NCBI RefSeq assembly: GCF_900177805.1 | Contig: NZ_FXAX01000001.1 | Span: 2,108,001-2,172,000, forward strand | DNA: 64,000 nt | DNA from: Fibrobacter sp. UWB13 | GTDB taxonomy: Bacteria > Fibrobacterota > Fibrobacteria > Fibrobacterales > Fibrobacteraceae | Direction: 5' to 3' | Shown: piece after piece, positions 1 to 64,000 of the stretch | Position numbering within the stretch: position 1 is the first letter of the stretch | Layout of the letters: each line of letters opens with the position of its first letter | Position numbers and translations under genes: made by a program | The notes under the pieces: model-generated | Seen by the model: the letters and a program-made list of their open reading frames with translations, nothing else | Databases searched by the model: none | Told to the model about the DNA's origin: nothing

Positions 1-78
1 GTTTTCAACTTTTTCGCATGCAGTAAATGCAATTGCGGTTACAAAAAGAGCCAATACGGCAACGAACTTGAACTTCAT
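1..78 (-). CDS. Lipoprotein, N-terminal fragment (runs off the window)
   Basis: Only the first 26 codons are inside the window. The start ATG is at 78-76, preceded by an AAGGAG ribosome site. The peptide is a basic start (MKFKF), a hydrophobic core and a lipobox-like AFTAC, so the product is probably a lipoprotein anchored after signal peptidase II cleavage. Nothing of the mature domain is visible and no function can be given. A TACATT -10-like box lies upstream, near position 145. Confidence 0.7.
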   Translation of the reverse strand, partial: MKFKFVAVLALFVTAIAFTACEKVEN

Positions 79-187
79 ATGTTCAATCTCCTTAAGATTG
101 TTTTTTTGACTTTTTCAAGAGCTCTTTTTTTTCGGGCACAAATGTAGATGGAATTAGCCGTTTTGACTAATACTTTCTTTCGATTAG

Positions 188-210
188 ATTCATAATTAAA
201 AATTATGAAT
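188..210. terminator. Perfect 10-bp palindrome, possible terminator
   Basis: ATTCATAATT and AATTATGAAT are exact inverted repeats around AAA. On the plus strand a T-run follows (TTAGGGTTTTT). It lies between the end of the GGGP synthase gene and the start of the lipoprotein fragment. It may end transcription from the synthase gene or be an AT-rich binding site. Confidence 0.4.
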
Positions 211-230
211 TAGGGTTTTTCTATAAGGAG

Positions 231-986
231 CTATCCCTTTACATGTATTGCGGCGGCGAATTCTTTGAGAAGTGCAGGATCGTTGACTTTTTCCCAAAGG
301 GTGCCTGTGACGATGATCTGGGCGCCGGCGGCAACGCGGACGGCTGCGGTCTGCGGGTCCTTGATTCCGCCACCGGTGATAATCGTCATTTCGGTTGCCT
401 TGCGGGTGTAGGCGATGTGTTCGACCGGCACAGGTTCTTCTGCACCGCTACCCGCTTCGAGGTAAACGTAGCGCATGCCCATGAGTTCTGCGGCGATGGA
501 ATTCACCATGCTGAGTTTCGGCTTGTTGGCCGGCACCGGCATCGTGTTGCTGATGTATTCGACCGTCGTGCGCTTGCCACTGTTGATGAGCTGGTAAGCC
601 GTCGGGATGGCTTCCATGTTGAGTGCACGCACGAGAGCACCACCGCGCACCTGTTCGTCAATAAGGTAGTTCGGATTGCGACCGCTCACGAGCGTCATGA
701 AAAGCATAGCATCAAAGCCAGGAACGACCTGAGAAGCGCCACCCGGGAAAAGAATCACCGGCAAGTCGACCGCAGCCTTGAGGGCTGCAACCTGCTTTGG
801 GAGCGTGAAATTGCCGAGGTAAGAACCGCCGACCAAAAGCAAGTCTGCACCATTTTCCGCAGCCATCGTGCCAGCCTTGACAAAGGCGGCTTCGTCCGAA
901 GTATCCGGATCCAAGAGCACAGCAAAAAGTGCACCGCGCTTTTCGATATCAGCATTCAAACGGAGTTCAGTCTTACCAGGTTTCAT
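231..986 (-). CDS. Geranylgeranylglyceryl/heptaprenylglyceryl phosphate synthase family protein
   Basis: The 251-residue protein matches the PcrB/GGGPS TIM-barrel family. This family joins a polyprenyl diphosphate to the sn-1 hydroxyl of glycerol-1-phosphate, making an ether-lipid precursor. Visible signatures are LLDPD near the N-terminus, the LLVGGSYL strand, FPGG, the family mark YLEAGSGA, and the phosphate-binding TGGGI near the C-terminus. The length is normal. The start ATG follows AAGGA. Chain length of the prenyl donor cannot be read from sequence; group II enzymes of Bacteroidetes-type bacteria use geranylgeranyl diphosphate. The family is certain, the substrate is not. Confidence 0.85.
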   Translation of the reverse strand: MKPGKTELRLNADIEKRGALFAVLLDPDTSDEAAFVKAGTMAAENGADLLLVGGSYLGNFTLPKQVAALKAAVDLPVILFPGGASQVVPGFDAMLFMTLVSGRNPNYLIDEQVRGGALVRALNMEAIPTAYQLINSGKRTTVEYISNTMPVPANKPKLSMVNSIAAELMGMRYVYLEAGSGAEEPVPVEHIAYTRKATEMTIITGGGIKDPQTAAVRVAAGAQIIVTGTLWEKVNDPALLKEFAAAIHVKG

Positions 987-1043
987 AACAATTCCTTTTC
1001 ACACATAATGCGCAAGATAGAGTAAAGATACAATATTTCCTCA

Positions 1044-1073
1044 AAAAAAGGAGGCAGACCGAAGCCCGCCTCC
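1044..1073 (-). terminator. Intrinsic terminator of cassette 1
   Basis: Read on the minus strand, GGAGGC and GCCTCC arms enclose a short loop and are followed by TTTTTTTGA. It sits about 100 nt beyond the stop of the first FISUMP lipoprotein gene. Confidence 0.7.
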
Positions 1074-1119
1074 TCCTTTTCCTCCTCTCTTTTCCTATCC
1101 TCCCAAAGCAAATTCACGT

Positions 1120-1161
1120 CTAGGCAAGGATATCTGATTCTTCTGATGTTACACCTGTCAT
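1120..1161 (-). CDS. Possible 13-residue ORF after FISUMP gene 1
   Basis: ATG at 1161 is preceded by a perfect AGGAGG seven bases upstream, and encodes MTGVTSEESDILA before TAG. The ribosome site begins directly at the stop codon of the upstream lipoprotein gene, so translation could be coupled. The other three cassettes have no equivalent ORF, although they keep an AGGAGG before the terminator. It could be a real micropeptide or a decayed remnant; no function can be assigned. Confidence 0.3.
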   Translation of the reverse strand: MTGVTSEESDILA

Positions 1162-1172
1162 AACAACCTCCT

Positions 1173-2852
1173 TTAATTTTTGACGCATCGGATACTTATA
1201 CGCACATCCGGATCATCAGACACTCGGTAATCATACGGCTTCCAGTTATCCATTGTAAACGACCACACAGACCAAGAACCCGCTTCATCCTGTTGCAAGA
1301 ATGTCATGTATTCCATAGTGATATCGCCAAATCCAATCTGGTGCAAATACCTAGAGGCATACCACCCAAAGCCCTCATACACTTCAAATTGTTCTCTGCA
1401 ATCATGGGAATAACATTCACCACTTTCTTTTTCAGCAAAGTAAAACACACGAGACCATTCCTTACGTGTCGGGATATGCCACCCGTCCGGGCAAAGCCCC
1501 TGGAAACGTCCATTTTCCATTACAATCGAATCGCCACCAATGACGTCAGAAACAGCGTATCCCGCATAAGTTTCCCAATACGAGGAATCACGCGAATTGA
1601 TGTATTCTTCAAATTCACCATCGCGGCCCTGATTTTTAACAAAGAAAGCCGAATCAATTCCCAAAACAGGCTGAATAAGCGAATCGCTATACCTCAGGTT
1701 TTCAGCAAGCCAGGTATAAGTTGAACCCTCGAAACTGTACGTTACCGTCTTATAGACCTTTCCATCGCGAGCATCCGTCATCGTCCCTTTCGTAATGGAG
1801 AAAGCTTCTTCCAGCTGTTCCGGGGTATTCTTATCCAAAATAGTCCACGCTCCCGACACACACGTAATGTCCTTAAATAGCCTGGATTCACACGGGAGTT
1901 CCTCGGTATGCCCCTCCAGTTCCGGCGTACATTTTCCAAGCCCATAAAGGGTCGCCAAGAAACCATCCAAAAATGCGGAATTCCCATAACCGGCACTCAT
2001 ACCAGTTCTGAACGAATAAGCACTCGCCGCAAAATAATCCCTTATCGAATCTACCGATGTAAGCGTTCCCGATGTTCCAAAAGCATCCGCGATGATCAAA
2101 GGAGAACTTTTCCTCAACCAGCAAATTATAAACGCATTCATATAAAGCATCGCGGTTTCATATTTCGGCTTTTTCAGATAGGAGCCATCGTCGAAAGAAA
2201 AGACACCATCCGGCAAGCCCAAGGATTCAAGAATTTCACGATCAGCCTGTTGTTTTGCAGCCGCGAAGTCCATTCCTTGACGGACAAGATAACGCAAGCG
2301 AGCGGTCTCCAAATAAGTCATGATGTTGATATCAACGCCACCAGAATCCCGCACATCAACGATTGCGCTATAGGTTATGGTGTACTCTCCCCAATTTTCA
2401 TTATACTCATCGAAAGACCATGTTCCGTCCCATTTCCAATAACCGTCCTCTACATACGGCGCTATTTCAAGCATGACATACGGACTATTCAACGAAACAC
2501 TGTCAAAGCTGAATTCGCCATTATACCCCTGGCACTTGGCATAATAAAACACGCCTGTCGTGTCCAAAGTCACTGAATCCAATTCAGCCATCCTTATGAT
2601 GGTTCCTTTTTTGGCAGAGATGCTCCACGTACCCATAGCAGAGCTATCGACGACTTCAGAACTTTCAACATTACGTGCAATCAATTTTGCGCTACCCGAG
2701 ACAAATACATTCGGGAGCAACGCCTGGATGCCTGGTTCCTCAGATGATCCGCCTAAATCGCAAGTTTCTTCGGTGGAACCGCCCAAAGAACAACCGGCAA
2801 GCGCTACAGCAAACAACGTAGCGATGGCAATGTTTATTTTATTTAAAAACAT
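1173..2852 (-). CDS. FISUMP-domain lipoprotein 1
   Basis: This 559-residue protein starts with a signal peptide ending in a lipobox (LAGC, Cys21) and a Gly/Ser/Glu-rich stretch, so it is probably membrane-anchored. The middle part has the pattern seen in all four cassette proteins: a strand block with ELDSVTLD, SPYVMLEI, VDVRDSGGVDIN and AREILESLG-like helices. The C-terminus is the TIGR02145 domain: GTMTDARDGKVYKTVTYSF, WLAENL, CPDGWHIPTRKEW and the terminal RCVKN. The family is abundant in Fibrobacter and its role is unknown. It follows the TIGR02147 gene by nine bases in the same operon. Confidence 0.8.
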   Translation of the reverse strand: MFLNKINIAIATLFAVALAGCSLGGSTEETCDLGGSSEEPGIQALLPNVFVSGSAKLIARNVESSEVVDSSAMGTWSISAKKGTIIRMAELDSVTLDTTGVFYYAKCQGYNGEFSFDSVSLNSPYVMLEIAPYVEDGYWKWDGTWSFDEYNENWGEYTITYSAIVDVRDSGGVDINIMTYLETARLRYLVRQGMDFAAAKQQADREILESLGLPDGVFSFDDGSYLKKPKYETAMLYMNAFIICWLRKSSPLIIADAFGTSGTLTSVDSIRDYFAASAYSFRTGMSAGYGNSAFLDGFLATLYGLGKCTPELEGHTEELPCESRLFKDITCVSGAWTILDKNTPEQLEEAFSITKGTMTDARDGKVYKTVTYSFEGSTYTWLAENLRYSDSLIQPVLGIDSAFFVKNQGRDGEFEEYINSRDSSYWETYAGYAVSDVIGGDSIVMENGRFQGLCPDGWHIPTRKEWSRVFYFAEKESGECYSHDCREQFEVYEGFGWYASRYLHQIGFGDITMEYMTFLQQDEAGSWSVWSFTMDNWKPYDYRVSDDPDVRISIRCVKN

Positions 2853-2861
2853 GATATCCTC

Positions 2862-3692
2862 CTAACCCTTTTTAACACTCTTTTTTGTCAACGGAAAGAA
2901 CTGAACGTTCAGTCGGTAGACCTCGTCCGTTTCGTCATCGCGCGTGGCAATCGCTATGATGCGTTTGCGAAATGCGGCGATTTCTTCAACAATTTCATCG
3001 TAGGCAGATTGCGTGATACCGAGCGTGAGGCCAGAAAAATGGCGTTCATCTTGCGGCACACCTTCAATAGCATCAAGAGCAAACTCACCCATCTTGCGAT
3101 GCATCCCGCGAACCGCCACAGGAGTCACATCCATTGGTCCTGTCGTTACGGATTTTTCAGTCTGTACGTAATTGCCATTTTCGTCTTTTTGCAGCAAATT
3201 CGCCTTGACCAGAAAGCTCAGCGATTCGCTGACTTCGGCGGCGGTAATATCCGGTCGGCAAGCTTTAGCAAGCGCAAGCGGTTTTGCCCCCGGCATGGCT
3301 GGAGCTAGTTCACGGAGCACCGGATTTTTCCAGCTATTGAAATAGCGGAAAGAATCTCCCTCAAGAATTCTCACCTTGTGGATGTCGGCGATGGCAAGCA
3401 TTTTGTTGAAAATGGACTTTTTCTCTTCGTCCGTTTTGGCATGGTCGAACTTGACCATTTCGCAAAAATAATCCAGCTCGTAATTTACAAGACCCATCGC
3501 GAACGCAACTTGACCTGCTGTTTCTTCGCTCAAGTTAGAGCGGCCTTCGCTCACGTATTTAAGGAACACTGGCGACGAAAAACCAGCCGCTCGCGTAAAA
3601 GTTTGCCAAGTAAACGAGGATTTCGCCTTTTTCTCAGCGTAGTAATCCGCGATGTATTGGTGATAGTTTGTGTACTCTAGTACATCCTTCAT
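2862..3692 (-). CDS. TIGR02147/DUF4423 family protein, cassette 1
   Basis: The 276-residue protein has no signal peptide and is the first gene of the cassette operon. Residues about 20-70 (TRAAGFSSPVFLKYVSEG, NLSEE, VAFAMGL) look like a Cro/cI-type helix-turn-helix. The rest is the DUF4423 body with PGAKPLALAKACRPDITAAE, TTGPMDVTPVAVRGMHRKMGE and HFSGLTLGIT. DUF4423 is known mostly from Fibrobacter and deltaproteobacteria and is thought to be regulatory. I chose the ATG at 3692 because GGAGG sits just before it and the paralogues start there; an ATG at 3704 would lie inside the ribosome site. It may control its own operon. Confidence 0.8.
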   Translation of the reverse strand: MKDVLEYTNYHQYIADYYAEKKAKSSFTWQTFTRAAGFSSPVFLKYVSEGRSNLSEETAGQVAFAMGLVNYELDYFCEMVKFDHAKTDEEKKSIFNKMLAIADIHKVRILEGDSFRYFNSWKNPVLRELAPAMPGAKPLALAKACRPDITAAEVSESLSFLVKANLLQKDENGNYVQTEKSVTTGPMDVTPVAVRGMHRKMGEFALDAIEGVPQDERHFSGLTLGITQSAYDEIVEEIAAFRKRIIAIATRDDETDEVYRLNVQFFPLTKKSVKKG

Positions 3693-3750
3693 TGTTTCCT
3701 CCAAACAAAACAGCCTCTTGGTCCGAAGACCCGTGTTGTTTCCAATTTGA

Positions 3751-3779
3751 AATATAGCCTACAAAATTCAAAAAGTCAA
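3751..3779 (-). promoter_or_regulatory. Promoter of cassette 1
   Basis: TTGACT, exactly 17 nt, TATATT on the minus strand, about 60 nt upstream of the TIGR02147 start. The untranslated leader contains GGTC-TTCG-GACC, a small stable hairpin, before the GGAGG. Confidence 0.75.
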
Positions 3780-3894
3780 TAGTTTTATGATAAATAATTC
3801 ATGTTTTTAAATAAATTTAGGCATTTTTACAAATATTCTATAAAAATCTATCAATTTTAAGGATATAAATAAAATAATCAAATAAAAGAAAAAA

Positions 3895-3918
3895 GAAGAC
3901 GGGGCGAACCCCGTCTTC
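3895..3918 (-). terminator. Intrinsic terminator of cassette 2
   Basis: GAAGACGGGG and CCCCGTCTTC form a perfect 10-bp stem; on the minus strand the loop is TTCG and a T-run follows. Immediately before the stem in the transcript is AGGAGGAAAAGGGAAG, a tract repeated after cassettes 3 and 4. Confidence 0.85.
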
Positions 3919-3979
3919 CCTTTTCCTCCTCACCTTATTGTCTCTCCCAACAAAAATCGCCCATGTTACGTCGGAAGAA

Positions 3980-5983
3980 TCAATTTTTGATGCAGCGGAC
4001 AACAACCTCCGTGTTCGGAGCGTAAAAAGGAACATTTCCATTTTCATCCCAATCTGGCACAAAGCCATTTGCGATATAGTAGTATAGTGACGGTCCTCCT
4101 ACAGGAATTTCCGCATCAGGAATCGAAGCAAACCTAGCCCCGTCAAGGACGGTTCCAACATCAAGATTCCACTCCGGTCCATTCGATTCAACACGATTCC
4201 TCGTCCTCGGTTTCACAAAAGCAAAACCACTTCCTTCATCATCAAGCGCCGCACCTAAACTTTTGATTTTTTCAGACAAGATATTCCAATCTTCCTTATT
4301 AGGAATCCTCCATCCATCTGGGCACACACCCTGATGATTTGCTGGCTTCGATGGAGTAACCAAACCAGACAAATCCATACGGCATCCCCTCCAATATCGC
4401 CTAGAGCAATACTCATAAACATTAGCAGCCGTATCAAGATACAAGCATTCACCCGTAGACGATTTTTGCGAACAATATTCATACGCAACGTCCGGACCAT
4501 CACGGAAATCTCCAGGATATTTATGATAGAATATTCCTTCAGTTTCATAAAATCTTTCAGGCAAGCAAGCTTCTTCAACAAATACTTCTTTCAAAGAATC
4601 TACCGTATTTCCATCAACCTCCACAAAATCAAGCACAACAGACGTCATCGCCAAGGAAGCCCAATCCACGTTTACCGCAGCGCGCCACGTATAAAAGCGT
4701 CCAAACAATTCACATGACGGGTCTCCATTCCAGCATCTCGTATTCCCCGGCAAATTATTCGCAACACCATTGACGTTTGCAGAAACACTATCAACAAAAT
4801 TGAGATTCTCAGCCATCCAAGTTTGCGTAACGTTACCCCAATTATACGTCACAGTCTTATAAGTTTTGCCATCTCGATCATCAACCATAGAACCCGTTGT
4901 ATAATCGACTTTCTTTTTTCCCGGCACCCATTTACCCGAATGGCATACAATCGAAGCTCTATCAATACGGCTTGTATCGTTCTCTCGAGAGTCCGTGCAT
5001 CGACCAATATCACGCAAACGCGCGTAATAGCCTATTTCGTACACAAGAGTTTTGACCGTATTCTCATAAGTCTTTTCCGCAGCAGAACCCAAAGCGGCAA
5101 CCATAGCAGGAGAAACGCCATAATAATAATATTCAATATTATACGGCAAATCGTCTATAATTCCAGATTCCCAACGGACTATATCGCCCATCATTTTTAT
5201 TACATAAGACAATTCGCCCCTAACGCTCTTAGCATCTTCAAAGCTTCCTAAATCTTCATAGACACCATAATTTCCAAGAATTTCACTTTCTGCTTTTTTA
5301 CTGGCATCATCAAAAGACATCCCCTCTGCGAAATATTTTTTCAACAGCGGAGTTTTCATATAAGTTAACGAATTAATGCTAATTTCACGATTTTTTCGCA
5401 CATCGACAACAGCATTCAAAGGTACAGGATACATCGTGGAATCCAAAACCCCACAGCTAGAGGGCAAAGCCGCCGCCCAGGAGGAATCTTCAGCGATCAA
5501 AGCGTCATAATCACACGGAACATCACGAAATTCAGGATATGACGAAGACCCCCAAACACCACGTTCATGACAATCAAACGCAATGCAAGAATCTTGAATT
5601 CCAATTAACACATACGGGCTCGCCAAAGACGAATCCAGCAATTCAAACCGACCTTCATCATTATCAATTGTATCCGTAAAAGTACGCCCCGTTGGATCAA
5701 GCGTAAGCGGGTCCAATTCTTGAATAATCACGACCGTTCCTTTTGCAGCATTCAAATAACCGTCATTACTTTCGGGCACCGAATCATGCCCTTTCAAGTC
5801 CATCACTTTGGGAACCACATCGCCCACGCGACCCACCAAGGCATAGACACCTTGTTCCTCCGTGTAGCCGCCGTCTTGCGCAAGCGGAGAAACGCTAGGT
5901 TCATCAGAACAAGCTGCAAACATAAAGGCCAGCAGCATAGCCATTTTGCAGGCAACCAGCCCGCTGAATTTAGAGTAATTCAT
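3980..5983 (-). CDS. FISUMP-domain lipoprotein 2
   Basis: At 667 residues this is the longest of the four. The signal peptide ends in MFAAC (Cys25). The N-terminal half carries the shared block (ELDPLTLDPTGRTFTDT, SPYVLIGIQ, AVVDVRKNREISINSLT, SEILGNYGVYEDLGSFED), followed by the FISUMP domain (GSMVDDRDGKTYKTVTYNWG, WMAENLNF, CPDGWRIPNKEDWNIL, VVVRCIKN). A Cys-rich insert lies within the FISUMP part. It shares its start sequence with lipoprotein 4, so these two cassettes are probably the most recent duplicates. It is probably an exposed surface protein of unknown role. Confidence 0.8.
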   Translation of the reverse strand: MNYSKFSGLVACKMAMLLAFMFAACSDEPSVSPLAQDGGYTEEQGVYALVGRVGDVVPKVMDLKGHDSVPESNDGYLNAAKGTVVIIQELDPLTLDPTGRTFTDTIDNDEGRFELLDSSLASPYVLIGIQDSCIAFDCHERGVWGSSSYPEFRDVPCDYDALIAEDSSWAAALPSSCGVLDSTMYPVPLNAVVDVRKNREISINSLTYMKTPLLKKYFAEGMSFDDASKKAESEILGNYGVYEDLGSFEDAKSVRGELSYVIKMMGDIVRWESGIIDDLPYNIEYYYYGVSPAMVAALGSAAEKTYENTVKTLVYEIGYYARLRDIGRCTDSRENDTSRIDRASIVCHSGKWVPGKKKVDYTTGSMVDDRDGKTYKTVTYNWGNVTQTWMAENLNFVDSVSANVNGVANNLPGNTRCWNGDPSCELFGRFYTWRAAVNVDWASLAMTSVVLDFVEVDGNTVDSLKEVFVEEACLPERFYETEGIFYHKYPGDFRDGPDVAYEYCSQKSSTGECLYLDTAANVYEYCSRRYWRGCRMDLSGLVTPSKPANHQGVCPDGWRIPNKEDWNILSEKIKSLGAALDDEGSGFAFVKPRTRNRVESNGPEWNLDVGTVLDGARFASIPDAEIPVGGPSLYYYIANGFVPDWDENGNVPFYAPNTEVVVRCIKN

Positions 5984-5991
5984 ATTTCCTC

Positions 5992-6825
5992 CTAACCTTT
6001 TTTATTAATACTTTTGTTTGTCATCGGAAAGAGCTGCACATTTAAACGGTAGACTTCGTCCATACCGCTATCTTGCGTCGCAATCGTAATAACCCTCTTG
6101 CGGAATTCAGCTGTTTCCTGAACAATTTTTTCGTAGGCATCACGCGTGATACCAAGCGTAAGGCCTGAGAAATGGCGTTTATCTTGAGCAACGCCTTCAA
6201 TGGCCTCCAAAGCAAACTCGCCCATCTGGCGGTGCATTTCGCGAACCGCAATCGGAGTTACTTCCATCGGTCCCGTTGTCACGCCTCTTTCGGTCTGCTT
6301 GTAATTTCCGTCTTTATCTTTTTGGAGCAAGCCCGCCTTGACGAGAAAATTCAACGTTTCAGTCACTTCGGCGGCTGTAATTTCTGGGCGGCAGGCACGC
6401 GCAAGTGCAAGCGGCTTTGCGCCAGGCATCGCAGGGGCGAGTTCACGGAGCACCGGATTTTTCCAGCTTTCAAAATAGCGGAATGAATCGCCTTCTATAA
6501 TTTTAGCCTTGACAGAATCTGCAATTGAAAGCATTTTGCCAAAAGCATCTTTTTTCTCGGCGTCCGTTTTTGCGTTGTCAAACCTGACCATTTCGCAAAA
6601 GTAATCTTGTTCGTAGCCGGCAAGATGCATGGCCTGCGCCACGCGCAGCGCGGCCGCATCGCTCAAGTTGAGCTTGCCTTCGCTCGCATACTTCAGATGA
6701 ACTGGCGAAGAGAATCCCGCAGCTCGCGTGAATTCCTGCCAAGTGAATGCGGATTTCGCCTTTTTGTCGGCATAGTAATCAGCAATATACTGACGATAAC
6801 TAGTGTATTCTAGTATATCTTTCAT
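5992..6825 (-). CDS. TIGR02147/DUF4423 family protein, cassette 2
   Basis: This 277-residue paralogue begins MKDILEYTSYRQYIADYY after a GGAGG site. It keeps the helix-turn-helix-like segment (AAGFSSPVHLKYASEG) and the DUF4423 core (PGAKPLALARACRPEITAAE, TTGPMEVTPIAVREMHRQMGE, HFSGLTLGIT). It lies eight bases upstream of the FISUMP lipoprotein gene and is very likely cotranscribed with it. A regulatory role for the cassette is an inference from the fold and position. Confidence 0.8.
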   Translation of the reverse strand: MKDILEYTSYRQYIADYYADKKAKSAFTWQEFTRAAGFSSPVHLKYASEGKLNLSDAAALRVAQAMHLAGYEQDYFCEMVRFDNAKTDAEKKDAFGKMLSIADSVKAKIIEGDSFRYFESWKNPVLRELAPAMPGAKPLALARACRPEITAAEVTETLNFLVKAGLLQKDKDGNYKQTERGVTTGPMEVTPIAVREMHRQMGEFALEAIEGVAQDKRHFSGLTLGITRDAYEKIVQETAEFRKRVITIATQDSGMDEVYRLNVQLFPMTNKSINKKG

Positions 6826-6884
6826 TGTTTCCTCCTAACGTAAACAGCATCTCGACTTACAGGTCCGTGCCGTTTACAGAACCA

Positions 6885-6913
6885 AATATAAATCACAAAT
6901 TTCAAAAAGTCAA
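6885..6913 (-). promoter_or_regulatory. Promoter of cassette 2
   Basis: TTGACT, 17 nt, TATATT on the minus strand, nearly identical to the cassette 1 promoter including the TTTTGAA spacer start. The leader holds an inverted repeat (GTAAAC and GTTTAC arms) before the GGAGG. Confidence 0.75.
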
Positions 6914-7038
6914 TAGTTTCATCATAAATTTTTAGTGTTTTTAGTAAAATTTAAGCAATTTTTATTATTCATTAAAAATTTTAGTCATTTTTCACAATAT
7001 AAACAAAATAACTATCATTTCTACAAAACGAGATACCG

Positions 7039-7059
7039 ATCCCGGCACAAGGCTGGGAT
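7039..7059. repeat. Dispersed REP-like palindrome
   Basis: ATCCCGGC, 5 nt, GCTGGGAT, followed by GACA. It belongs to the family of short palindromes with flanks GATGGCG and GACAATG found repeatedly in this window. It lies just downstream of cassette 3. Confidence 0.6.
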
Positions 7060-7075
7060 GACAGCGCAAAAAAGA

Positions 7076-7097
7076 AAGGCGGGCCGAAGCCCGTCTT
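7076..7097 (-). terminator. Intrinsic terminator of cassette 3
   Basis: AAGGCGGGC and GCCCGTCTT pair with one G-T pair around a CGAA/TTCG loop, then a T-run on the minus strand. The same AGGAGGAAAAGGGAAG tract precedes it (7095-7110). Confidence 0.8.
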
Positions 7098-7141
7098 CCC
7101 TTTTCCTCCTAACAAATAATTTTTATGCGATTTTAAATGGT

Positions 7142-8737
7142 TTAGTTTTTGATGCAGCGGACTGGCAGCCTTTCTGAGGACTCTGAAAATCCATATCCCT
7201 CCACTAGAGATAAATAGACGCTGTTTTTGACGTCCGTTTCTCCAATGTCTTCATCCGGATCTATTGCCAATCTTGTTGTATAAGAACCAACTTGCACCTT
7301 CAATCCAAAACCCACGGGATTTCCTAAATCCGCCATGTCAAACAGGTAAAACTGCACGGTGCCTTCGGGAACGGCATAATAATCTCGTACAGATGACAAG
7401 AGTGTCTCCCAATCGGTTGATTTAGGCACTCTCCATCCATCAGGACACACGTTATCCATCAAAGCTTCGTTCGAATAGTAGCAGCCTTCGACTATGCTCC
7501 ATTTTTCATTACACGACGAACCTTCTTGTGCATCGAATCTCAGATTTTCTGCCATCCAAGTTTGCTGCGCTCCGCCCACATTAATCGTAACCGTCTTGTA
7601 AAGTCGTCCATCGCGCGCATCTGTCATCGTTCCTTCGGTATGTTCCTTTTCGACCATCGTTATCCGCCAGCTTCCTGAGCGGCAAACCAAGCCGTAATCT
7701 GCAATACAGGATTGATGATAATCTGGTTTAGGTGCGTTGAAAGTTTCTCCTTCGCGAGCTTGGTCGCAGCGTCCAATACCAAATACAACAGACAGCATAT
7801 TTGCAAAATATTCTACCACACGTTGTTCTGTCCTGTAAAAACGAACTCCTTCTTCTCCAGTTTGTTCGAAGTATTCATACGGGGTAGCTAAGGTAAGTTG
7901 CACAAGGCTGATATTGGCGTTAACGATGTCCACGAAACCCGAATCCACAGATGCATCAATATTGTGGAACGAGCCATGCTCGGCAATAGCGTCAAAAAGC
8001 ATTTCGAGAGGTTCACCTCCAAATATCAAGCTTTCAGGATATATCCCTTTATGGTCATACGTAGGCAAGACAACGGATAACGCATAAATCAATGCCGTAT
8101 ATTCCATGGGGTCTTCGTTCATGATATTATCAGACAATCCATAGATGCCAAAAGCGTTCAAGATTTCTGTTCTAGCCTGTTGCTTTGCTTGTGAAAATCC
8201 AATTCCCGTTTTCACAAGATGCAGGGAGCGCAGGGCCTCCAGATGTGTCAATACGTTAATTTGTACTTTTCCCGTATCGCGTACATCGGCAAAGACGCTA
8301 TAGGCGTATTCGGTTTCAGGAAAAGGCCTTTCTGCCGTAATAAGGATGTATGGACTTGTCAAGGTCACATTCTGGAACGAGAAGTCTCCGCTGTCATTCA
8401 CGATGGTATCTTTAAGTACGACGCCTGTATTTGTGAATGATATTGAATCAAGTTCATAAAGGGTAATCACGGTTCCTATTTCAAGACCCCGCATGTCAAT
8501 CTGTGGGAGTCCTCCGCCTTGGTTTGCCAAAGCTATTTTGGCCATCCCGGAAATCGTCAAGTTTTCCAGACTGGCATACACACCTTGTTCTTCGGCGGCT
8601 CCGCCATGGGCACCGTTTATCGGAGAACTGTCTTCGGAGCAACCCGAATATATCATAAGAAGAGCAAACGCCATCGTCAAGCAGAACGCCGCCCCGATAA
8701 AATCACGCACAAGCGTGTTACGATTCAAGTTTTTCAT
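7142..8737 (-). CDS. FISUMP-domain lipoprotein 3
   Basis: The 531-residue protein has a longer basic leader and a lipobox-like YSGC (Cys33). The shared N-terminal block is present (TVITLYELDSISFTNTGVVLKDT, SPYILITAE, ADVRDTGKVQINVLT, EILNAFGIYGL). The C-terminal FISUMP domain reads GTMTDARDGRLYKTVTINVG, WMAENLRF, CPDGWRVPKSTDWETLL and RCIKN. It follows its TIGR02147 partner by nine bases. Its role is unknown; its repeated pairing with the TIGR02147 gene suggests a linked function. Confidence 0.8.
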   Translation of the reverse strand: MKNLNRNTLVRDFIGAAFCLTMAFALLMIYSGCSEDSSPINGAHGGAAEEQGVYASLENLTISGMAKIALANQGGGLPQIDMRGLEIGTVITLYELDSISFTNTGVVLKDTIVNDSGDFSFQNVTLTSPYILITAERPFPETEYAYSVFADVRDTGKVQINVLTHLEALRSLHLVKTGIGFSQAKQQARTEILNAFGIYGLSDNIMNEDPMEYTALIYALSVVLPTYDHKGIYPESLIFGGEPLEMLFDAIAEHGSFHNIDASVDSGFVDIVNANISLVQLTLATPYEYFEQTGEEGVRFYRTEQRVVEYFANMLSVVFGIGRCDQAREGETFNAPKPDYHQSCIADYGLVCRSGSWRITMVEKEHTEGTMTDARDGRLYKTVTINVGGAQQTWMAENLRFDAQEGSSCNEKWSIVEGCYYSNEALMDNVCPDGWRVPKSTDWETLLSSVRDYYAVPEGTVQFYLFDMADLGNPVGFGLKVQVGSYTTRLAIDPDEDIGETDVKNSVYLSLVEGYGFSESSERLPVRCIKN

Positions 8738-8746
8738 AGTTTCCTC

Positions 8747-9580
8747 CTAGTCCTTTTTGTTTAAACTTTTGTTTGTCATCGGGAAGAACTGCACGTTCAA
8801 GCGATAGACTTCGTCTGTCGCAGGTTTACGTGTCGCAATCGCGATGATGTCCTTGCGGAACTCGGCAATTCTCTGCACGATTTCTTCGTACGCTTCGCGG
8901 GTAATACCAAGCGTAAGGCCCGAAAAATGGCGTTCGTCCTGCGGCACGCTCTCGATAGCGTCGAGCGCGAACTCGCCCATCTGGCGGTGCATTCCGCGAA
9001 CCGCTAGCGGTGTAACGTCCATCGGGCCGGTCGTTACGACTTTATCCGTTTGTGCGTAATTGCCGTCCTTGTCTTTTTTGAGCAAATCCGCCTTGACCAG
9101 AAAGTTCAGCGATTCGCTGACTTCGGCAGCAGAGATCTCCGGGCGGCAGGCATGAGCGAGCGCCAATGGCTTTGCGCCGGGCATGGCGGGAGCAAGTTCA
9201 CGGAGCACCGGATTCTTCCAGTCTGCGAAAAAGCGGAACGATTCGCCTTCCAGGATTTTCGCCTTGTTCGCATCCGCAATCGAAATCATTTTGCTGAACG
9301 CCGCCCGCTTTTCATCATCGTTCTTCGCATGATCGAACTTGACCATTTCGACAAAGAACGCGCATTCGAAATCCGCAAGATGCATGGACTTCGCCGTGCG
9401 CACGGCAGCTTCTTCGCTCAAGTTGAAGCGGCCTTCGCTCACGTATTTAAGGTAAACCGGCGAAGAGAAACCCGCTGTTTTGGCGAACTCCTGCCAAGAA
9501 AACGTAGTCTTCGCCTTTCGATCGGCGTAGTAATCTGCGATATACTGGCGGTAGTCCGTATATTCAAGTATATCTTTCAT
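8747..9580 (-). CDS. TIGR02147/DUF4423 family protein, cassette 3
   Basis: This 277-residue paralogue starts MKDILEYTDYRQYIADYY with a GGAGG site just upstream. It has the helix-turn-helix-like part (TAGFSSPVYLKYVSEG) and the conserved DUF4423 motifs (PGAKPLALAHACRPEISAAE, TTGPMDVTPLAVRGMHRQMGE). It has no transmembrane segment or signal peptide, so it is probably cytoplasmic. It is the first gene of the third cassette operon. Confidence 0.8.
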   Translation of the reverse strand: MKDILEYTDYRQYIADYYADRKAKTTFSWQEFAKTAGFSSPVYLKYVSEGRFNLSEEAAVRTAKSMHLADFECAFFVEMVKFDHAKNDDEKRAAFSKMISIADANKAKILEGESFRFFADWKNPVLRELAPAMPGAKPLALAHACRPEISAAEVSESLNFLVKADLLKKDKDGNYAQTDKVVTTGPMDVTPLAVRGMHRQMGEFALDAIESVPQDERHFSGLTLGITREAYEEIVQRIAEFRKDIIAIATRKPATDEVYRLNVQFFPMTNKSLNKKD

Positions 9581-9657
9581 TTTTCCTCCTTACAAAACGG
9601 CCTCTTCTAGCAACTTTTTCTGACAGTTGTTCTAGCGGGCCGCCTGTTGATACTCTA

Positions 9658-9686
9658 AATATAACACATTGTTTTTGAAAAAGCAA
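9658..9686 (-). promoter_or_regulatory. Promoter of cassette 3
   Basis: TTGCTT, 17 nt, TATATT on the minus strand. The leader contains CTAGAACAACT and AGTTGCTAG, an imperfect stem, before the ribosome site. The rest of the 320-nt gap before the GSCFA gene is AT-rich and holds no gene. Confidence 0.7.
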
Positions 9687-9901
9687 TAATTCCACAATAT
9701 ATTTTATTGAATTTCCTTAAAATTTTAAGGATTTTTATTAAATATTTAAAAATTATTAGTTTTCACAATATGACAAAAAGTAAGCACGAATCTCCAAGAT
9801 TACGCCATTTTATATAAACACCCGTCATTCTCCACCGATTTTTCGATATTTCTAGACATCGGCATTTTCACCATACCATTCACTATACTACATTCTACGC
9901 T

Positions 9902-10900
9902 ATGGACTTTTTCACAAAAATCGACATTCCCGCCATAGATTGGCAAATCGACTACAATTCTAGGCTCGCGTTTTTCGGGTCGTGTTTCGCTGACAATATT
10001 TCGGCGCAATTTGCATCGCGGAAATTCAACGTTTTGGCAAATCCGTTCGGAACGGTTTACAACCCGCTCTCAGCGGCAATGCAGATCAAGGCTATTGCGA
10101 ACGGGAAAAAATTTGGAGGTCCCGAAATTTTTCAGGACGCACGCGGTCCGTGGCACTGTTGGGATGCGCATAGTTCACTTTCTGCAGCAACACGTGAAGA
10201 GTGTATCGCAAAATTGAACGAAACGACCGCTAATGCACGGGAGTTTTTGCAGAAAGCCGATACAGTGTTCATCACGCTCGGGACTGCGTTCGTGTACTTT
10301 TTGAAAGAAAACGGGGTTGCCGTTTCGAATTGCCACAGGCAAAATCCAAACATGTTCATCCGGAAAATGATTTCCGTGGATCATGCAGCTGAAGCGTTGA
10401 AAAGCATCGTGCATGATTTACTGAAAATAAAATGCGACAGGATCGGCGAGAATCGCGACCTTCACATAGTCTTTACGGTTTCACCGTTAAGGCATTTAAG
10501 CGACGGCGCTCATGAAAACACGCTTTCAAAAGCGACATCGCAGTTAGCGATAGAGAAGGTCATCAGAGAAATCGTCACAGAGTCTGCGACGACCATCAGT
10601 TATTTCCCGAGTTACGAGATCGTGATGGACGAGCTACGCGACTATCGTTTTTACGACGATGACATGATTCATTTGTCAAAGACGGCAGAAGGCTACATTT
10701 TCGAGCGCATGGCAGAAACGTATTGCAGCGAGAAAACGCGCGAAGACATCCGCAAGGTGGAAAAGTTCATGAAAATGGCGAACCACCGCATTGTCGATCC
10801 GCAAACGCCCGCCTCACAGGAATTTGCACAAAAGATTATTGCGCAAGCTGAAGAACTAGAAAAGGAAATTGCTGGGCTGAAACTCAATAATGAGAAATAA
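9902..10900 (+). CDS. GSCFA family protein
   Basis: The 332-residue protein carries the GSCFA signature itself near residue 26 (FFGSCFADNI), then NPFGTVYNP, the LGTAFVYF strand, CHRQNP, TVSPLRH and a C-terminal YFPSYEIVMDELRDYRFY with D and H. This set resembles an SGNH-hydrolase-like fold; the family has no firmly known substrate. It is alone on the plus strand between cassettes 3 and 4. A TACATT box ends only 7 nt before the ATG and no ribosome site is seen, so the mRNA may be leaderless. Confidence 0.8.
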   Translation: MDFFTKIDIPAIDWQIDYNSRLAFFGSCFADNISAQFASRKFNVLANPFGTVYNPLSAAMQIKAIANGKKFGGPEIFQDARGPWHCWDAHSSLSAATREECIAKLNETTANAREFLQKADTVFITLGTAFVYFLKENGVAVSNCHRQNPNMFIRKMISVDHAAEALKSIVHDLLKIKCDRIGENRDLHIVFTVSPLRHLSDGAHENTLSKATSQLAIEKVIREIVTESATTISYFPSYEIVMDELRDYRFYDDDMIHLSKTAEGYIFERMAETYCSEKTREDIRKVEKFMKMANHRIVDPQTPASQEFAQKIIAQAEELEKEIAGLKLNNEK

Positions 10901-10933
10901 CTGGATCCTGCTCCTACGAACCTAATTCAACTA

Positions 10934-10949
10934 AGGCTCTAAAGAGCCT
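10934..10949 (+). terminator. Hairpin after the GSCFA gene
   Basis: AGGCTCT-AA-AGAGCCT is a perfect stem 33 nt after the stop codon, followed by AGTTTC. The T-run is weak, so termination is plausible but not certain. Confidence 0.5.
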
Positions 10950-10994
10950 AGTTTCATATATCGGGCTTACGCCCTCAGGATGACGAGATGAAAA

Positions 10995-11018
10995 GAAGGC
11001 GGGCCAAAGCCCGCCTTC
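10995..11018 (-). terminator. Intrinsic terminator of cassette 4
   Basis: GAAGGCGGGC and GCCCGCCTTC form a perfect 10-bp stem with loop CAAA, followed on the minus strand by TTTTC. The AGGAGGAAAAGGGAAG tract precedes it (11015-11030). Confidence 0.85.
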
Positions 11019-11045
11019 CCTTTTCCTCCTTATTATTGATTATTC

Positions 11046-12857
11046 TTAATTCTTGATGCAACGGACAGAAGCTGAGCCATACGGTTCATAAGGATTCCCA
11101 ATATCCGTATCATTCGAGTATTTTTCAAGCTTGTACACAAAAGCATGCTTACCAGAAGAAGCGCCATCAAGTCCGAATCCAGATCTATCATTATTAAATA
11201 GTTCCACAACAAACCAAGGATCATCAACAACTAGGAAGCTATTATAAAAAGAACCTCTCCTATAGCGTACCACATTAAAGAGATCATCATACGACAGCAA
11301 GACCGAGCTATTCAGGCCAAAACCGGTCGCCACTTCATCGTAAAGAACAGGTATTACATCACTATAATCAACGCCATACAGCCCCCCAAAATGACGAAGC
11401 AAAGAAGCCCAGTCATCCGATGTCGGAATCCTCCAGCCATCTGGACAAATTCCTTGATAAGAGTTTACTTCCGATTTCTCTACAATATCCGCAAAATTCG
11501 AGTACCAATTTCTATAATACGTGTCGCCATTCGAGGAGTCCACCACATCAAAAAATAAAGTATCGCAAGGATTTTCTTCAAGCCAAAATGCATCCACGCA
11601 CTCTTTTGTCATAAACGCCGTATCACCTTTTGCGCTTATAGAATACACTTTCAAATCATCATAATCTATTTTCATTGCGGCAAGCCACGGATACTCACGT
11701 CCATACAATTCGCAGTCCGGTTCACCCAAACTCTGCACACAAGACACACCATCAACATCCGTAAAATCAAGATTTTCAGCCATCCAAGTCTGCGTACCAT
11801 CGCCCCAATTATATGTCACAGTCTTGTACTCTTTTCCGTCACGATTATCCACCATCGTTCCATTTGTATGTTCTATCGATTTAAATCCCATAGTCCATCT
11901 CCCAGAACGACACACAACATCAAAAAATGTTCCGTTCTCTCGGCCCTTTATCTTACCGACATCATTTTCACGAGATTCCGTACACTGTTCCAAGCCATTT
12001 AATTTAGCCGCATAACCAATTTCATAATCAATCATTTTCAAAGAATTCTTATAATACCGCTCCACCAACTTACCCTTTCCAACAAAATTTTTAGGAGATG
12101 CATACAAGATGAATTTTTCTTCCCTTTCAATATAAAATCGAAGATTAAGATCATCATACCACATCAAAGCACTTACATAAGGCAGTTCTGATTTTTCCTC
12201 ATTCAATGTTTCAAACGCGCCTAGATCCTCGTATATGCCGAAACCTTCAAGAATTTCGCGTTCTGCCATTCGGTTCGCTTCTTCAAAAGTTTTTCCATCC
12301 GCAATAAATTCTCGCAAAAGCGGAATTTTCGCGCTAGTCAATGAGTTCACACTTACACTTTGAGTTTTTCGCAAATCAACAATAGTTTTAAACGCCCTAT
12401 ATTTAACAGTGGTATCAAGTTTTGCATTCCCTAAGTCCACACGTACACTAACAGAATCATAAGGTTCTCGTTTTTCAATCAGCACATACGGACTATTTAG
12501 AGCCAGCGAGTCAAACGCAAAGCGCCCTTCATCATCAACTGAATCAACAAATGAGCGACCGGTTTCATCAAAAGTTAAAGAGTCCAATTCATAAACAGTA
12601 ATAACAGATCCCTTAACCGCAAATACCGAACCCTCATACCTTGGGGATTCTTCTGTCGACCCATCAGAACCAACCATTTGCAACAACTTGGGGTAGATAT
12701 CGCCTACTTGCCCTGCCAACGCATAAACGCCCGTTTCTTCGACGGTGCCACCGGCAACATTGTTTCCTGAATCCGTTTCGGAGCACGCTGCAAACATAAA
12801 GGCGAGCAGCATCGCCATTTTGCAGACAAACTGTCCGCTAAATTTTGAGTAATTCAT
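11046..12857 (-). CDS. FISUMP-domain lipoprotein 4
   Basis: The 603-residue protein begins almost identically to lipoprotein 2 (MNYSKFSG, then CKMAMLLAFMFAAC; lipobox Cys25). The shared block has SVITVYELDSLTFDETGRSF, SPYVLIEKRE, TIVDLRKTQSVSVNSLT and EILEGFGIYEDLGAFE. The FISUMP domain reads GTMVDNRDGKEYKTVTYNWG, WMAENLDF, CPDGWRIPTSDDWASLL and SVRCIKN. It is probably an anchored envelope protein. It is separated from the other three cassettes by the opposite-strand GSCFA gene. Confidence 0.8.
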   Translation of the reverse strand: MNYSKFSGQFVCKMAMLLAFMFAACSETDSGNNVAGGTVEETGVYALAGQVGDIYPKLLQMVGSDGSTEESPRYEGSVFAVKGSVITVYELDSLTFDETGRSFVDSVDDEGRFAFDSLALNSPYVLIEKREPYDSVSVRVDLGNAKLDTTVKYRAFKTIVDLRKTQSVSVNSLTSAKIPLLREFIADGKTFEEANRMAEREILEGFGIYEDLGAFETLNEEKSELPYVSALMWYDDLNLRFYIEREEKFILYASPKNFVGKGKLVERYYKNSLKMIDYEIGYAAKLNGLEQCTESRENDVGKIKGRENGTFFDVVCRSGRWTMGFKSIEHTNGTMVDNRDGKEYKTVTYNWGDGTQTWMAENLDFTDVDGVSCVQSLGEPDCELYGREYPWLAAMKIDYDDLKVYSISAKGDTAFMTKECVDAFWLEENPCDTLFFDVVDSSNGDTYYRNWYSNFADIVEKSEVNSYQGICPDGWRIPTSDDWASLLRHFGGLYGVDYSDVIPVLYDEVATGFGLNSSVLLSYDDLFNVVRYRRGSFYNSFLVVDDPWFVVELFNNDRSGFGLDGASSGKHAFVYKLEKYSNDTDIGNPYEPYGSASVRCIKN

Positions 12858-12870
12858 GATTCCTCCAACT

Positions 12871-13701
12871 CTATTTTTTTAATTCTTGTTTTTGCGTCAG
12901 CGGGAAAAGCTGCATGTTCAGGCGATAGACTTCGTCTGTAGCGGCGTTTTTCCGAGCAATGGCGATAACTTTTTTACGGCAATCGGCAATTTCTTGCACG
13001 ATTTCATCGTATCCTTCTTTAGTGATGCCGAACGTGACACCCGAGAAATTTCGCTTGTCCTGAGCAACGCCTTCAATCGCCTCAAGCGCAAGCTCGCCCA
13101 TTTGACGGTGCATCGTGCGGACAGCCAGCGGCGTTACCCCCATGGGGCCCGTCGTCAAGGATTTTTCCGTTTGTACGTAATTGCCTTCGCCATCTTTTTT
13201 CAGGAATCCGCCTTTGACGAGGAAGTTCAGCACATCGCTGACTTCGGCGGCGGTAATTTCTGGGCGGCAGGCATGTGCAATTGCGAGCGGTTTTGCGCCA
13301 GGCATAGACGGTGCAAGTTCACGTATGACCGGATTTTTCCAGCTTTCGAAAAAGCGGAACGCATCGCCTTCCAAGATTTTAGCCTTGTGGGAGTCTGCAA
13401 TTGCAAGCATTTTGTTGAATGCAGACTTCTTCTCGGCATCCGTTTTGGCGTGGTCAAACTTGACCATTTCGGTGAAATATTCGCGTTCGTAATCGACCAA
13501 GCGCATAGCATCTGCCACGCGGGCGGTCGCCGAATCGCTCAAGTTAAAGCGGCCTTCGCTCACGTATTTCAGATAAACACGTGAAGAAAAACCAGCTTCG
13601 GTAGCGAACGTCTGCCAGGTAAACGCAGAACTCGCCTTTTTCTCAGCGTAGTAGTCTGCAATATACTGGCGATAGCTCGTATATTCTAGTATTTCTTTCA
13701 T
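12871..13701 (-). CDS. TIGR02147/DUF4423 family protein, cassette 4
   Basis: The 276-residue paralogue starts MKEILEYTSYRQYIADYY. It has the helix-turn-helix-like segment (EAGFSSRVYLKYVSEG) and the DUF4423 core (PGAKPLAIAHACRPEITAAE, TTGPMGVTPLAVRTMHRQMGE, NFSGVTFGIT). It lies 13 bases upstream of lipoprotein 4. Sequence variation among the four paralogues is spread through the protein, so each cassette may have its own target or ligand. Confidence 0.8.
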   Translation of the reverse strand: MKEILEYTSYRQYIADYYAEKKASSAFTWQTFATEAGFSSRVYLKYVSEGRFNLSDSATARVADAMRLVDYEREYFTEMVKFDHAKTDAEKKSAFNKMLAIADSHKAKILEGDAFRFFESWKNPVIRELAPSMPGAKPLAIAHACRPEITAAEVSDVLNFLVKGGFLKKDGEGNYVQTEKSLTTGPMGVTPLAVRTMHRQMGELALEAIEGVAQDKRNFSGVTFGITKEGYDEIVQEIADCRKKVIAIARKNAATDEVYRLNMQLFPLTQKQELKK

Positions 13702-13791
13702 TTTTCCTCCTTACGACAATCCCTAAATTTTTTCAGGGTCCGTAAAAACAAACGAATTGCGGCTCTTTTGTCCGTTTCGTTCTTGAAATCA

Positions 13792-13820
13792 AATATACAA
13801 CATAAATTTTAAAATTGCAA
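13792..13820 (-). promoter_or_regulatory. Promoter of cassette 4
   Basis: TTGCAA, 17 nt, TATATT on the minus strand. The leader holds CCCTGAAAAAATTTAGGG, a short stem, between promoter and ribosome site. The rest of this 310-nt gap is AT-rich with one REP-like palindrome. Confidence 0.7.
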
Positions 13821-13946
13821 TAGATTTACAACACAAAATATTTGTTTTTATAAAATTTTTAAAGATTTTAGAAAATATTATAAAATTTTAAGCATTTTTC
13901 ACAACACAAACGTATTGTAGATTTTTTATTCCAATAGGGAATGGCG

Positions 13947-13967
13947 ATCCCGGCACAAGGCCGGGAT
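13947..13967. repeat. Dispersed REP-like palindrome
   Basis: ATCCCGGC-ACAAG-GCCGGGAT with the flanks ATGGCG and GACAATG. It is one of several copies, here downstream of the helicase gene. Confidence 0.7.
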
Positions 13968-14012
13968 GACAATGTAAAGGAAATGCGCGGGTATTGCGCC
14001 CGCGAGCGAGAT

Positions 14013-15500
14013 TTACTGCTGTTGGGATTGCGATTCGCGCATGCGGCGGCGAGCGCGGGAACCCGGGCGGTTGCGGCGATGACGGCGACCGCCGTTCTGC
14101 GGATTCGGGGTGTTATCGGCCGGAGCGTTTTGTTCGGGATTGCGCGGCGCATTGTTACGCTGCGGATTTTCGGCATTTGCATTACGGGCGTTCTCGAGAC
14201 TTTCTTTGCGATTGTCCTTGCGACCGCGAGGACCGCGATTATCCTTATGCGAACCTTGTTTATTGCGAGTTTCCGCAGCGCGGGCCTGAGCTTCTTCGCG
14301 GGACATACGACCACGAGAATTACGCATCATGCTTTCGGCTGTTTCTTTTTGCGGAGGCGGGAGTTTCTCGTAAATGCTCTGATCACCTTCCGGGATTTTC
14401 ACGCGTGTAAGCTTTTCAATTCCACGCAAATCGGATTCTTCGTCCGGAGAGCAGAACGAAATGGCAACGCCTTCCTTCCCTGCACGGGCCGTACGGCCAA
14501 TGCGATGCACAAACGTTTCATGTTCATTCGGCAAGTCGTAATTGAACACATGGCTCACATCGTCCACGTCAATGCCACGTGCTGCAATATCTGTAGCCAC
14601 GAGCACTCGAATTTGTTCGCACTTGAAATTCCCGAGAGCTTCCTGGCGGCGGTTCTGGCTCTTGTTCCCATGAATAGCGGCACACTTGATACCCGCCTTT
14701 TCGAGCACACGCACAATTTTATCTGCACCATGCTTTGTACGGCAGAACACAAGCACCTTTTTCATTTCAGGGTGTTCTGCCAAGAGTTCCTTGAGGAGAG
14801 CCCCCTTGCGGCGCTTGTCAATGCGATAAAGTTCCTGACGAATGCGTTCAATCGGAGTGCTCTGCGGCGCGACTTCAACTCGCACCGGATTCGGGCGCAA
14901 AATCGTCGCTGCAAGTTTCGAAATTTCTTCCGGCATCGTAGCGCTAAAGAACAAATTCTGTCGGTCTTGCGGGAGCATCGCTACAACCTTGCGGATATCA
15001 TGGATAAAGCCCATATCGAGCATGCGGTCAGCTTCGTCGAGCACAAAGAATTCAAGCTTCTTGAGAGACACCGCCTTTTGCCCAATTAAATCCAACAAAC
15101 GTCCCGGAGTCGCGACAAGCACATCGACACCGCGAATAAGTTTTTGCTTTTGCGGATTGTCGTTCACGCCACCAAAAATACACGCCGTTGAAATTGCCGT
15201 GAACTGCGCATATTCCTTGAAGCAGTCTTCCACTTGGATGGCAAGCTCACGTGTCGGCAACAAAATCAATGCACGGCAAGTTTTGGGAGAACGGAACTTC
15301 CCGGAATCCAAAAGTCGCTGCAAAATCGGGAGTGCAAATGCGGCCGTCTTACCAGTCCCCGTCTGAGCAATTCCCAAGAGATCCTTGCCTTCGAGAAGGC
15401 TCGGGATGGAACGTTCTTGAATCGGGGTCGGGGTTTCGTAACCAACAGCGCGGACAGCCCGCTGCAACGGATTTGCCAAAGGAAGTTCTTCAAATTTCAT
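14013..15500 (-). CDS. DEAD-box RNA helicase, RhlE-like
   Basis: The 495-residue ATP-dependent RNA helicase has the Q motif (YETPTPIQ), motif I AQTGTGKT, motif II VLDEADRMLDMGF, motif III SAT and motif VI HRIGRTARAG. The last 120 residues are a low-complexity tail rich in Arg, Asn and Gln, typical of RhlE-type proteins that bind structured RNA during ribosome assembly or RNA decay. I chose the ATG at 15500; a TTG three codons upstream is less likely. TATCTT ends 8 nt before the ATG and there is no ribosome site, so this may be a leaderless message. Confidence 0.9.
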   Translation of the reverse strand: MKFEELPLANPLQRAVRAVGYETPTPIQERSIPSLLEGKDLLGIAQTGTGKTAAFALPILQRLLDSGKFRSPKTCRALILLPTRELAIQVEDCFKEYAQFTAISTACIFGGVNDNPQKQKLIRGVDVLVATPGRLLDLIGQKAVSLKKLEFFVLDEADRMLDMGFIHDIRKVVAMLPQDRQNLFFSATMPEEISKLAATILRPNPVRVEVAPQSTPIERIRQELYRIDKRRKGALLKELLAEHPEMKKVLVFCRTKHGADKIVRVLEKAGIKCAAIHGNKSQNRRQEALGNFKCEQIRVLVATDIAARGIDVDDVSHVFNYDLPNEHETFVHRIGRTARAGKEGVAISFCSPDEESDLRGIEKLTRVKIPEGDQSIYEKLPPPQKETAESMMRNSRGRMSREEAQARAAETRNKQGSHKDNRGPRGRKDNRKESLENARNANAENPQRNNAPRNPEQNAPADNTPNPQNGGRRHRRNRPGSRARRRMRESQSQQQ

Positions 15501-15508
15501 ACTGCGCA

Positions 15509-15540
15509 AAGATAGAAAAAGAGAGGCTCACGTCTCTCGA
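15509..15540 (-). promoter_or_regulatory. Terminator fused to the helicase promoter
   Basis: On the minus strand GAGAG, 8 nt, CTCTC is followed by TTTTT and then directly by CTATCTTTG, whose TATCTT (15514-15509) would be the helicase -10 box. The stem would end the cyclase transcript. The U-tract of one gene therefore overlaps the promoter of the next. Confidence 0.55.
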
Positions 15541-15544
15541 AAAG

Positions 15545-16702
15545 TTAACGCTTACGGCGATTCATTTCAGCATGAGCGGCATAGAACGCTTCTTTATCCT
15601 CGTACATGCGCTCATCAACAGCGTTAATAAAGGCATCCGCACTTTCGTTCTTCATGTCGAACTTGTGGAATCCAACGGAAATAAAAAGTTTGTAAGGTTT
15701 GTCCGTTTCTTTATTGAATTTATCAAAAGAGTGGCGAATTCGAGCAAGGCAATTTTCTATCGCAACGTCATCTTGAGTATTCAACAAAATAATAAATTCA
15801 TCGCCCGCATAGCGAACTACGCTACCTGCGTTACCCACCGCCGATTTCAGGATTCGGGCCGTTATCACCAACGCATCGTCACCCACCGCATGGCCTAATT
15901 CATCGTTGATACGCTTGAACCCATTCAAGTCAATCATGATACCCGTAATGTTCAACTTCGTCCGGTCCGTAAGTTTGTCCAACAGGTAATTCAAATAGGA
16001 ACGGTTAAAAAGACCTGTCAGTTGGTCATGGTAAATCATCTCGTTCTGGAGGCTCGCAAGCACGCCCGCAATCGAGACGGCGATACTCGTCGGAATCACA
16101 GAAATGCCATAATAAAGCGACTGCACCACGCCACCGACGAGAATCGGCGCGAGATAAACCCAAATCGGGAAAAACTTGAGAATGCCGCCTTTCGCGCGCG
16201 CCTTGATATAAACCACAACGCTATAAACGACAAACAAGTAATCTACCACTAAGAAGAAAGCGTACAGATCAGTTCTCGAATAAAGGTTGTTCTCGTCGAT
16301 AGAAAATACAATCGGCGTAAAGATATTTATCAAGAGCAAAGTAATGCCAACGGCAACAATTGAGTCGAGCACAATTCTAGAACGGCGCGGGATTCCACCA
16401 TTCAAATGGAACGACAAAAAGCGCACCCAGAAAAAGCTTGCAAGCATATTCGCCGCAAAAAGCCACGTACTCGTCGCATAAACGGCAATCTTTGGAACAA
16501 GGCCGGGCACGCCCTTCATCGAATAAGAAATCGGGTCGGCTATGCAGCTCGTGAGAGCAAGGAACATCATCAATAGCAAATTCCGGTCCGCACGGCTACG
16601 CGTCTGGAAACGCCATAAATTACAAACAATCATGACAGCAATCAGAACTATCCCGATTACGTTTGTAACATAAATGCTTTCTAGATTAAATAACGGCTCC
16701 AT
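15545..16702 (-). CDS. Membrane diguanylate cyclase (GGDEF)
   Basis: The 385-residue protein has about seven hydrophobic segments in the first 215 residues and a C-terminal GGDEF domain (DQLTGLFNRSYL, DLNGFKRINDELGH, RYAGDEFIIL). The AGDEF form of the signature is usually active in making cyclic di-GMP from GTP. No RxxD inhibitory site is seen before the motif. The membrane part probably senses an unknown signal. It precedes the helicase gene on the same strand, but a hairpin with a T-run separates them. Confidence 0.85.
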   Translation of the reverse strand: MEPLFNLESIYVTNVIGIVLIAVMIVCNLWRFQTRSRADRNLLLMMFLALTSCIADPISYSMKGVPGLVPKIAVYATSTWLFAANMLASFFWVRFLSFHLNGGIPRRSRIVLDSIVAVGITLLLINIFTPIVFSIDENNLYSRTDLYAFFLVVDYLFVVYSVVVYIKARAKGGILKFFPIWVYLAPILVGGVVQSLYYGISVIPTSIAVSIAGVLASLQNEMIYHDQLTGLFNRSYLNYLLDKLTDRTKLNITGIMIDLNGFKRINDELGHAVGDDALVITARILKSAVGNAGSVVRYAGDEFIILLNTQDDVAIENCLARIRHSFDKFNKETDKPYKLFISVGFHKFDMKNESADAFINAVDERMYEDKEAFYAAHAEMNRRKR

Positions 16703-16808
16703 ATTTCCAACCTGTTTCCTAATTATACATTATAATTAGGCAATCTTGGCAATAAGGGTTCCGCAGAAAAACGCTTTTTGCAACAAAAAAAAAAGAAGTT
16801 TCAATAAA

Positions 16809-17495
16809 TTATTTAGGACTTTTCTGGCGTCCAAAACTCCCGATAGGGTATTTCACCACCAAAGTTGCCGCCTTGTTGCCGAGGAACTGGATAACCTCCA
16901 CCATCGCAATGATGATAACGACCGATTCGATCATTACGTCAGTACGGAAACGCTGGTAGCCATAACGGATGGCTAGATCACCAAGACCTCCCCCGCCGAT
17001 TGCCCCCGCCATCGCCGAATAGCCAATCAGCGTGATTATAGTCAAAGTAACACCAGAAATAATCGATGGAAGCGCTTCGGGAATCAACACTTTTCGCACC
17101 ACCTGACGTTTGGATGCGCCCATGGCAACAGCCGCCTGGATTACGCCCTTGTCCACCTCGTTCAACGCCGTTTCGGTCAAGCGCGCAATAAAAGGAGCCG
17201 CCGCAATGGATAGCGGAATAATCGTTGCCTCAGTTCCAATCGCCGTACCCAACACCACACGGGAAAGCGGGAACAGCACAATCATCAAAATCACGAACGG
17301 GAACGAACGCAGCACATTCACGATACGGCTAATTAATTGATACGGAATAATTTTGGGAGCGATACCGCGCGGGGATGTGACAAATAAGAAAATTCCAAGA
17401 GGAAATCCGAGAAGAATCGCGAACAACGTCGAAAAGAAAACCATGACGACAGTTTCCCAAGTCGATTGCAAAACCAGTTCTATTATAGGACTCAT
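16809..17495 (-). CDS. metI: Methionine ABC transporter permease
   Basis: The 228-residue membrane protein has five or six hydrophobic segments and the permease EAA loop (EALPSIISGVTLTIITLIGYSAMAG-like region). It resembles MetI, which forms the channel for D/L-methionine import with MetN and MetQ. Its start overlaps the metN stop by four bases (ATGA), indicating translational coupling. It is the last gene of a metQ-metN-metI operon. Confidence 0.85.
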   Translation of the reverse strand: MSPIIELVLQSTWETVVMVFFSTLFAILLGFPLGIFLFVTSPRGIAPKIIPYQLISRIVNVLRSFPFVILMIVLFPLSRVVLGTAIGTEATIIPLSIAAAPFIARLTETALNEVDKGVIQAAVAMGASKRQVVRKVLIPEALPSIISGVTLTIITLIGYSAMAGAIGGGGLGDLAIRYGYQRFRTDVMIESVVIIIAMVEVIQFLGNKAATLVVKYPIGSFGRQKSPK

Positions 17496-18301
17496 CTTTT
17501 GTTCACCTCGTAACCTTGAGCCTGCAAATAAGCGATAGCGGAATCCACTGTGATTTCTTCGCGACGGATGTTCGACAAAAATTCACGAGTGATTTCGTGC
17601 CTGGGCGAACGGAAAACATCCGACACCGCACCCGTCTCGATAACGTAACCTTTGTCTACAACAGCGACATATTGGCAAGCATCGCGCACCACTTCCATCT
17701 GGTGCGTAATCATCACCACTGTGAGATTCATTCCTGCGTGGATTTTCTTAATCAAGTCCAGAATTTCGTGAGTCGTCTGCGGGTCGAGCGCACTCGTCGC
17801 TTCGTCGCAAAAAAGAATGTTCGGCCGCGGCGCCAAGGCACGTGCAATCGCCACGCGCTGTTTTTGACCGCCCGAAAGTGTTGTAATCGGCGAATTCTCG
17901 CGGTCTTCAAGGCCCACAAGCGCAAGCATCTCTTTGACGCGAGCGTCGATATCGCGGCGGTTCCAACCTGCAAGTTCCAGCGGGAACGCCACATTCTTGC
18001 CTGCCGTGCGAGAACTGAACAAATTAAAATTCTGGAAAATCATTCCGATTTCGAGCCTACGGCGGTTCAGCTCTTTTTTTGGCAAATGGTCCACACGAAC
18101 GCCATCGTAATAGACCTCGCCCCTATCGGGAGTTTCTAACAAACTCGCAAGCCGCAACAGCGAAGATTTGCCAGCCCCGCTCTTGCCGATAATGCCGATG
18201 ATGGAATTATCAGGAAAATCAAGGGAAACATCCTTGACTGCCGTGACGCTTGCGCGTTTTGTCGTGTATGTTTTATTGAGATGTTCGAGCCTAAGCTGCA
18301 T
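17492..18301 (-). CDS. metN: Methionine ABC transporter ATP-binding protein, short form
   Basis: The 269-residue ATPase has Walker A GKSGAGKSS, the signature LSGGQKQRVAIARAL, Walker B ILFCDEATSAL and the switch His in MITHQMEV. E. coli MetN has about 343 residues, with a C-terminal NIL/ACT-like domain that binds methionine and shuts down transport. This protein stops soon after the ATPase core, so that domain is missing. Either feedback inhibition is lost or the system is controlled another way. It lies 9 bases after metQ. Confidence 0.85.
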   Translation of the reverse strand: MQLRLEHLNKTYTTKRASVTAVKDVSLDFPDNSIIGIIGKSGAGKSSLLRLASLLETPDRGEVYYDGVRVDHLPKKELNRRRLEIGMIFQNFNLFSSRTAGKNVAFPLELAGWNRRDIDARVKEMLALVGLEDRENSPITTLSGGQKQRVAIARALAPRPNILFCDEATSALDPQTTHEILDLIKKIHAGMNLTVVMITHQMEVVRDACQYVAVVDKGYVIETGAVSDVFRSPRHEITREFLSNIRREEITVDSAIAYLQAQGYEVNKR

Positions 18302-18310
18302 TGACGCAAT

Positions 18311-19105
18311 CTAAAAAACGGGAACCACTTCGCCCTTGGTGTACTTGCCCTTAATCCAATTCTTGACCTTTTCGCTCTTGAGTGCGTTCACCAAGGCCTG
18401 AATCTTTGCAGACTTCTCGTTACCCGCCTTGACCGCAATAACATTCACGTAAGGCGAACTCGCATTTTCAACAAACAAACCATGAGACGATGCATTAAGA
18501 CCTGCCGGAATCGCATAGTTGCCGTTGATGGCTGCCGCATCCACATCCTGCAAAATGCGCGGGAGCGAAGCCGCCTCCAGTTCCTTGAACTTCAGCTTTT
18601 TCGGATTCTCGGTAATATCAATGGGAGTTGCAGTGATGCCAGACTTTGGATCAAGCTTAATAAGGCCAGCAGCCTGCAACAAAAGCAAGGCGCGCCCTTC
18701 GTTGGTCGGGTCGTTCGGAATCGCAATCGTTGCACCTTTCTTCAAATCCGCAAGCGATTTGACCTTTTTCTTGGAATTCTTCGACGGATAAAGTGCGAAA
18801 GGTTCCACATGAATGCCGCCCGCATTCACAAGATGCGTTCCCTTTTCTTTATTGAAACTTTCGAGGTATGGCAAATGCTGGAAGTAATTGGCATCTAATT
18901 CGCCAGATTCCAGCGCCTCGTTCGGAGTCACGTAATCTGTGAACTCAACAACCTTGAGTTCATAACCAGCCTTGGCAAGGTCATCCTTAACCAAGTTCAA
19001 GATGGAAGCATGCGGCTCCGGAGTCGCACCAACCTTGATGACTTCGGCAGAAAACGTAGCAACAGCGGCAAAAGCAACAGACAAAATAATCTTACTGATA
19101 TTCAT
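18311..19105 (-). CDS. metQ: Methionine-binding protein of the ABC transporter
   Basis: The 264-residue NLPA/MetQ family protein captures methionine for MetNI (VIKVGATPEPHASIL near the N-terminus, LDANYFQHLPYLESFN, VNPYV-type strand). I use the ATG at 19105 because GGAGAG lies just before it. The leader peptide (ending TFSAEV) has no lipobox Cys, unlike most MetQ proteins, so it appears to be a soluble periplasmic form. It is the first gene of the operon. Confidence 0.85.
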   Translation of the reverse strand: MNISKIILSVAFAAVATFSAEVIKVGATPEPHASILNLVKDDLAKAGYELKVVEFTDYVTPNEALESGELDANYFQHLPYLESFNKEKGTHLVNAGGIHVEPFALYPSKNSKKKVKSLADLKKGATIAIPNDPTNEGRALLLLQAAGLIKLDPKSGITATPIDITENPKKLKFKELEAASLPRILQDVDAAAINGNYAIPAGLNASSHGLFVENASSPYVNVIAVKAGNEKSAKIQALVNALKSEKVKNWIKGKYTKGEVVPVF

Positions 19106-19132
19106 TTTTACTCTCCTTTTTTTTTCGCACAA

Positions 19133-19161
19133 AAGATAGGATTAGCAAGAGTTATCAGCAA
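19133..19161 (-). promoter_or_regulatory. Promoter of metQNI
   Basis: TTGCTG, 17 nt, TATCTT on the minus strand, about 28 nt before the metQ start. No SAM riboswitch or S-box core is visible in the leader. Confidence 0.55.
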
Positions 19162-19220
19162 GATATATTTAACTATAGCGTTTTATAGGATTTTTCTATA
19201 TGTATTTTGTGCAAAACGCT

Positions 19221-19670
19221 TTACGCTTGTTTCCAATGCTTTAGTTGCGAGAGGTGTTTGTCGAAAAAGGCGCGGCGTTCTGCGTCGGGAGTATTGTCGG
19301 GATTGGGCATGTGCGAAAGCAGAAAATCGAGGAGGGCCGACTTGTCGTTGTAAACAAACTTACCGTCGGTATAGCACCACTTGCAATAATCTTCGTTGAA
19401 TTCGCCGCTGGGTTCACGGCTGATCATGGAATCTTCGCTGAGAGGCATTCCGCAGCATTGGCAGAAGAGTTGGCGCGGAGCGCCGAGCAACGTGTTGATG
19501 GACACGTCGAATTCACGGGAGATGACTTTGAGCATTTCAGTATTCGGCTGGGTTTCGCCAGTTTCCCAGCGGCTCACAGCTTGGCGCGTTACATGCAAGC
19601 GTTCGGCCATCTGGTCCTGGGTCAGGTTTTGATTCGAGCGCAACTTAAGCAAAACTTCTCGTACTTCCAT
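19221..19670 (-). CDS. XRE regulator with C-terminal zinc ribbon
   Basis: The 149-residue protein has an N-terminal helix-turn-helix (LTQDQMAERLHVTRQAVSRWETG) and a C-terminal putative zinc ribbon (CQCCGMPL at about residue 72, then DYCKWCYTDGKF), the Zn_ribbon_2 type. The ATG at 19670 follows GGAG; a longer reading frame upstream overlaps the promoter. Such fusions are putative small-ligand or metal-responsive regulators, but the target is unknown. It is a single-gene unit. Confidence 0.75.
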   Translation of the reverse strand: MEVREVLLKLRSNQNLTQDQMAERLHVTRQAVSRWETGETQPNTEMLKVISREFDVSINTLLGAPRQLFCQCCGMPLSEDSMISREPSGEFNEDYCKWCYTDGKFVYNDKSALLDFLLSHMPNPDNTPDAERRAFFDKHLSQLKHWKQA

Positions 19671-19730
19671 AATATTCTCCTTTTGCAAATAAAATATTTT
19701 TAATCGTTTATCATTTCTTTTGACGAGTAT

Positions 19731-19759
19731 AATATAGAACCAAGCTATAGCAAAAGCAA
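19731..19759 (-). promoter_or_regulatory. Promoter of the XRE/zinc-ribbon gene
   Basis: TTGCTT, 17 nt, TATATT on the minus strand, 60 nt before the start codon. Confidence 0.6.
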
Positions 19760-19781
19760 GCAACAGGCTGTTGCTTTTTTA

Positions 19782-19835
19782 CGAGAGGCGTGCAACCGAG
19801 AAGCGCACAACCGAGAAGCGCGCGGCCCCCCCCCC
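19782..19835. repeat. Short tandem repeats ending in a C10 tract
   Basis: About three imperfect 15-16 nt units of the form GAGARGCGYRCAACC are followed by ten consecutive C at 19826-19835. It lies between the alaS terminator and the XRE promoter and is not within any gene. Confidence 0.5.
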
Positions 19836-19852
19836 GGTCCACAAACAAAAAA

Positions 19853-19872
19853 AGGCGACCCTAAGGCCGCCT
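19853..19872 (-). terminator. Intrinsic terminator of alaS
   Basis: AGGCGACC and GGCCGCCT pair (one G-T) around CTAA, followed by TTTTTTTG on the minus strand, about 60 nt after the alaS stop. Confidence 0.8.
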
Positions 19873-19933
19873 GAAAATTTTGAGATTCTTTCGTCTCTCG
19901 TCTGTAGCCGCAACGCGGCGTTCTTTCGTCTAA

Positions 19934-22582
19934 CTAAGCACCGAGCTTGGCGCGAATCCAGTTGTTAGCGTTAGCGATAGCTTCGGCAATCTTTTCCGGT
20001 TCGCGGGTACCAGCCTGAGCACGGTCCGGACGGCCACCGCCCTTACCGTTGCAAGCCTTGGCGAGATCTTTGACGATGTCGCCAGCCTTGATGCCCTTGG
20101 CCTGAACGTTCTTGCCAACCATCACGGCGATGCTACCGGAACCATTGTCCTTGTTTGCAATCACAGCAACGCTATCGACGTCAAGCTTGTTCTGAACGCC
20201 GTCCAGCAAGTTCTTGTACTTTTCATCCGGGATAGAAAGTTCGCGAACGTAGAGGTTCACGCCAGCCACGTTGATGCCACCGTTCAAGAGTTCGGCAGCG
20301 GCAAGTGTTGCAAGTTCGAGCTTTACGGACTGGAGGCTCTTTTCGAGGTTCTGCGTCTTGGCAAACGTCTGCTGGATGCGGTCGAGAACTTCGGCATCCT
20401 TGCAGCGGAGCTGTTCGCGGAGAGCGTTGAGGATCTGCGTACCAGCGCGGAGGAGGCTCAAGGCGCCACGGCCAGAGACAGCTTCGATACGGCGCACGCC
20501 AGCGGACACGCTAGATTCAGAAACAATCTTCACCATGCCGATGTTACCGGTGTTCTGCACATGCAAGCCACCGCAAAGTTCGCGGGAGAATTCGACGCCA
20601 GCGTCACCCATCTTCACGACGCGGACCTTGTCGCCATACTTTTCGCCGAACAGAGCCATAGCACCGCTAGCCTTAGCTTCATCGACGTCCATCACGTCGG
20701 TGTGGACCGGCAAGCATTCCATGATCTTGGCGTTCACGATGTCTTCGACCTTCTGGATTTCTTCAGCGGTCATGGCGTTGAAGTGGCTGAAGTCGAAGCG
20801 GAGGAGTTCGTTCGAAACGAAGCTACCCTGCTGCTGCACGTGAGTGCCAAGCACTTCGCGGAGAGCGGCCTGGAGCAAGTGCGTTGCGGAGTGGTTCTTG
20901 CGGATATCAGCGCGACGATCGTTATCGACAGTTGCCATAAACACGGCGCCCATCGTCTTTTCGTTAGCTTCGCCCTTCACGACCTTACCACGGCAGAGAG
21001 CAGTATCGTTCACCTTCACGGTGTCGAACACCTGAATTTCGAGGTCGGCAGAAACGAGCGTTCCCTTGTCACCAACCTGGCCACCCATTTCGGCATAGAA
21101 CGGAGAGGTTTCGAGGACGATAGAGAGCACGCCCTTGTCTTCGCGCCAGCGGACAACCTTCGTTTCGCAAGCGGAGAGTTCATAACCGACAAAGTTTGTG
21201 CTAGCTTCGCTGTACTGCGTCCAGCCTTCGGTACCCATCGTGTTGATGCCCTGCTTCATGTTAGCGCGGGCGCGTTCCTTCTGTTCATTCATGCACTTTT
21301 CGTAGCCTTCTTCATCGATGAGGAGGCCCTTTTCTTCGGCGAGAATGCCAGTGAGGTCCGGCGGGAATCCATAAGTATCATAGAGGAGGAACACCTTGTC
21401 GCCCGGAATCTTGTCGCCCTTCTTGAGTTCGGCAGAGATAGCGGCGAAGCGTTCGAGACCAGCGTCAAGCGTACGGATAAAGCTTTCTTCTTCGCTCTTG
21501 ATCACGCTTGCAACAAATTCCTTGCGTTCACGGATTTCCGGGAAGGCATCGCCCATCGTGTCGGCAAGCACCTGAACGAGCTGGCAAATGAACGGCTTCT
21601 TCTGACCAAGCAAGCGAGCAAAGCGGCTTGCGCGGCGGAGAATGCGGCGGAGCACGTAGCCACGGCCTTCGTTAGACGGGAGAGCGCCATCGGCAATTGC
21701 AAACGAAATAGCGCGGATGTGGTCGGCAATCACGCGGTGCGGGGTGCCGGCTTCGCCATCGTTGTAGGGAACGCCGGAGAGTTCAGCGATCTTTGCGATA
21801 ATCGGGGTGAACACGTCGGTATCATAGTTGCTGGTCTTGCCCTGGAGAATAGCGCAGATACGTTCGAAGCCCATACCGGTATCGACGTTCTTGGCCTTGA
21901 GCGGAATGAGGGAACCGTCGCTCACGCGTTCATACTGCATGAACACGTTATTCCAAATTTCGATGTAGCGGTCGTTTTCGCCGTTCACGCCCTTGATCGG
22001 GTCCTTGAACGTTTCGGCCTGCGTAGCGAGGTCGCCACGGTCGTAATGGATTTCGGAGCAAGGACCGCACGGACCGGTGTCGCCCATTTCCCAGAAGTTG
22101 GAGTGAGCGTCAAAGCGCATGATGCGGTCATCCGGAAGACCGGACACGTCCTTCCAAATCTGCCAGGCTTCGTCATCGTCCTGATAAACGGTCGCAAAGA
22201 GGCGTTCCTTCGGGAGCTTCCAAACTTCAGTGAGGAGTTCCCATGCCCAGGAAATAGCTTCCTTCTTATAGTAGTCACCGAAGCTCCAGTTACCGAGCAT
22301 TTCGAAGAAGGTGTGGTGGTAGTTGTCGCGGCCCACAACGTCGAGGTCGTTGTGCTTACCAGACACGCGGAGGCACTTCTGGCTGTTGCATGCGCGCTTC
22401 CAACCCTTCGGATTGTCGCCAAGGAAAATTGCCTTGAACTGGTTCATGCCCGCGTTCGTGAACATGAGCGTCGGGTCGTCATGCGGAACCACCGGCGAAG
22501 AACGCACGAAGAGGTGGCCCTTGGATTCGAAGAACTTGATAAAGGATTCGCGCACTTGCGCAGAAGTCATTTTTTCGGACAT
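19934..22582 (-). CDS. alaS: Alanyl-tRNA synthetase
   Basis: The 882-residue enzyme charges tRNA-Ala. The class II aminoacylation domain starts at the N-terminus (FFESKGHLFVRSSPVVPHDDPTLMFTNAGMNQFK). The editing domain has the zinc-site motifs HSATHLLQAAL and CGGLHVQNTG, and a C-terminal DHHA1 domain ends the protein (GKGGGRPDRAQAG). The length is standard. The start ATG follows AAAGGA. It is a single-gene unit with its own promoter and terminator. Confidence 0.97.
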   Translation of the reverse strand: MSEKMTSAQVRESFIKFFESKGHLFVRSSPVVPHDDPTLMFTNAGMNQFKAIFLGDNPKGWKRACNSQKCLRVSGKHNDLDVVGRDNYHHTFFEMLGNWSFGDYYKKEAISWAWELLTEVWKLPKERLFATVYQDDDEAWQIWKDVSGLPDDRIMRFDAHSNFWEMGDTGPCGPCSEIHYDRGDLATQAETFKDPIKGVNGENDRYIEIWNNVFMQYERVSDGSLIPLKAKNVDTGMGFERICAILQGKTSNYDTDVFTPIIAKIAELSGVPYNDGEAGTPHRVIADHIRAISFAIADGALPSNEGRGYVLRRILRRASRFARLLGQKKPFICQLVQVLADTMGDAFPEIRERKEFVASVIKSEEESFIRTLDAGLERFAAISAELKKGDKIPGDKVFLLYDTYGFPPDLTGILAEEKGLLIDEEGYEKCMNEQKERARANMKQGINTMGTEGWTQYSEASTNFVGYELSACETKVVRWREDKGVLSIVLETSPFYAEMGGQVGDKGTLVSADLEIQVFDTVKVNDTALCRGKVVKGEANEKTMGAVFMATVDNDRRADIRKNHSATHLLQAALREVLGTHVQQQGSFVSNELLRFDFSHFNAMTAEEIQKVEDIVNAKIMECLPVHTDVMDVDEAKASGAMALFGEKYGDKVRVVKMGDAGVEFSRELCGGLHVQNTGNIGMVKIVSESSVSAGVRRIEAVSGRGALSLLRAGTQILNALREQLRCKDAEVLDRIQQTFAKTQNLEKSLQSVKLELATLAAAELLNGGINVAGVNLYVRELSIPDEKYKNLLDGVQNKLDVDSVAVIANKDNGSGSIAVMVGKNVQAKGIKAGDIVKDLAKACNGKGGGRPDRAQAGTREPEKIAEAIANANNWIRAKLGA

Positions 22583-22611
22583 AGCTATTCCTTTGATTTT
22601 TTACGAGCCCA

Positions 22612-22650
22612 AAGATAGAAAAAAAGAGATGCCCGCTCAATGGCGGGCAT
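22612..22650 (-). promoter_or_regulatory. alaS promoter overlapping a REP-like hairpin
   Basis: On the minus strand ATGCCCGC-6-GCGGGCAT then TCTCTTTTTTT forms a terminator-like hairpin for the upstream lipoprotein gene. TTGAGC from its loop and arm, 17 nt, TATCTT makes a good promoter. One element thus seems to serve as terminator and promoter. Confidence 0.55.
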
Positions 22651-22656
22651 GACAAT

Positions 22657-22715
22657 GTACCAATAACTAATAGCTAATGACCAATGACTAACGACTATTG
22701 ACCAACTACTAGTAC
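22657..22715. repeat. Degenerate tandem CTAATGAC-type repeats
   Basis: Successive units such as AACTAATAGCTAATGACC and AATGACTAACGACTATTGACC repeat with about a 7-10 nt period, ending inside the last codons of the neighbouring lipoprotein gene. It is simple-sequence-like DNA with no visible coding role. Confidence 0.5.
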
Positions 22716-23194
22716 AGTTTTTTCATGTCGGTGAGGTGGCCTTCTTTTTCGTGGAAGAGCGTGAGCGAGCCACCCTGAATCTTCTGGAAAATCTTGGTGA
22801 GTTTTTCAATGGCGACGGATTCTTCAAAGCCAATTTCGTTGTACGCCGTTTCGCCAATCACGATGCCCACGTTCATCATATCCGGAGCCTTGCGACGCAA
22901 GTAATTCAAGAATTCCTCATCGCTATTGAGCACGTCTGTCGGCGTAAGCTTTTCAAATTCCGACGGGTCACGCGTACTTGCATGCAGCGGGTACATGTCA
23001 TCAGCCACAATCTGCCTAGAGTTCAAATAGAACACGTTTCCAACATACAAACTAATAGAGTCATTCAATACCTGACGAACTTCAATCAGCACGTCCCTAG
23101 TAATCGAAGCTTCTTGGATATCGAGTTTGGAAGGGGCGCAAGCCATAAAAGCAAGCGAAATTGCGGCAATAGCCGTAAGGAAAAATTTTTTCAT
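22709..23194 (-). CDS. Hypothetical lipoprotein
   Basis: The 161-residue protein has a signal peptide with the lipobox FMAC (Cys19) followed by APSKLDIQ. The mature part is mixed helix and strand with no family I recognise. It has no Cys beyond the anchor. A hairpin follows the gene and an AT-rich region precedes it. It is probably a small membrane-anchored envelope protein. Confidence 0.7.
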   Translation of the reverse strand: MKKFFLTAIAAISLAFMACAPSKLDIQEASITRDVLIEVRQVLNDSISLYVGNVFYLNSRQIVADDMYPLHASTRDPSEFEKLTPTDVLNSDEEFLNYLRRKAPDMMNVGIVIGETAYNEIGFEESVAIEKLTKIFQKIQGGSLTLFHEKEGHLTDMKKLY

Positions 23195-23260
23195 GATTAC
23201 CTCTTTTTAAACCAATATACAATCATTTACATTCCAAAAAAAGCAAAAAATGTTTTATAA

Positions 23261-23292
23261 AAAAAGCCTCCCGGATTGCTCCAGGAGGCTTG
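23261..23292 (-). terminator. Intrinsic terminator of the GH16 gene
   Basis: AGCCTCC, 11 nt, GGGAGGCT-type arms followed by TTTTTT on the minus strand, 20-50 nt after the GH16 stop codon. Confidence 0.8.
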
Positions 23293-23311
23293 CTTCTATA
23301 CACCAAACTTG

Positions 23312-24352
23312 TTAGTTAGCTTCGTAGTCCATGATGAGACGGCAAACACCGTTTTCAACAATGACGTTGTCCGGGCGGAGGTTCACGCGTTCCATTTCCC
23401 AGTTGCCACGGTCCCAATGCTTCGGATCAAGATCTTCGCCATCGAAGTCATCCTGCCAGAGCACCGTAAAGCCCTTAGTGGCTTCATCGTAAGAGTACAC
23501 GCGGACATAGTCGATCTGCTGTTCAATCGGGAGACCGATACCGCCATCCCACTTGCCCGTCCATGCGGCGCTCTTGGAAGCCCAGAGGTTGAAGCGGAGG
23601 GACTGTTCTTCAGTCAGGAACTTGACCTGGTCAGCATCGGCGTGAGTACCACGGCTGAGACCAATCTCATCACGACGAACTTCGACGCTGTCGATTTCCC
23701 AAGAAACGTATTCCGGAGTCCAGACGATAGCGTAGAGGTGGAAGTCCTGCGTGGCATCAAAACCAAATTCATGAAGCGGCTTGCTTTCGGAAGCGGTATT
23801 TGCCTTGATAGACGGATCGCCTTCACGTGTAATGATGTTGGACTGCCATGCGTCTGGAGCCTTGCCCAAAACTTCGATATCGATTTCGTTCCAAGGCTTT
23901 TCACCCTTTTCCCAGGAGTCATCATAATAGACGAACATGGAGCTCACCGTGCCAGAGATAGCAGCCATCTTCATGCGGGCTTCGAAACGGCCATACTTGA
24001 ACTGGTCACGACCCGTAAGTTCTGCACCATAGAAGGAGTACGACTTAGTCGGATCAATAGCGGTCAGCGGCGGAACACTGTAGGTAAACTGAGCAGCGCC
24101 ATTCGAGCTAGAGGAAACTGCCGGGAGAGCATCCACAGAGCTGGAGGATACGCCAAGAACATCGACAGAGCTAGAAGAAACTCCTGCAACCGGAGCAACA
24201 GAGCTGGAAGATTCACCAACCGGAAGGAGAGCTTCGGAGCTGGAGGATGAACCCGCAGTCGGATTAGAAGCAACCGGGTAGGTGGGGGCGTTGGTATCAG
24301 AGCAAGCGGCGAAGAAAGCCATTGCAACCATCGGGATAAGAATCTTTTTCAT
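23312..24352 (-). CDS. Circularly permuted GH16 beta-glucanase, lipoprotein
   Basis: The 346-residue protein has a lipobox (FFAAC, Cys17), then a Ser-rich linker (residues 34-83, repeated SSSS units), then a GH16 domain. Catalytic residues are in NEIDIEVLG (Glu156, Asp158, Glu160). The domain order matches the F. succinogenes 1,3-1,4-beta-glucanase: it opens with FYGAEL...YGRFEARMKMA, and the segment that is N-terminal in ordinary GH16 enzymes (FTVLWQDDFDGEDLDPKHWD) lies at the C-terminus. In the known enzyme, as I recall it, the Ser-rich repeats are C-terminal; here they are N-terminal. It probably cuts mixed-linkage or beta-1,3-glucan at the cell surface. The ATG at 24352 was chosen over one four codons upstream. 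Confidence 0.88.
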   Translation of the reverse strand: MKKILIPMVAMAFFAACSDTNAPTYPVASNPTAGSSSSSEALLPVGESSSSVAPVAGVSSSSVDVLGVSSSSVDALPAVSSSSNGAAQFTYSVPPLTAIDPTKSYSFYGAELTGRDQFKYGRFEARMKMAAISGTVSSMFVYYDDSWEKGEKPWNEIDIEVLGKAPDAWQSNIITREGDPSIKANTASESKPLHEFGFDATQDFHLYAIVWTPEYVSWEIDSVEVRRDEIGLSRGTHADADQVKFLTEEQSLRFNLWASKSAAWTGKWDGGIGLPIEQQIDYVRVYSYDEATKGFTVLWQDDFDGEDLDPKHWDRGNWEMERVNLRPDNVIVENGVCRLIMDYEAN

Positions 24353-24568
24353 TGTTGACCTCATAATTTCTTTAACTATAAGATAGCTTCTAAAACGGCA
24401 GAGCGTACGACTAGCGACAGGAAATTTAAAATCATCTGTATCAACCGTATTTTACATATTCTACCTACGTTTTACATAAAAAAACGTACTTTTTCAAAAA
24501 TTGGTCATGTAATATTTCCGTAAGTATTTTGCAAGGTCACTTCAGATTGAAAAGCCTCATTTTATACC

Positions 24569-24597
24569 TTGCCTGCCCCTTTTTTAATATGTATATT
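24569..24597 (+). promoter_or_regulatory. Promoter of pflB
   Basis: TTGCCT, 17 nt, TATATT, with an untranslated leader of about 120 nt before the pflB start. Confidence 0.65.
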
Positions 24598-24721
24598 GCG
24601 TTTTACAAAAAAAATCGATAGAAAAAAGCACATTTTCGGGCCCACCTTTTTCTACAACGCTTAAAAGTTAAACAACTTTTTAATTGTATTGACAGCCGGG
24701 TTCGAGACAAAAGAGGTTACT

Positions 24722-26977
24722 ATGCAGGAAGCATGGACAGGCTTTAAAGGCGGTCGCTGGCAGGAAGAAATTAACGTCCGCGACTTTATCCAGAAAAACT
24801 ATACTCCCTACGATGGCGACAAGTCGTTCTTGCAGGGACCGACTGAAGCTACGAACAAGCTCTGGGCAGAACTCCAGGAACTACAGAAGAGAGAAATTGC
24901 AAAGGGCGGCGTCCTCGACATGGACACAGACGTCGTCTCCACTCTTACAAGCCACAACGCTGGCTACATTTCCGAAGAAACCAAGGATCTCGAAAAGATC
25001 GTAGGTCTCCAGACCGACAAGCCGCTCAAGCGCGCATTCATGCCGTTCGGCGGCATCAAGATGGCTGAAGAATCTTGCAAGAACTACGGTTACACACCGA
25101 GCGAAGAACTTCACCGCATCTTTACTGAATTCCACAAGACACACAACCAGGGCGTTTTCGACGCCTACACGCCGGCAATGCGTATGGCCCGCAAGGCCCA
25201 CATCATTACGGGTCTTCCGGATACTTACGGCCGTGGCCGTATCGTCGGTGACTATCGCCGCGTTGCCCTTTACGGTATTGATTACCTCATCGCCCAGAAG
25301 AAGGCCGACAAGGCTCTGACCGATGAAACGGATATGCGCGAACACGTGATCCGCCAGCGCGAAGAACTCGCTGAACAGATCAAGGCCCTCGAAGGCATGA
25401 AGGTCATGGCCAAGATTTACGGCTACGACATTTCCAAGCCGGCAACAAACGCCCGCGAAGCCGTGCAGTGGCTCTACTTCGGTTACCTCGCCGCCATCAA
25501 GACGCAGAACGGTGCAGCCATGAGCGTTGGCCGCGTTTCGACCTTCCTCGACATTTATATGACCCGCGACTTGCAGAACGGCGTCATCAACGAAACCGAA
25601 GCTCAGGAAATCATCGACCATTTCGTGATGAAGCTTCGCATGGTCAAGTTCGCCCGTATCACCAGCTATAACGAACTCTTCAGTGGTGACCCGGTGTGGG
25701 CTACGCTCGAAGTTGCTGGCCTCGGCCAGGATGGTCGCCATCAGGTGACCAAGAACGACTACCGCTTCTTGCACACGCTCGTGAACATGGGTCCGTCTCC
25801 GGAACCGAACCTCACGATTCTCTATAGCCCGCGCCTCCCGGCAAGCTTCAAGAAGTTCGCTGCAGAAATCTCCGTGAAGACCAGCGCCATCCAGTACGAA
25901 AACGATGACACGATGCGTCCGATCTGGGGCGACGACTACAGCATCTGCTGCTGCGTTTCTGCAACTCAGACCGGTAAGGAAATGCAGTTCTTCGGCGCTC
26001 GCGCAAACCTCGCCAAGACGCTCCTTTACGCCATCAACGGCGGTAAGGATGAATGCCTCGTGAAGGGTACGCAGGTTGGCCCGGAATATCCGCCTATCTC
26101 TAGCGAATACCTCAACTACGACGAAGTTGTCCACAAGTTTAGTCTCTACATGGATTGGCTTGCCCACTTGTACGTGAATACATTGAACTTGATTCACTAT
26201 ATGCACGACAAGTACTACTACGAAGCTGCCGAAATGGCTCTCATCGATACCAACGTTCGCCGTACGTTTGCAACGGGTATCGCAGGCTTCAGCCACGTTG
26301 TCGATAGCCTTTCTGCAATCAAGTACGCCAAGGTCAAGGTCATCCGCGATCCGGCTACCGGCCTCGCTCAGGACTTCCAGATCGAAGGCGACTTCCCGCG
26401 TTATGGAAACGACGACGACCGCGCAGACGATATCGCCGTTTGGCTCCTCAAGACGTTCATGGCCAAGATCAAGCAGACGCCGACTTACCGTGACTCTGAA
26501 CCGACCACATCTATCCTTACCATTACAAGTAACGTTGTTTACGGTAAGGCAACGGGCGCTCTCCCGGATGGTCGTAAGCAGGGCGAACCGTTCTCTCCGG
26601 GTGCAAGCCCGAGCTACGGTGCCGAAAAGAACGGTCTCTTGGCATCCCTCAACTCTGTTGCCAAGATTCCGTACGAATACGCTCTTGACGGTATCAGCAA
26701 CACGCAGACGATCAACCCGGACGCTCTCGGTCACGACGACGAAGAACGCACTAACAAACTCGTGCAGGTTCTCGATGGTTACTTCGGCCAGAGCAGCCAC
26801 CACTTGAACGTGAACGTGTTCGGTGTCGAAAAGCTCAAGGACGCTATGGAACATCCGGAGAAGGAAGAATACCAGAACTTCACGATCCGCGTTTCTGGCT
26901 ACGCCGTGCGCTTCATCAAGCTCACTCGCGAACAGCAGCTCGACGTGATTGCCCGCCAGGCACACGGCGTGCTCTAA
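24722..26977 (+). CDS. pflB: Formate C-acetyltransferase (pyruvate formate-lyase)
   Basis: The 751-residue glycyl-radical enzyme turns pyruvate and CoA into acetyl-CoA and formate. It has the catalytic Cys pair in [10 protein letters not shown] and the C-terminal glycine-radical loop RVSGYAVRF. The length is normal. The ATG at 24722 follows AGAGG; an in-frame start 33 nt upstream has no ribosome site. Its activase gene pflA lies 3 kb downstream rather than adjacent. The enzyme fits the mixed-acid fermentation to formate, acetate and succinate known for Fibrobacter. Confidence 0.96.
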
Positions 26978-26994
26978 TCGCTTGGAAAAAGCTT

Positions 26995-27026
26995 AAAAAG
27001 GTTCCCGAAAGGGAACCTTTTTTTTG
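26995..27026 (+). terminator. Intrinsic terminator of pflB
   Basis: AAGGTTCCC-GAAA-GGGAACCTT followed by a run of T, 20 nt after the stop codon. Confidence 0.9.
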
Positions 27027-27096
27027 TTTCTGGGGAATGCCGATTTTTGAGGGAATGCGCGCGTTGAAATGCGGCGAAAACGCGAAGGCGCCGGCT

Positions 27097-27768
27097 CTAC
27101 GCCACAATATAATTTTCGTTCTTTTGGCGGCGAGCGTAAACAGATTCTAAAAACATGAGGACTGAGGTTTTGTCGCGCACAAGCCCACGCTTATGACTCA
27201 GGCAAAAACGCGACGCCGAGAGTTTCTTCAATAGTTTTATCTGCTCGCCCAAAATTTGCACATTATAAACGTCAGGAGAGCCATGCCCCACCATCGGGTA
27301 AGTCGCATCACCCAAAAAAACGTAATCGTCAACGATAAGCGCAAGCGAACCCTTGGCATGGCTATTGGGCATCGGTAAGATTTGAATCTGTACACCATCG
27401 TCAAACGCAAGCGGTTCCATCACGACGTTCTTTGAAACGCCTTCAATTTCACCGAACGTTTTTGAAGTGTAGGCGCCCACGTAAAGTGCATCGATGTCTA
27501 GCGGAACTTCGCCACTGCACATGCGCTGGACATTCAGCAAATGGTCTCGATGGAAATGCGAAATGACGACGTTCTTTGTGAGATTCGCCGCATCGTTTAT
27601 GGGAATGCGCGGCAGTTCATTGATAAACTGCACAGCCTCATCGCATGCGCCCACGTCAAAAATCCACCACGCGCGATTGCCACGCACAGCGATGACATCC
27701 GCACTCAGCGGGTCATTCGACATCTGCAAATAATGGATTCTATCGGTAAGTTTAACGATTTTGGGCAC
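27097..27768 (-). CDS. Metallo-beta-lactamase fold hydrolase
   Basis: The 223-residue protein has the MBL metal motif HFHRDH (about residue 75-80), a second His in NSHAKGS, the Asp in LGDATYP and a C-terminal His in CLSHKRG. It is probably a cytoplasmic zinc hydrolase of unknown substrate, similar to the subclass B1-like and glyoxalase II-like families. I propose the GTG at 27768 as start: TATCTT ends 7 nt before it, and an upstream frame would run through the neighbouring terminator. An internal ATG is possible but would cut the first strand. Confidence 0.75.
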   Translation of the reverse strand: MPKIVKLTDRIHYLQMSNDPLSADVIAVRGNRAWWIFDVGACDEAVQFINELPRIPINDAANLTKNVVISHFHRDHLLNVQRMCSGEVPLDIDALYVGAYTSKTFGEIEGVSKNVVMEPLAFDDGVQIQILPMPNSHAKGSLALIVDDYVFLGDATYPMVGHGSPDVYNVQILGEQIKLLKKLSASRFCLSHKRGLVRDKTSVLMFLESVYARRQKNENYIVA

Positions 27769-27775
27769 GGCGCCA

Positions 27776-27805
27776 AAGATAGAAAAAGGCTCCCTTTCGG
27801 GAGCC
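27776..27805 (-). promoter_or_regulatory. Terminator fused to the MBL-gene promoter
   Basis: GGCTCCC-GAAA-GGGAGCC and TTTTT on the minus strand end the preceding operon, and CTATCTTTGG follows directly; TATCTT (27781-27776) is the probable -10 box of the MBL gene. Confidence 0.6.
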
Positions 27806-27830
27806 CTCTCCAACAAAAACATCTATCAAG

Positions 27831-28763
27831 TTATCGGTTGTAACGGCGGAACTTAACAGGCTTCTTGCCCTGACGATTGCGATTCCAAGAATGGCGAGAA
27901 TGCGGAGCGTCAATAATGCGAGAAATAAACTTGCCATCGCCTACGCTGACTTTGGAAACGTAAGAAAGGCACGGATAAAGCTTCTTAGCAGAGCCATCTT
28001 CGACTTCGCAATAAGCTTCAGCGACACTGCCGACTTCAACCTTTTCAGCCTTCAACTGTTTTTGTTCACCGTCTTCATTAAAGACTTCAATGCGATCGTA
28101 ATCAGCAACAAGCACGGAATCCAAGGTCGCCTGATTTTCTGCAGCGTCATCATTCGTCGTCAAGATTTCAGACGTCGTCTTCAAATCCTGCATAGCGATG
28201 TTAGCATTCTGCACATGACCATACTTGTCCGTCAAAACAGTCAAGAAGTTCTTGTCATTGCGAACCACACGACCATTAAAGACGCGCTTGAACTTAAATG
28301 CATAACCATCAATTTCGACCTTCTTGTCCATCGAAGCAAGATAGCGCTTATCAATAGTTACGAGCTTAAACTGGTCCGCATATTCGCTCGGCAAAACAGC
28401 GCTCAAAATCTTGTTGGCGCTCAAATTGCGATCGGATTCCAAATCAGAAAGGTCAACTGTCACGTTACCTTCATTGAACCAAAGAACGTTCTTTTCGTGA
28501 GCAGAAACACGAACGCGATAATTTTCGCTCAAGCGATTTTTCAGGTTCTTTTGAGTCTTATCCGAAGATTCGTCAATGGCAACCACAAGAGACGAAGCTC
28601 GAGCAGGAGCCTTCATGCCCTTCTTGTTAAAATTCTTGGCATCGAAATGATTGCGTTCCGTCAAGAACTTCTTTGCCTTACTATTAACGACAAGACTCGG
28701 CTTGGCAAAGCCAACAGAAGTAAGCATAGCCATTGTCAAAATTGTAATAAAAGCCTTTTTCAT
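27831..28763 (-). CDS. Exported protein of unknown function
   Basis: The 310-residue protein has a signal peptide with cleavage predicted after VGFA. The mature part is rich in Lys, Asp and Asn and mostly strands, with two Cys near the C-terminus (YCEVEDG, YPCLSY), possibly a disulfide, and a very basic C-terminal tail (SRHSWNRNRQGKKPVKFRRYNR-like). I do not recognise a family. It follows the caspase-like gene by 24 bases with its own AGAGG site, so the two are probably cotranscribed and may act together outside the cell. Confidence 0.65.
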   Translation of the reverse strand: MKKAFITILTMAMLTSVGFAKPSLVVNSKAKKFLTERNHFDAKNFNKKGMKAPARASSLVVAIDESSDKTQKNLKNRLSENYRVRVSAHEKNVLWFNEGNVTVDLSDLESDRNLSANKILSAVLPSEYADQFKLVTIDKRYLASMDKKVEIDGYAFKFKRVFNGRVVRNDKNFLTVLTDKYGHVQNANIAMQDLKTTSEILTTNDDAAENQATLDSVLVADYDRIEVFNEDGEQKQLKAEKVEVGSVAEAYCEVEDGSAKKLYPCLSYVSKVSVGDGKFISRIIDAPHSRHSWNRNRQGKKPVKFRRYNR

Positions 28764-28787
28764 TATATTTCCTCTTTTAAATTTTTA

Positions 28788-29735
28788 CTAGTATTCCGGT
28801 GTTCCAAATTCCTGATAAAGGATATACATGGAATAATTCGTACCTTCCTTACGCGGGTCTAATCCCACTTCGTATGTACTAGAGAACTTTTCTGCGCTAC
28901 CATCATGATAACGACCATGCTGGTCTGTACCCGCCATAAATGCGATTGCAGGAGTAAAGCCCGGAATATGTCCAGCACCGGCATTCATCCAAACTTGATC
29001 GAACTCGTTAAAAGTCCTATTATGAGCCCAATAATAAGCTTCCCAAAGAGTAAAATCATTTTCAATAAAGTATTCAGCAAAATACTTGTACTTCACATGC
29101 TGATACACTGTAACGCCATTCGATGTATAATAAGGATCATCTCTCCCTAACGAATAATAACCTAAAATAGCATGAACGCCAATAAAAGCCCCATACAAAT
29201 TCATAAGTTTATTATTATCCAATGGGCTCGGGTTCGAATAAAGCGGGACATTAAGCTGTCCATCTTTATTAATATTCAGGACTTCACAAGCATCATAGAA
29301 CACCCATTTGATATCTCCACCATAAGGTTTTTGAGAAACAGCCATCGGCTGATCATAAAAAGCCAAAGTCTGCTGAGCACCATGACCAGCAAAGAAAACA
29401 ATATTAGAGTGATAGAGTTGAGCGTTCTTAAAGTTTGCCTTAGTAGCACCGCTATTGTTATACATATAGTCATGAATAGGAGTCGGCATATTTGGATACG
29501 CTCTATTAGCCGATTCTTCAATATACTGAATAAACGCATTTTTGGTACGCACCCTATTACTAAGGTTACTTGCGCTACCACCCGTAAAATGCGAGTAGTC
29601 ATCCACTGCATAAGCACTTATATGCAGTCTATAGATCGGAGCATTTTCAGCCCATCTCCATGTAGGTTCATATTCCAAGGCAAGCGAACTTGCCGCCAGT
29701 GATAAAGCAATTGATGTAAGTAGTAATTTATTCAT
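28788..29735 (-). CDS. Secreted caspase-like (DUF6345-like) protein
   Basis: The 315-residue protein has a signal peptide (ending SSLAL). Two strand-end motifs resemble the His-Cys dyad of the caspase/gingipain/CHAT fold: NIVFFAGHG (His near 130) and WVFYDACEV (Cys near 155). The C-terminal GAGHIPGFTPAIAFMAGTD recalls the DUF6345 family. It may be a secreted peptidase or an inactive relative. TATATT ends 9 nt before the ATG at 29735 and no ribosome site is present, suggesting a leaderless message. The fold call is an inference. Confidence 0.5.
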   Translation of the reverse strand: MNKLLLTSIALSLAASSLALEYEPTWRWAENAPIYRLHISAYAVDDYSHFTGGSASNLSNRVRTKNAFIQYIEESANRAYPNMPTPIHDYMYNNSGATKANFKNAQLYHSNIVFFAGHGAQQTLAFYDQPMAVSQKPYGGDIKWVFYDACEVLNINKDGQLNVPLYSNPSPLDNNKLMNLYGAFIGVHAILGYYSLGRDDPYYTSNGVTVYQHVKYKYFAEYFIENDFTLWEAYYWAHNRTFNEFDQVWMNAGAGHIPGFTPAIAFMAGTDQHGRYHDGSAEKFSSTYEVGLDPRKEGTNYSMYILYQEFGTPEY

Positions 29736-29744
29736 AGTACGTCG

Positions 29745-29773
29745 AATATAAAACAAAACAAATTAATCGTCAA
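29745..29773 (-). promoter_or_regulatory. Promoter of the caspase-like operon
   Basis: TTGACG, 17 nt, TATATT on the minus strand; the expected transcription start is within two or three bases of the ATG. The remaining 290-nt gap up to pflA is AT-rich and holds no gene. Confidence 0.7.
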
Positions 29774-30047
29774 TATATTTTGTACTAAAAATCTTATTTG
29801 TAAGAATAAAAACATTTTATTTATTATCAACAAATAAAACAAACAACATATTCACACCAAAGTAATGAATTAATTCGTATAATTTAAATTACAACAAACA
29901 AAATCGCAAAAATTGTTTTATATTAACAATCCTTATTATATACTCACACAAAACAAGGAGCTCAAGCACCTACAGAAACATCATCAAAAGCACATTTCGC
30001 AAAAAGCTAATCACACTAGCTCACGCATATTTTTCTATTTTCGAGTC

Positions 30048-30827
30048 ATGACTCTCGGAAGAATCAACAAGCTCGAAACGTTCGGATCGGTCGATGGACC
30101 GGGAATCCGGTTTGTCGTATTTTTGCAAGGCTGCCCGATGCGCTGCAAGTTCTGCCACAATCCAGAAACATGGGATTTCGGAACAAAAAGCGCAAACGGA
30201 ACAGAGAACGGCTCATTCGAAATGAGCGCTGAAGACCTGCTAAAAAAAGCCGTGCGCTACAAGCCATATTGGGGAACCGATGGAGGTATTACCGTGAGTG
30301 GCGGCGAGCCACTCGCGCAAATCGACTTCATGATTGAATTCTTCGAAGCGGCAAAAGCGGCGGGAGTTCAAACATGCATCGACACTAGCGGAGTCACATT
30401 CAGGAGCACTGGCGAACAGTTTGCCAAGTTCGAACGATTGATGAAATCCACCGACCTCTTGCTCGTGGACATCAAGCACATCGACGCAGACGCGCACAAG
30501 GAACTCACAGGCCACGGTAACGAAAACATCATCGAGTTTTTCCGTTACCTCGACCGCATCCAAAAGCCCATCTGGATCCGTCACGTGCTCGTTCCGGGAA
30601 TCAGCGACAACGACGAAGCGCTCACGCGCACCCGCGACTTCATCCGTACGCTAAGCAACGTCAAACGTGTCGAAGTTCTCCCCTACCATGCATTTGCCCT
30701 CAGCAAGTATCAAGAACTCGAAATCGACTACGCGCTCAAGGACACGCAAACGCCCACCGCCGACCGTGTCAAGAACGCCAACGAAATTCTCGAAACCGCC
30801 AAATATACCGGCTGGATGAAGAAATAG
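30048..30827 (+). CDS. pflA: Pyruvate formate-lyase activating enzyme
   Basis: The 259-residue radical SAM protein has the 4Fe-4S motif Cys-x3-Cys-x2-Cys in GCPMRCKFCHNPETW, then SGGEP and the DIKHID and VLVPGISDND motifs of PflA. It makes the glycyl radical in PflB using SAM and an electron donor. The start ATG at 30048 gives the normal N-terminus (LGRINKLETFGSVDGPGIRF); the open frame extends 45 codons upstream, but that part is not protein-like. It is separated from pflB by three genes on the other strand. Confidence 0.93.
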   Translation: MTLGRINKLETFGSVDGPGIRFVVFLQGCPMRCKFCHNPETWDFGTKSANGTENGSFEMSAEDLLKKAVRYKPYWGTDGGITVSGGEPLAQIDFMIEFFEAAKAAGVQTCIDTSGVTFRSTGEQFAKFERLMKSTDLLLVDIKHIDADAHKELTGHGNENIIEFFRYLDRIQKPIWIRHVLVPGISDNDEALTRTRDFIRTLSNVKRVEVLPYHAFALSKYQELEIDYALKDTQTPTADRVKNANEILETAKYTGWMKK

Positions 30828-30853
30828 GAAGGATTGCGCTATACGAGATGGCG

Positions 30854-30914
30854 ATCCCGGCACAAGGCCGGGATGACAGCGCAAAAAAGGAGATGCCCGC
30901 TCGGAGGCGGGCAT
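30854..30914. repeat. Two consecutive REP-like palindromes
   Basis: ATCCCGGC-5-GCCGGGAT (30854-30874) is followed by ATGCCCGC-6-GCGGGCAT (30893-30914), each with GATG/GACA flanks. They lie between the convergent pflA and pilC genes. Confidence 0.7.
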
Positions 30915-30924
30915 GACAATGCAA

Positions 30925-30951
30925 AAAGACGAGGCGTGCAGCCCCGTCTTT
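30925..30951. terminator. Bidirectional terminator between pflA and pilC
   Basis: AAAGACGAGGC and GCCCCGTCTTT pair over 11 bp (one G-T) with A-runs and T-runs on both sides, suitable for both convergent genes. Confidence 0.75.
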
Positions 30952-31068
30952 AAATTTCAAATGAGATTTCGTCTAAAGCCTAGCGAGAGCAGGAATCAGC
31001 TTCGCGTAGCGTATTGTTATACGTGAGCGAAGCTGTGACGAACTATCGCGACGGCTTTCGGCGAAAGA

Positions 31069-32271
31069 TCAGCCTTTAATGGCGTCGCCCATGCTAAACA
31101 TCGGCATATACATTGCAATCAGGAGACCACCGACGGCGCCGCCCAAGAACACAATGATAATCGGTTCAATCATACTCACGACCGCATCGACAGCGGCGTC
31201 CACTTCTTCATCGTAGAAGTCCGCAAGCTTCAAAAGCATACCGCCAAGGTTACCAGTCTTTTCACCAACGCCCGTCATCTGGATCACCATGGGCGGGAAA
31301 ATGCCTACTTCTTCCATCGGTTCGGCAATTGATTTACCGCCAGCAATACCAATCGATATCTTATAAATCGCCTTTTCCACAACTTTGTTACCTGCAGTAG
31401 ACGCAACGACCTTTAGCGCATCCATCACAGACACACCAGCATTTAAAAGCGTTCCAAGCGTTCTCGAGAAACCCGCCGTTGCAGACTTAATCTGCAAATC
31501 ACCAAGTTTCGGCAATTTCAACGTAAACTTGTCCATTGCAAATTGCGCTTGCGGTATTCGCATAATCATCTTATAAGCAAAGATGACAATGATAAGTGCA
31601 ATAAAAATAAACGCACCATTGTTTCGTATAAAATCAGATATGTTCATCACAACCTGCGTCGGAGCAGGGAGTTCAGCGTCAAGGGCGGCGAACTGTTCAG
31701 CGAACGTCGGCACCACGAACGTCATAAGGGCAATCACAACGAGAATACCCACAATGATAACCATGATCGGGTACGTCAAAGCCTTTTTCACTTTACGTTT
31801 GAGGCGCTGGTTATTTTCGAGAGTTTCCGCCAGACGAGCGAGAATGCCTTCGAGAATACCGCCCGCTTCACCGGCAGCCACCATGTTACAATACAGGGAG
31901 TCAAAGACCTTCGGGTGCTGCGCCAAAGCATCAGCCAAAGAAGAACCACCGTTAATCGACTGCGTGAGCTTATGCACAACGCTCTTGAGCTCCGGGTTTT
32001 CACACTGAGCTTCAAGAATGTTCAAGCACTGAAGCATCGGAAGACCTGCCGAGCACATAGACGAGAACATACGCGTAAAACGGGTAATGTCTTCGGTCTT
32101 GATACCAGAACCAATCTTAATCTTGATTTCAGTCGGTTTCTTTTTAAGGCTCGTGATGACCAATCGACGACGGAGCAAGAGGGCTTCGGCTTCCGCCTTA
32201 TCCTTCGCTTCGAGCGTACCTTCAAAGCTGTTGCCCTGTGAGTTTTGGGCCTTGTACAAAAATTCTGCCAT
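31069..32271 (-). CDS. pilC: Type IV pilus inner-membrane platform protein
   Basis: The 400-residue GspF/PilC family protein has two repeated T2SSF domains and three transmembrane segments (about 167-190, 218-238, 370-395). Motifs FTRMFSSMCSAGLPMLQCL and FSRTLGTLLNAGVSVMDALKVV mark the two repeats. It anchors the assembly and retraction ATPases and moves pilin subunits. It starts three bases after pilT and is cotranscribed with it. No pilB or pilin gene is nearby, so the rest of the machine is encoded elsewhere. Confidence 0.93.
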   Translation of the reverse strand: MAEFLYKAQNSQGNSFEGTLEAKDKAEAEALLLRRRLVITSLKKKPTEIKIKIGSGIKTEDITRFTRMFSSMCSAGLPMLQCLNILEAQCENPELKSVVHKLTQSINGGSSLADALAQHPKVFDSLYCNMVAAGEAGGILEGILARLAETLENNQRLKRKVKKALTYPIMVIIVGILVVIALMTFVVPTFAEQFAALDAELPAPTQVVMNISDFIRNNGAFIFIALIIVIFAYKMIMRIPQAQFAMDKFTLKLPKLGDLQIKSATAGFSRTLGTLLNAGVSVMDALKVVASTAGNKVVEKAIYKISIGIAGGKSIAEPMEEVGIFPPMVIQMTGVGEKTGNLGGMLLKLADFYDEEVDAAVDAVVSMIEPIIIVFLGGAVGGLLIAMYMPMFSMGDAIKG

Positions 32272-32274
32272 CGA

Positions 32275-33342
32275 TTACACCCCTTCCTTTACAAACAACT
32301 GTTCCAACTGATCCGGACTCGACGAGCGAGCCAGAGCATCGAAACGGTCGACCTTGTGGTTCTTGACAAGTTCGCACAAGCACATGTTCATCGTATTCAT
32401 GCCAAACTTCTGACCAATTTCAATCATGGATTCAATCTGATGCACCTTGTCATCGCGGATCAAAGCGCGAATACCCGGCGTCACATTCATGACTTCGTAC
32501 GCCATCACGCGACCGCCGCCAATTTTCGGCAAAAGGGTCTGACAGATAACGCCCTGGAGCACAAACGAAAGCTGCGTACGCACGGTCTGCTGTTCTCCCT
32601 TCGGGAAGGCGTCGACCACACGGTTAATCGTCTGCACACAGGAGTTTGTATGAAGCGTAGCAAACGTCAAGTGACCGGTTTCTGCAATCGTCAGTGCGGC
32701 ACGGATCGTTTCCAAGTCACGCATTTCGCCGATGAGCACCACATCCGGGTCCTGACGGAGAGCCATCTTCAATGCCTGGGCAAAGCTATGTGTATCACTA
32801 CCGACTTCACGCTGGTTGATCATGCAACCTTGATGCTTATGCAAAAATTCGATCGGGTCTTCGACCGTCAAGATGTGGTCGTGACGCTCCTTGTTGATCT
32901 TGTCGATCATTGCCGCCAGGGTCGTGGACTTACCAGAACCGGTAGCACCCGTCACAAGCACAAGTCCAGAAGGGCGGGTCGTGAATTCAGCCATGATCTT
33001 CGGGAGGCCGAGATCCTTGAACGTCTTAATATCCAGCGGAATAATACGGAGGGCAAGCGCCACGCAGCCACGCTGCAAGTAAGCGTTCGCACGGAAACGC
33101 GCAAGATTCGCAATACCGAATGAAAAGTCGCATTCCTTTTGCTGTTCAAAAGTCTTTTTCTGGGCTTCGTTCATCAAGCTGTAAGTCATACGCATGGTTT
33201 CGTCGGGCTTGAGCTTGTTCTCCCCAATGGGGGTAAGCTTGCCGGAAAGACGAATAAGAGGAGGTGCGCCGGCTGTAATATGCAAGTCGGACGCCCCACG
33301 TTTGACCATTTCTGCTAAAAGATCTTGAATGTTATATGCCAT
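32275..33342 (-). CDS. pilT: Twitching-motility retraction ATPase
   Basis: The 355-residue hexameric ATPase has Walker A GATGSGKST, the Asp box and Walker B VLIGEMRD, the His box HLTFATLHTN and the C-terminal AIRALIR-like PilT motif (TPGIRALIRDDKVHQIESMI). It depolymerises type IV pili, driving twitching and DNA uptake. TATATT ends exactly 7 nt before the ATG, with no ribosome site, so the mRNA is probably leaderless. It is transcribed divergently from the thioredoxin gene. Confidence 0.95.
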   Translation of the reverse strand: MAYNIQDLLAEMVKRGASDLHITAGAPPLIRLSGKLTPIGENKLKPDETMRMTYSLMNEAQKKTFEQQKECDFSFGIANLARFRANAYLQRGCVALALRIIPLDIKTFKDLGLPKIMAEFTTRPSGLVLVTGATGSGKSTTLAAMIDKINKERHDHILTVEDPIEFLHKHQGCMINQREVGSDTHSFAQALKMALRQDPDVVLIGEMRDLETIRAALTIAETGHLTFATLHTNSCVQTINRVVDAFPKGEQQTVRTQLSFVLQGVICQTLLPKIGGGRVMAYEVMNVTPGIRALIRDDKVHQIESMIEIGQKFGMNTMNMCLCELVKNHKVDRFDALARSSSPDQLEQLFVKEGV

Positions 33343-33393
33343 GCACTAGAATATAATTTAAAAAGCTCAAAAATTTCATAAATTCTTTATGCA

Positions 33394-33912
33394 ATGCGTT
33401 CATCCACTTATAAAATTCTCGCATGGGTAGGGGCAATTATTTTCCTCGGTTTCGCGTTTTATGCGTTCGAGGCAAAATCCCGCTATAACCTGAACTTCCC
33501 AGAGACCGTTGCAAACTTCACGGCAGACGATGTAATGGGGGGCAAATCGGACTACGTAAGCGAGAAGGGGACAGCAACGCTTATTGTTTTGACCGCATCC
33601 TGGTGCCCATCCTGCCGGGCAGAACTTCCCATCCTCAAGCAGTTCCACGAGGAATTTGGGCCGAAGGGTCTCAAGATTTTGATGATCGACGAAGACGATT
33701 CCAAGAAGGTCGCCCGCAAGTACAAGAAAAGCATGGACATCCCGTGGACGATGCTCCACTGGAACTACGACGCACTCAAGGCGCTAGGAAGCCCGGGCGT
33801 GATTCCCGTAAGCTTTGTGGTCGATAAGGATGACAAGATCCAGCACGTCGATGTCGGAGTGCTCAACGAACTGAAGGTCCGACACGAACTAAAGCGACTG
33901 CTGGGACAGTAA
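33394..33912 (+). CDS. Membrane-anchored thioredoxin-like protein (TlpA/ResA type)
   Basis: The 172-residue protein has an N-terminal transmembrane anchor (about residues 8-24) and a thioredoxin fold with the redox motif WCPSC near residue 70 and the cis-Pro loop GVIPVSF. It is probably a periplasm-facing disulfide reductase serving cytochrome c maturation or envelope proteins. It stands alone, divergent from pilT with a 51-nt gap. Confidence 0.85.
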   Translation: MRSSTYKILAWVGAIIFLGFAFYAFEAKSRYNLNFPETVANFTADDVMGGKSDYVSEKGTATLIVLTASWCPSCRAELPILKQFHEEFGPKGLKILMIDEDDSKKVARKYKKSMDIPWTMLHWNYDALKALGSPGVIPVSFVVDKDDKIQHVDVGVLNELKVRHELKRLLGQ

Positions 33913-34006
33913 TACGAGATGGCGACCCCGTCCCCATTCGCGGATCATGACCACATAAGAACTAAAGTTCTAAGTGGTCAAAGAGAATAAATCCGGGGTG
34001 ACAAGC
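33912..34006. repeat. REP-like element split by an inserted hairpin
   Basis: The usual left flank GAGATGGCGACCCCG and right flank CCGGGGTGACAA are present, but about 60 nt separate them. The insert contains GACCAC-ATA-AGAACT-AAA-AGTTCT-AA-GTGGTC, a strong stem. It lies between the thioredoxin gene and epmA, which converge. Confidence 0.55.
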
Positions 34007-34023
34007 CAAGTGACAACCAAGCG

Positions 34024-34995
34024 TTAAGCAATGGGGCTTGGGAAGAGGATCACGTCGGCAATTTTTTCTTTACCGAGGGCGAGCATGAACAGGCGGTCGA
34101 GTCCGAGCGCCACACCAGAGCAAGCTGGCATACCCGATTCAAGAGCTGCAAGGAACCGTTCGTCAATAGGCGGTAAGGGCTTGTTCATCCCCTTGCGGAT
34201 TTCCAAATCAGCATAGAAACGGCGGCGCTGTTCCACCGGGTCCGTAAGCTCCGTGTAACCATTGCAAAGTTCCACCTGGTTCACGAAAAGCTCAAAGCGG
34301 CGAGCCCACGTATAGCCCTCAGCATCCACGTAAGTCTGCGCCAAAGCAGCCTGCGACGGCGGGTAATCCAAGATGAACTCGGGACCGTTACTAGCGAGTG
34401 CAGGTTCCACCAAGAAAACCATGAGATAGTCCCACCAGTCTTCGCGCGTGAGCGTTTCGCTCTTTTCGGGCACAGGAATCTCTCGAGCGCGGCAAGCATC
34501 CGCAAAGTCTGTAAGCTTTTCGCAAAACGGATTTACGCCAGCGTAATTCTTGAACGCATCAATCCAGCGGGTGCGGCGGGCATTTAGTTTGGTCCCAATG
34601 ATTTCGCTCACAAGGTCTTCGACTTCGTCCATGAGTTTGTCCTGAATCATACCCACGCGGTACCATTCCACCATCGAGAACTCGTTGTTGTGGTGGCCGC
34701 CAAATTCATCCTTGCGGAAAGACTTTGTAATCTGAAAGATGTCACCGAACTTTGCCGCAAGCAAGCGCTTCATGTGAAATTCCGGGCTCGTCATCATGAA
34801 CCGCTTCGGGTCTTCAATCTCAAAGTAATCGAGCTGCGGGTCCGTTCCGCCGTATGCAGAAAGCACAGGCGTCTCGACTTCGAGCGCATTACGACGAACA
34901 AAGAAATCACGGACACGGGCCATCAGCGCCTGGCGCTTGACCCAAGTTTCACGCGTGCAAGTGGGCGCAAACGCGCCCGAGTTCAAATTTTCCAT
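34024..34995 (-). CDS. epmA: EF-P lysine lysyltransferase-like protein (PoxA/GenX)
   Basis: The 323-residue protein is a class II lysyl-tRNA synthetase catalytic core without the anticodon domain. It has motif 2 (SFRKDEFGGHHNNEFSMVEWY) and motif 3 (SGVALGLDRLFMLALG). EpmA attaches beta-lysine to elongation factor P to prevent stalling at polyproline. Its ATG overlaps the stop of the preceding FISUMP gene by one base (TAATG), so translation is coupled. No epmB is seen in the window; without EpmB the modifying group could be alpha-lysine. Confidence 0.88.
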   Translation of the reverse strand: MENLNSGAFAPTCTRETWVKRQALMARVRDFFVRRNALEVETPVLSAYGGTDPQLDYFEIEDPKRFMMTSPEFHMKRLLAAKFGDIFQITKSFRKDEFGGHHNNEFSMVEWYRVGMIQDKLMDEVEDLVSEIIGTKLNARRTRWIDAFKNYAGVNPFCEKLTDFADACRAREIPVPEKSETLTREDWWDYLMVFLVEPALASNGPEFILDYPPSQAALAQTYVDAEGYTWARRFELFVNQVELCNGYTELTDPVEQRRRFYADLEIRKGMNKPLPPIDERFLAALESGMPACSGVALGLDRLFMLALGKEKIADVILFPSPIA

Positions 34996-36371
34996 TACTC
35001 AGCTCCGGCTACACAACGGACCGCAAGATAGAAACTCGGGTCCACGGAGATGGAGCCGACATCCTTATCGGAGCTGAACATTGTGCGAGCCTTGCCACGA
35101 GAATCTTCTTCGGAATCGGCTGTCCAGAAGTAGGCGCCCTCGCCCATCGTCGTGCAGACGCCGGTCTTGTTGGCGTAGCCACCGAACATGGCCGTGAATG
35201 CATAATCGTCGCTGCCGTTGCTCTTGAGTTTGAGCGCCGCTTCGCGTGCGCCACCGGCGTACTCTTCAAGCTTTTTCCAGTCTGTATCCGTGGCGAGATG
35301 GTAGCCTGCCGGGCAAGCCTTCTTGGCAGCTTCTTGCGTGTAGAGGCGACCGAACGTCTTGCAGTTCGCATCATCGCGGTCATAGCAAATCGAGCCATCC
35401 GGATCGTTGTAGTTCAAGTTCTCGACGAACCAGTCCACGCCACCGATTTCCTTGACCTTGTAAACTTGTTTGTCACGCTTGTCCACAAAGTTCTTGAACA
35501 CCGGGCAGCGAGTGCTGAAGCCTGCTTCAGAAAGAATCGGATCGACCTTGCCCTTCCAAGCGGTGCAGAAGCGGAACAGCTGACCGCCCGGAAGCGAAGC
35601 GCCCTTATGCTTGGCAGCCCAAGTCTTCACGTAATGGAGGCCCGTCACAGCGGTATCAGGAATCGAGAGCACCTTGGCATACTTGCCAGCGAGTGCAGCA
35701 TACGTCCCGGCAACAGACATCGGAGCCTTCCAGAAGCCATCGGAAAGACCTTCGCGCAAGCTTGCAAAAACCGGGGACGGCTTATAGACCTTGATTGTCT
35801 TATCGACCATCTGCTCCGGATTCTTTTTGCAGTTCACATCATGATTGATCGCCATCAAGGAATTAGCATCTTCCTTGCACTGGGCAATGCACTTTGTTCG
35901 TGCAGCGCCTTTCTTGGGGCACGGTTTCCAGACCGTGGTATCGACACTCACGAGAGACTGTTTTCCAAAGGCCTTCGTCTTCGTTGCAGCCTTAGCCACC
36001 TCGTCTAGCGTTTTGAGAGCCTTCGTACTCCCCTTTTCGCCATCGGCGAGCAAATACTTGATGACACCCGAGCAGGCGTTCGCGGCATTTGCCATCGAGC
36101 ACACCTTCGGACCAAAGCCATACGCAAACTGGGACGGGCAAGCGGCAAACGCCTCATCCGGCATCTGCTTAAAATGCTTGCCATAAATGTTCGTTGCATT
36201 CTTTGCCGACATCTTGCCGCAATAGATTTCTTCGAGCTCGCCGGAATTGACAATCTTTTTAACCTTTTTCCAGTTGTTGGAATCAACGGCCTTGCGGAGC
36301 GCTTCTTGGGCAAAACTACCCTGTGCCAAAATTGCAGAACAAACCAAACTTGCTATAAAAAGATTCTTCAT
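34995..36371 (-). CDS. Secreted FISUMP-domain protein
   Basis: The 458-residue protein has a signal peptide ending SFAQEA without a lipobox Cys, so it is probably secreted or periplasmic rather than anchored. The first 300 residues are Cys-rich and helical and unlike the cassette proteins. The C-terminal FISUMP domain is recognisable (DKRDKQVYKVKEIGG, WFVENLNYND, CPAGYHLATDTDWKKLEEY, YLAVRCVAG). It is cotranscribed with epmA through a one-base overlap, an odd pairing of an envelope protein and a translation factor modifier. Confidence 0.75.
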   Translation of the reverse strand: MKNLFIASLVCSAILAQGSFAQEALRKAVDSNNWKKVKKIVNSGELEEIYCGKMSAKNATNIYGKHFKQMPDEAFAACPSQFAYGFGPKVCSMANAANACSGVIKYLLADGEKGSTKALKTLDEVAKAATKTKAFGKQSLVSVDTTVWKPCPKKGAARTKCIAQCKEDANSLMAINHDVNCKKNPEQMVDKTIKVYKPSPVFASLREGLSDGFWKAPMSVAGTYAALAGKYAKVLSIPDTAVTGLHYVKTWAAKHKGASLPGGQLFRFCTAWKGKVDPILSEAGFSTRCPVFKNFVDKRDKQVYKVKEIGGVDWFVENLNYNDPDGSICYDRDDANCKTFGRLYTQEAAKKACPAGYHLATDTDWKKLEEYAGGAREAALKLKSNGSDDYAFTAMFGGYANKTGVCTTMGEGAYFWTADSEEDSRGKARTMFSSDKDVGSISVDPSFYLAVRCVAGAE

Positions 36372-36394
36372 CTAAACCTCTTTTAAAACTTAAC

Positions 36395-36465
36395 TGGATC
36401 CCTCGACTTCGCTCGGGATGACAAATCCTAAGTCGGGATGACATTCCTAAGTCGGGATGACTCTA
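36395..36465. repeat. Degenerate tandem repeats with CGGGATGACA core
   Basis: Three copies of TCGGGATGAC occur about 19-20 nt apart, the later two preceded by CCTAAG. They resemble the right half of the REP-like palindromes. The region lies upstream of the secreted FISUMP gene. Confidence 0.55.
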
Positions 36466-36553
36466 TGAATAGTTTTAATATATAACGAATTATAACCAAT
36501 CCCTAATGAATAATCAAAAAAAATCTTGAACCCTAATAATATTTTACTTGAAT

Positions 36554-36583
36554 TTGACTCCGGCTATAGAGGATTTCTATCTT
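36554..36583 (+). promoter_or_regulatory. Promoter of sufS
   Basis: TTGACT, 18 nt, TATCTT. The -10 box ends 7 nt before the start ATG, so the message is probably leaderless. Confidence 0.65.
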
Positions 36584-36590
36584 TTGGATC

Positions 36591-37814
36591 ATGAACGCAG
36601 AAGTCTTACGCAATGAATTCCCGATGTTGGTCGCAGGCGACAAAGAAGCAAAGCCGCTCGCCTTTTTGGACAGCACAGCCACAACCCAGAAGCCCGCAAG
36701 CGTCATCGACGCGATGGACGATTTTTACCGCGAGCACTACAGCTCCGTGAAGCGCGGGGTTTACCGCCTCAGCGCACGCACCACTGAAGCCTTTGAAAAG
36801 ACCCGCAAAGACGTTGCGAAGTTTATCAACGCAAAATCCGAAGACGAAATCGTCTTTACTCGCGGCACCACCGAAAGCATCAATCTCGTTGCTTGGAGCT
36901 ACGGACGCAAGTTCTTTGAAGCGGGCGATGAAATTTTAATCAGCGGTTTGGAACACCACGCAAACATTGTGAGCTGGCAGCTCGTCGCCGAAATGAAGGG
37001 TGCAAAGATCAAGGTCATTCCCGTCCGCGATGATGGCGATTTGGACTTGAGCAAGCTCCCCGAGCTCCTCACGCCACGCACCAAGATGGTCGCCGTCACC
37101 CACGTGAGCAACTCCGTCGGCACCGTGAACCCCATTGCAGAAATCATTGCAACCGTCCGGAGTCTCGCCCCGCAAGCAAAAGTTTTGATAGACGCCGCCC
37201 AGAGCTCTAGCCACATCAAGATTGACGTGCTGAAGCTCGACTGCGACTTCCTCGCTTTCAGCGGTCACAAGATGTACGGCCCGACCGGCATCGGCGTTCT
37301 TTACGGCAAGTACGACGTGCTCGACAGCATGCCGCCTTGGCATGGCGGTGGCGAAATGATCAAGAACGTCACGTTCGAAAAGACGACATACGCCGACGTC
37401 CCGGCACGCTTTGAAGCAGGCACGCCTGCCATTGCCGAAGTCATCGGTCTCGGAAAAGCTATCGAATGGCTAAACAACGTCGGCCTCGACAACATCCGCA
37501 AGCACGAAGAACAAATTACGCAGTACGCATTGAAGCAGCTCGCCGAAATCCCGCAAGTGAAAGTCCTCGGCAACCCGAAGGAACGCGGAGCGCTTATCAG
37601 CATTACGTTGGACGGAATTGCCGTCGGTGATGCCGCCATGATTCTCGACGAAGAAAACGTCGCCGTGCGTAGCGGACACCACTGCGCACAACCGGTGATG
37701 GACCGCTTTGGGCTAGATGCAACGCTCCGCCTGAGCTTTGGCGTGTACACACTCGAACGCGACATTGACCGTTTTGTTGCCGGCATCAAGCGCGTCGTCC
37801 GTCTGTTCGCCTAA
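36591..37814 (+). CDS. sufS: Cysteine desulfurase (SufS/CsdA type)
   Basis: The 407-residue PLP enzyme removes sulfur from cysteine for Fe-S cluster assembly. Visible are the PLP region (TRGTTESINLVAWSYG, SGLEHHANIVSWQ), the PLP Lys in FSGHKMYGPTG and the catalytic Cys in RSGHHCAQP, all group II features. The length is standard. It is followed by the tcdA gene after 25 bases. No sufB/C/D genes are nearby, so it may serve tRNA thiolation or CsdA/CsdE-like functions with TcdA, a pairing also seen in E. coli (csdA-csdE-csdL). Confidence 0.9.
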   Translation: MNAEVLRNEFPMLVAGDKEAKPLAFLDSTATTQKPASVIDAMDDFYREHYSSVKRGVYRLSARTTEAFEKTRKDVAKFINAKSEDEIVFTRGTTESINLVAWSYGRKFFEAGDEILISGLEHHANIVSWQLVAEMKGAKIKVIPVRDDGDLDLSKLPELLTPRTKMVAVTHVSNSVGTVNPIAEIIATVRSLAPQAKVLIDAAQSSSHIKIDVLKLDCDFLAFSGHKMYGPTGIGVLYGKYDVLDSMPPWHGGGEMIKNVTFEKTTYADVPARFEAGTPAIAEVIGLGKAIEWLNNVGLDNIRKHEEQITQYALKQLAEIPQVKVLGNPKERGALISITLDGIAVGDAAMILDEENVAVRSGHHCAQPVMDRFGLDATLRLSFGVYTLERDIDRFVAGIKRVVRLFA

Positions 37815-37839
37815 ATTCCGCCAGTTTTGCAGGATTCTC

Positions 37840-38673
37840 ATGGGAATTGAAAAAGGCATTTTCAACCGCACATCGCTCCTTCTCGGAGACGATGTTATGG
37901 ACTGTATCTACCAAAAACGCGTCATCATTTTTGGACTCGGCGGAGTCGGCAGCTGGTGTGCCGAAAGCCTGGTGCGTTCCGGCATCAAGGAACTCGTGCT
38001 CGTCGATTCTGACCGCGTGTGCGTCACCAACGTAAACCGCCAGCTGATGGCCACCACCAAAACCGTGGGCCAAGTCAAAGTCGAAGTGCTTAAAAACCGC
38101 TTGTTAGAAATCAATCCGCACGCAAACATCGTCGCATTGCAGGACATCTACGAAGAAGCGAATACGGACAAGTTCCAGCTAGACACATTCGATTACATCA
38201 TCGACGCTATCGACAGCCTCGAAAACAAGATGCAGTTGCTTTGGCACGCCACGCACACCAAGGCAACCGTATTCTCGTCGATGGGAGCCGCCCTCAAGAT
38301 GGACCCCACAAAAATCAAGGTCGCCGAATTCTGGAAGGTTACAGGTTGCCCGCTCGCACGCGCACTTCGCGACAAGTTCAAGCGAAAAAAATTGTGGCTC
38401 AAGAAAAAAGTACTTTGCGTTTATAGCGACGAACTCTTAAAAAATCGCGGTCAAAATTCTTCTTGCGGAACCGCCGCCTGCATGTGTCCTAAAGTCCGCC
38501 AAGAACGCAGCGAAGCGGAACTCAAGAACGCCGAACTTGTCGATCACGAATGGTGTAGCAGCAAGGCTCAAATCAACGGCACCATGGCACATGCCACGGC
38601 CATTTTCGGCTTTATGATTGCAGGTCTTGTGATGAACGACATTTATCAGAAAGCGCTAACGCAAGCTGAGTGA
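37840..38673 (+). CDS. tcdA: tRNA threonylcarbamoyladenosine dehydratase (CsdL/TcdA)
   Basis: The 277-residue E1-like protein has the ATP-binding GLGGVGSWCAESLVRSG, the DSDRVCVTNVNRQ segment and the DAIDSLENK strand. TcdA cyclises t6A37 in tRNA to ct6A using ATP. A C-terminal CGTAACMCP segment adds two Cys. I start at the ATG at 37840, which follows AGGA; an upstream frame overlaps sufS. The position directly after a cysteine desulfurase gene fits the csd-type gene neighbourhood. Confidence 0.88.
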   Translation: MGIEKGIFNRTSLLLGDDVMDCIYQKRVIIFGLGGVGSWCAESLVRSGIKELVLVDSDRVCVTNVNRQLMATTKTVGQVKVEVLKNRLLEINPHANIVALQDIYEEANTDKFQLDTFDYIIDAIDSLENKMQLLWHATHTKATVFSSMGAALKMDPTKIKVAEFWKVTGCPLARALRDKFKRKKLWLKKKVLCVYSDELLKNRGQNSSCGTAACMCPKVRQERSEAELKNAELVDHEWCSSKAQINGTMAHATAIFGFMIAGLVMNDIYQKALTQAE

Positions 38674-38693
38674 TTTAACTTGTTCTTAACCTT

Positions 38694-38713
38694 TTTAACT
38701 TAATAAGTTAAAT
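38694..38713. terminator. AT-rich palindrome after tcdA
   Basis: TTTAACTT and AAGTTAAA flank AAT. It lies between the convergent tcdA gene and the first island gene and could end transcripts weakly, or mark an AT-rich boundary of the island. Confidence 0.35.
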
Positions 38714-38758
38714 TAAAGTTAAATATCAATCTCATCTCGCGGATCTGTGAAAAACGAG

Positions 38759-39244
38759 TTATTCATAGTCAATACCAATCCAGACGTTTTGCGGGATTAG
38801 CATAAAGTGTTTCGGACTTTCGTTCGTTTCTTTTGCGGAGAATTCCACAACACCATTGGTAAAAGCTTTTACCGTTCTTTCTGAGTAAAAATCAGGGTAC
38901 TTCGAAACCCAAGAAGTTGAATCCCATTCAGAACACGTAAAGCAACTAAGAAATTCGCGGAGCTTGGCGACCGTTACAGGAGATTCCGTGTCTTCGCAGC
39001 GATATTCAGCCACGTCGCAATAAAGAACAATATACGGAGAATCCTTTTTGCAACTGTTTACAAGCAGCCGGCAATGTTCCGTAGCAGCGAAATCATCCCA
39101 TTCTTCGCCAACCTCGTCCTTGAAAACGTCAACATCTTCCCACACGGGACAATTACCGAGAGTTGCAACAATTCTCTCACTAAGTTCTTTGCCATGCACA
39201 ACGCAAAACAGGTCTTTTGCTTTTAAAAATTCTTTGATAGTCAT
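38759..39244 (-). CDS. Hypothetical protein under island operator A
   Basis: The 161-residue acidic protein has no signal peptide or membrane segment. Notable parts are CPVWEDVDVFKDEVGEEWDDFAATEH, six Cys spread along it, and a Trp-rich C-terminal half. I do not recognise a family. It lies alone behind an operator-promoter of the shared island type, which is the best clue that it belongs to the same response as the nuclease and ATPase genes. Confidence 0.65.
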   Translation of the reverse strand: MTIKEFLKAKDLFCVVHGKELSERIVATLGNCPVWEDVDVFKDEVGEEWDDFAATEHCRLLVNSCKKDSPYIVLYCDVAEYRCEDTESPVTVAKLREFLSCFTCSEWDSTSWVSKYPDFYSERTVKAFTNGVVEFSAKETNESPKHFMLIPQNVWIGIDYE

Positions 39245-39271
39245 AAATCCTCTTTTTTTGAGACTATCAAG

Positions 39272-39307
39272 AATGTAGATTCAACGGACGACAATTAACG
39301 TCGTCCG
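39272..39307 (-). promoter_or_regulatory. Island operator A with -10 box
   Basis: CGGACGAC-AATTAAC-GTCGTCCG (39285-39307) is a perfect 8-bp inverted repeat with a 7-nt centre. On the minus strand TACATT (39277-39272) follows after exactly 7 nt. The -35 position falls inside the palindrome and has no TTGACA. Confidence 0.75.
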
Positions 39308-39322
39308 ACATACCAACAGAAT

Positions 39323-39916
39323 TTAATTCGACAACAGCATCAAATCAAAATACATCATGCGAGTATGCAAAGCGGCAGACGATTCTATATTCCGATACCG
39401 ACACTCCTGTTCTTCAGATGAAAACATGTACCGAAAGCCATTAGCCTCATAAAACGAAAGCGGAACAGGCTGATTGTACGCATCAACCACTAGATAACGA
39501 CATCCAGTTTTGTTATCAGGATCAACAAACCACTGTTTGATATAATCAAGCAGTTCGCTTCCGACATGCTGTTTCTTAAAAGGTACACCTACACCAAGTC
39601 GACCTATCAACACAGCAGGATATATCAAATCCCGTTTTTCCCAAGGTAGATTTTTGCCTATCTGTTTCTTTCGTGCATTTGGAAGATAGTTCGTAAAAAT
39701 ACTTGCATTAGATACAGTAAAAGCACAAACTACATCTTTCAAAGTAGAAGAATCTACAAAAACATAGGTTTTACCCATCAGCTGTTGGCTATACTTAACG
39801 GCATCCCTAGAAAAGAACGAATCAAGGTCTTCGTTACCACAAGAAAAAGTATTACAACGATTTAAAACTGATGGAGTCAGAGCCGTGCGAATGCAATTAG
39901 ATTCTAAAAAGGCCAT
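39323..39916 (-). CDS. GNAT acetyltransferase, probable toxin of a TA pair
   Basis: The 197-residue GNAT-fold protein has the acetyl-CoA region (LIGRLGVGVPFKKQHVGSELLDYIKQ) and the C-terminal strand with FYEANGF. It overlaps the small upstream gene by 13 bases, typical of toxin-antitoxin modules in which a GNAT toxin acetylates charged tRNA. It could instead be a housekeeping acetyltransferase; the overlapped partner favours the TA reading. It shows no operator of the island type. Confidence 0.65.
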   Translation of the reverse strand: MAFLESNCIRTALTPSVLNRCNTFSCGNEDLDSFFSRDAVKYSQQLMGKTYVFVDSSTLKDVVCAFTVSNASIFTNYLPNARKKQIGKNLPWEKRDLIYPAVLIGRLGVGVPFKKQHVGSELLDYIKQWFVDPDNKTGCRYLVVDAYNQPVPLSFYEANGFRYMFSSEEQECRYRNIESSAALHTRMMYFDLMLLSN

Positions 39917-40098
39917 TTTCCTTCAGCCCTTAGTTTAGCAATTCGTGCAGCATTGCGCATATCAAACCCACTCCACTCAGAATGTTGCCGAGTAAAGTCG
40001 ATAGATCCGCGGTTACGTTCTGCCTCTTCCGCATTTTTCACGAAAGATTCCGCCACCGCATCCGTCAAAATTGGGATATTGCTAATTGCTAAGGCCAT
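39904..40098 (-). CDS. Probable antitoxin of the GNAT pair
   Basis: The 64-residue protein starts MALAISNIPILTDAVAESF and is largely helical, with a basic C-terminal end. I use the ATG at 40098, which has AGGAGA upstream; a longer frame reads through the promoter. The N-terminal segment could form the DNA-binding or dimer part and the C-terminus could wrap the toxin, but this is inferred from size and gene order only. Confidence 0.6.
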   Translation of the reverse strand: MALAISNIPILTDAVAESFVKNAEEAERNRGSIDFTRQHSEWSGFDMRNAARIAKLRAEGKWPF

Positions 40099-40199
40099 AT
40101 TTGTTCTCCTAATATACATTTTACCGTTTCGATTTGCAATTCTAAATACCGCCGTTGCCGGAATCCAACTGAATACGAACGTGTTTTTTCTTGACTCAT
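40089..40199 (-). CDS. Possible 36-residue ORF upstream of the antitoxin
   Basis: ATG at 40199 follows a perfect AGGAGG and the frame (MSQEKTRSYSVGFRQRRY...) ends 10 bases inside the antitoxin gene, so coupling is possible. Against it, a good promoter (TTGCAA, 17 nt, TATATT) lies within this frame, and no upstream promoter after the preceding terminator is clear. It may be a real leader ORF or a chance frame. Confidence 0.3.
   Translation of the reverse strand: MSQEKTRSYSVGFRQRRYLELQIETVKCILGEQIWP
40111..40139 (-). promoter_or_regulatory. Promoter of the GNAT/antitoxin pair
   Basis: TTGCAA, 17 nt, TATATT on the minus strand. The -10 box ends 12 nt before the antitoxin ATG, so the AGGAGA site would lie at or just upstream of the expected transcription start. 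Confidence 0.6.
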
Positions 40200-40228
40200 T
40201 TAGCCTCCTAGTTTTGAAAAAAGAAAAA

Positions 40229-40251
40229 GCATCCGAATTTTTTTCGGATGC
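40229..40251 (-). terminator. Intrinsic terminator of the AAA ATPase gene
   Basis: GCATCCGAA-5-TTCGGATGC then TTTTTCTTTTTT on the minus strand, about 90 nt after the ATPase stop codon. Confidence 0.85.
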
Positions 40252-40338
40252 CTGAGGCCTTTTCAAGGGTCATGCATTAATGTATCAATATTTGAATATA
40301 GTAGCAAGCGGCGATTTGTAACTTTACTGTAAAATAAA

Positions 40339-42642
40339 TTACAGCCCCAGCCGGCGTCCTTGATGGTCATCTTTGTTGGCGATTTCTTCAAGCATGTTCT
40401 GCATAATCAGTTCTCGCGTGCGCAAGTCGGCGGGAACGTAGACAAGTTTACGGCGAACATTCTGAAAATCGCTAATGGACACATTATCGCAAGCAAGAAC
40501 TTCTCTTGGGCATTTATCCCCAAAAAACGATGTCCATGTTTTCGAAACCTGCTTAGAGTCCATATAGTCAAACGCCAGCTTCAGCTGAAAACGCCGACGG
40601 ATTGCCCAATCCAAAACATTCTCGTAATTCGTCGCCGCGATAAGCATTCCGTTGAAAGAATCCATTTGGCATATAAACTCATTTACCAAAGTCACTTCCC
40701 AGTGATTTTTTGCATTGCCACGATTTTCAAAGAAGCTATCAGCCTCGTCAATGAAGAGAATAGCATCGCTCTGTTCAGCTTCTCTGAACATTTCACGAAT
40801 GTTGCGTTCCGTATCGCCCACAATTCCGCCAAGGATATCGCTTGCACGCTTCACAAGCAAATCTCGACCAAGAATATCTTGAGCAATATGCTTTGCATAA
40901 GCCGACTTCCCTGTTCCCGGAGGACCGTACAAAAAGATGTTCAAGTTTTCTCTACGTCCATTCAATTTCGAAGATCGCCATTGCGCATCAAAATTTTTAA
41001 GCATCGGAATGACATAGTCAATATTCTTTATATCCCCGCTAGAAATGCGGACGCATTCCATATTGTATTCAAATTCTTTCGTCTTTTGCGAGCCCATCGA
41101 TATGCCCAAAAGTTTGGCATGAGACGACGCAATTTCACGAACCACATTCAACGGGGAAAAATCCACCGCCTGCATCCGCTGTGCCTGACGAACCGCCAAA
41201 GTAATGCTCCCCGCCATTACAGGAATTTCCTTGGCAATATTCTCTATTTCGTCGTTGCACAAAATCGATTCAGCCTGCTGCGCTTTAAGAACAGACTGCC
41301 AAATTGCAACACGTTCCTTATTGCTGAACGTGAAAAATTCCAGCGAATAGTCAAACCGACGACGAGTACTATTTTCAATACACGCAATATTATTCGTAAT
41401 CCAAATAACAGGTGTTTTCAGATTTTCAAAAATGATATTCAGCAAACCTTTCTCCGCCTGATTCAAAACCAAATCAGCCTCATCCATCAGGATTATACCA
41501 CCACTCCGTTCACATTCCCAATCGGCAAGCAACATAGAACGCAAACGAGTCTGCAAAAGAGATTCCTTATCCATAGATTCATCGCCCATGCCCACAGCAA
41601 GCAAAGGGACATTCAATTCCTGAGCAAGCGCTTTCGCAAGTTCCGTTTTTCCCGTCCCTTCACGACCGTAAAAAAGGATATTGAGCGGAGAACCCTTCTG
41701 ATGAGTTTTCAGCATCTGCAAAACAAAAGGTGCCTGCGGATTCGTCTTGGCAATTTGAGCATAATCAACACAAGGCTTTGGCGCCGTTTTCAAATCCATA
41801 ATCCTTGACATATCCGAAAATCCATACAAGAAATCGCTTACCTCGCTCGCCAAATACAGTTCACGCCGCTTGATTTTCAAGTCTGAATTTCGATTTGTTT
41901 CCTCCATACGCACCAACTGAAACTTGATAAGCGCGCTCTCCTTTGAACAGAGCTCATGCAACGTTTCCGGCTCCAACCCCGCAATCAAAGAAATTCGCCT
42001 AAGCGATCCCCGTTCGGATGGATCAAAGTAATCGAACATCTTTGAAATCTTTTCAACCTTAAAAAACATGTTATGATGATCGCGAAGCCATAAATACAGC
42101 ACAAGATCCAAGGCTTCATCCGAAAGATGGAAAAGACGCTTCAATTCAAAAGCCCTCTGCATCGACACATCGCTTTCATCGCATCCGCCAGCAAGCCAAT
42201 TTGCGGAACACTCTTGAATCGACAGAGAGAGCAACTGACGTGTATAGGCATCACCATCGCCCCAATGAGCAACAAAGTCCAGGAAATGCCTAGCAAAAAT
42301 GATTCTTCGGCTTTTATGGAATTCTTCGAGAAGGTCCTTTGCCTTGTACCACTTATTCTCAATCTCCGTCGTAATTCCAGTAGGAAGTTCAATGCGTTCA
42401 CGGGCTTCATACACTCTATCCAAAAAAGTCGCAACGCATTCATCTGTTATATACTTGTCGCAAAAGACCCGACAATCCCCATCTAGATAATACCGCATAA
42501 AGCGGCTCCAAAATTCCATAATTTTCAAGTCTATAAAAGTCGGCTGACCGCTCAGAGACTTTTCAGAGACACCTTCTTTACCAAGCATTTCGCGCTTATT
42601 TTTAAAGTAATTTTCGATTGTATTTTCGTAATGTAACTGCAT
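40339..42642 (-). CDS. Double AAA+ ATPase under island operator B
   Basis: The 767-residue protein has a helical N-terminal half and two AAA modules. Module 1 has Walker A GREGTGKT (326-333) and Walker B IILMDEAD (383-390). Module 2 has GPPGTGKS (573-580), ILFIDEAD (628-635) and RRRF (682-685). It resembles CDC48/ATPase-type remodelers used in some defence or stress systems, but no protease or partner domain is fused. The ATG at 42642 is chosen because the longer frame begins upstream of its own promoter. It is a single-gene unit. Confidence 0.8.
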   Translation of the reverse strand: MQLHYENTIENYFKNKREMLGKEGVSEKSLSGQPTFIDLKIMEFWSRFMRYYLDGDCRVFCDKYITDECVATFLDRVYEARERIELPTGITTEIENKWYKAKDLLEEFHKSRRIIFARHFLDFVAHWGDGDAYTRQLLSLSIQECSANWLAGGCDESDVSMQRAFELKRLFHLSDEALDLVLYLWLRDHHNMFFKVEKISKMFDYFDPSERGSLRRISLIAGLEPETLHELCSKESALIKFQLVRMEETNRNSDLKIKRRELYLASEVSDFLYGFSDMSRIMDLKTAPKPCVDYAQIAKTNPQAPFVLQMLKTHQKGSPLNILFYGREGTGKTELAKALAQELNVPLLAVGMGDESMDKESLLQTRLRSMLLADWECERSGGIILMDEADLVLNQAEKGLLNIIFENLKTPVIWITNNIACIENSTRRRFDYSLEFFTFSNKERVAIWQSVLKAQQAESILCNDEIENIAKEIPVMAGSITLAVRQAQRMQAVDFSPLNVVREIASSHAKLLGISMGSQKTKEFEYNMECVRISSGDIKNIDYVIPMLKNFDAQWRSSKLNGRRENLNIFLYGPPGTGKSAYAKHIAQDILGRDLLVKRASDILGGIVGDTERNIREMFREAEQSDAILFIDEADSFFENRGNAKNHWEVTLVNEFICQMDSFNGMLIAATNYENVLDWAIRRRFQLKLAFDYMDSKQVSKTWTSFFGDKCPREVLACDNVSISDFQNVRRKLVYVPADLRTRELIMQNMLEEIANKDDHQGRRLGL

Positions 42643-42669
42643 GGTTTTAACCTCAATTTTGCACCATGC

Positions 42670-42705
42670 AATATAAAAGAAACGCACGACAATTAATGTC
42701 GTGCG
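42670..42705 (-). promoter_or_regulatory. Island operator B with -10 box
   Basis: CGCACGAC-AATTAAT-GTCGTGCG (42683-42705), a perfect 8-bp inverted repeat; TATATT (42675-42670) follows after exactly 7 nt on the minus strand. Confidence 0.8.
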
Positions 42706-42734
42706 AGAAAATTTTTAAAAGATTACATTAAAGC

Positions 42735-43916
42735 TCATGTTAATTCATTTGCTTCTTTCTTTTCCTTTGCCTTGTTTACAATTTCTATAGCTTTTTTGTA
42801 CACATCATATAATCCATCTACAATTTGACCATCATTTCCATCTATAGATTTTACAATAACGCACCATTTATCTTTCGGAGGTTCATGTGTTTTTCTTGGA
42901 TTATTGAAGTATTTTTCTATCAAAGATTCATACAAATCTATTCTTTGTTTTTGCCCATCCCATTGCCATATAGTTAGCGAAATGTTAAATAATCCATCAG
43001 CAAAGCCAGCCTCTATTCCCAACTCGTATTTAGAATTATTTTTTTCAAAACAGTCTCGCAAATAATGCCATCCTTGCCAATCACCTATCTCCAAATTGAT
43101 ATTTTCTTTTTCAGCTAGAAGTTTTTTAATAATATCAATATGTTGATTTTTTTCGTTTTTCTGCTCTTCCTGAAACTGATTCCTTCTTGTAATCAAACTA
43201 TCTAGAATTCTATTATTTTCGTCATTAAGAAAGAAATCTTTTTCTTCTGCAGTAAAATCAGACATACAGCCTCCCTTTCTGTCTAAAAATAAGATGAAAT
43301 CGGTTAAATAAGAAAGATATTTAGAATTACATTGAGTTACATAAGCTCCTAAATTTCGTTTTAACTTTTCTAGAAATTCTCTATAATAAATGGTTTTGAA
43401 ATTAGGATTTACATCCTTATACTCAGCCTTTTCACACAAAGCCAAAAGAATGCACACCGTATGTAAATTAAGAGATTCGCGCTCTTTCTTTACATAATTA
43501 TAATAATCTTGAAAATCATTATCCGGAGGAGCATCAATTTTATTTTCAATGCATACTTTTAAGCAATCTGTTGTTAAAAGCAAATCAATACGATTGCCAT
43601 TCTCAGTATATTTTTCTGTTTCAGCAAAAACGCTTCGAGTATACAAGATGTTTTTCTTGTCAAAATTTTCGATTTCAGCAGAATACTTTTCTTGATAAAC
43701 CTCAAGAAGAGTATCAAAAAAAAGTGTTCCAACCCCATGCGGATTTCTAGTATCAAAGAAAAAAGCGAACAATCTCGAACATATTTCTTCAAGTCGATTC
43801 CACGGATATTTGCAAAGTTCCAAGTAAGTCGGCTCATACATCGGCTTGGGAAGAAATTTGTTAAACTTGTTAAGAAGTTCTTTAAACTTTTCAAGCTGAT
43901 TTTCATCTTTTTCCAT
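42735..43916 (-). CDS. PD-(D/E)XK nuclease family protein (PDDEXK_4 type)
   Basis: The 393-residue protein has the family N-terminus (PTYLELCKYPWNRLEEICS, FAFFFDTRNPHGVGTLFFD) and the nuclease motif: Asp in NRIDLLLTTD and Glu-x-Lys in VCIENKIDAPP. Such proteins are often defence nucleases, but the substrate of this subfamily is not known. It is a paralogue of the gene at 44726-45823. It has its own island operator (C), an AAGGA site, and is AT-rich, suggesting recent transfer. Confidence 0.75.
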   Translation of the reverse strand: MEKDENQLEKFKELLNKFNKFLPKPMYEPTYLELCKYPWNRLEEICSRLFAFFFDTRNPHGVGTLFFDTLLEVYQEKYSAEIENFDKKNILYTRSVFAETEKYTENGNRIDLLLTTDCLKVCIENKIDAPPDNDFQDYYNYVKKERESLNLHTVCILLALCEKAEYKDVNPNFKTIYYREFLEKLKRNLGAYVTQCNSKYLSYLTDFILFLDRKGGCMSDFTAEEKDFFLNDENNRILDSLITRRNQFQEEQKNEKNQHIDIIKKLLAEKENINLEIGDWQGWHYLRDCFEKNNSKYELGIEAGFADGLFNISLTIWQWDGQKQRIDLYESLIEKYFNNPRKTHEPPKDKWCVIVKSIDGNDGQIVDGLYDVYKKAIEIVNKAKEKKEANELT

Positions 43917-43962
43917 AAATAAATCCTTTTGACATTAAATATGAATATATCAGACTATCAAG

Positions 43963-43998
43963 AATGTAGATTCAACACATGACAATCAACGTCGCCCG
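43963..43998 (-). promoter_or_regulatory. Island operator C with -10 box
   Basis: CACATGAC-AATCAAC-GTCGCCCG (43976-43998): the inner GAC/GTC and the 7-nt centre are kept, the outer bases are degenerate. TACATT (43968-43963) follows after 7 nt. The 25 nt ending at the palindrome edge are identical to those of operator A (39261-39285). Confidence 0.65.
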
Positions 43999-44023
43999 TA
44001 AGGTCTTTTGCCTTTTTGACGAT

Positions 44024-44701
44024 TTATTTCCACAGAGAGCAAATCTTCTGAATTATTTCATTTTCACCTTTTCCCTGTGGATGCGGGACGACAATGCAGC
44101 GATGCATTTTTCCAGATTCGCCTACTAGGGTAAATTCGCCCGTAGATTCGTTTTTAGACTTCAATTGACCGCAGGGTTCCCAGCGTTCAAAGAATCGACC
44201 AACACCTTTTCCACTTTCGTAGATACCGGTCAAGAAAACGGAAAAACAAGGAACTAAGTCATCCATTTCAGCAAGCAGTAATCGAGCGCATTCATTAATC
44301 TGTTCACTTCTTAAGTTCTGAGTGGTTCCCTGTTTCGCACGAAAATTGATTTTATACAAATCACTCCAATAAAAATCATGGTAAACGTTCGAACCGTACG
44401 ACTCCACACGAACTCGTTCAAGAACATGACCAATCACTCGCCAAAACGGAGAATCGTCAAAATAATAACCATCCCTAGATTTAAGCCAATCTAGTTCATC
44501 GCATTCATAATCAGTCACAAGCGGAACCTTGTCTTGCCCAAGACCGTAGGTATCACGACCAACGAACATCGGCAAACCTTTCTTAAAACGACTTCGTGGA
44601 CCAACGAAATGCGTTGGCATGATGCCCAATTCGTTACTATTGGGCAAAGATTTCGCCTTTTCGTAAAGAATTTTGTAAAGTTGTTGAACCTGTGGTGTCA
44701 T
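44024..44701 (-). CDS. Uracil-DNA-glycosylase-like protein
   Basis: The 225-residue protein begins with a helix and a strand ending MFVGRDTYGLG, like the water-activating loop of the UDG superfamily (GxDPYxxG). The C-terminus has VVPHPQGKGENEII, like the HPxP motif. Between them are WSDLYKINF and LRSEQINECARLLLAEM, which fit the alpha/beta fold. The activity is uncertain, and it may bind or cleave modified nucleotides. It is the last gene of the operon read from operator D. Confidence 0.5.
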   Translation of the reverse strand: MTPQVQQLYKILYEKAKSLPNSNELGIMPTHFVGPRSRFKKGLPMFVGRDTYGLGQDKVPLVTDYECDELDWLKSRDGYYFDDSPFWRVIGHVLERVRVESYGSNVYHDFYWSDLYKINFRAKQGTTQNLRSEQINECARLLLAEMDDLVPCFSVFLTGIYESGKGVGRFFERWEPCGQLKSKNESTGEFTLVGESGKMHRCIVVPHPQGKGENEIIQKICSLWK

Positions 44702-44725
44702 AAAGAGATTTCCTCGTACCCATAT

Positions 44726-45823
44726 TTAGTGTTGCGTAAGATTTTCAGAACTACGCCATTGAATAATCTTTTTCAATTCTGTCACAATGAATTCAGCATC
44801 AGAAACACATTCCTCAGCATCTTTTTTTCGTTTCATAATTGTATATTTATTTCCAGATTCTTCAAACGATAAACTAGAAGAATCGCATGGAATACGATCT
44901 AAATCTTTTAGCTTTTTACTAACGACGCGAATCTGAAGTTCATTAGACGAATCTTTCCATAAGATTGAATCTATATAGCAATTGTCTGTTATGTGGATAT
45001 AATCTGAAATACAATAAGCCCAATTCTTTATTTCATTTAAATCAGATGACTCGGCGTCATAGTTATATACTCGGCAAATGTTCCTTGCTTTGCGACGACA
45101 TTCGTCCTCGTATTGTTTTCGACAATCGTTTAATCTACGTAAATGTTCCGAATACTCATCAAAAAAATCTTTATAGAATTCAGGGCAGTTCAAATCTTTT
45201 ATTTCATTCTCCATAGTTTTTACCCAATCCTCCAGCACATTCAAATATATTTCACTATTTTCTGTTGCATGCTCATTCAATTTATTTTTTATTGATTTTA
45301 TAAAATCTTCATAAAATACTGACATCCAACCATCAAATTTCGCATTACTCTTACGAGGTTTTAATAAAATACAATAACATGAACAATCGGCATTTTTTTT
45401 ATCATTCTTAATCCGTTTTACTTCGCATTCATATTCCTTAAAATCATTATTTGCAGGCGCCCATATTTTATTTTCAATGCAGATGATATTCTTGTCACCG
45501 ATAATTAGCAAGTCAATCTTTTTACCGTTATCAGTTTTATATTCTGTTTCTATCTCAAAATTTTGTTCAACACTGATTTTTGATTTGCCGTTTTTTTCCA
45601 GCAATTCATTCAATGAATCCAAGAACATCGTTCCAAAGCCGTGTGGTTTATTAGGATTAAAGAAAAAAGCAAACAAACGACTCCATATTTCTTCTAAACG
45701 AGTTCCTGGATAACGACAAAGTTCCATATATGTCGGGATTGCATCCGGAATTTCTAGCGGATTATGTTCCTTTATAAGACTTTTTAGTTTTCCCAATGTT
45801 TCTGAATCAAAATCAGCATTCAT
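44726..45823 (-). CDS. PD-(D/E)XK nuclease family protein, paralogue
   Basis: The 365-residue protein shares the N-terminal block with its neighbour (PTYMELCRYPGTRLEEIWSR, FAFFFNPNKPHGFGTMF) and has the nuclease residues in KKIDLLIIGD and ICIENKIWAPANND. The C-terminal half differs from the paralogue. It lies 24 bases upstream of the UDG-like gene in the same direction. No strong ribosome site is visible before its ATG, which may mean weak or coupled translation. Confidence 0.75.
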   Translation of the reverse strand: MNADFDSETLGKLKSLIKEHNPLEIPDAIPTYMELCRYPGTRLEEIWSRLFAFFFNPNKPHGFGTMFLDSLNELLEKNGKSKISVEQNFEIETEYKTDNGKKIDLLIIGDKNIICIENKIWAPANNDFKEYECEVKRIKNDKKNADCSCYCILLKPRKSNAKFDGWMSVFYEDFIKSIKNKLNEHATENSEIYLNVLEDWVKTMENEIKDLNCPEFYKDFFDEYSEHLRRLNDCRKQYEDECRRKARNICRVYNYDAESSDLNEIKNWAYCISDYIHITDNCYIDSILWKDSSNELQIRVVSKKLKDLDRIPCDSSSLSFEESGNKYTIMKRKKDAEECVSDAEFIVTELKKIIQWRSSENLTQH

Positions 45824-45874
45824 CTTTGCGTTTGGTCCCTTGAATCAATCTTCACCAACTTGATTATAAAATCA

Positions 45875-46639
45875 TTATGAGCCAAATTTAATCGTAAATG
45901 CAAGATCTTTGACTACAAGAATTTTTCTCACAACTTTTGATTTTACATCTGTAGGTAATAAACAAGACAATGGCGTAGTCATTTTCAGAGCATTAGCCAA
46001 ACCGTCAAAGTTTAATGCCAAATTAAATGTATTGGACGCAAACTTACGAAAAGAATAGCTACATGAATATTCCGTCATTAAATTTCCTTCTGGATTTCGA
46101 TCTTCAAGCAATGTTTTGAAATCACCATCATGTTCTAAACAATTTTCTTTCATAAATTGTTTAGCCAATTCGTACTCTTTCGCACTATATAAACATGTCT
46201 CTTTATATTTTTTTTCAAATGAAAAACTTTCTATATCAAGCCCCATTTTTTTCATACATTTTAAAGACTTTCCCGACAAAGCCCCCTCTTCTTCCTTAAT
46301 TTGTCTTTTGGATTTATCCGAAAAAGATATTTCTGTGGCTCCCAATTTATGAGCAAATGAAAAAAACAGATTCAATCTATCATGTTCAAATTTTTTCAAA
46401 GTTTCACAAGTTTCTTCAACATATTCATTTCGCTTAAAAGGATTCCTTATATAACATTTTCCCTCTTGTGGGACACAACAACTTTGACCATCAGAAAAAA
46501 TAATCTCTTTTGGCACATCTTTAATAGAAAGAACCTTAATATCAGTCAAATTGGTTTTGCTATATTCATCATACCACTGATAATTAATACTTTTTTCTTC
46601 TGATTGCAAAATCAGCATTTTTTCATTTATCGTACTCAT
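45875..46639 (-). CDS. Unknown protein linked to the GTPase operon
   Basis: The 254-residue protein is soluble, Lys- and Glu-rich, with a Cys-rich N-terminal part (QSCCVPQEGKCYI) and a helix around KFEHDRLNLFFSFAHKLGATEI. No family is recognised. Its ATG overlaps the stop of the upstream gene by four bases, so the two are translationally coupled and probably made in fixed ratio. The context suggests an effector or partner in a GTPase-controlled defence-like module. Confidence 0.6.
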   Translation of the reverse strand: MSTINEKMLILQSEEKSINYQWYDEYSKTNLTDIKVLSIKDVPKEIIFSDGQSCCVPQEGKCYIRNPFKRNEYVEETCETLKKFEHDRLNLFFSFAHKLGATEISFSDKSKRQIKEEEGALSGKSLKCMKKMGLDIESFSFEKKYKETCLYSAKEYELAKQFMKENCLEHDGDFKTLLEDRNPEGNLMTEYSCSYSFRKFASNTFNLALNFDGLANALKMTTPLSCLLPTDVKSKVVRKILVVKDLAFTIKFGS

Positions 46640-47211
46640 TTACGCCTCATAAATTTTTTACGTTTCATCCATTTTTTTGTCAATAAAGCCACGTTTGTCG
46701 CAGTCCAAAAGCCAAACCCAACAAGAGCTCCCAAAGCAAGAATTGTATCTTTAGGAGTAATAGCATAGTCGCGTTTCAACCAGTAGGTAGAGCTATTGCA
46801 TTCATTTAAATTGACTCGAGCAAAAACATCATTAAAATCTTCTTCATCAAAATATGTTTTTGAATTAACAAGTTCCATACATTTCAACAACTCTTTTCGA
46901 ACATGCTCTAGAAAGAACCAATCTATACGTTGTTGGCTTTCACAAATAAAAGTATAAGCTACATATCGTCCTACAGAATCTTTCTCATCAGTAATTCCAT
47001 CAACATATAAAACTTGTTTCTGAGGATACAAACAGCAACTTATTTTCGTTTTAGTTGATTCAGATATCAAAAAATCCTTCTTTTTGAACGAAATCATTTC
47101 TTCTGGAATTTTTTCAAATGAAGAAAACGAACCGTTTATAATTACCATATTTTTTTGAGATTCATCTTTTTTTTGAATCCAAAAATAAGTATTGTATTTA
47201 TTTTCAATCAT
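46636..47211 (-). CDS. Unknown protein with C-terminal membrane anchor
   Basis: The 191-residue protein has a soluble N-terminal part and one hydrophobic segment near residues 155-178 (ILALGALVGFGFWTATNVALL), followed by a very basic tail (KKWMKRKKFMRRK), so it is probably tail-anchored with the N-terminus in the cytoplasm. It has a good AGAGG site and lies between the GTPase and the unknown 254-residue protein. A membrane-acting part of the same module is a reasonable guess. Confidence 0.6.
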   Translation of the reverse strand: MIENKYNTYFWIQKKDESQKNMVIINGSFSSFEKIPEEMISFKKKDFLISESTKTKISCCLYPQKQVLYVDGITDEKDSVGRYVAYTFICESQQRIDWFFLEHVRKELLKCMELVNSKTYFDEEDFNDVFARVNLNECNSSTYWLKRDYAITPKDTILALGALVGFGFWTATNVALLTKKWMKRKKFMRRK

Positions 47212-47220
47212 AGTAAGCCT

Positions 47221-47910
47221 CTAATTATTTCCATATTTTCTAAAGCACTTTCGAATTTCATCTCCAGCATGCTCATCTAGCAAATTCAAAAATTTCGTTT
47301 CTTCAAAAATTCTACTATACATTTTATCTTTCAAAAACATTTTCAATTGAGAACGGATTTGAGTTTCATCTTCCTTAACTTTATCAATATGTGTAACCAA
47401 AACAATAAAATTTCCCTCATCATCACGATTATTATAGATAAATTCCAATCGAGCTAATACATCTTTTCGTTCACTTTCATTCGTTAAAAATTTTTCCACA
47501 TTGATAAGGAAAAATACAACATTCTTTCCCTTCATGAGAGAGCTATATCGATTCATTAACTCAGTCCCTCCAGGAATATCCTGTCCCTGATTTTTATTCA
47601 AATTGCCAAAATCTGGAAACAAATCTTTAAATTTTTCCCACGCACCCGCTGCGGTATTTACAGCCAAATCAGTACGAAGGAATTTATTCTTTTTTGTCCA
47701 AAACGCTTCAAATTCAGGAACGGACGCCCGCAATCCAGTATATCTATAGTCTTTCTTTTTTACAACACCATTTTGTAACAATTCAATAAATGTTGACTTG
47801 CCACTTTCTTCTGAACCTAAAATGGCAATTTTAATTTTCGTTTTCCTCAAACGATTCACAACATCAGCAACAACCGGAGCTGCTAAAGCAATGATTAATG
47901 GAGCAGGCAT
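47221..47910 (-). CDS. Small P-loop GTPase
   Basis: The 229-residue protein has a hydrophobic N-terminus (LIIALAAPVVADVV), the P-loop GSEESGKST (G1), DIPGGTE as a possible G3, and VTHIDK in the G4 position (NKxD-like). It is therefore a probable GTPase of the TRAFAC class, perhaps membrane-associated. It is the first full-length gene behind operator D, with AGGAGG before its ATG. The nucleotide and partners are not known. Confidence 0.7.
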   Translation of the reverse strand: MPAPLIIALAAPVVADVVNRLRKTKIKIAILGSEESGKSTFIELLQNGVVKKKDYRYTGLRASVPEFEAFWTKKNKFLRTDLAVNTAAGAWEKFKDLFPDFGNLNKNQGQDIPGGTELMNRYSSLMKGKNVVFFLINVEKFLTNESERKDVLARLEFIYNNRDDEGNFIVLVTHIDKVKEDETQIRSQLKMFLKDKMYSRIFEETKFLNLLDEHAGDEIRKCFRKYGNN

Positions 47911-47981
47911 TCTTCCTCCTTATTTTTAATGATACATTCCAAAAAAAACAAAACAATGTTAACTTCTATATTTTGAGTCAT
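47895..47981 (-). CDS. Possible 28-residue hydrophobic ORF
   Basis: ATG at 47981 follows AGGGAG and encodes MTQNIEVNIVLFFLECIIKN and eight more residues, then TAA inside the GTPase gene. The middle is hydrophobic enough for a short membrane helix. It overlaps the end of the upstream small frame and the start of the GTPase gene, a compact coupled arrangement, but the size leaves real doubt. Confidence 0.3.
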   Translation of the reverse strand: MTQNIEVNIVLFFLECIIKNKEEECLLH

Positions 47982-48225
47982 TGTAAATCTCCCTATGGAC
48001 CGTTTTAAATGGTGTAAGTAGCCCATCTCGTCCAGCAAGAAGCCTCTTTATAAGATTACCAAAATCTCTTTCAGCCATATTTACTTTCCCCTTCTTAAAA
48101 AGAAATATATCCCCATTTTCAGGAAATAGCATAAAAACAGATCCGAAATCTTTAATTCACCCTCCTATATTCCAACCGAAAACATTCAACGGTTCTAGCG
48201 CAGTATTTTCCTGCGTTTCTCTCAT
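47959..48225 (-). pseudogene. Small gene with an in-frame TGA (broken or recoded)
   Basis: One frame runs from ATG at 48225 to TAA at 47959, broken only by TGA at 48159-48157. Before the TGA: MRETQENTALEPLNVFGWNI and GG; after it: IKDFGSVFMLFPENGDIFLF and then AERDFGNLIKRLLAGRDG. The composition on both sides is protein-like. It may be a gene with a TGG-to-TGA nonsense change, a 57-residue gene restarting at ATG 48132, or a readthrough case. It is the first reading frame behind operator D. Confidence 0.4.
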
Positions 48226-48272
48226 TTTCCATAAGTCCTCGCATTTATCCTTTGGTTTTGCCGACCATCACT

Positions 48273-48308
48273 AATATAAAATGGGGCCACGACAATTACA
48301 GTCGTCAG
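48273..48308 (-). promoter_or_regulatory. Island operator D with -10 box
   Basis: GCCACGAC-AATTACA-GTCGTCAG (48286-48308): five inner base pairs (ACGAC/GTCGT) are kept. TATATT (48278-48273) follows after exactly 7 nt. It should drive the long operon down to 44024. Confidence 0.7.
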
Positions 48309-48360
48309 CCCTTGGCATGCATTTTTTCCCACAAAAAAAGCGTGGAGTTAGTGCTATTAC

Positions 48361-48473
48361 TCATTCAAGGTTCGGCAAAACCATCACGGAATAAATGCAA
48401 AAACCCACGCCACATGGCGTGAACCAATGCATCTTAGTCTTCCGTGAAACAAAATTTTGCCGATTCTGAATGA
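48361..48473. ncRNA. Nested 113-nt hairpin, structured RNA or mobile palindrome
   Basis: Five stems nest in register: TCATTCA/TGAATGA (48361-48367 with 48467-48473), CGGCAAAA/TTTTGCCG (48373-48380 with 48455-48462), TCACGGAA/TTCCGTGA (48384-48391 with 48440-48447), ATGCA/TGCAT, and CACGCC/GGCGTG (48406-48411 with 48416-48421). The inner stem followed by GGTTTTT on the minus strand could act as terminator of the Fic gene. The whole could also be a small RNA or a MITE-like element. No ORF explains it, and the rest of this 290-nt gap holds no gene. Confidence 0.5.
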
Positions 48474-48599
48474 AAGCCAAGAGCAAAGCTCAAACTTATG
48501 TCAAAAACTTGATTACCTTATGAAAACCTCTTTTTTCAGTAATATAATCAAATTTTCACAAGGCATGCACGCAAAAGCGCGTTTTCTACACTTTTTCCA

Positions 48600-49130
48600 T
48601 CACAGAATCAAGTTCACGACGAGCTTGACCATGGTTTCGCGCTCTTCGGGTTTGCTTTCGGCGATGAGCAGCGTGAGGGCGACGAGAGCGCCATCGCTCA
48701 AAATTTTGGAGCCATCCACGCGGTAGAGGATTTCGTTGCGGGACATGTACCACAAGAAAATGAACGCGGCAATGCGCTTGTTGCCATCAATAAAGGAATG
48801 ATTCTTGACGAGCAGATAGAGGAGCGTTGCGGCTTTCAGCTGTACGGTCGGATAAAGGTCCTTGCCGTCGAAGGTCTGGTAAATTTGTCCGAGAGAACTT
48901 TTGAAAGAGGCATCTTTTTCGACGCCGAAGATGCCGCTGTCGCGGAACTTTTCCTTGAGCACAGCGATAGCGTCCATGGCGAGTTCGTATGTTATGGCAC
49001 CTTTCGTTTCGGCGTAGTCGCCAGCCTTGGGGATTTCAAGTTGTTGATGGTCGTACCGGTCCAATGTTTCGAGGGCCGTTCTAAAGTCGCTGATGACGTT
49101 TGCAATTTCAATTTTTTCGTTTTTTCCCAT
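48600..49130 (-). CDS. Fic/Doc family protein
   Basis: The 176-residue protein has the Fic motif HSFIDGNKR at residues 111-119, closer to the Doc/RhuM type than to AMPylating Fic (HPFxxGNGR). The Lys replacing Gly in GNKR is typical of Doc-like kinases and related proteins. No inhibitory (S/T)xxxE(G/N) helix is obvious. I start at the ATG at 49130, which follows AAGGAG; the longer frame begins inside operator E. It may be a growth-arrest effector of the island. Confidence 0.8.
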   Translation of the reverse strand: MGKNEKIEIANVISDFRTALETLDRYDHQQLEIPKAGDYAETKGAITYELAMDAIAVLKEKFRDSGIFGVEKDASFKSSLGQIYQTFDGKDLYPTVQLKAATLLYLLVKNHSFIDGNKRIAAFIFLWYMSRNEILYRVDGSKILSDGALVALTLLIAESKPEERETMVKLVVNLIL

Positions 49131-49161
49131 GACGTACTCCTTTTTGTAGGGGAACACCATG

Positions 49162-49197
49162 AATATAGAATGACGATGCGACAATTAATGTCGCTTA
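49162..49197 (-). promoter_or_regulatory. Island operator E with -10 box
   Basis: GATGCGAC-AATTAAT-GTCGCTTA (49175-49197): inner GCGAC/GTCGC kept. TATATT (49167-49162) follows after exactly 7 nt on the minus strand. Confidence 0.75.
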
Positions 49198-49199
49198 GA

Positions 49200-49721
49200 T
49201 TACTTGATTCGATCGCTGCAGAATTCTTGGCGACCGCATTTTTCGCAGTGGGCGCCCATCCAAAGTGTATCAAATTGTTCGATGGCGGGTTCGACGATTT
49301 GCGGGTCATTCGTGAGGATTCCCGCTTCGAAGTTGCGACGGAGCGAGCTTTTCATGCCGATGCCGGCTCCAGTCAAGTTTGCAGAGCCGATGTAGGCGGT
49401 TTCGAGGTCGAAAATTATCATCTTGAAATGCACTCGCGGACACATGACGCGTTCGAGATCGGTCGCGAGAATCTTATAGCGGTCGAAATCTTCGCGGAAG
49501 TTCGGGCCGGGTTCTTTAGCGTGAATGAGTCGCACGCCCACGCCACGCTTGAGGAGTCCTGCGAGTTGTCCGAGCAACGGGATTGATTCGCCGTTCTGTT
49601 TGACGTAAACATCCTTGATGTCGGCGGTACCGATCCAGAGCGTTTCGCGGACTGTTGCGATACGGGAAATCACTTCGGAATAGTGTTCTTCGTTTTGGAT
49701 GTACTTGGTAAACGTGGACAT
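49200..49721 (-). CDS. Phospholipase D-like nuclease with C-terminal Cys cluster
   Basis: The 173-residue protein has one HKD motif (His98-x-Lys100 and Asp105, in VHFKMIIFD) followed by AYIGSANLTGAG. A single-HKD protein acts as a dimer, as in Nuc/BfiI-type endonucleases. The C-terminal CEKCGRQEFC (Cys159, 162, 168) may bind zinc. TATATT ends 7 nt before the ATG at 49721, so the mRNA is probably leaderless. It is transcribed divergently from the WYL regulator gene. Confidence 0.8.
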   Translation of the reverse strand: MSTFTKYIQNEEHYSEVISRIATVRETLWIGTADIKDVYVKQNGESIPLLGQLAGLLKRGVGVRLIHAKEPGPNFREDFDRYKILATDLERVMCPRVHFKMIIFDLETAYIGSANLTGAGIGMKSSLRRNFEAGILTNDPQIVEPAIEQFDTLWMGAHCEKCGRQEFCSDRIK

Positions 49722-49728
49722 AGAAAGA

Positions 49729-49764
49729 AATATAGTATTGTCGCGCGACAATAAATGTCGTAGG
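49729..49764 (-). promoter_or_regulatory. Island operator F with -10 box
   Basis: CGCGCGAC-AATAAAT-GTCGTAGG (49742-49764): inner CGAC/GTCG kept. TATATT (49734-49729) follows after exactly 7 nt. The site lies in the 113-nt gap between the divergent PLD and WYL genes. Confidence 0.75.
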
Positions 49765-49794
49765 ATTTATATATATTGAAAATACAAGATGGCG

Positions 49795-49816
49795 ATGCCG
49801 GAACAGTGTCCGGCAT
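49795..49816. repeat. Dispersed REP-like palindrome
   Basis: ATGCCGG-8-CCGGCAT with GATGGCG and GACAAGG flanks, 19 nt before the start of the WYL gene. Confidence 0.65.
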
Positions 49817-49834
49817 GACAAGGACGGAGGTCTT

Positions 49835-50851
49835 ATGGAAAATCCGGGTCGCGGCGAACGCATGGTGCGAATTTTTGTGTACCTGATGGCACACTATAAC
49901 AATCGTTATAGCGTTACGGATATCATGCAGCATTTGGATATTCCCGCAAATGAATTGCGAAGCGTGCAGCGCGATATGCAGGCATTGACAAATCTCGAAA
50001 GCCATTACATCCAACGCATTACCGACAGCGGCAAGACTTATTACCAGGCGGCGCTCGAACGTGCAAACAAGCTCGTATTTCCGGAGTTTGGCGACATGGT
50101 TTTGCATTTCGTCTTTTTGCAGCGTATCGCGAATTTGTACCCGGCAACAGCAAGCCTTATCGATGACCTCACCAGAAGAATTACGCAGGATTTGCCCGCG
50201 AAGCAACAAGATGTTCTGAAGAGCTATTCGAAAGAATTGAATGGTCGTATTCTCTTTATGGGGACTCCGCCCAATTACGACGAAGACGTGAGCAAGCACC
50301 TGCCGACTATTCTGAACGCGATTCGTCAAAAGCGTAAAGTACAGATAAAATATACAGACAACTGGGGAACGCCATCGGATAAGCCACGCGTTCCGTTGAT
50401 GGTCGCCATAAGTCATGGAGACATTTATATCGGTTGCGTTTCGCAGCACCACCCCGACAAAACTTACGCGTTAAAATTGCAACGCATCGAGTCAGTGAAA
50501 TTGCTGAAGGAAACTTTTGAAGAAGACTCGAAGGTGGTCGAATCGTTGCGCAAGCGCATCCGCACGGGATCTTTGCTTTTGGGCGACCAGAATCCGCAAG
50601 AAGAAAAAGTCGTCATTTACTTCCCGAAATACGCCAAGAACTTTTTGAAGGAACGTCCATACCACCGCTCCATGAAAATGGAAGACGCGCCAGGCGACGA
50701 AATCCGCGTGACGATGAAGGTCGAGGTAAACGAGCTGCTCAAGCAGTGGATTATGTATTATGGGAACATCGCGACGGTCCAACAGCCGAAAAAACTGAGG
50801 CAGATGATACTGGAAACGGCAAAAAAGCTGGTGGAAAAGTACGAAAAGTAA
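49835..50851 (+). CDS. WYL-domain transcriptional regulator
   Basis: The 338-residue protein has an N-terminal winged helix-turn-helix (residues about 8-55, YSVTDIMQHLDIPANELRSV), a central WYL domain (VQIKYTDNWG, PLMVAISHGDIYIGCVS, TYALKLQRIESVKLLKETF) and a C-terminal WCX-like extension. WYL proteins such as BrxR, CapW and PafBC control defence or DNA-damage genes and can sense nucleic acids. The classic W-Y-L residues are replaced by IYIGC. A GGAGG site precedes the ATG. It is the obvious candidate to bind the six palindromes of the island. Confidence 0.85.
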   Translation: MENPGRGERMVRIFVYLMAHYNNRYSVTDIMQHLDIPANELRSVQRDMQALTNLESHYIQRITDSGKTYYQAALERANKLVFPEFGDMVLHFVFLQRIANLYPATASLIDDLTRRITQDLPAKQQDVLKSYSKELNGRILFMGTPPNYDEDVSKHLPTILNAIRQKRKVQIKYTDNWGTPSDKPRVPLMVAISHGDIYIGCVSQHHPDKTYALKLQRIESVKLLKETFEEDSKVVESLRKRIRTGSLLLGDQNPQEEKVVIYFPKYAKNFLKERPYHRSMKMEDAPGDEIRVTMKVEVNELLKQWIMYYGNIATVQQPKKLRQMILETAKKLVEKYEK

Positions 50852-50940
50852 GGAAAATCCACTCGTTATTACCAAAATTACGGTCTTGTTATAGCTTTTA
50901 TTTATATATAAGTAACTTTTCTAGAAAAATTTTATAATTC

Positions 50941-50977
50941 ACCCTACTTTCCTATTGGACTAGTAGGGTTTTGTTTT
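50941..50977 (+). terminator. Intrinsic terminator after the WYL gene
   Basis: ACCCTACT and AGTAGGGT form a perfect 8-bp stem with a 13-nt loop, then TTTGTTTTT. It lies 90 nt after the WYL stop. If the metY promoter is upstream of it, it could also act as an attenuator. Confidence 0.75.
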
Positions 50978-51001
50978 TAAATTATGCACATCAAACGAAC
51001 G

Positions 51002-51185
51002 AGGCACCCCGAAAGGGAAAAGCCTGGAGGATTTCGCTATGCGATGTCGAATGTGTAACCAAGCTGAAGGCGGGCGGGCCTAATACCGCCAAAATTTAAC
51101 GCTCAGAATTGAGCAAAACTATTAACTATCGCGTCGCCCGACGCCAACAGTAACAAAACGTTCGGGCGAACGCGAAAATTTCGCG
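51002..51185 (+). promoter_or_regulatory. Structured leader of metY-cysK
   Basis: The leader holds a nested stem (AGGC...CCCGAAAGGG...GCCT, 51002-51024), a Cys-containing mini-ORF, GGCGG/CCGCC, GCGTCG-CC-CGACGC (51131-51144), CGTTCG-GG-CGAACG (51159-51172) and the perfect palindrome CGCGAAAATTTCGCG (51171-51185). No known riboswitch core was recognised. The density of stems between the mini-ORF and the metY start suggests control by the leader. Confidence 0.5.
51039..51083 (+). CDS. Cys-containing leader peptide of metY-cysK
   Basis: ATG at 51039 follows a GGAGG site by eight bases and encodes MRCRMCNQAEGGRA, with two Cys and two Met codons in the first six. It lies 130 nt before the metY start, inside a region of stable stems. 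By analogy with the Cys-rich leader of the second sulfur operon, it probably senses charging of tRNA-Cys or tRNA-Met. No U-run terminator follows it, so control may be at translation or by Rho. Confidence 0.5.
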   Translation: MRCRMCNQAEGGRA

Positions 51186-51212
51186 CCAAGCGCACAAAAG
51201 GATTTAAATAAT

Positions 51213-52499
51213 ATGACGACTCAGAATAAGCTCCATTTCGAAACTCTTCAGCTCCACGTTGGTCAGGAACAGGCAGACCCGGCAACCGATTCCCGCGCAG
51301 TTCCTATATACCAGACCACCTCTTACGTGTTCCACAGCGCTCAGCACGCTTCTGACCGTTTCCATCTGAAGGATGCAGGCAACATTTACGGCCGCCTCAC
51401 CAACACCACGCAGGACGTTTTTGAAAAGCGCATCGCTGCTCTCGAAGGCGGTATCGCAGGTCTCGCAGTCGCTTCCGGTGCAGCAGCTCTTACTTATGCC
51501 ATCACGGCTCTCGCTCGCAAGGGTGACCACGTGGTCGCACAGCGCTCCATCTACGGCGGCACCTACAACCTCTTGGAACATACGCTTTCCAAGTTCGGCA
51601 TTGAAACGACTTTCGTTGACATCCACAACTTGAAGGAAGTCGAAGGCGCTATCAAGGACAACACGAAGCTCGTCTTTATCGAAACTCTCGGCAACCCGAA
51701 CTCCGACATCCCGGATATCGAGGCCATCTCCGAACTCGCTCACAAGAACAAGATTCCGGTCGTGATCGACAACACCTTTGGTACTCCGTACTTGATTCGT
51801 CCGCTCGAACACGGTGCTGATATCGTCGTGCATTCTGCAACGAAGTTCATCGGCGGTCACGGTACGACTCTCGGCGGCGTGATTGTTGACGGTGGCAAGT
51901 TTGATTGGGCTGCATCTGGCAAGTTCCCGCAGTTCACCGAAACGAACCCGAGCTACGGTGTGCCTTTCACCGCAGCAGCTGGCGCTGCAGCTTACATCGT
52001 TTACATCCGCGCTATCCTTCTCCGTGACGAAGGTGCAGCAATTTCCCCGTTCAACGCATTCCTTCTCTTGCAGGGCACTGAAACGCTTTCGCTCCGTCTT
52101 GACCGTCATGTGGAAAACACCAAGAAGGTTCTCGAATTCCTCTCGAAGCACCCGAAGGTCGCTAAGGTCAACCACCCGAGCTTTGCAGATCATCCGCAGC
52201 ACGCTCTCTACCAGAAGTACTTCCCGAACGGTGCAGGTTCCATCTTCACATTCGATGTGAAGGGCGGCCAGGCAGAAGCCTTCAAGTTCATCGACGGGCT
52301 CAAGATTTTCAGCTTGCTCGCTAACGTTGCCGACGTGAAGAGCCTCGTTGTTCACCCGTATACAACGACCCACTCCGAACTCACTCCGGCTGAACTTGCC
52401 GAAGCTGGTATCTCTCCTGCAACGATCCGTCTCTCCATCGGTACGGAACACTACGAAGATATCATCAACGACCTCGCACAGGCTCTTGACCAGATTTAA
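51213..52499 (+). CDS. metY: O-acetylhomoserine aminocarboxypropyltransferase
   Basis: The 428-residue PLP enzyme makes homocysteine from O-acetylhomoserine and sulfide, or methionine directly from methanethiol. It has the PLP Lys in [16 protein letters not shown] and the long MetY-type insert after it ([17 protein letters not shown]...PSYG), which separates it from cystathionine synthases. It starts after AAGGA and is followed 25 bases later by cysK. Its position near the nitrogenase-like cluster suggests it captures methanethiol released there. Confidence 0.92.
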
Positions 52500-52524
52500 T
52501 TACAAATAACAAAAGGATTCTACC

Positions 52525-53457
52525 ATGTCAAAAATTTACGCATCTGCTGACCAACTTATCGGTCATACCCCGCTCCTCGAACTTTCCCACATCGAAAAGG
52601 AAAACAATCTCCAGGCTAAGATCGTGGCAAAGCTTGAATATTTCAACCCGGCTGGATCTGTCAAGGATCGTATTGCTAAGGCAATGATTGACGATGCCGA
52701 AGCTTCAGGCAAGCTTAAGCCGGGTTCCGTGATTATCGAACCGACTTCTGGTAACACTGGTATCGGTCTCGCTTCCGTCGCAGCAGCTCGCGGCTACCGC
52801 ATCATCATCGTGATGCCGGAAACCATGAGTGTTGAACGTCGCCAGCTCATCAAGGCCTACGGTGCAGAAATCGTTCTCACCGAAGGTGCTAAGGGCATGA
52901 AGGGTGCAATCGCTCGCGCAACAGAACTCTCTCAGGAAATTCCGAACAGCTTTATCCCGGGTCAGTTCGTGAACCCGGCAAACCCGGCCGCCCACAAGGC
53001 AACGACGGGTCCGGAAATTTGGGAAGACACGGATGGCAAGGTTGACATTTTCGTCGCAGGCGTAGGTACTGGTGGAACGGTCACGGGTGTCGGTGAATAC
53101 CTCAAGTCCCAAAATCCGAATGTGAAGGTTGTCGCAGTTGAACCGGAATCTTCTCCGGTGCTTTCCAAGGGCACGGCTGGTCCGCACAAGATCCAGGGTA
53201 TTGGCGCAGGCTTTGTTCCGGATACTTTGAACACCTCCGTCTATGACGAAGTGCTCCCGGTCAAGAATGAAGACGCATTCGCTGCCGGCAAGGCAATTGC
53301 CAAGGCTGAAGGCATCCTCGTGGGTATCTCTTCTGGCGCTGCTTTGCATGCCGCAATCGAACTTGCAAAGCGTCCGGAAAACAAGGGCAAGACGATTGTC
53401 GCACTCCTCCCGGATAGCGGTGACCGTTACCTTTCCACTCCGCTCTTCGCTGACTAA
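52525..53457 (+). CDS. cysK: Cysteine synthase (O-acetylserine sulfhydrylase)
   Basis: The 310-residue PLP enzyme converts O-acetylserine and sulfide to cysteine. Motifs are NPAGSVKDR (PLP Lys), [12 protein letters not shown], the phosphate loop [10 protein letters not shown] and SSGAALHAA. The length is standard and AAGGA precedes the start. It is the second gene of the metY-cysK operon, so sulfide and methanethiol assimilation are under common control. It is distinct from the more diverged paralogue at 62109-63020. Confidence 0.95.
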
Positions 53458-53474
53458 GTGTTAGATAAAATTTA

Positions 53475-53588
53475 TTCGGTAAGTGCTTCGCGGTTCCATT
53501 CGCCTCGCAGTAGAAACCGAAAAAAAAATTAAGATGATTCATTATTGAGTGAAAAACGCTAGAAGGTTCCATTCGCCTCTCTAGCGTT
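53475..53588 (+). terminator. Twin terminator-like hairpins with a shared loop sequence
   Basis: TTCGGT (53475) pairs with ACCGAA (53516-53521) before nine A, and AACGCTAGA (53555-53563) pairs with TCTAGCGTT (53580-53588). Both loops contain the same 15 bases GGTTCCATTCGCCTC. The second stem is the better terminator for metY-cysK. The repeated loop hints at duplication or at a bound factor. Confidence 0.55.
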
Positions 53589-53615
53589 TATTTGTGTTTT
53601 ATACAACGCATTGTC

Positions 53616-53636
53616 ATCCCGGACTTGTGCCGGGAT
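53616..53636. repeat. Dispersed REP-like palindrome, reverse orientation
   Basis: ATCCCGG-7-CCGGGAT with TTGTC on the left and CACC on the right: the reverse orientation of the other copies. It lies upstream of mnmA; translated by chance it gives the CHPGLVPGSP peptide often mis-annotated as coding. Confidence 0.7.
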
Positions 53637-53665
53637 CACCAATTTTCAAAAAGAACGGTTTTAAC

Positions 53666-54766
53666 ATGTCACAAAAAAAGCGTGTCGCTGTTGGATTGTC
53701 GGGCGGTGTGGATTCCGCTCTTTCGGCGTATTTACTGAAAAAGCAAGGTTACGAAGTTGTCGGCATGACGATGGCAACGTGGGACGGCTCCGTGAAAATG
53801 CCTGCAGTCGAAGGTCGCGAAGGCTGTTACGGTCCGAGCGAAGACAAGAATATCGAAGAGGCAAAACTCGTTGCCGAGCGTCTCGGGATTCCGCATTACG
53901 TTGTTCCGGTTGCCGAAGATTACAAGCGTGAAGTTCTCGACTATTTCCGTGCGGAATACCGCGCAGGGCGGACGCCGAATCCGTGCGTCCGTTGCAATCA
54001 GAGCATCAAGTTTGGAGCGCTACAGCATGCGGCACGCAAGCTCGGGATTGATTTCGATTACTTTGCGACGGGGCATTACGCGCGGCTCGATTTCAAGAAT
54101 CCTGATGTTCCGTTCTTGTACGAAGCATTGGACGAGCATAAAGACCAGACGTACTTTTTATCAAGACTCTCGGCAGAGCAACTTTCCACTGTGATTTTCC
54201 CGCTCGGCGGAATGCAGAAAGCAGACGTGAAAGCGCTCGCCAAGGAAATCGGCTGGGACGATTTTGCAACAAAGCGCGAAAGTCAGGACTTTATCGAGTG
54301 CGGCGATTACTCGGTACTGTTCGACGAGAGCGACAACGTTCCCGGAGATTTTATCGATGTGAACGGAAAAGTTCTCGGAAAGCACAAGGGCATTGTGCAT
54401 TACACGATCGGGCAACGTAAGGGGCTCAACATCGGCGGGCAAGCGGAACCGCTTTACGTTGTGGCGATTGATGCGCACCACAATCAGGTGATTCTCGGAC
54501 CTAGAAGCGCATTGAGCTGTACCGAAGTTTCTGCCGTTGACTTAAACCTGATGGTTTCGGAGACATCCCCACTTTTGAAGGAGCCGCTCACGGCACACAT
54601 TCGCCTCGGGCATAAAGGAGCAACGGCAAGAATTACTGCTTTGGACACTACAGCCGGTACAATCAGCGTGAAATTTGACGAACCGCAATTCGCATCGGCA
54701 CCGGGTCAAGTACTCGTGCTCTATGCAGACAAAGGCGTGGTCGCGAGCGGGATCATCGGGAAGTAA
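53666..54766 (+). CDS. mnmA: tRNA-specific 2-thiouridylase
   Basis: The 366-residue enzyme adds sulfur to U34 of tRNA-Lys, -Glu and -Gln. It has the PP-loop GLSGGVDSAL and the catalytic Cys in TPNPCVRCN. In most MnmA proteins the second catalytic Cys follows Gln/Thr-x-Ile directly (xICF); here the segment reads ESQDFIECGDY, so the Cys is displaced by two or three residues. The true start is the ATG at 53666; the open frame upstream is a translated repeat. Its sulfur comes from a desulfurase such as the SufS encoded at 36.6 kb. Confidence 0.92.
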   Translation: MSQKKRVAVGLSGGVDSALSAYLLKKQGYEVVGMTMATWDGSVKMPAVEGREGCYGPSEDKNIEEAKLVAERLGIPHYVVPVAEDYKREVLDYFRAEYRAGRTPNPCVRCNQSIKFGALQHAARKLGIDFDYFATGHYARLDFKNPDVPFLYEALDEHKDQTYFLSRLSAEQLSTVIFPLGGMQKADVKALAKEIGWDDFATKRESQDFIECGDYSVLFDESDNVPGDFIDVNGKVLGKHKGIVHYTIGQRKGLNIGGQAEPLYVVAIDAHHNQVILGPRSALSCTEVSAVDLNLMVSETSPLLKEPLTAHIRLGHKGATARITALDTTAGTISVKFDEPQFASAPGQVLVLYADKGVVASGIIGK

Positions 54767-54770
54767 AAAA

Positions 54771-55172
54771 TCAAATTTCCAAAAGCTCTCGCCCGATTTT
54801 ACGGATTTCTTCGCGAATAAGTTTTTCACGTTCAGCAGACGGCTTTTTGGAACCGTTCATATATGCAGCCATCAATGACTGCTGTATTCCTAGCCGTCTT
54901 GCCACCTCAGACATATTAAGCGATTTAAATTTCGCCGAACCACGCAACGAATGTGCTTGCGGTTCAAAAATGCTATCGTAAGAGAGATCTTCGTCTATTT
55001 CATCCCAGCGCAAGCCCCCAAAAGACAATCTGAAAGCGGCACGCTGTTCAGCACTAGCAGAACGAAGTCGCTCCGAATCACGGAATTTCAAAAGGGCTGT
55101 ACGCCCGTCCTTTGCCGTAAGCAAAATTCCACCCTTCACGAGTTCAGCGCTTTCAATGTCCCTTTTGTGCAT
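54771..55172 (-). CDS. DUF2442 protein with C-terminal helix-turn-helix
   Basis: The 133-residue protein has an N-terminal DUF2442 part (GILLTAKDGRTALLKF, LRWDEIDEDLSYDSIF) and a C-terminal helix-turn-helix (NMSEVARRLGIQQSLMAAYMNG). It starts two bases after the DUF4160 stop; another ATG three codons upstream is possible. The pair DUF4160-DUF2442 is widespread and behaves like a toxin-antitoxin module by size and order, though I know of no proven activity. The DNA-binding tail suggests this is the antitoxin or autoregulator. Confidence 0.75.
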   Translation of the reverse strand: MHKRDIESAELVKGGILLTAKDGRTALLKFRDSERLRSASAEQRAAFRLSFGGLRWDEIDEDLSYDSIFEPQAHSLRGSAKFKSLNMSEVARRLGIQQSLMAAYMNGSKKPSAEREKLIREEIRKIGRELLEI

Positions 55173-55173
55173 A

Positions 55174-55419
55174 TTACGCATCCTTTCCAAAAAAGCGATT
55201 CCATTCCTTTTCAAAAATTTCCTTATTCTCTTCGATAATGGACTCCGCTAATTTTAAGTCCTTTATTTTTAGCCCTTCATTTTTTATCAATAAAACTTCT
55301 CCGTTTTCGATTCCATATTTCGCTATTCCATCAGAACTCTCTACATGAATATGAAATGGCTCATGATCATTAGAATAGAAATAGAATCTAAGACCGAAGA
55401 GGATTAGCAATGTCGGCAT
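55174..55419 (-). CDS. DUF4160 protein
   Basis: The 81-residue protein matches DUF4160 (MPTLLILFGLRFYFYSNDHEPFHIHVES, then GIAKYGIENGEVLLIKNEGL). Proteins of this family always seem to be small and to sit next to DUF2442 genes. The AAGGAG site and ATG are clear. Its promoter contains a perfect inverted repeat, as expected of an autoregulated module. Confidence 0.78.
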   Translation of the reverse strand: MPTLLILFGLRFYFYSNDHEPFHIHVESSDGIAKYGIENGEVLLIKNEGLKIKDLKLAESIIEENKEIFEKEWNRFFGKDA

Positions 55420-55432
55420 TTAATCTCCTTTG

Positions 55433-55461
55433 AATTTAGGATATAATTTTATATCCGTCAA
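55433..55461 (-). promoter_or_regulatory. Promoter with operator in the spacer, DUF4160-DUF2442
   Basis: TTGACG, 17 nt, TAAATT on the minus strand. The spacer is almost entirely the inverted repeat GGATATAA-TT-TTATATCC (55439-55456). A protein bound there would block RNA polymerase; the DUF2442/HTH product is the likely binder. Confidence 0.65.
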
Positions 55462-55560
55462 TATGGTGTTACGATTTTTAGAAGTTTTTTGAGGCTTCTA
55501 TATTCTTAACACGCTTTTTTCGGGGATTTGTACCACATTTTTTTGTAAAAAAAATGCAAA

Positions 55561-55590
55561 AAAAATCCTACCCGATTGGGTAGGATTTTT
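55561..55590 (-). terminator. Intrinsic terminator of the NifH-like gene
   Basis: AAAAATCCTACCC-GATT-GGGTAGGATTTTT is a perfect 13-bp stem, 30 nt after the stop codon, and works on both strands. Confidence 0.9.
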
Positions 55591-55619
55591 CACTTTGAGA
55601 TAGTTGGCAATAAAAAGTT

Positions 55620-56480
<861 letters not shown>

Positions 56481-56498
56481 TTAGGATTTTCCTATAGA

Positions 56499-56510
56499 AA
56501 CGCTAGGCAA
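56499..56510. repeat. 12-nt repeat AACGCTAGGCAA, copy 1
   Basis: An exact copy of AACGCTAGGCAA lies in the NifH-like leader and a second at 56759-56770. Both lie in the 411-nt divergent region and could be binding sites for a shared regulator. Apart from these, a palindrome and a small hairpin, the gap holds nothing convincing. Confidence 0.45.
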
Positions 56511-56758
56511 GAACAAGTTTAGAATTTGCGTCTACCCTTTTCAATACTTTTTTAGCCCATTTCGTCACAATTATTCTTTTTTGTGCGTTGCTATAAAAAC
56601 TTTTTATAACCCCATTCAGCGGGAATCTATTGCACGCCCAGAAAAAACATTTTTTTTAATTTTCACCCCTTGTTTCATATTGTCTTTCGCTATACCGCTT
56701 TTTAAATTTTTGCCCGAACTTCTTCGACAGGGAAGTAAAAGAATTAATCACACAACAG

Positions 56759-56770
56759 AACGCTAGGCAA
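56759..56770. repeat. 12-nt repeat AACGCTAGGCAA, copy 2
   Basis: The second exact copy, 106 nt before the NifB-like start codon and just upstream of the nested palindrome. Confidence 0.45.
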
Positions 56771-56790
56771 ACCGTTCATCATCTTCCACA

Positions 56791-56820
56791 TAAACTAAAT
56801 CGGTATTTACCGCTAGTTTA
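56791..56820 (+). promoter_or_regulatory. Nested palindrome upstream of the NifB-like gene
   Basis: TAAACTA and TAGTTTA flank CGGT-ATTT-ACCG, 56 nt before the start codon. A small hairpin CAAGGC-6-GCCTTG follows (56824-56841). It has the form of an operator for a dimeric regulator. Confidence 0.5.
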
Positions 56821-56876
56821 GCGCAAGGCTTTTATGCCTTGTGTTTACCACGAATCTTTTGCCTTTGTGAGGTTTT

Positions 56877-57749
56877 ATGGCAATCGATCAAGAAACAGTT
56901 TTTAGAGAGCACCCCTGCTTTGGCGCATGCAAGAATCGTAAAGGGCGTATCCATTTGCCCGTCGCTCCGGGTTGTAACATCGAATGCCGTTTTTGCGACC
57001 GTCGCATCAACGAAGACGCACAAGTTCCGGGAAATACAAGTAAAGTTATCAAACCGGAAGAAGCATGTGGCTATATTCGCAAGGCTCTTGAATTCGTACC
57101 GGATCTTACTACGGTGGGTATTGCTGGCCCTGGCGACACGCTCGCGACACCTTTTGCACTGGATACTTTCCGCCTCGTCAAAAAGGAATTTCCAAACCTG
57201 ATTCGTTGCATGAGCACAAACGGACTTTTGCTGAACGACAAGGCAGACGAAGTCATTGACGTGGGCATCGATACGCTTACGGTCACGGTGAACGCCGTTG
57301 ACCCAGAAATCGAAGCAATGATCAATGCGAGAATTTTCTACCACGGCAAGACCTACACGGGTGTCGAAGCCGCTGAAATCTTGATTCACAACCAGCTGGA
57401 AGGCATTCGCAAGGTTGCAAAAAGCGGGACACTCGTGAAAGTGAATACGGTTCTTTGCCCAGGCATCAACGACAACCATATCGAAGATGTGGCCGCTACA
57501 GTCCGCGAAGCGGGAGCGATTATATACAACATCATTCCGCTGATTCCGCAAAACGGATTCAAGGATCTTCCGGCCCCGACTCCGAAGGGACTCGCAATTG
57601 CACAGGAACAGGCCGGCGTATTTATCAATGTTTTCAAGCACTGCGCTCACTGCAGAGCAGATGCTGTTGGTGTTCCCGGCGTCTATGACGTTGGTTCACA
57701 AATCTACATGGATCGCATCCGTGTAAAGGAGACTTTCTCTCATGGCTAA
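56877..57749 (+). CDS. NifB-like radical SAM protein (MarB-like)
   Basis: The 290-residue protein has the NifB N-terminal HPCF and the radical SAM cluster motif Cys33-x3-Cys37-x2-Cys40 (PGCNIECRFC), then VGIAGPGDTLA, STNGL, EGIRKV, VKVNTVLCPGIND and the C-terminal HCAHCRADAVG with Cys256 and Cys259. NifB builds the carbide-centred 8Fe core (NifB-co). No NifX domain is fused. The start follows GAGG, and its stop overlaps the next gene by eight bases, so it is made with the catalytic subunits. Confidence 0.88.
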   Translation: MAIDQETVFREHPCFGACKNRKGRIHLPVAPGCNIECRFCDRRINEDAQVPGNTSKVIKPEEACGYIRKALEFVPDLTTVGIAGPGDTLATPFALDTFRLVKKEFPNLIRCMSTNGLLLNDKADEVIDVGIDTLTVTVNAVDPEIEAMINARIFYHGKTYTGVEAAEILIHNQLEGIRKVAKSGTLVKVNTVLCPGINDNHIEDVAATVREAGAIIYNIIPLIPQNGFKDLPAPTPKGLAIAQEQAGVFINVFKHCAHCRADAVGVPGVYDVGSQIYMDRIRVKETFSHG

Positions 57750-59052
57750 AATATTGGATCAGGCGCGCTACAAATGCGCTTTGGCAGCAATGCAGACCGT
57801 GCAATCAATTCCTGGAGCAATTCCCGTTTTGCATTCCGGTCCGGGATGCGCATCCAAGCTAAATGATAACAACGGCACGAGCGGCAGATTCAGCCCCAAC
57901 ATTTACCCTTGCACAAGTATCAGCGAAAAAGAAGTCGTGTTTGGCGGTGCAGACAAGTTGCGTTCAACCATCAGCAACGCTCTCAAAATCATCGATGCCG
58001 ACCTGTTCGTGGTTCTTTCCGGTTGCACGGGTGAAATCATTGGTGACGACATTCAAGAAGTCGCAGAAGAATTCGAAGATGCCGAAAAACCTGTCATCTG
58101 GGCAAAGACGCCGGGATTCAAGGGCAACAACTACATCGGCCATGATTGGATTTTGAAGAGCATCTTTGAACAGTATGTGAGAAAGTTCAAGGGCGAAGCC
58201 CCGAAGGAAAAGGGACTTGTCAACTTGTTCGCTGGCGTGCCACAGCAGGATCCGTATTGGCTTGGCAACTTGCGTGAACTCGAACGTCTTTTGCAGTCCA
58301 TCGGTCTCAAGACAAATACGATTTTCGGTTTTGGTCGCGGGCTTGAAAACTTGCAGAAGATTCCGGCGGCAGAATACACAATTCTAGTTTCGCCGTGGGC
58401 AGGCCTCGAAAGCGCCCAGTATCTCGAAAAGGAATTCAACATTCCGCTGTTGCACTACCCGATTTTGCCAATTGGTGCGGCCGAAACGACAAAGTTCCTC
58501 CGTACGGTCGCTGAATTCACGGGCGCTGACAAAGAACTCACGGAGTCCGTTATCCAGCAGAACGAAGCGCAGTTCTTCTACTACCTGGAACGTTACGCCG
58601 ATACGATTCTTGAAAGCCGTATCGTGAGCAAGCGTTTTACCGTCGTGAGCGAAGCCCAGTACGTAATTGCTGTGACCAAGTTTCTCGTGAACGACATGGG
58701 TCTTTTCCCGCAAAAGCTGTTCGTTACGGACGACACGCCGGAAGCATTCCGCGAAGAAGTCTCGCAAGAAACAAACACGCTGAATTACGACATCAAAACA
58801 AAAGTCGAGTTCACCACGGACGGTTTCGACCTCCAGAATCAAATCCGCAAAATGGACTTTGGCGGCTCCCCGCTCATCATCGGTTCGAACTGGGAAAAGA
58901 AACTCGCCCACGAACTCAAGGGCCATTTCGTGAACATCAGCTATCCGATGATCGAAAAAATCGTCATCAACTCGCATGTGGCGGGTTATTCCGGCGGTCT
59001 TTACTTGTTGGAAGACATCTACTCTGCAGCACTTTCCATGCTGAAAATTTAA
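57742..59052 (+). CDS. Nitrogenase-like component 1 subunit, NifK-like
   Basis: The 436-residue protein has Cys36 (SGPGCASKL), Cys57 (NIYPCTSIS) and Cys95 (LSGCTGEIIGDD) at the positions of the three P-cluster ligands, and VFGG after the second, as in NifK. It is shorter than nitrogenase NifK (about 520) and lacks the N-terminal extension. The gene-to-subunit naming is uncertain: it could be MarD or MarK. With the next gene it should form a two-component enzyme fed electrons by the NifH-like protein. Confidence 0.75.
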   Translation: MAKILDQARYKCALAAMQTVQSIPGAIPVLHSGPGCASKLNDNNGTSGRFSPNIYPCTSISEKEVVFGGADKLRSTISNALKIIDADLFVVLSGCTGEIIGDDIQEVAEEFEDAEKPVIWAKTPGFKGNNYIGHDWILKSIFEQYVRKFKGEAPKEKGLVNLFAGVPQQDPYWLGNLRELERLLQSIGLKTNTIFGFGRGLENLQKIPAAEYTILVSPWAGLESAQYLEKEFNIPLLHYPILPIGAAETTKFLRTVAEFTGADKELTESVIQQNEAQFFYYLERYADTILESRIVSKRFTVVSEAQYVIAVTKFLVNDMGLFPQKLFVTDDTPEAFREEVSQETNTLNYDIKTKVEFTTDGFDLQNQIRKMDFGGSPLIIGSNWEKKLAHELKGHFVNISYPMIEKIVINSHVAGYSGGLYLLEDIYSAALSMLKI

Positions 59053-59062
59053 GGAGGATCTA

Positions 59063-60532
59063 ATGCCATTTAATTTTAAAAATGCAAACGTCGGTGTTCG
59101 CGAAAACCGTCTTGGATCCATCACTGGATTTTCGGGCGACTTGGAAACGCTCGCACACCGCTCACAGTGCGGTTCCGTCAAGAATCGCGAACGTTGCTTT
59201 AGCCAATCCAGTTCTTGCCTTTCGGGTTGCGCTTTGGACCAGCTCATCAGTATCCGCAATGTGGCTGTCGTCTATCACGCTCCAGCCGGTTGCGTTGCAC
59301 TTGCACAAGGTGAAGATGTCAAATTCCGCCAACTCGCCGAACGCATTAACGAAAAGACAAATTCCGTTTACGTCTGCACGGACTTGAACGAAAACGATAC
59401 AGTCTTTGGCGCTATCGAAGCACTCCGCAAGGCAACGCAGTACACGTACGAAAAGTTCCACCCGGAAGCGATTTTCCTCTCGTCTTCTTGCGTATCGGGC
59501 GTGATTGGCGAAGACGTTGACGGTCTCGCCGACGAACTCGCAGATGAATACGATATTCCAATTATTCCAATCCATTGCGAAGGTTTCAAGAGCCGCATTT
59601 GGGCTAGCGGTTTCGATATCGCAGACCACGCCGTTTTGCAGGGCATCGTGAAGCCGCCTGAGAAGAAGAACAACAAGATTATCTTCAAGAACTTCTTTGA
59701 AAGCGCTCGCCCGCAGATTACGGAACTTTTCAAGGAAATCGGCGCAGAACCGCAATTCGTTTATTGTAACTCCACTGTCGAAGAACTTTCGCACTTGAGC
59801 GAAGCCCAAGCAATGGTTTGCATTTGCGGAACGCTCGGCACCTACCTCGGCAACGCCCTCGAAGAAACTTACGGTGTACCATATGTGCGTACGATTAACC
59901 CGAACGGCATTACCGGTTTTGAAACTTGGTTCCGCGCCATCGGCAAAACGATTGGCAAGGAAGCCGAAGTAGAACGTTACATCGAGCGCCAGCGCGCCAT
60001 TTACTTGCCGCAAATCGAAGAAGTCAAGAGGGAACTCAAGGGTCTTCGCGCCGTGATCGGTATGGGCCCGGGCTACACCTACGAAGTTTCGCGCGTATTG
60101 CAGGAACTCGGCATGGAAGTGGTTCACGGTCTTGCTTGGCATTATGACTACAAGTACGATAACGGCCAGATTCCGCCAGCACTCGAACATTTGCTGAAGA
60201 CATCGCCAAAGGGGCTCAAGCTCACTGTGGCTGACCAACAAAACTACGAAGTGATGAGCGTATTGAACTATCACAAGCCGGACATTTACTTTAGCCGTCA
60301 TCCAGGTTCAACCGTATGGGCCATCAAGCAGGGTTACGCAGCGCTCTTCGTCGCCGATGAATACATGATTTTCGGTTACGAAGGAACACTCAACTTTGCC
60401 AAGAGCATCCTCGATACCATCAAGAACCGTAGCTTTGAAAAGAGTCTTGCCGCTCGAATCAAGTTACCCTATACCAAGTGGTGGTACGAACAAGATACAG
60501 ACAAGTTCTTGAAGCCGGAAGGCGCAAGATAA
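59063..60532 (+). CDS. Nitrogenase-like component 1 subunit, NifD-like
   Basis: The 489-residue protein has Cys77 (YHAPAGCVAL), Cys105 (VYVCTDLNENDTVFG) and Cys143 (SSSCVSGVIGED) as probable P-cluster ligands, and HCEGFKSRIWASGF as in NifD. The region matching the NifD His442 loop reads ADEYMIFGYEG, so the usual FeMo-co His is not obvious. It also has four extra Cys near the N-terminus (Cys36, 45, 52 and 56, in QCGSVKNRERC and SSCLSGC). It starts 10 bases after the NifK-like gene with AGGAGG. Confidence 0.75.
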   Translation: MPFNFKNANVGVRENRLGSITGFSGDLETLAHRSQCGSVKNRERCFSQSSSCLSGCALDQLISIRNVAVVYHAPAGCVALAQGEDVKFRQLAERINEKTNSVYVCTDLNENDTVFGAIEALRKATQYTYEKFHPEAIFLSSSCVSGVIGEDVDGLADELADEYDIPIIPIHCEGFKSRIWASGFDIADHAVLQGIVKPPEKKNNKIIFKNFFESARPQITELFKEIGAEPQFVYCNSTVEELSHLSEAQAMVCICGTLGTYLGNALEETYGVPYVRTINPNGITGFETWFRAIGKTIGKEAEVERYIERQRAIYLPQIEEVKRELKGLRAVIGMGPGYTYEVSRVLQELGMEVVHGLAWHYDYKYDNGQIPPALEHLLKTSPKGLKLTVADQQNYEVMSVLNYHKPDIYFSRHPGSTVWAIKQGYAALFVADEYMIFGYEGTLNFAKSILDTIKNRSFEKSLAARIKLPYTKWWYEQDTDKFLKPEGAR

Positions 60533-60552
60533 ACAATTTTTTTGACATGGTT

Positions 60553-60581
60553 TCTCCTGCGGGAATTTTTTCCGCAGGAGA
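60553..60581 (+). terminator. Intrinsic terminator of the nitrogenase-like operon
   Basis: TCTCCTGCGG-9-CCGCAGGAGA then TTTTTCT, 20 nt after the stop codon. Confidence 0.9.
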
Positions 60582-60693
60582 TTTTTCTATGCAACCAATT
60601 TCAGCTGAGTTTCAAATTCAAAAAAACACAGAAACAAAATGGCTATAGAAAATCGTTATCACCGGTTCTAGAAAAATAGTATAAAGAAATCTC

Positions 60694-60722
60694 TTGCCAA
60701 AACGAAAGGCTTTATCTAAATT
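60694..60722 (+). promoter_or_regulatory. Promoter of the second sulfur operon
   Basis: TTGCCA, 17 nt, TAAATT, about 30 nt upstream of the Cys-rich leader peptide. Between 60582 and 60690 nothing else is recognised. Confidence 0.65.
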
Positions 60723-60750
60723 AACCCACAAAAGAAATAGGATATAAAAA

Positions 60751-60813
60751 ATGAATTTCCCGTTCAATAGCTTAAATTTCGCTTGTTGTTGTCGATGTCG
60801 GACGGGCATCTAG
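60751..60813 (+). CDS. Cys-rich leader peptide of an attenuator
   Basis: ATG at 60751 with AGGA eight bases upstream encodes MNFPFNSLNFACCCRCRTGI, with three consecutive Cys codons and a fourth close by (60784-60798), then TAG. An intrinsic terminator starts 27 nt later and the cystathionine enzyme gene 128 nt later. This is the layout of a transcription attenuator that reads tRNA-Cys charging: stalling at TGT codons under cysteine shortage would alter folding and allow readthrough. Cys-run leader peptides are known in other phyla. Confidence 0.7.
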   Translation: MNFPFNSLNFACCCRCRTGI

Positions 60814-60839
60814 TTTTTAGGCTATTCTTTTAAACAGAT

Positions 60840-60877
60840 TCCCGCTCGGTTTTATGTTCCGTAGCGGGATTTTTTTA
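60840..60877 (+). terminator. Attenuator hairpin
   Basis: TCCCGCT, 16 nt, AGCGGGA then TTTTTTT, lying inside the leader between the Cys-rich ORF and the first enzyme gene. GACGGGC at the end of the leader ORF is partly complementary to the left arm and could form a competing stem. Confidence 0.75.
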
Positions 60878-60940
60878 TTCAAAAAAATTTAAACCACAAA
60901 GGCGCTAGCATTTAATAGCGTCATAGGAGATTATTATCTT

Positions 60941-62098
60941 ATGTCAAACTTCAACAATATCGAAACAAAACTCATTCACGGTGGCATTGATGGCGACAAA
61001 ACAACAGGAGCTGTAAACGTCCCTATCTACCAGACTTCCACCTACAAGCAGACAGGCCTTGGTGAAAACACGGGTTGGGAATATTCCCGCACAGGGAACC
61101 CGACGCGCGCAGCGTTGGAAGCGCTGATTGCAGAACTTGAAGGAGGAGTCGCAGGCTTTGCATTTGCAAGCGGCATGGCTGCAACAACAACCGTCCTTTC
61201 GCTTTTTAAGCAAGGAGACCGCATCATCATTTCGAGCAATGTCTATGGCGGCACTTTCCGCGTTTTGGACAAAGTTTTCAAGAATCTCGGCATCAGTTAT
61301 TCCATCGAAGACACGACCGATTTGAAATTGCTTGAATCCAAAATAACACCCGATGTGAAAGCATTCTTTGTCGAAAGCCCTGCAAATCCGCTCTTGACGG
61401 TAACGGACTTGGCTGGCGTTGCCGCAATTGCCAAGAAGCACAACATTTTAACCATTGTCGATAACACATTTATGACGCCGTATCTGCAGCGTCCGATTGA
61501 ATTGGGCGCCGACATCGTCGTGCATTCTGCGACAAAGTATTTAGGCGGTCACAGCGACTTGGTGGCAGGCCTTGCTGTTGTCAATTCCAAGGAGCTTGCC
61601 GAAAGACTCGCTTTTACGCAGAACGCAACCGGTGCTGTACTCGGACCTTTTGATTCGTTCCTCTTAATTCGCGGCATCAAGACGCTTGGCGTCCGCTTGG
61701 ATCGCCATACTGAAAATGCCGAAACCATCGCAAAGTATCTCGAAAAGCACGAAGCCGTAAAGCACGTTTATTATCCGGGACTCCCGACAGCACAAGGCTA
61801 CGAAATCAACAAGAAACAGGCCAAGAACGGTGGCGCCATGATTTCGTTCGAACTTCGTGAAAATTACGATATCAAAAAATTCTTCAAAGCTCTAAAACTC
61901 GTTTCTCTTGCTGAAAGCTTGGGCGGCGTCGAAAGCCTCGTATGCCATCCAGCCACAATGACGCACGCATCTATCCCAAAGGAAATTCGCGAAAAAGTCG
62001 GCATCACTGACGGGCTCATTCGCTTATCCGTGGGCATTGAAAAAGTTGATGACATCATCGCAGATGTTAACGCAGCCATTGAAGCCGCAAAAGCATAA
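60941..62098 (+). CDS. Cystathionine gamma-lyase/synthase family enzyme (MccB/MetB-like)
   Basis: The 385-residue PLP enzyme has SNVYGGTFR, the PLP Lys in HSATKYLGGHSDLVAG, SLGGVESLVCHPATMTH and SVGIEKVDDI, the standard Cys/Met metabolism family pattern, and lacks the MetY insert. It could be a cystathionine gamma-lyase (cystathionine to cysteine) or gamma-synthase. The gene order with a cysteine-synthase-like gene and a methyltransferase gene recalls the B. subtilis mccAB region, which favours the lyase. The Cys leader upstream also fits cysteine supply. Confidence 0.85.
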   Translation: MSNFNNIETKLIHGGIDGDKTTGAVNVPIYQTSTYKQTGLGENTGWEYSRTGNPTRAALEALIAELEGGVAGFAFASGMAATTTVLSLFKQGDRIIISSNVYGGTFRVLDKVFKNLGISYSIEDTTDLKLLESKITPDVKAFFVESPANPLLTVTDLAGVAAIAKKHNILTIVDNTFMTPYLQRPIELGADIVVHSATKYLGGHSDLVAGLAVVNSKELAERLAFTQNATGAVLGPFDSFLLIRGIKTLGVRLDRHTENAETIAKYLEKHEAVKHVYYPGLPTAQGYEINKKQAKNGGAMISFELRENYDIKKFFKALKLVSLAESLGGVESLVCHPATMTHASIPKEIREKVGITDGLIRLSVGIEKVDDIIADVNAAIEAAKA

Positions 62099-62108
62099 GG
62101 AACAAGAT

Positions 62109-63020
62109 ATGCATTACTACGAATCCATGAAATCCCTGATTGGAAAGACACCGCTCGTAAAGCTCACGCATGTTGGAGTTCCTGAAGGCGTAAATTTATT
62201 CGTAAAACTTGAATTGTGGAATCCTTCGGGCAGCGTAAAAGACCGCGCCGGCCTTTATATGGTCGAAGACGCGTTCGCCAAAGGGACGCTCAAACCTGGC
62301 GGAACGATTATCGAAGCAACCGCAGGCAATACCGGGCTTGGAATTGCATTTGCAGCATTGAACCGCGGAGTGCGTGTCATTTTTGTAGTACCGACAAAAT
62401 TTTCGCAAGAAAAGCAGACGCTTTTGCGTGCGCTTGGCGCAGAACTCATCAACACCCCGCGTGAAGAAGGCATGCTCGGCGCCGAAAAGAAAGCAGAAGA
62501 ACTGCTGAAGCAAATTCCGGATTCCGTTTCTCTCAGACAATTCCACAACATGGCAAATCCGCGCGCCCATTATGAAACGACAGGACCTGAAATTTACGAC
62601 GATCTCGATGGCAACGTCGATTATGTTATTGCAGGCGCAGGAAGCGGCGGAACGTTCTCGGGCATTCTCAAGGCGCTCAAGGAACGCAACCCCAAAATTC
62701 AAGGCGTGCTCGCTGACCCTGTAGGCTCTACAATGGGCGGTGGCGAACATGGAGACTACAACATCGAAGGAATCGGAAACGATTTTATTGCAGACACTAT
62801 GGACATGTCGCTTGTGGACCGCGTCATCAAAATTAACGATGACGACGCTTTCGGTGGTTCCCGTGAACTCGCGCAAAAAGAGGGAATTTTTGCGGGATCT
62901 TCTTCGGGCGGCGCTTTCGCAGCAGCCAAGAAACTGATTGCATCGGGCGCTCGCGGGAACATTGTCTTTGTAGCCCCAGACCGTGGCGATCGTTACTTCA
63001 GCAAAGGTTTATACAAATAA
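62109..63020 (+). CDS. Cysteine synthase/cystathionine beta-synthase-like enzyme (MccA-like)
   Basis: The 303-residue PLP enzyme has WNPSGSVKDRAG (PLP Lys), EATAGNTGLGIAFAA, the phosphate loop GAGSGGTFSG and GSSSGGAFAA. It is more like MccA/CBS, which joins homocysteine and an activated serine to cystathionine, than the CysK encoded at 52.5 kb (for example EATAGNTG against EPTSGNTG). The ATG at 62109 follows AAGGA; a frame upstream overlaps the preceding gene. With the previous gene it would make a complete reverse transsulfuration route. Confidence 0.83.
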   Translation: MHYYESMKSLIGKTPLVKLTHVGVPEGVNLFVKLELWNPSGSVKDRAGLYMVEDAFAKGTLKPGGTIIEATAGNTGLGIAFAALNRGVRVIFVVPTKFSQEKQTLLRALGAELINTPREEGMLGAEKKAEELLKQIPDSVSLRQFHNMANPRAHYETTGPEIYDDLDGNVDYVIAGAGSGGTFSGILKALKERNPKIQGVLADPVGSTMGGGEHGDYNIEGIGNDFIADTMDMSLVDRVIKINDDDAFGGSRELAQKEGIFAGSSSGGAFAAAKKLIASGARGNIVFVAPDRGDRYFSKGLYK

Positions 63021-63058
63021 CATAAAAAAATTCATCTTTAATTAGAGTGCACAAGTTT

Positions 63059-63928
63059 ATGATTAGCAAAACAGCGCTTTTATGCGCTCTTGCCCGAGCT
63101 GTCCACACTCACGCTAAAAGTGAAAAAATTTTTGAAGACGAATTTGCACAGGATTTTGTGGGTTTGAAGGAATATCGCCACGCACGCAATCTTGCAAGGC
63201 AGTTCCTTCCTGCGAAAAAGTCGAAGCCCAAAGATTACCCGGCTAAGAATTTTATTGACCAATACCTTCTCCCAATCATTCTTCCACGAAATCGATTTGC
63301 AGAAGACATTGTCGATGCCAAGCAAAAAACAGGAGACGTGCAATACGTTCTCTTGGGTGCGGGCCTAGATTCCTTTGCGCTTAGGAACAAAAGTCAAAAC
63401 GTAGATGTTTTTGAACTTGATTTGTACGAAACTCAAGTCTTCAAAATCGAGCGAACACGACAACTTTTCACAAAGAAGCGCCCAAAAGTTCACTTTGTAG
63501 AAATTGATTTCAACAAGGATAGCATCATCAGCAGATTGACAAACGCTGGTTTTAATCCGAAAAAACGCTCCGTCTTTTCGATTCTCGGCGTATCCTACTA
63601 CATTCCTATTGAAATCTTTTTCAAGACGATTGCGGAAATTTCTAAGATAGCAGCACCCAATAGTGCAATAGTATTCGATTACTACGAAAAAGAGCGGGAC
63701 AGTGCGGACAGCATAACCAAAATCAGCCGCTTAAAACAAATAACAGCATCGTGCGGCGAGTGTATGGTTGAGGGATACGATCCCGTTCAAGTTGAAAATT
63801 TGGCCAGGAAATCGGGTATCCAATATTGTCACGATCTTTCTCCCAAAGATATCGACGATGCCTTTTTCAGCACATCAACTGGATTGTCCGCATTCGAGGG
63901 CGTTCATCTGATGTATTGCGGTTTGTAA
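63059..63928 (+). CDS. SAM-dependent methyltransferase, TIGR00027/LCM-like
   Basis: The 289-residue protein starts MISKTALLCALARAVHT, the usual opening of the TIGR00027 family, and has the SAM-binding LLGAGLDSFALR followed by ELDLYETQ. The C-terminal half has GVSYYIPIEIFFKTIAEI. The substrate is unknown; leucine carboxyl methyltransferase-like proteins methylate small acids or proteins. A GTG four codons earlier is a possible start. It follows the MccA-like gene by 38 bases. A methyltransferase gene also belongs to the B. subtilis mtnN-yrrT-mccAB operon, but of another family. Confidence 0.78.
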   Translation: MISKTALLCALARAVHTHAKSEKIFEDEFAQDFVGLKEYRHARNLARQFLPAKKSKPKDYPAKNFIDQYLLPIILPRNRFAEDIVDAKQKTGDVQYVLLGAGLDSFALRNKSQNVDVFELDLYETQVFKIERTRQLFTKKRPKVHFVEIDFNKDSIISRLTNAGFNPKKRSVFSILGVSYYIPIEIFFKTIAEISKIAAPNSAIVFDYYEKERDSADSITKISRLKQITASCGECMVEGYDPVQVENLARKSGIQYCHDLSPKDIDDAFFSTSTGLSAFEGVHLMYCGL

Positions 63929-64000
63929 AGCAAATCGTTAACAAGATAACTGACTGTTTTGTTATCGAGAAAGTCGATATTTCGCTATTAAAAAAAAGTA

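Follow-up and report, generated by a model that had tools for sequence, protein, structure and literature searches.

A very probable cysteine-sensing transcription attenuator in front of transsulfuration-type genes in Fibrobacter

What is the role of a very short reading frame with a run of cysteine codons, followed by a terminator-like hairpin, directly in front of genes for sulfur amino acid enzymes? The question was raised by a 64,000-nucleotide stretch of the Fibrobacter sp. UWB13 genome (contig NZ_FXAX01000001.1, positions 2,108,001 to 2,172,000), termed the window throughout. All coordinates are positions in the window and refer to the plus strand unless stated otherwise. A previous sequence-only reading had proposed a cysteine attenuator at this locus. 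The conserved parts of the leader, its association with particular genes and a pair of mutually exclusive RNA pairings all support this proposal, and from these sequence features the element is very probably a cysteine-sensing, ribosome-mediated transcription attenuator.

Leader ORF, terminator and downstream genes

The leader ORF (60751..60813) starts with ATG at 60751, encodes MNFPFNSLNFACCCRCRTGI and ends with TAG at 60811-60813. Exactly as described before, its 20 residues comprise three neighbouring cysteines and a fourth one, which correspond to codons 12, 13, 14 and 16. The three adjacent TGT codons (60784..60792), i.e. codons 12-14, are most likely the sensing codons. A Shine-Dalgarno sequence AGGA (60739..60742), conserved in most relatives, precedes the start codon; the locus consequently offers a short leader ORF of a predicted translated type, with a ribosome-binding site and adjacent codons for the product amino acid. 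The window holds 904 short ATG ORFs, and no other has two or three adjacent cysteines followed within 100 bases by a run of six or more T. After block shuffling, the windows contained on average 0.8 ORFs with three adjacent cysteines and 0.0 of these with a T run.

An intrinsic terminator (60840..60876) is located between the leader ORF and the structural genes. Its stem (60840-60869) is formed by the arms TCCCGCTCGG (60840-60849) and CCG-T-AGCGGGA (60859-60869) around a 9-base loop, and the seven T reported to follow the hairpin were confirmed at 60870-60876. The hairpin is GC-rich as claimed, but the stem comprises 10 pairs with one bulge instead of 7 bp. A folding energy of -16.7 kcal/mol was calculated (z -4.2), and none of 200 shuffled sequences was equally stable. 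In line with the earlier proposal, no promoter was found from the hairpin to the enzyme gene. The sole forward promoter-like site, TTGCCA and TAAATT separated by 17 bases (60694..60722), is located upstream of the leader ORF. With 9 of 12 matching positions it is weak in the window; relatives carry cleaner boxes at the same place (TTGACA-17-TATATT).

The first regulated gene (60941..62098) encodes a PLP enzyme of Cys/Met metabolism of the cystathionine gamma-lyase/gamma-synthase type (PF01053, E 2e-157). Near-equal scores were obtained with the models for CGS and bifunctional CGL, both below the curated cut-offs, and the closest solved structures were again CGS and bifunctional CGL. We named the gene CGL partly on its GGVESL motif, the Glu of which is typical of gamma-active enzymes. 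The second regulated gene (62112..63020) encodes a protein of the cysteine synthase or cystathionine beta-synthase type (PALP, PF00291), for which the searches do not separate CysK from CBS activity. The PF01053 and PF00291 pair (CGL or CGS, CBS or CysK) places the downstream genes in the metabolism of cysteine, the amino acid presumably sensed. In predicted activity the pair presumably resembles the mccAB reverse-transsulfuration pair of Bacillus. A probable third gene (63047..63928) encodes a SAM-dependent methyltransferase that scored above the curated cut-off of TIGR00027, and in other genomes relatives of this methyltransferase are preceded by a separate Cys leader.

Conservation of the leader in the genus and beyond

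Lack of conservation of the ORF or its Cys codons in relatives had been named beforehand as an outcome that would refute the proposal; conservation was found. Of 61 genomes in a DNA search, 22 carried the leader region, and these all belong to the same genus. We then surveyed 80 genomes of the genus, with named relatives including Fibrobacter succinogenes and Fibrobacter sp. records, by a pattern search and two covariance models and cross-tabulated the results with a CGL protein search. A leader was found 28-70 bases 5' of the coding region in 50 of 51 CGL copies, with an adjacent Cys pair in every leader read. All 72 model matches were located either before CGL (50, plus 2 with a contig cutting the gene) or before the TIGR00027 methyltransferase (20). 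Genomes without CGL possessed leaders before the methyltransferase only, or none. Among the exceptions, G093:C34 is without leader (L158). At locus L184 the CGL gene directly follows an upstream gene, metY-like by reading; at L182 the leader ORF is lost and a decayed hairpin is left; at L186 no leader was found.

Three forms of the leader were distinguished. Type 1, the form of the window, ends with CRCR[TA]G[DI] or with CRC and TGA. Type 2 ends with [GD]RC and TGA immediately after; it mostly stands before the methyltransferase and was found before CGL in two genomes (G018 and G089). Leaders of a third form (L155, L156, L160), with MFQSFKTICCSVCCFRRC or a similar peptide, precede CGL or the methyltransferase. 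Terminator pairs were kept in 96% of the cells in type 1 (20 leaders) and in 100% in type 2. Outside of the genus, the type 1 model detected one more genus of the family (G156), with MIRLCVCNCCIRCRTSD before the methyltransferase (L157). A weak match in G060 turned out to be a bare terminator after a gene and was rejected, and matches to the pattern CGATGTYGRN{0,1}CGGGC that had no Cys-run ORF were discarded.

We consider this genus-wide conservation decisive for the reality of the predicted leader. It also bears on the view that a constitutive partial terminator or a leftover 3' end lies beside a chance ORF, without any regulation. Intrinsic terminators are indeed common, and another one is found upstream at 60553-60581. 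Nevertheless, about 50 species-level genomes have preserved the whole set of leader, Shine-Dalgarno sequence, Cys run, antiterminator and terminator, and the set recurs in two gene contexts, which makes such a coincidence exceedingly improbable.

Comparing 50 leaders, 36 different peptides were found, each with at least two adjacent Cys codons, while the upstream residues and the choice between TGT and TGC differed. No NCBIfam model was found for the leader peptides. In 54 distinct leaders the Cys codons 5' of the motif CGATGT were 139 TGT and 19 TGC; the Cys within CGATGT was TGT in all 54, a count that the search pattern itself partly dictated. Several leaders (L051, L060, L122) have lost the peptide tail RTGI/RAGD but retain the RNA.

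This last observation supports an RNA-level constraint on codon 16. One correction concerns the fourth cysteine, which the sequence-only reading had listed with the run: Cys16 sits in the invariant CGATGT beside the antiterminator strand, and since a stall at this codon would place the ribosome edge at about 60809 and mask strand 2 of the antiterminator, codon 16 is probably not a sensor. The motif CGATGTYGR, followed by CGGGC or CGAGC (60793-60807 in the window), is kept across variants with different pairing, and the pairings explain its invariance only partly.

Two other kinds of sensor have to be weighed against these data. In the first, the Cys-rich nascent peptide itself would bind a metal or sense redox state or sulfide and arrest the ribosome, with formation of the same antiterminator. 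Metal binding and reaction with oxidants are possible for Cys-rich peptides, and all 54 leaders retain an Arg-Cys pair where CGATGT lies. However, the codons of this pair are always CGA TGT, which suggests that the constraint acts on the RNA. Moreover, number and spacing of the cysteines vary (2 to 5 before CGATGT, in arrangements such as CC, CCC, CCWC, CCFC and CCSVCC) in a way not expected of a binding site, some leaders lack the tail that follows CGATGT, and in one MAG (L175) the peptide stops directly after CCCCWS. We therefore regard a peptide sensor as very unlikely. In the second, a ligand-binding riboswitch or a T-box would be at work and the short ORF would be incidental. A conserved RNA with terminator and antiterminator before sulfur genes would suit such an element, but the Cys codons stay in frame while the sequence around them changes. 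Furthermore, Rfam covariance models gave no match in the whole window, none at E values up to 1 in 60600-60960 and none in 20 CGL-bearing loci, and a T-box motif was absent from the related loci. A riboswitch or T-box is extremely unlikely on these grounds.

Antiterminator and predicted mechanism

Strand 2 of the antiterminator, TCGGACGGGCATCTAGTTT (60798..60816), pairs with strand 3, AAACAGATTCCCGCTCGG (60832..60849), which includes the 5' arm of the terminator. Antiterminator and terminator are consequently mutually exclusive. For the window antiterminator -16.4 kcal/mol was calculated (z -2.8). Folding of the RNA from 60798 before the 3' arm exists yielded the antiterminator as a long hairpin, and addition of the 3' arm yielded the terminator. 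The antiterminator fold was found in 50 of 50 distinct leaders, with mean energies of -18.1 kcal/mol for type 1 and -12.6 kcal/mol for type 2; in some type 1 leaders a mismatch interrupts it (-13.2 kcal/mol). In type 1, 83% of the antiterminator cells were paired versus 34-57% when the strands were slid.

Type 1 strands paired even better with type 2 arms. Since duplex energies alone separate the types poorly, covariation was argued from joint changes of leader strand and terminator arm, namely GGGCGGG with CCCGCTC, ACGGGCG with CGCCCGT and AACGAGC with GCTCGTT. These coupled changes from one variant to another are the best evidence for the predicted antiterminator. Using permutations, own strand pairs scored better than re-dealt pairs in all but 4 of 10000 cases, a figure uncorrected for relatedness. 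Covariation within type 1 was weak, with 1 pair changed on both sides and 124 of 500 shuffles as high. A protector (1:2) hairpin GATGTC/GGCATC (60794..60810; -7.7 kcal/mol) was also found. In the window this hairpin alone was not better than shuffles (z -1.0); type 2 leaders form a stable related hairpin with one co-varying pair (G-C/A-U). Antiterminator, protector hairpin and the second target gene were identified here and were absent from the earlier proposal.

From these parts we infer the positions of the ribosome and cysteine as the signal. Counted from the first base of its P-site codon, a ribosome usually extends about 15-16 bases in the 3' direction, and in distinct leaders the first Cys codon of the run lies 14-26 bases 5' of strand 2. 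RNA polymerase would start about 20 bases 5' of the leader ORF, with the ribosome trailing behind. With ample Cys-tRNA, the ribosome would reach the TAG codon and cover strand 2 (60798-60816), up to about 60824. The terminator (60840-60876) could then form and halt transcription short of the enzyme gene. Under a shortage of Cys-tRNA, the ribosome would stall on Cys codons 12-14 with its front edge at about 60797-60803; with codon 12 in the A site, the edge would be near 60797, just short of strand 2. Strand 2 would then be wholly or largely free to pair with 60832-60849, the terminator would be blocked, and the CGL, the CBS/CysK-type and probably the methyltransferase genes would be transcribed. 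We favour ribosome-mediated attenuation by cysteine because the antiterminator strand would be free during a stall at the first Cys codon and masked by a ribosome that has reached the stop codon. Without translation of the leader, the protector hairpin (60794-60810) may hold strand 2, and termination would be favoured again. As the terminator of the window is slightly more stable than the antiterminator, the outcome would depend on timing.

Related attenuators, a putative operator and neighbouring sulfur genes

The kind of attenuator is known, and its phylum and target genes appear to be new. The uORFC-8-2 motif before cysS in Rhodobacterales was predicted, and only predicted, to be a cysteine attenuator with an intrinsic terminator (PMC8632094). 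It likewise combines a short ORF, here with two Cys codons in tandem, and an intrinsic terminator, but belongs to another bacterial class, precedes a cysteinyl-tRNA synthetase gene and carries its Cys codons inside the first stem. In the Fibrobacter element CGL is the downstream gene, the Cys run precedes the protector stem and no Rfam match was obtained. For Actinobacteria, cysteine leader peptides without a conserved terminator were predicted (PMC1262725). Mycobacterial polycysteine ORFs are cysteine-responsive according to the title of Canestrari et al. (2020), cited in PMC13236596, and they are described as leaderless and as acting by translation attenuation. Their Cys run is likewise located near the end of a short ORF, before cysteine genes or cbs; in contrast to these leaderless ORFs without a conserved terminator, the Fibrobacter leader has a Shine-Dalgarno sequence and an intrinsic terminator. 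In the trp/his-type attenuators of Proteobacteria, too, a leader peptide with regulatory codons is followed by protector, antiterminator and terminator; amino acid, phylum and sequence differ, and the likeness is one of layout. By analogy, the Fibrobacter element would work like these known cysteine, trp and his attenuators, a functional likeness without a claim of homology.

In other phyla, poly-Cys leaders likewise precede the CGL orthologues of a Spirochaetes MAG (L188), of Parasporobacterium (L204) and of Ruminococcus and Oscillospiraceae (L247, L234). They share a short ORF with 2-5 adjacent Cys codons, an intrinsic terminator and the orthologous gene. Because they have no CGATGTYGR core and an unrelated peptide sequence, their origin was probably independent.

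No paper describing a cysteine attenuator in Fibrobacter was found in the searchable literature. If our reading is true, this would be the first amino-acid attenuator described in Fibrobacterota, to our knowledge and as far as the searchable papers go, and it would join the small number of cysteine attenuators that use an intrinsic terminator; it has two target genes and an anatomy clear enough for testing. It would also link an uncharacterised SAM-dependent methyltransferase to cysteine supply. In F. succinogenes S85, sulfur-metabolism genes rise with growth rate despite cysteine in the medium, which its authors called unclear (PMC6204037). Because the attenuator would sense the charging of Cys-tRNA and not external cysteine, it would explain this in part, in a way open to test, should S85 carry the leader.

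Initiation may be controlled as well. A degenerate 17-bp inverted repeat, CCCACAAAAGAAATAGG (60725..60741, no strand assigned), is located just 3' of the -10 box, overlaps the ribosome-binding AGGA and is intact at the leader promoter in most relatives. Its position after the -10 box suggests extra control of initiation by a putative operator. The consensus CCTAY-N7-RTAGG is common to three sulfur-gene promoters in the window (50951-50967, 56491-56507 and 60725-60741 with 0, 1 and 1 mismatches, respectively). Outside genes, intact copies precede metY and, elsewhere in the genome, a LysR-type and a sufB-like gene, both named from reading their translations; a one-mismatch copy adjoins the nifH-like gene. 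The repeat was also found in L188 and L204. It was not over-represented genome-wide, with 7 places versus 19 for the reversed control. As the motifs of IscR and CymR are stated to be similar (PMC3828012), an Rrf2 protein is a candidate, no more, for binding the repeat. A broader picture, which we hold possible rather than probable, is that cysteine attenuators arose several times before CGL (Fibrobacter, spirochaete, Parasporobacterium, Ruminococcus) and that in Fibrobacter the attenuator and the operator CCTAY-N7-RTAGG, perhaps bound by an Rrf2-type repressor like CymR or IscR, form a two-layer cysteine/Fe-S circuit including metY, the nitrogenase-like cluster, suf and the methyltransferase.

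Further features were observed in the window. The leader of a metY-like/cysK-like operon (50980-51205) showed a strong RNA fold (-72.7 kcal/mol, z -3.9, reached by 0 of 200 shuffles). It is conserved in 8 of 41 genomes searched, gave no Rfam match and is possibly an undescribed regulatory RNA. At 55620-60532, adjoining the sulfur genes, a nitrogenase-like cluster was found, with a NifH-like gene on the minus strand and, in divergent orientation, a NifB-like radical SAM gene together with two PF00148 genes resembling nitrogenase component 1; it is perhaps a methylthio-alkane-reductase-like system. A strong terminator with 13 pairs (60553-60581) ends the nitrogenase-like transcript just before the promoter of the attenuator.
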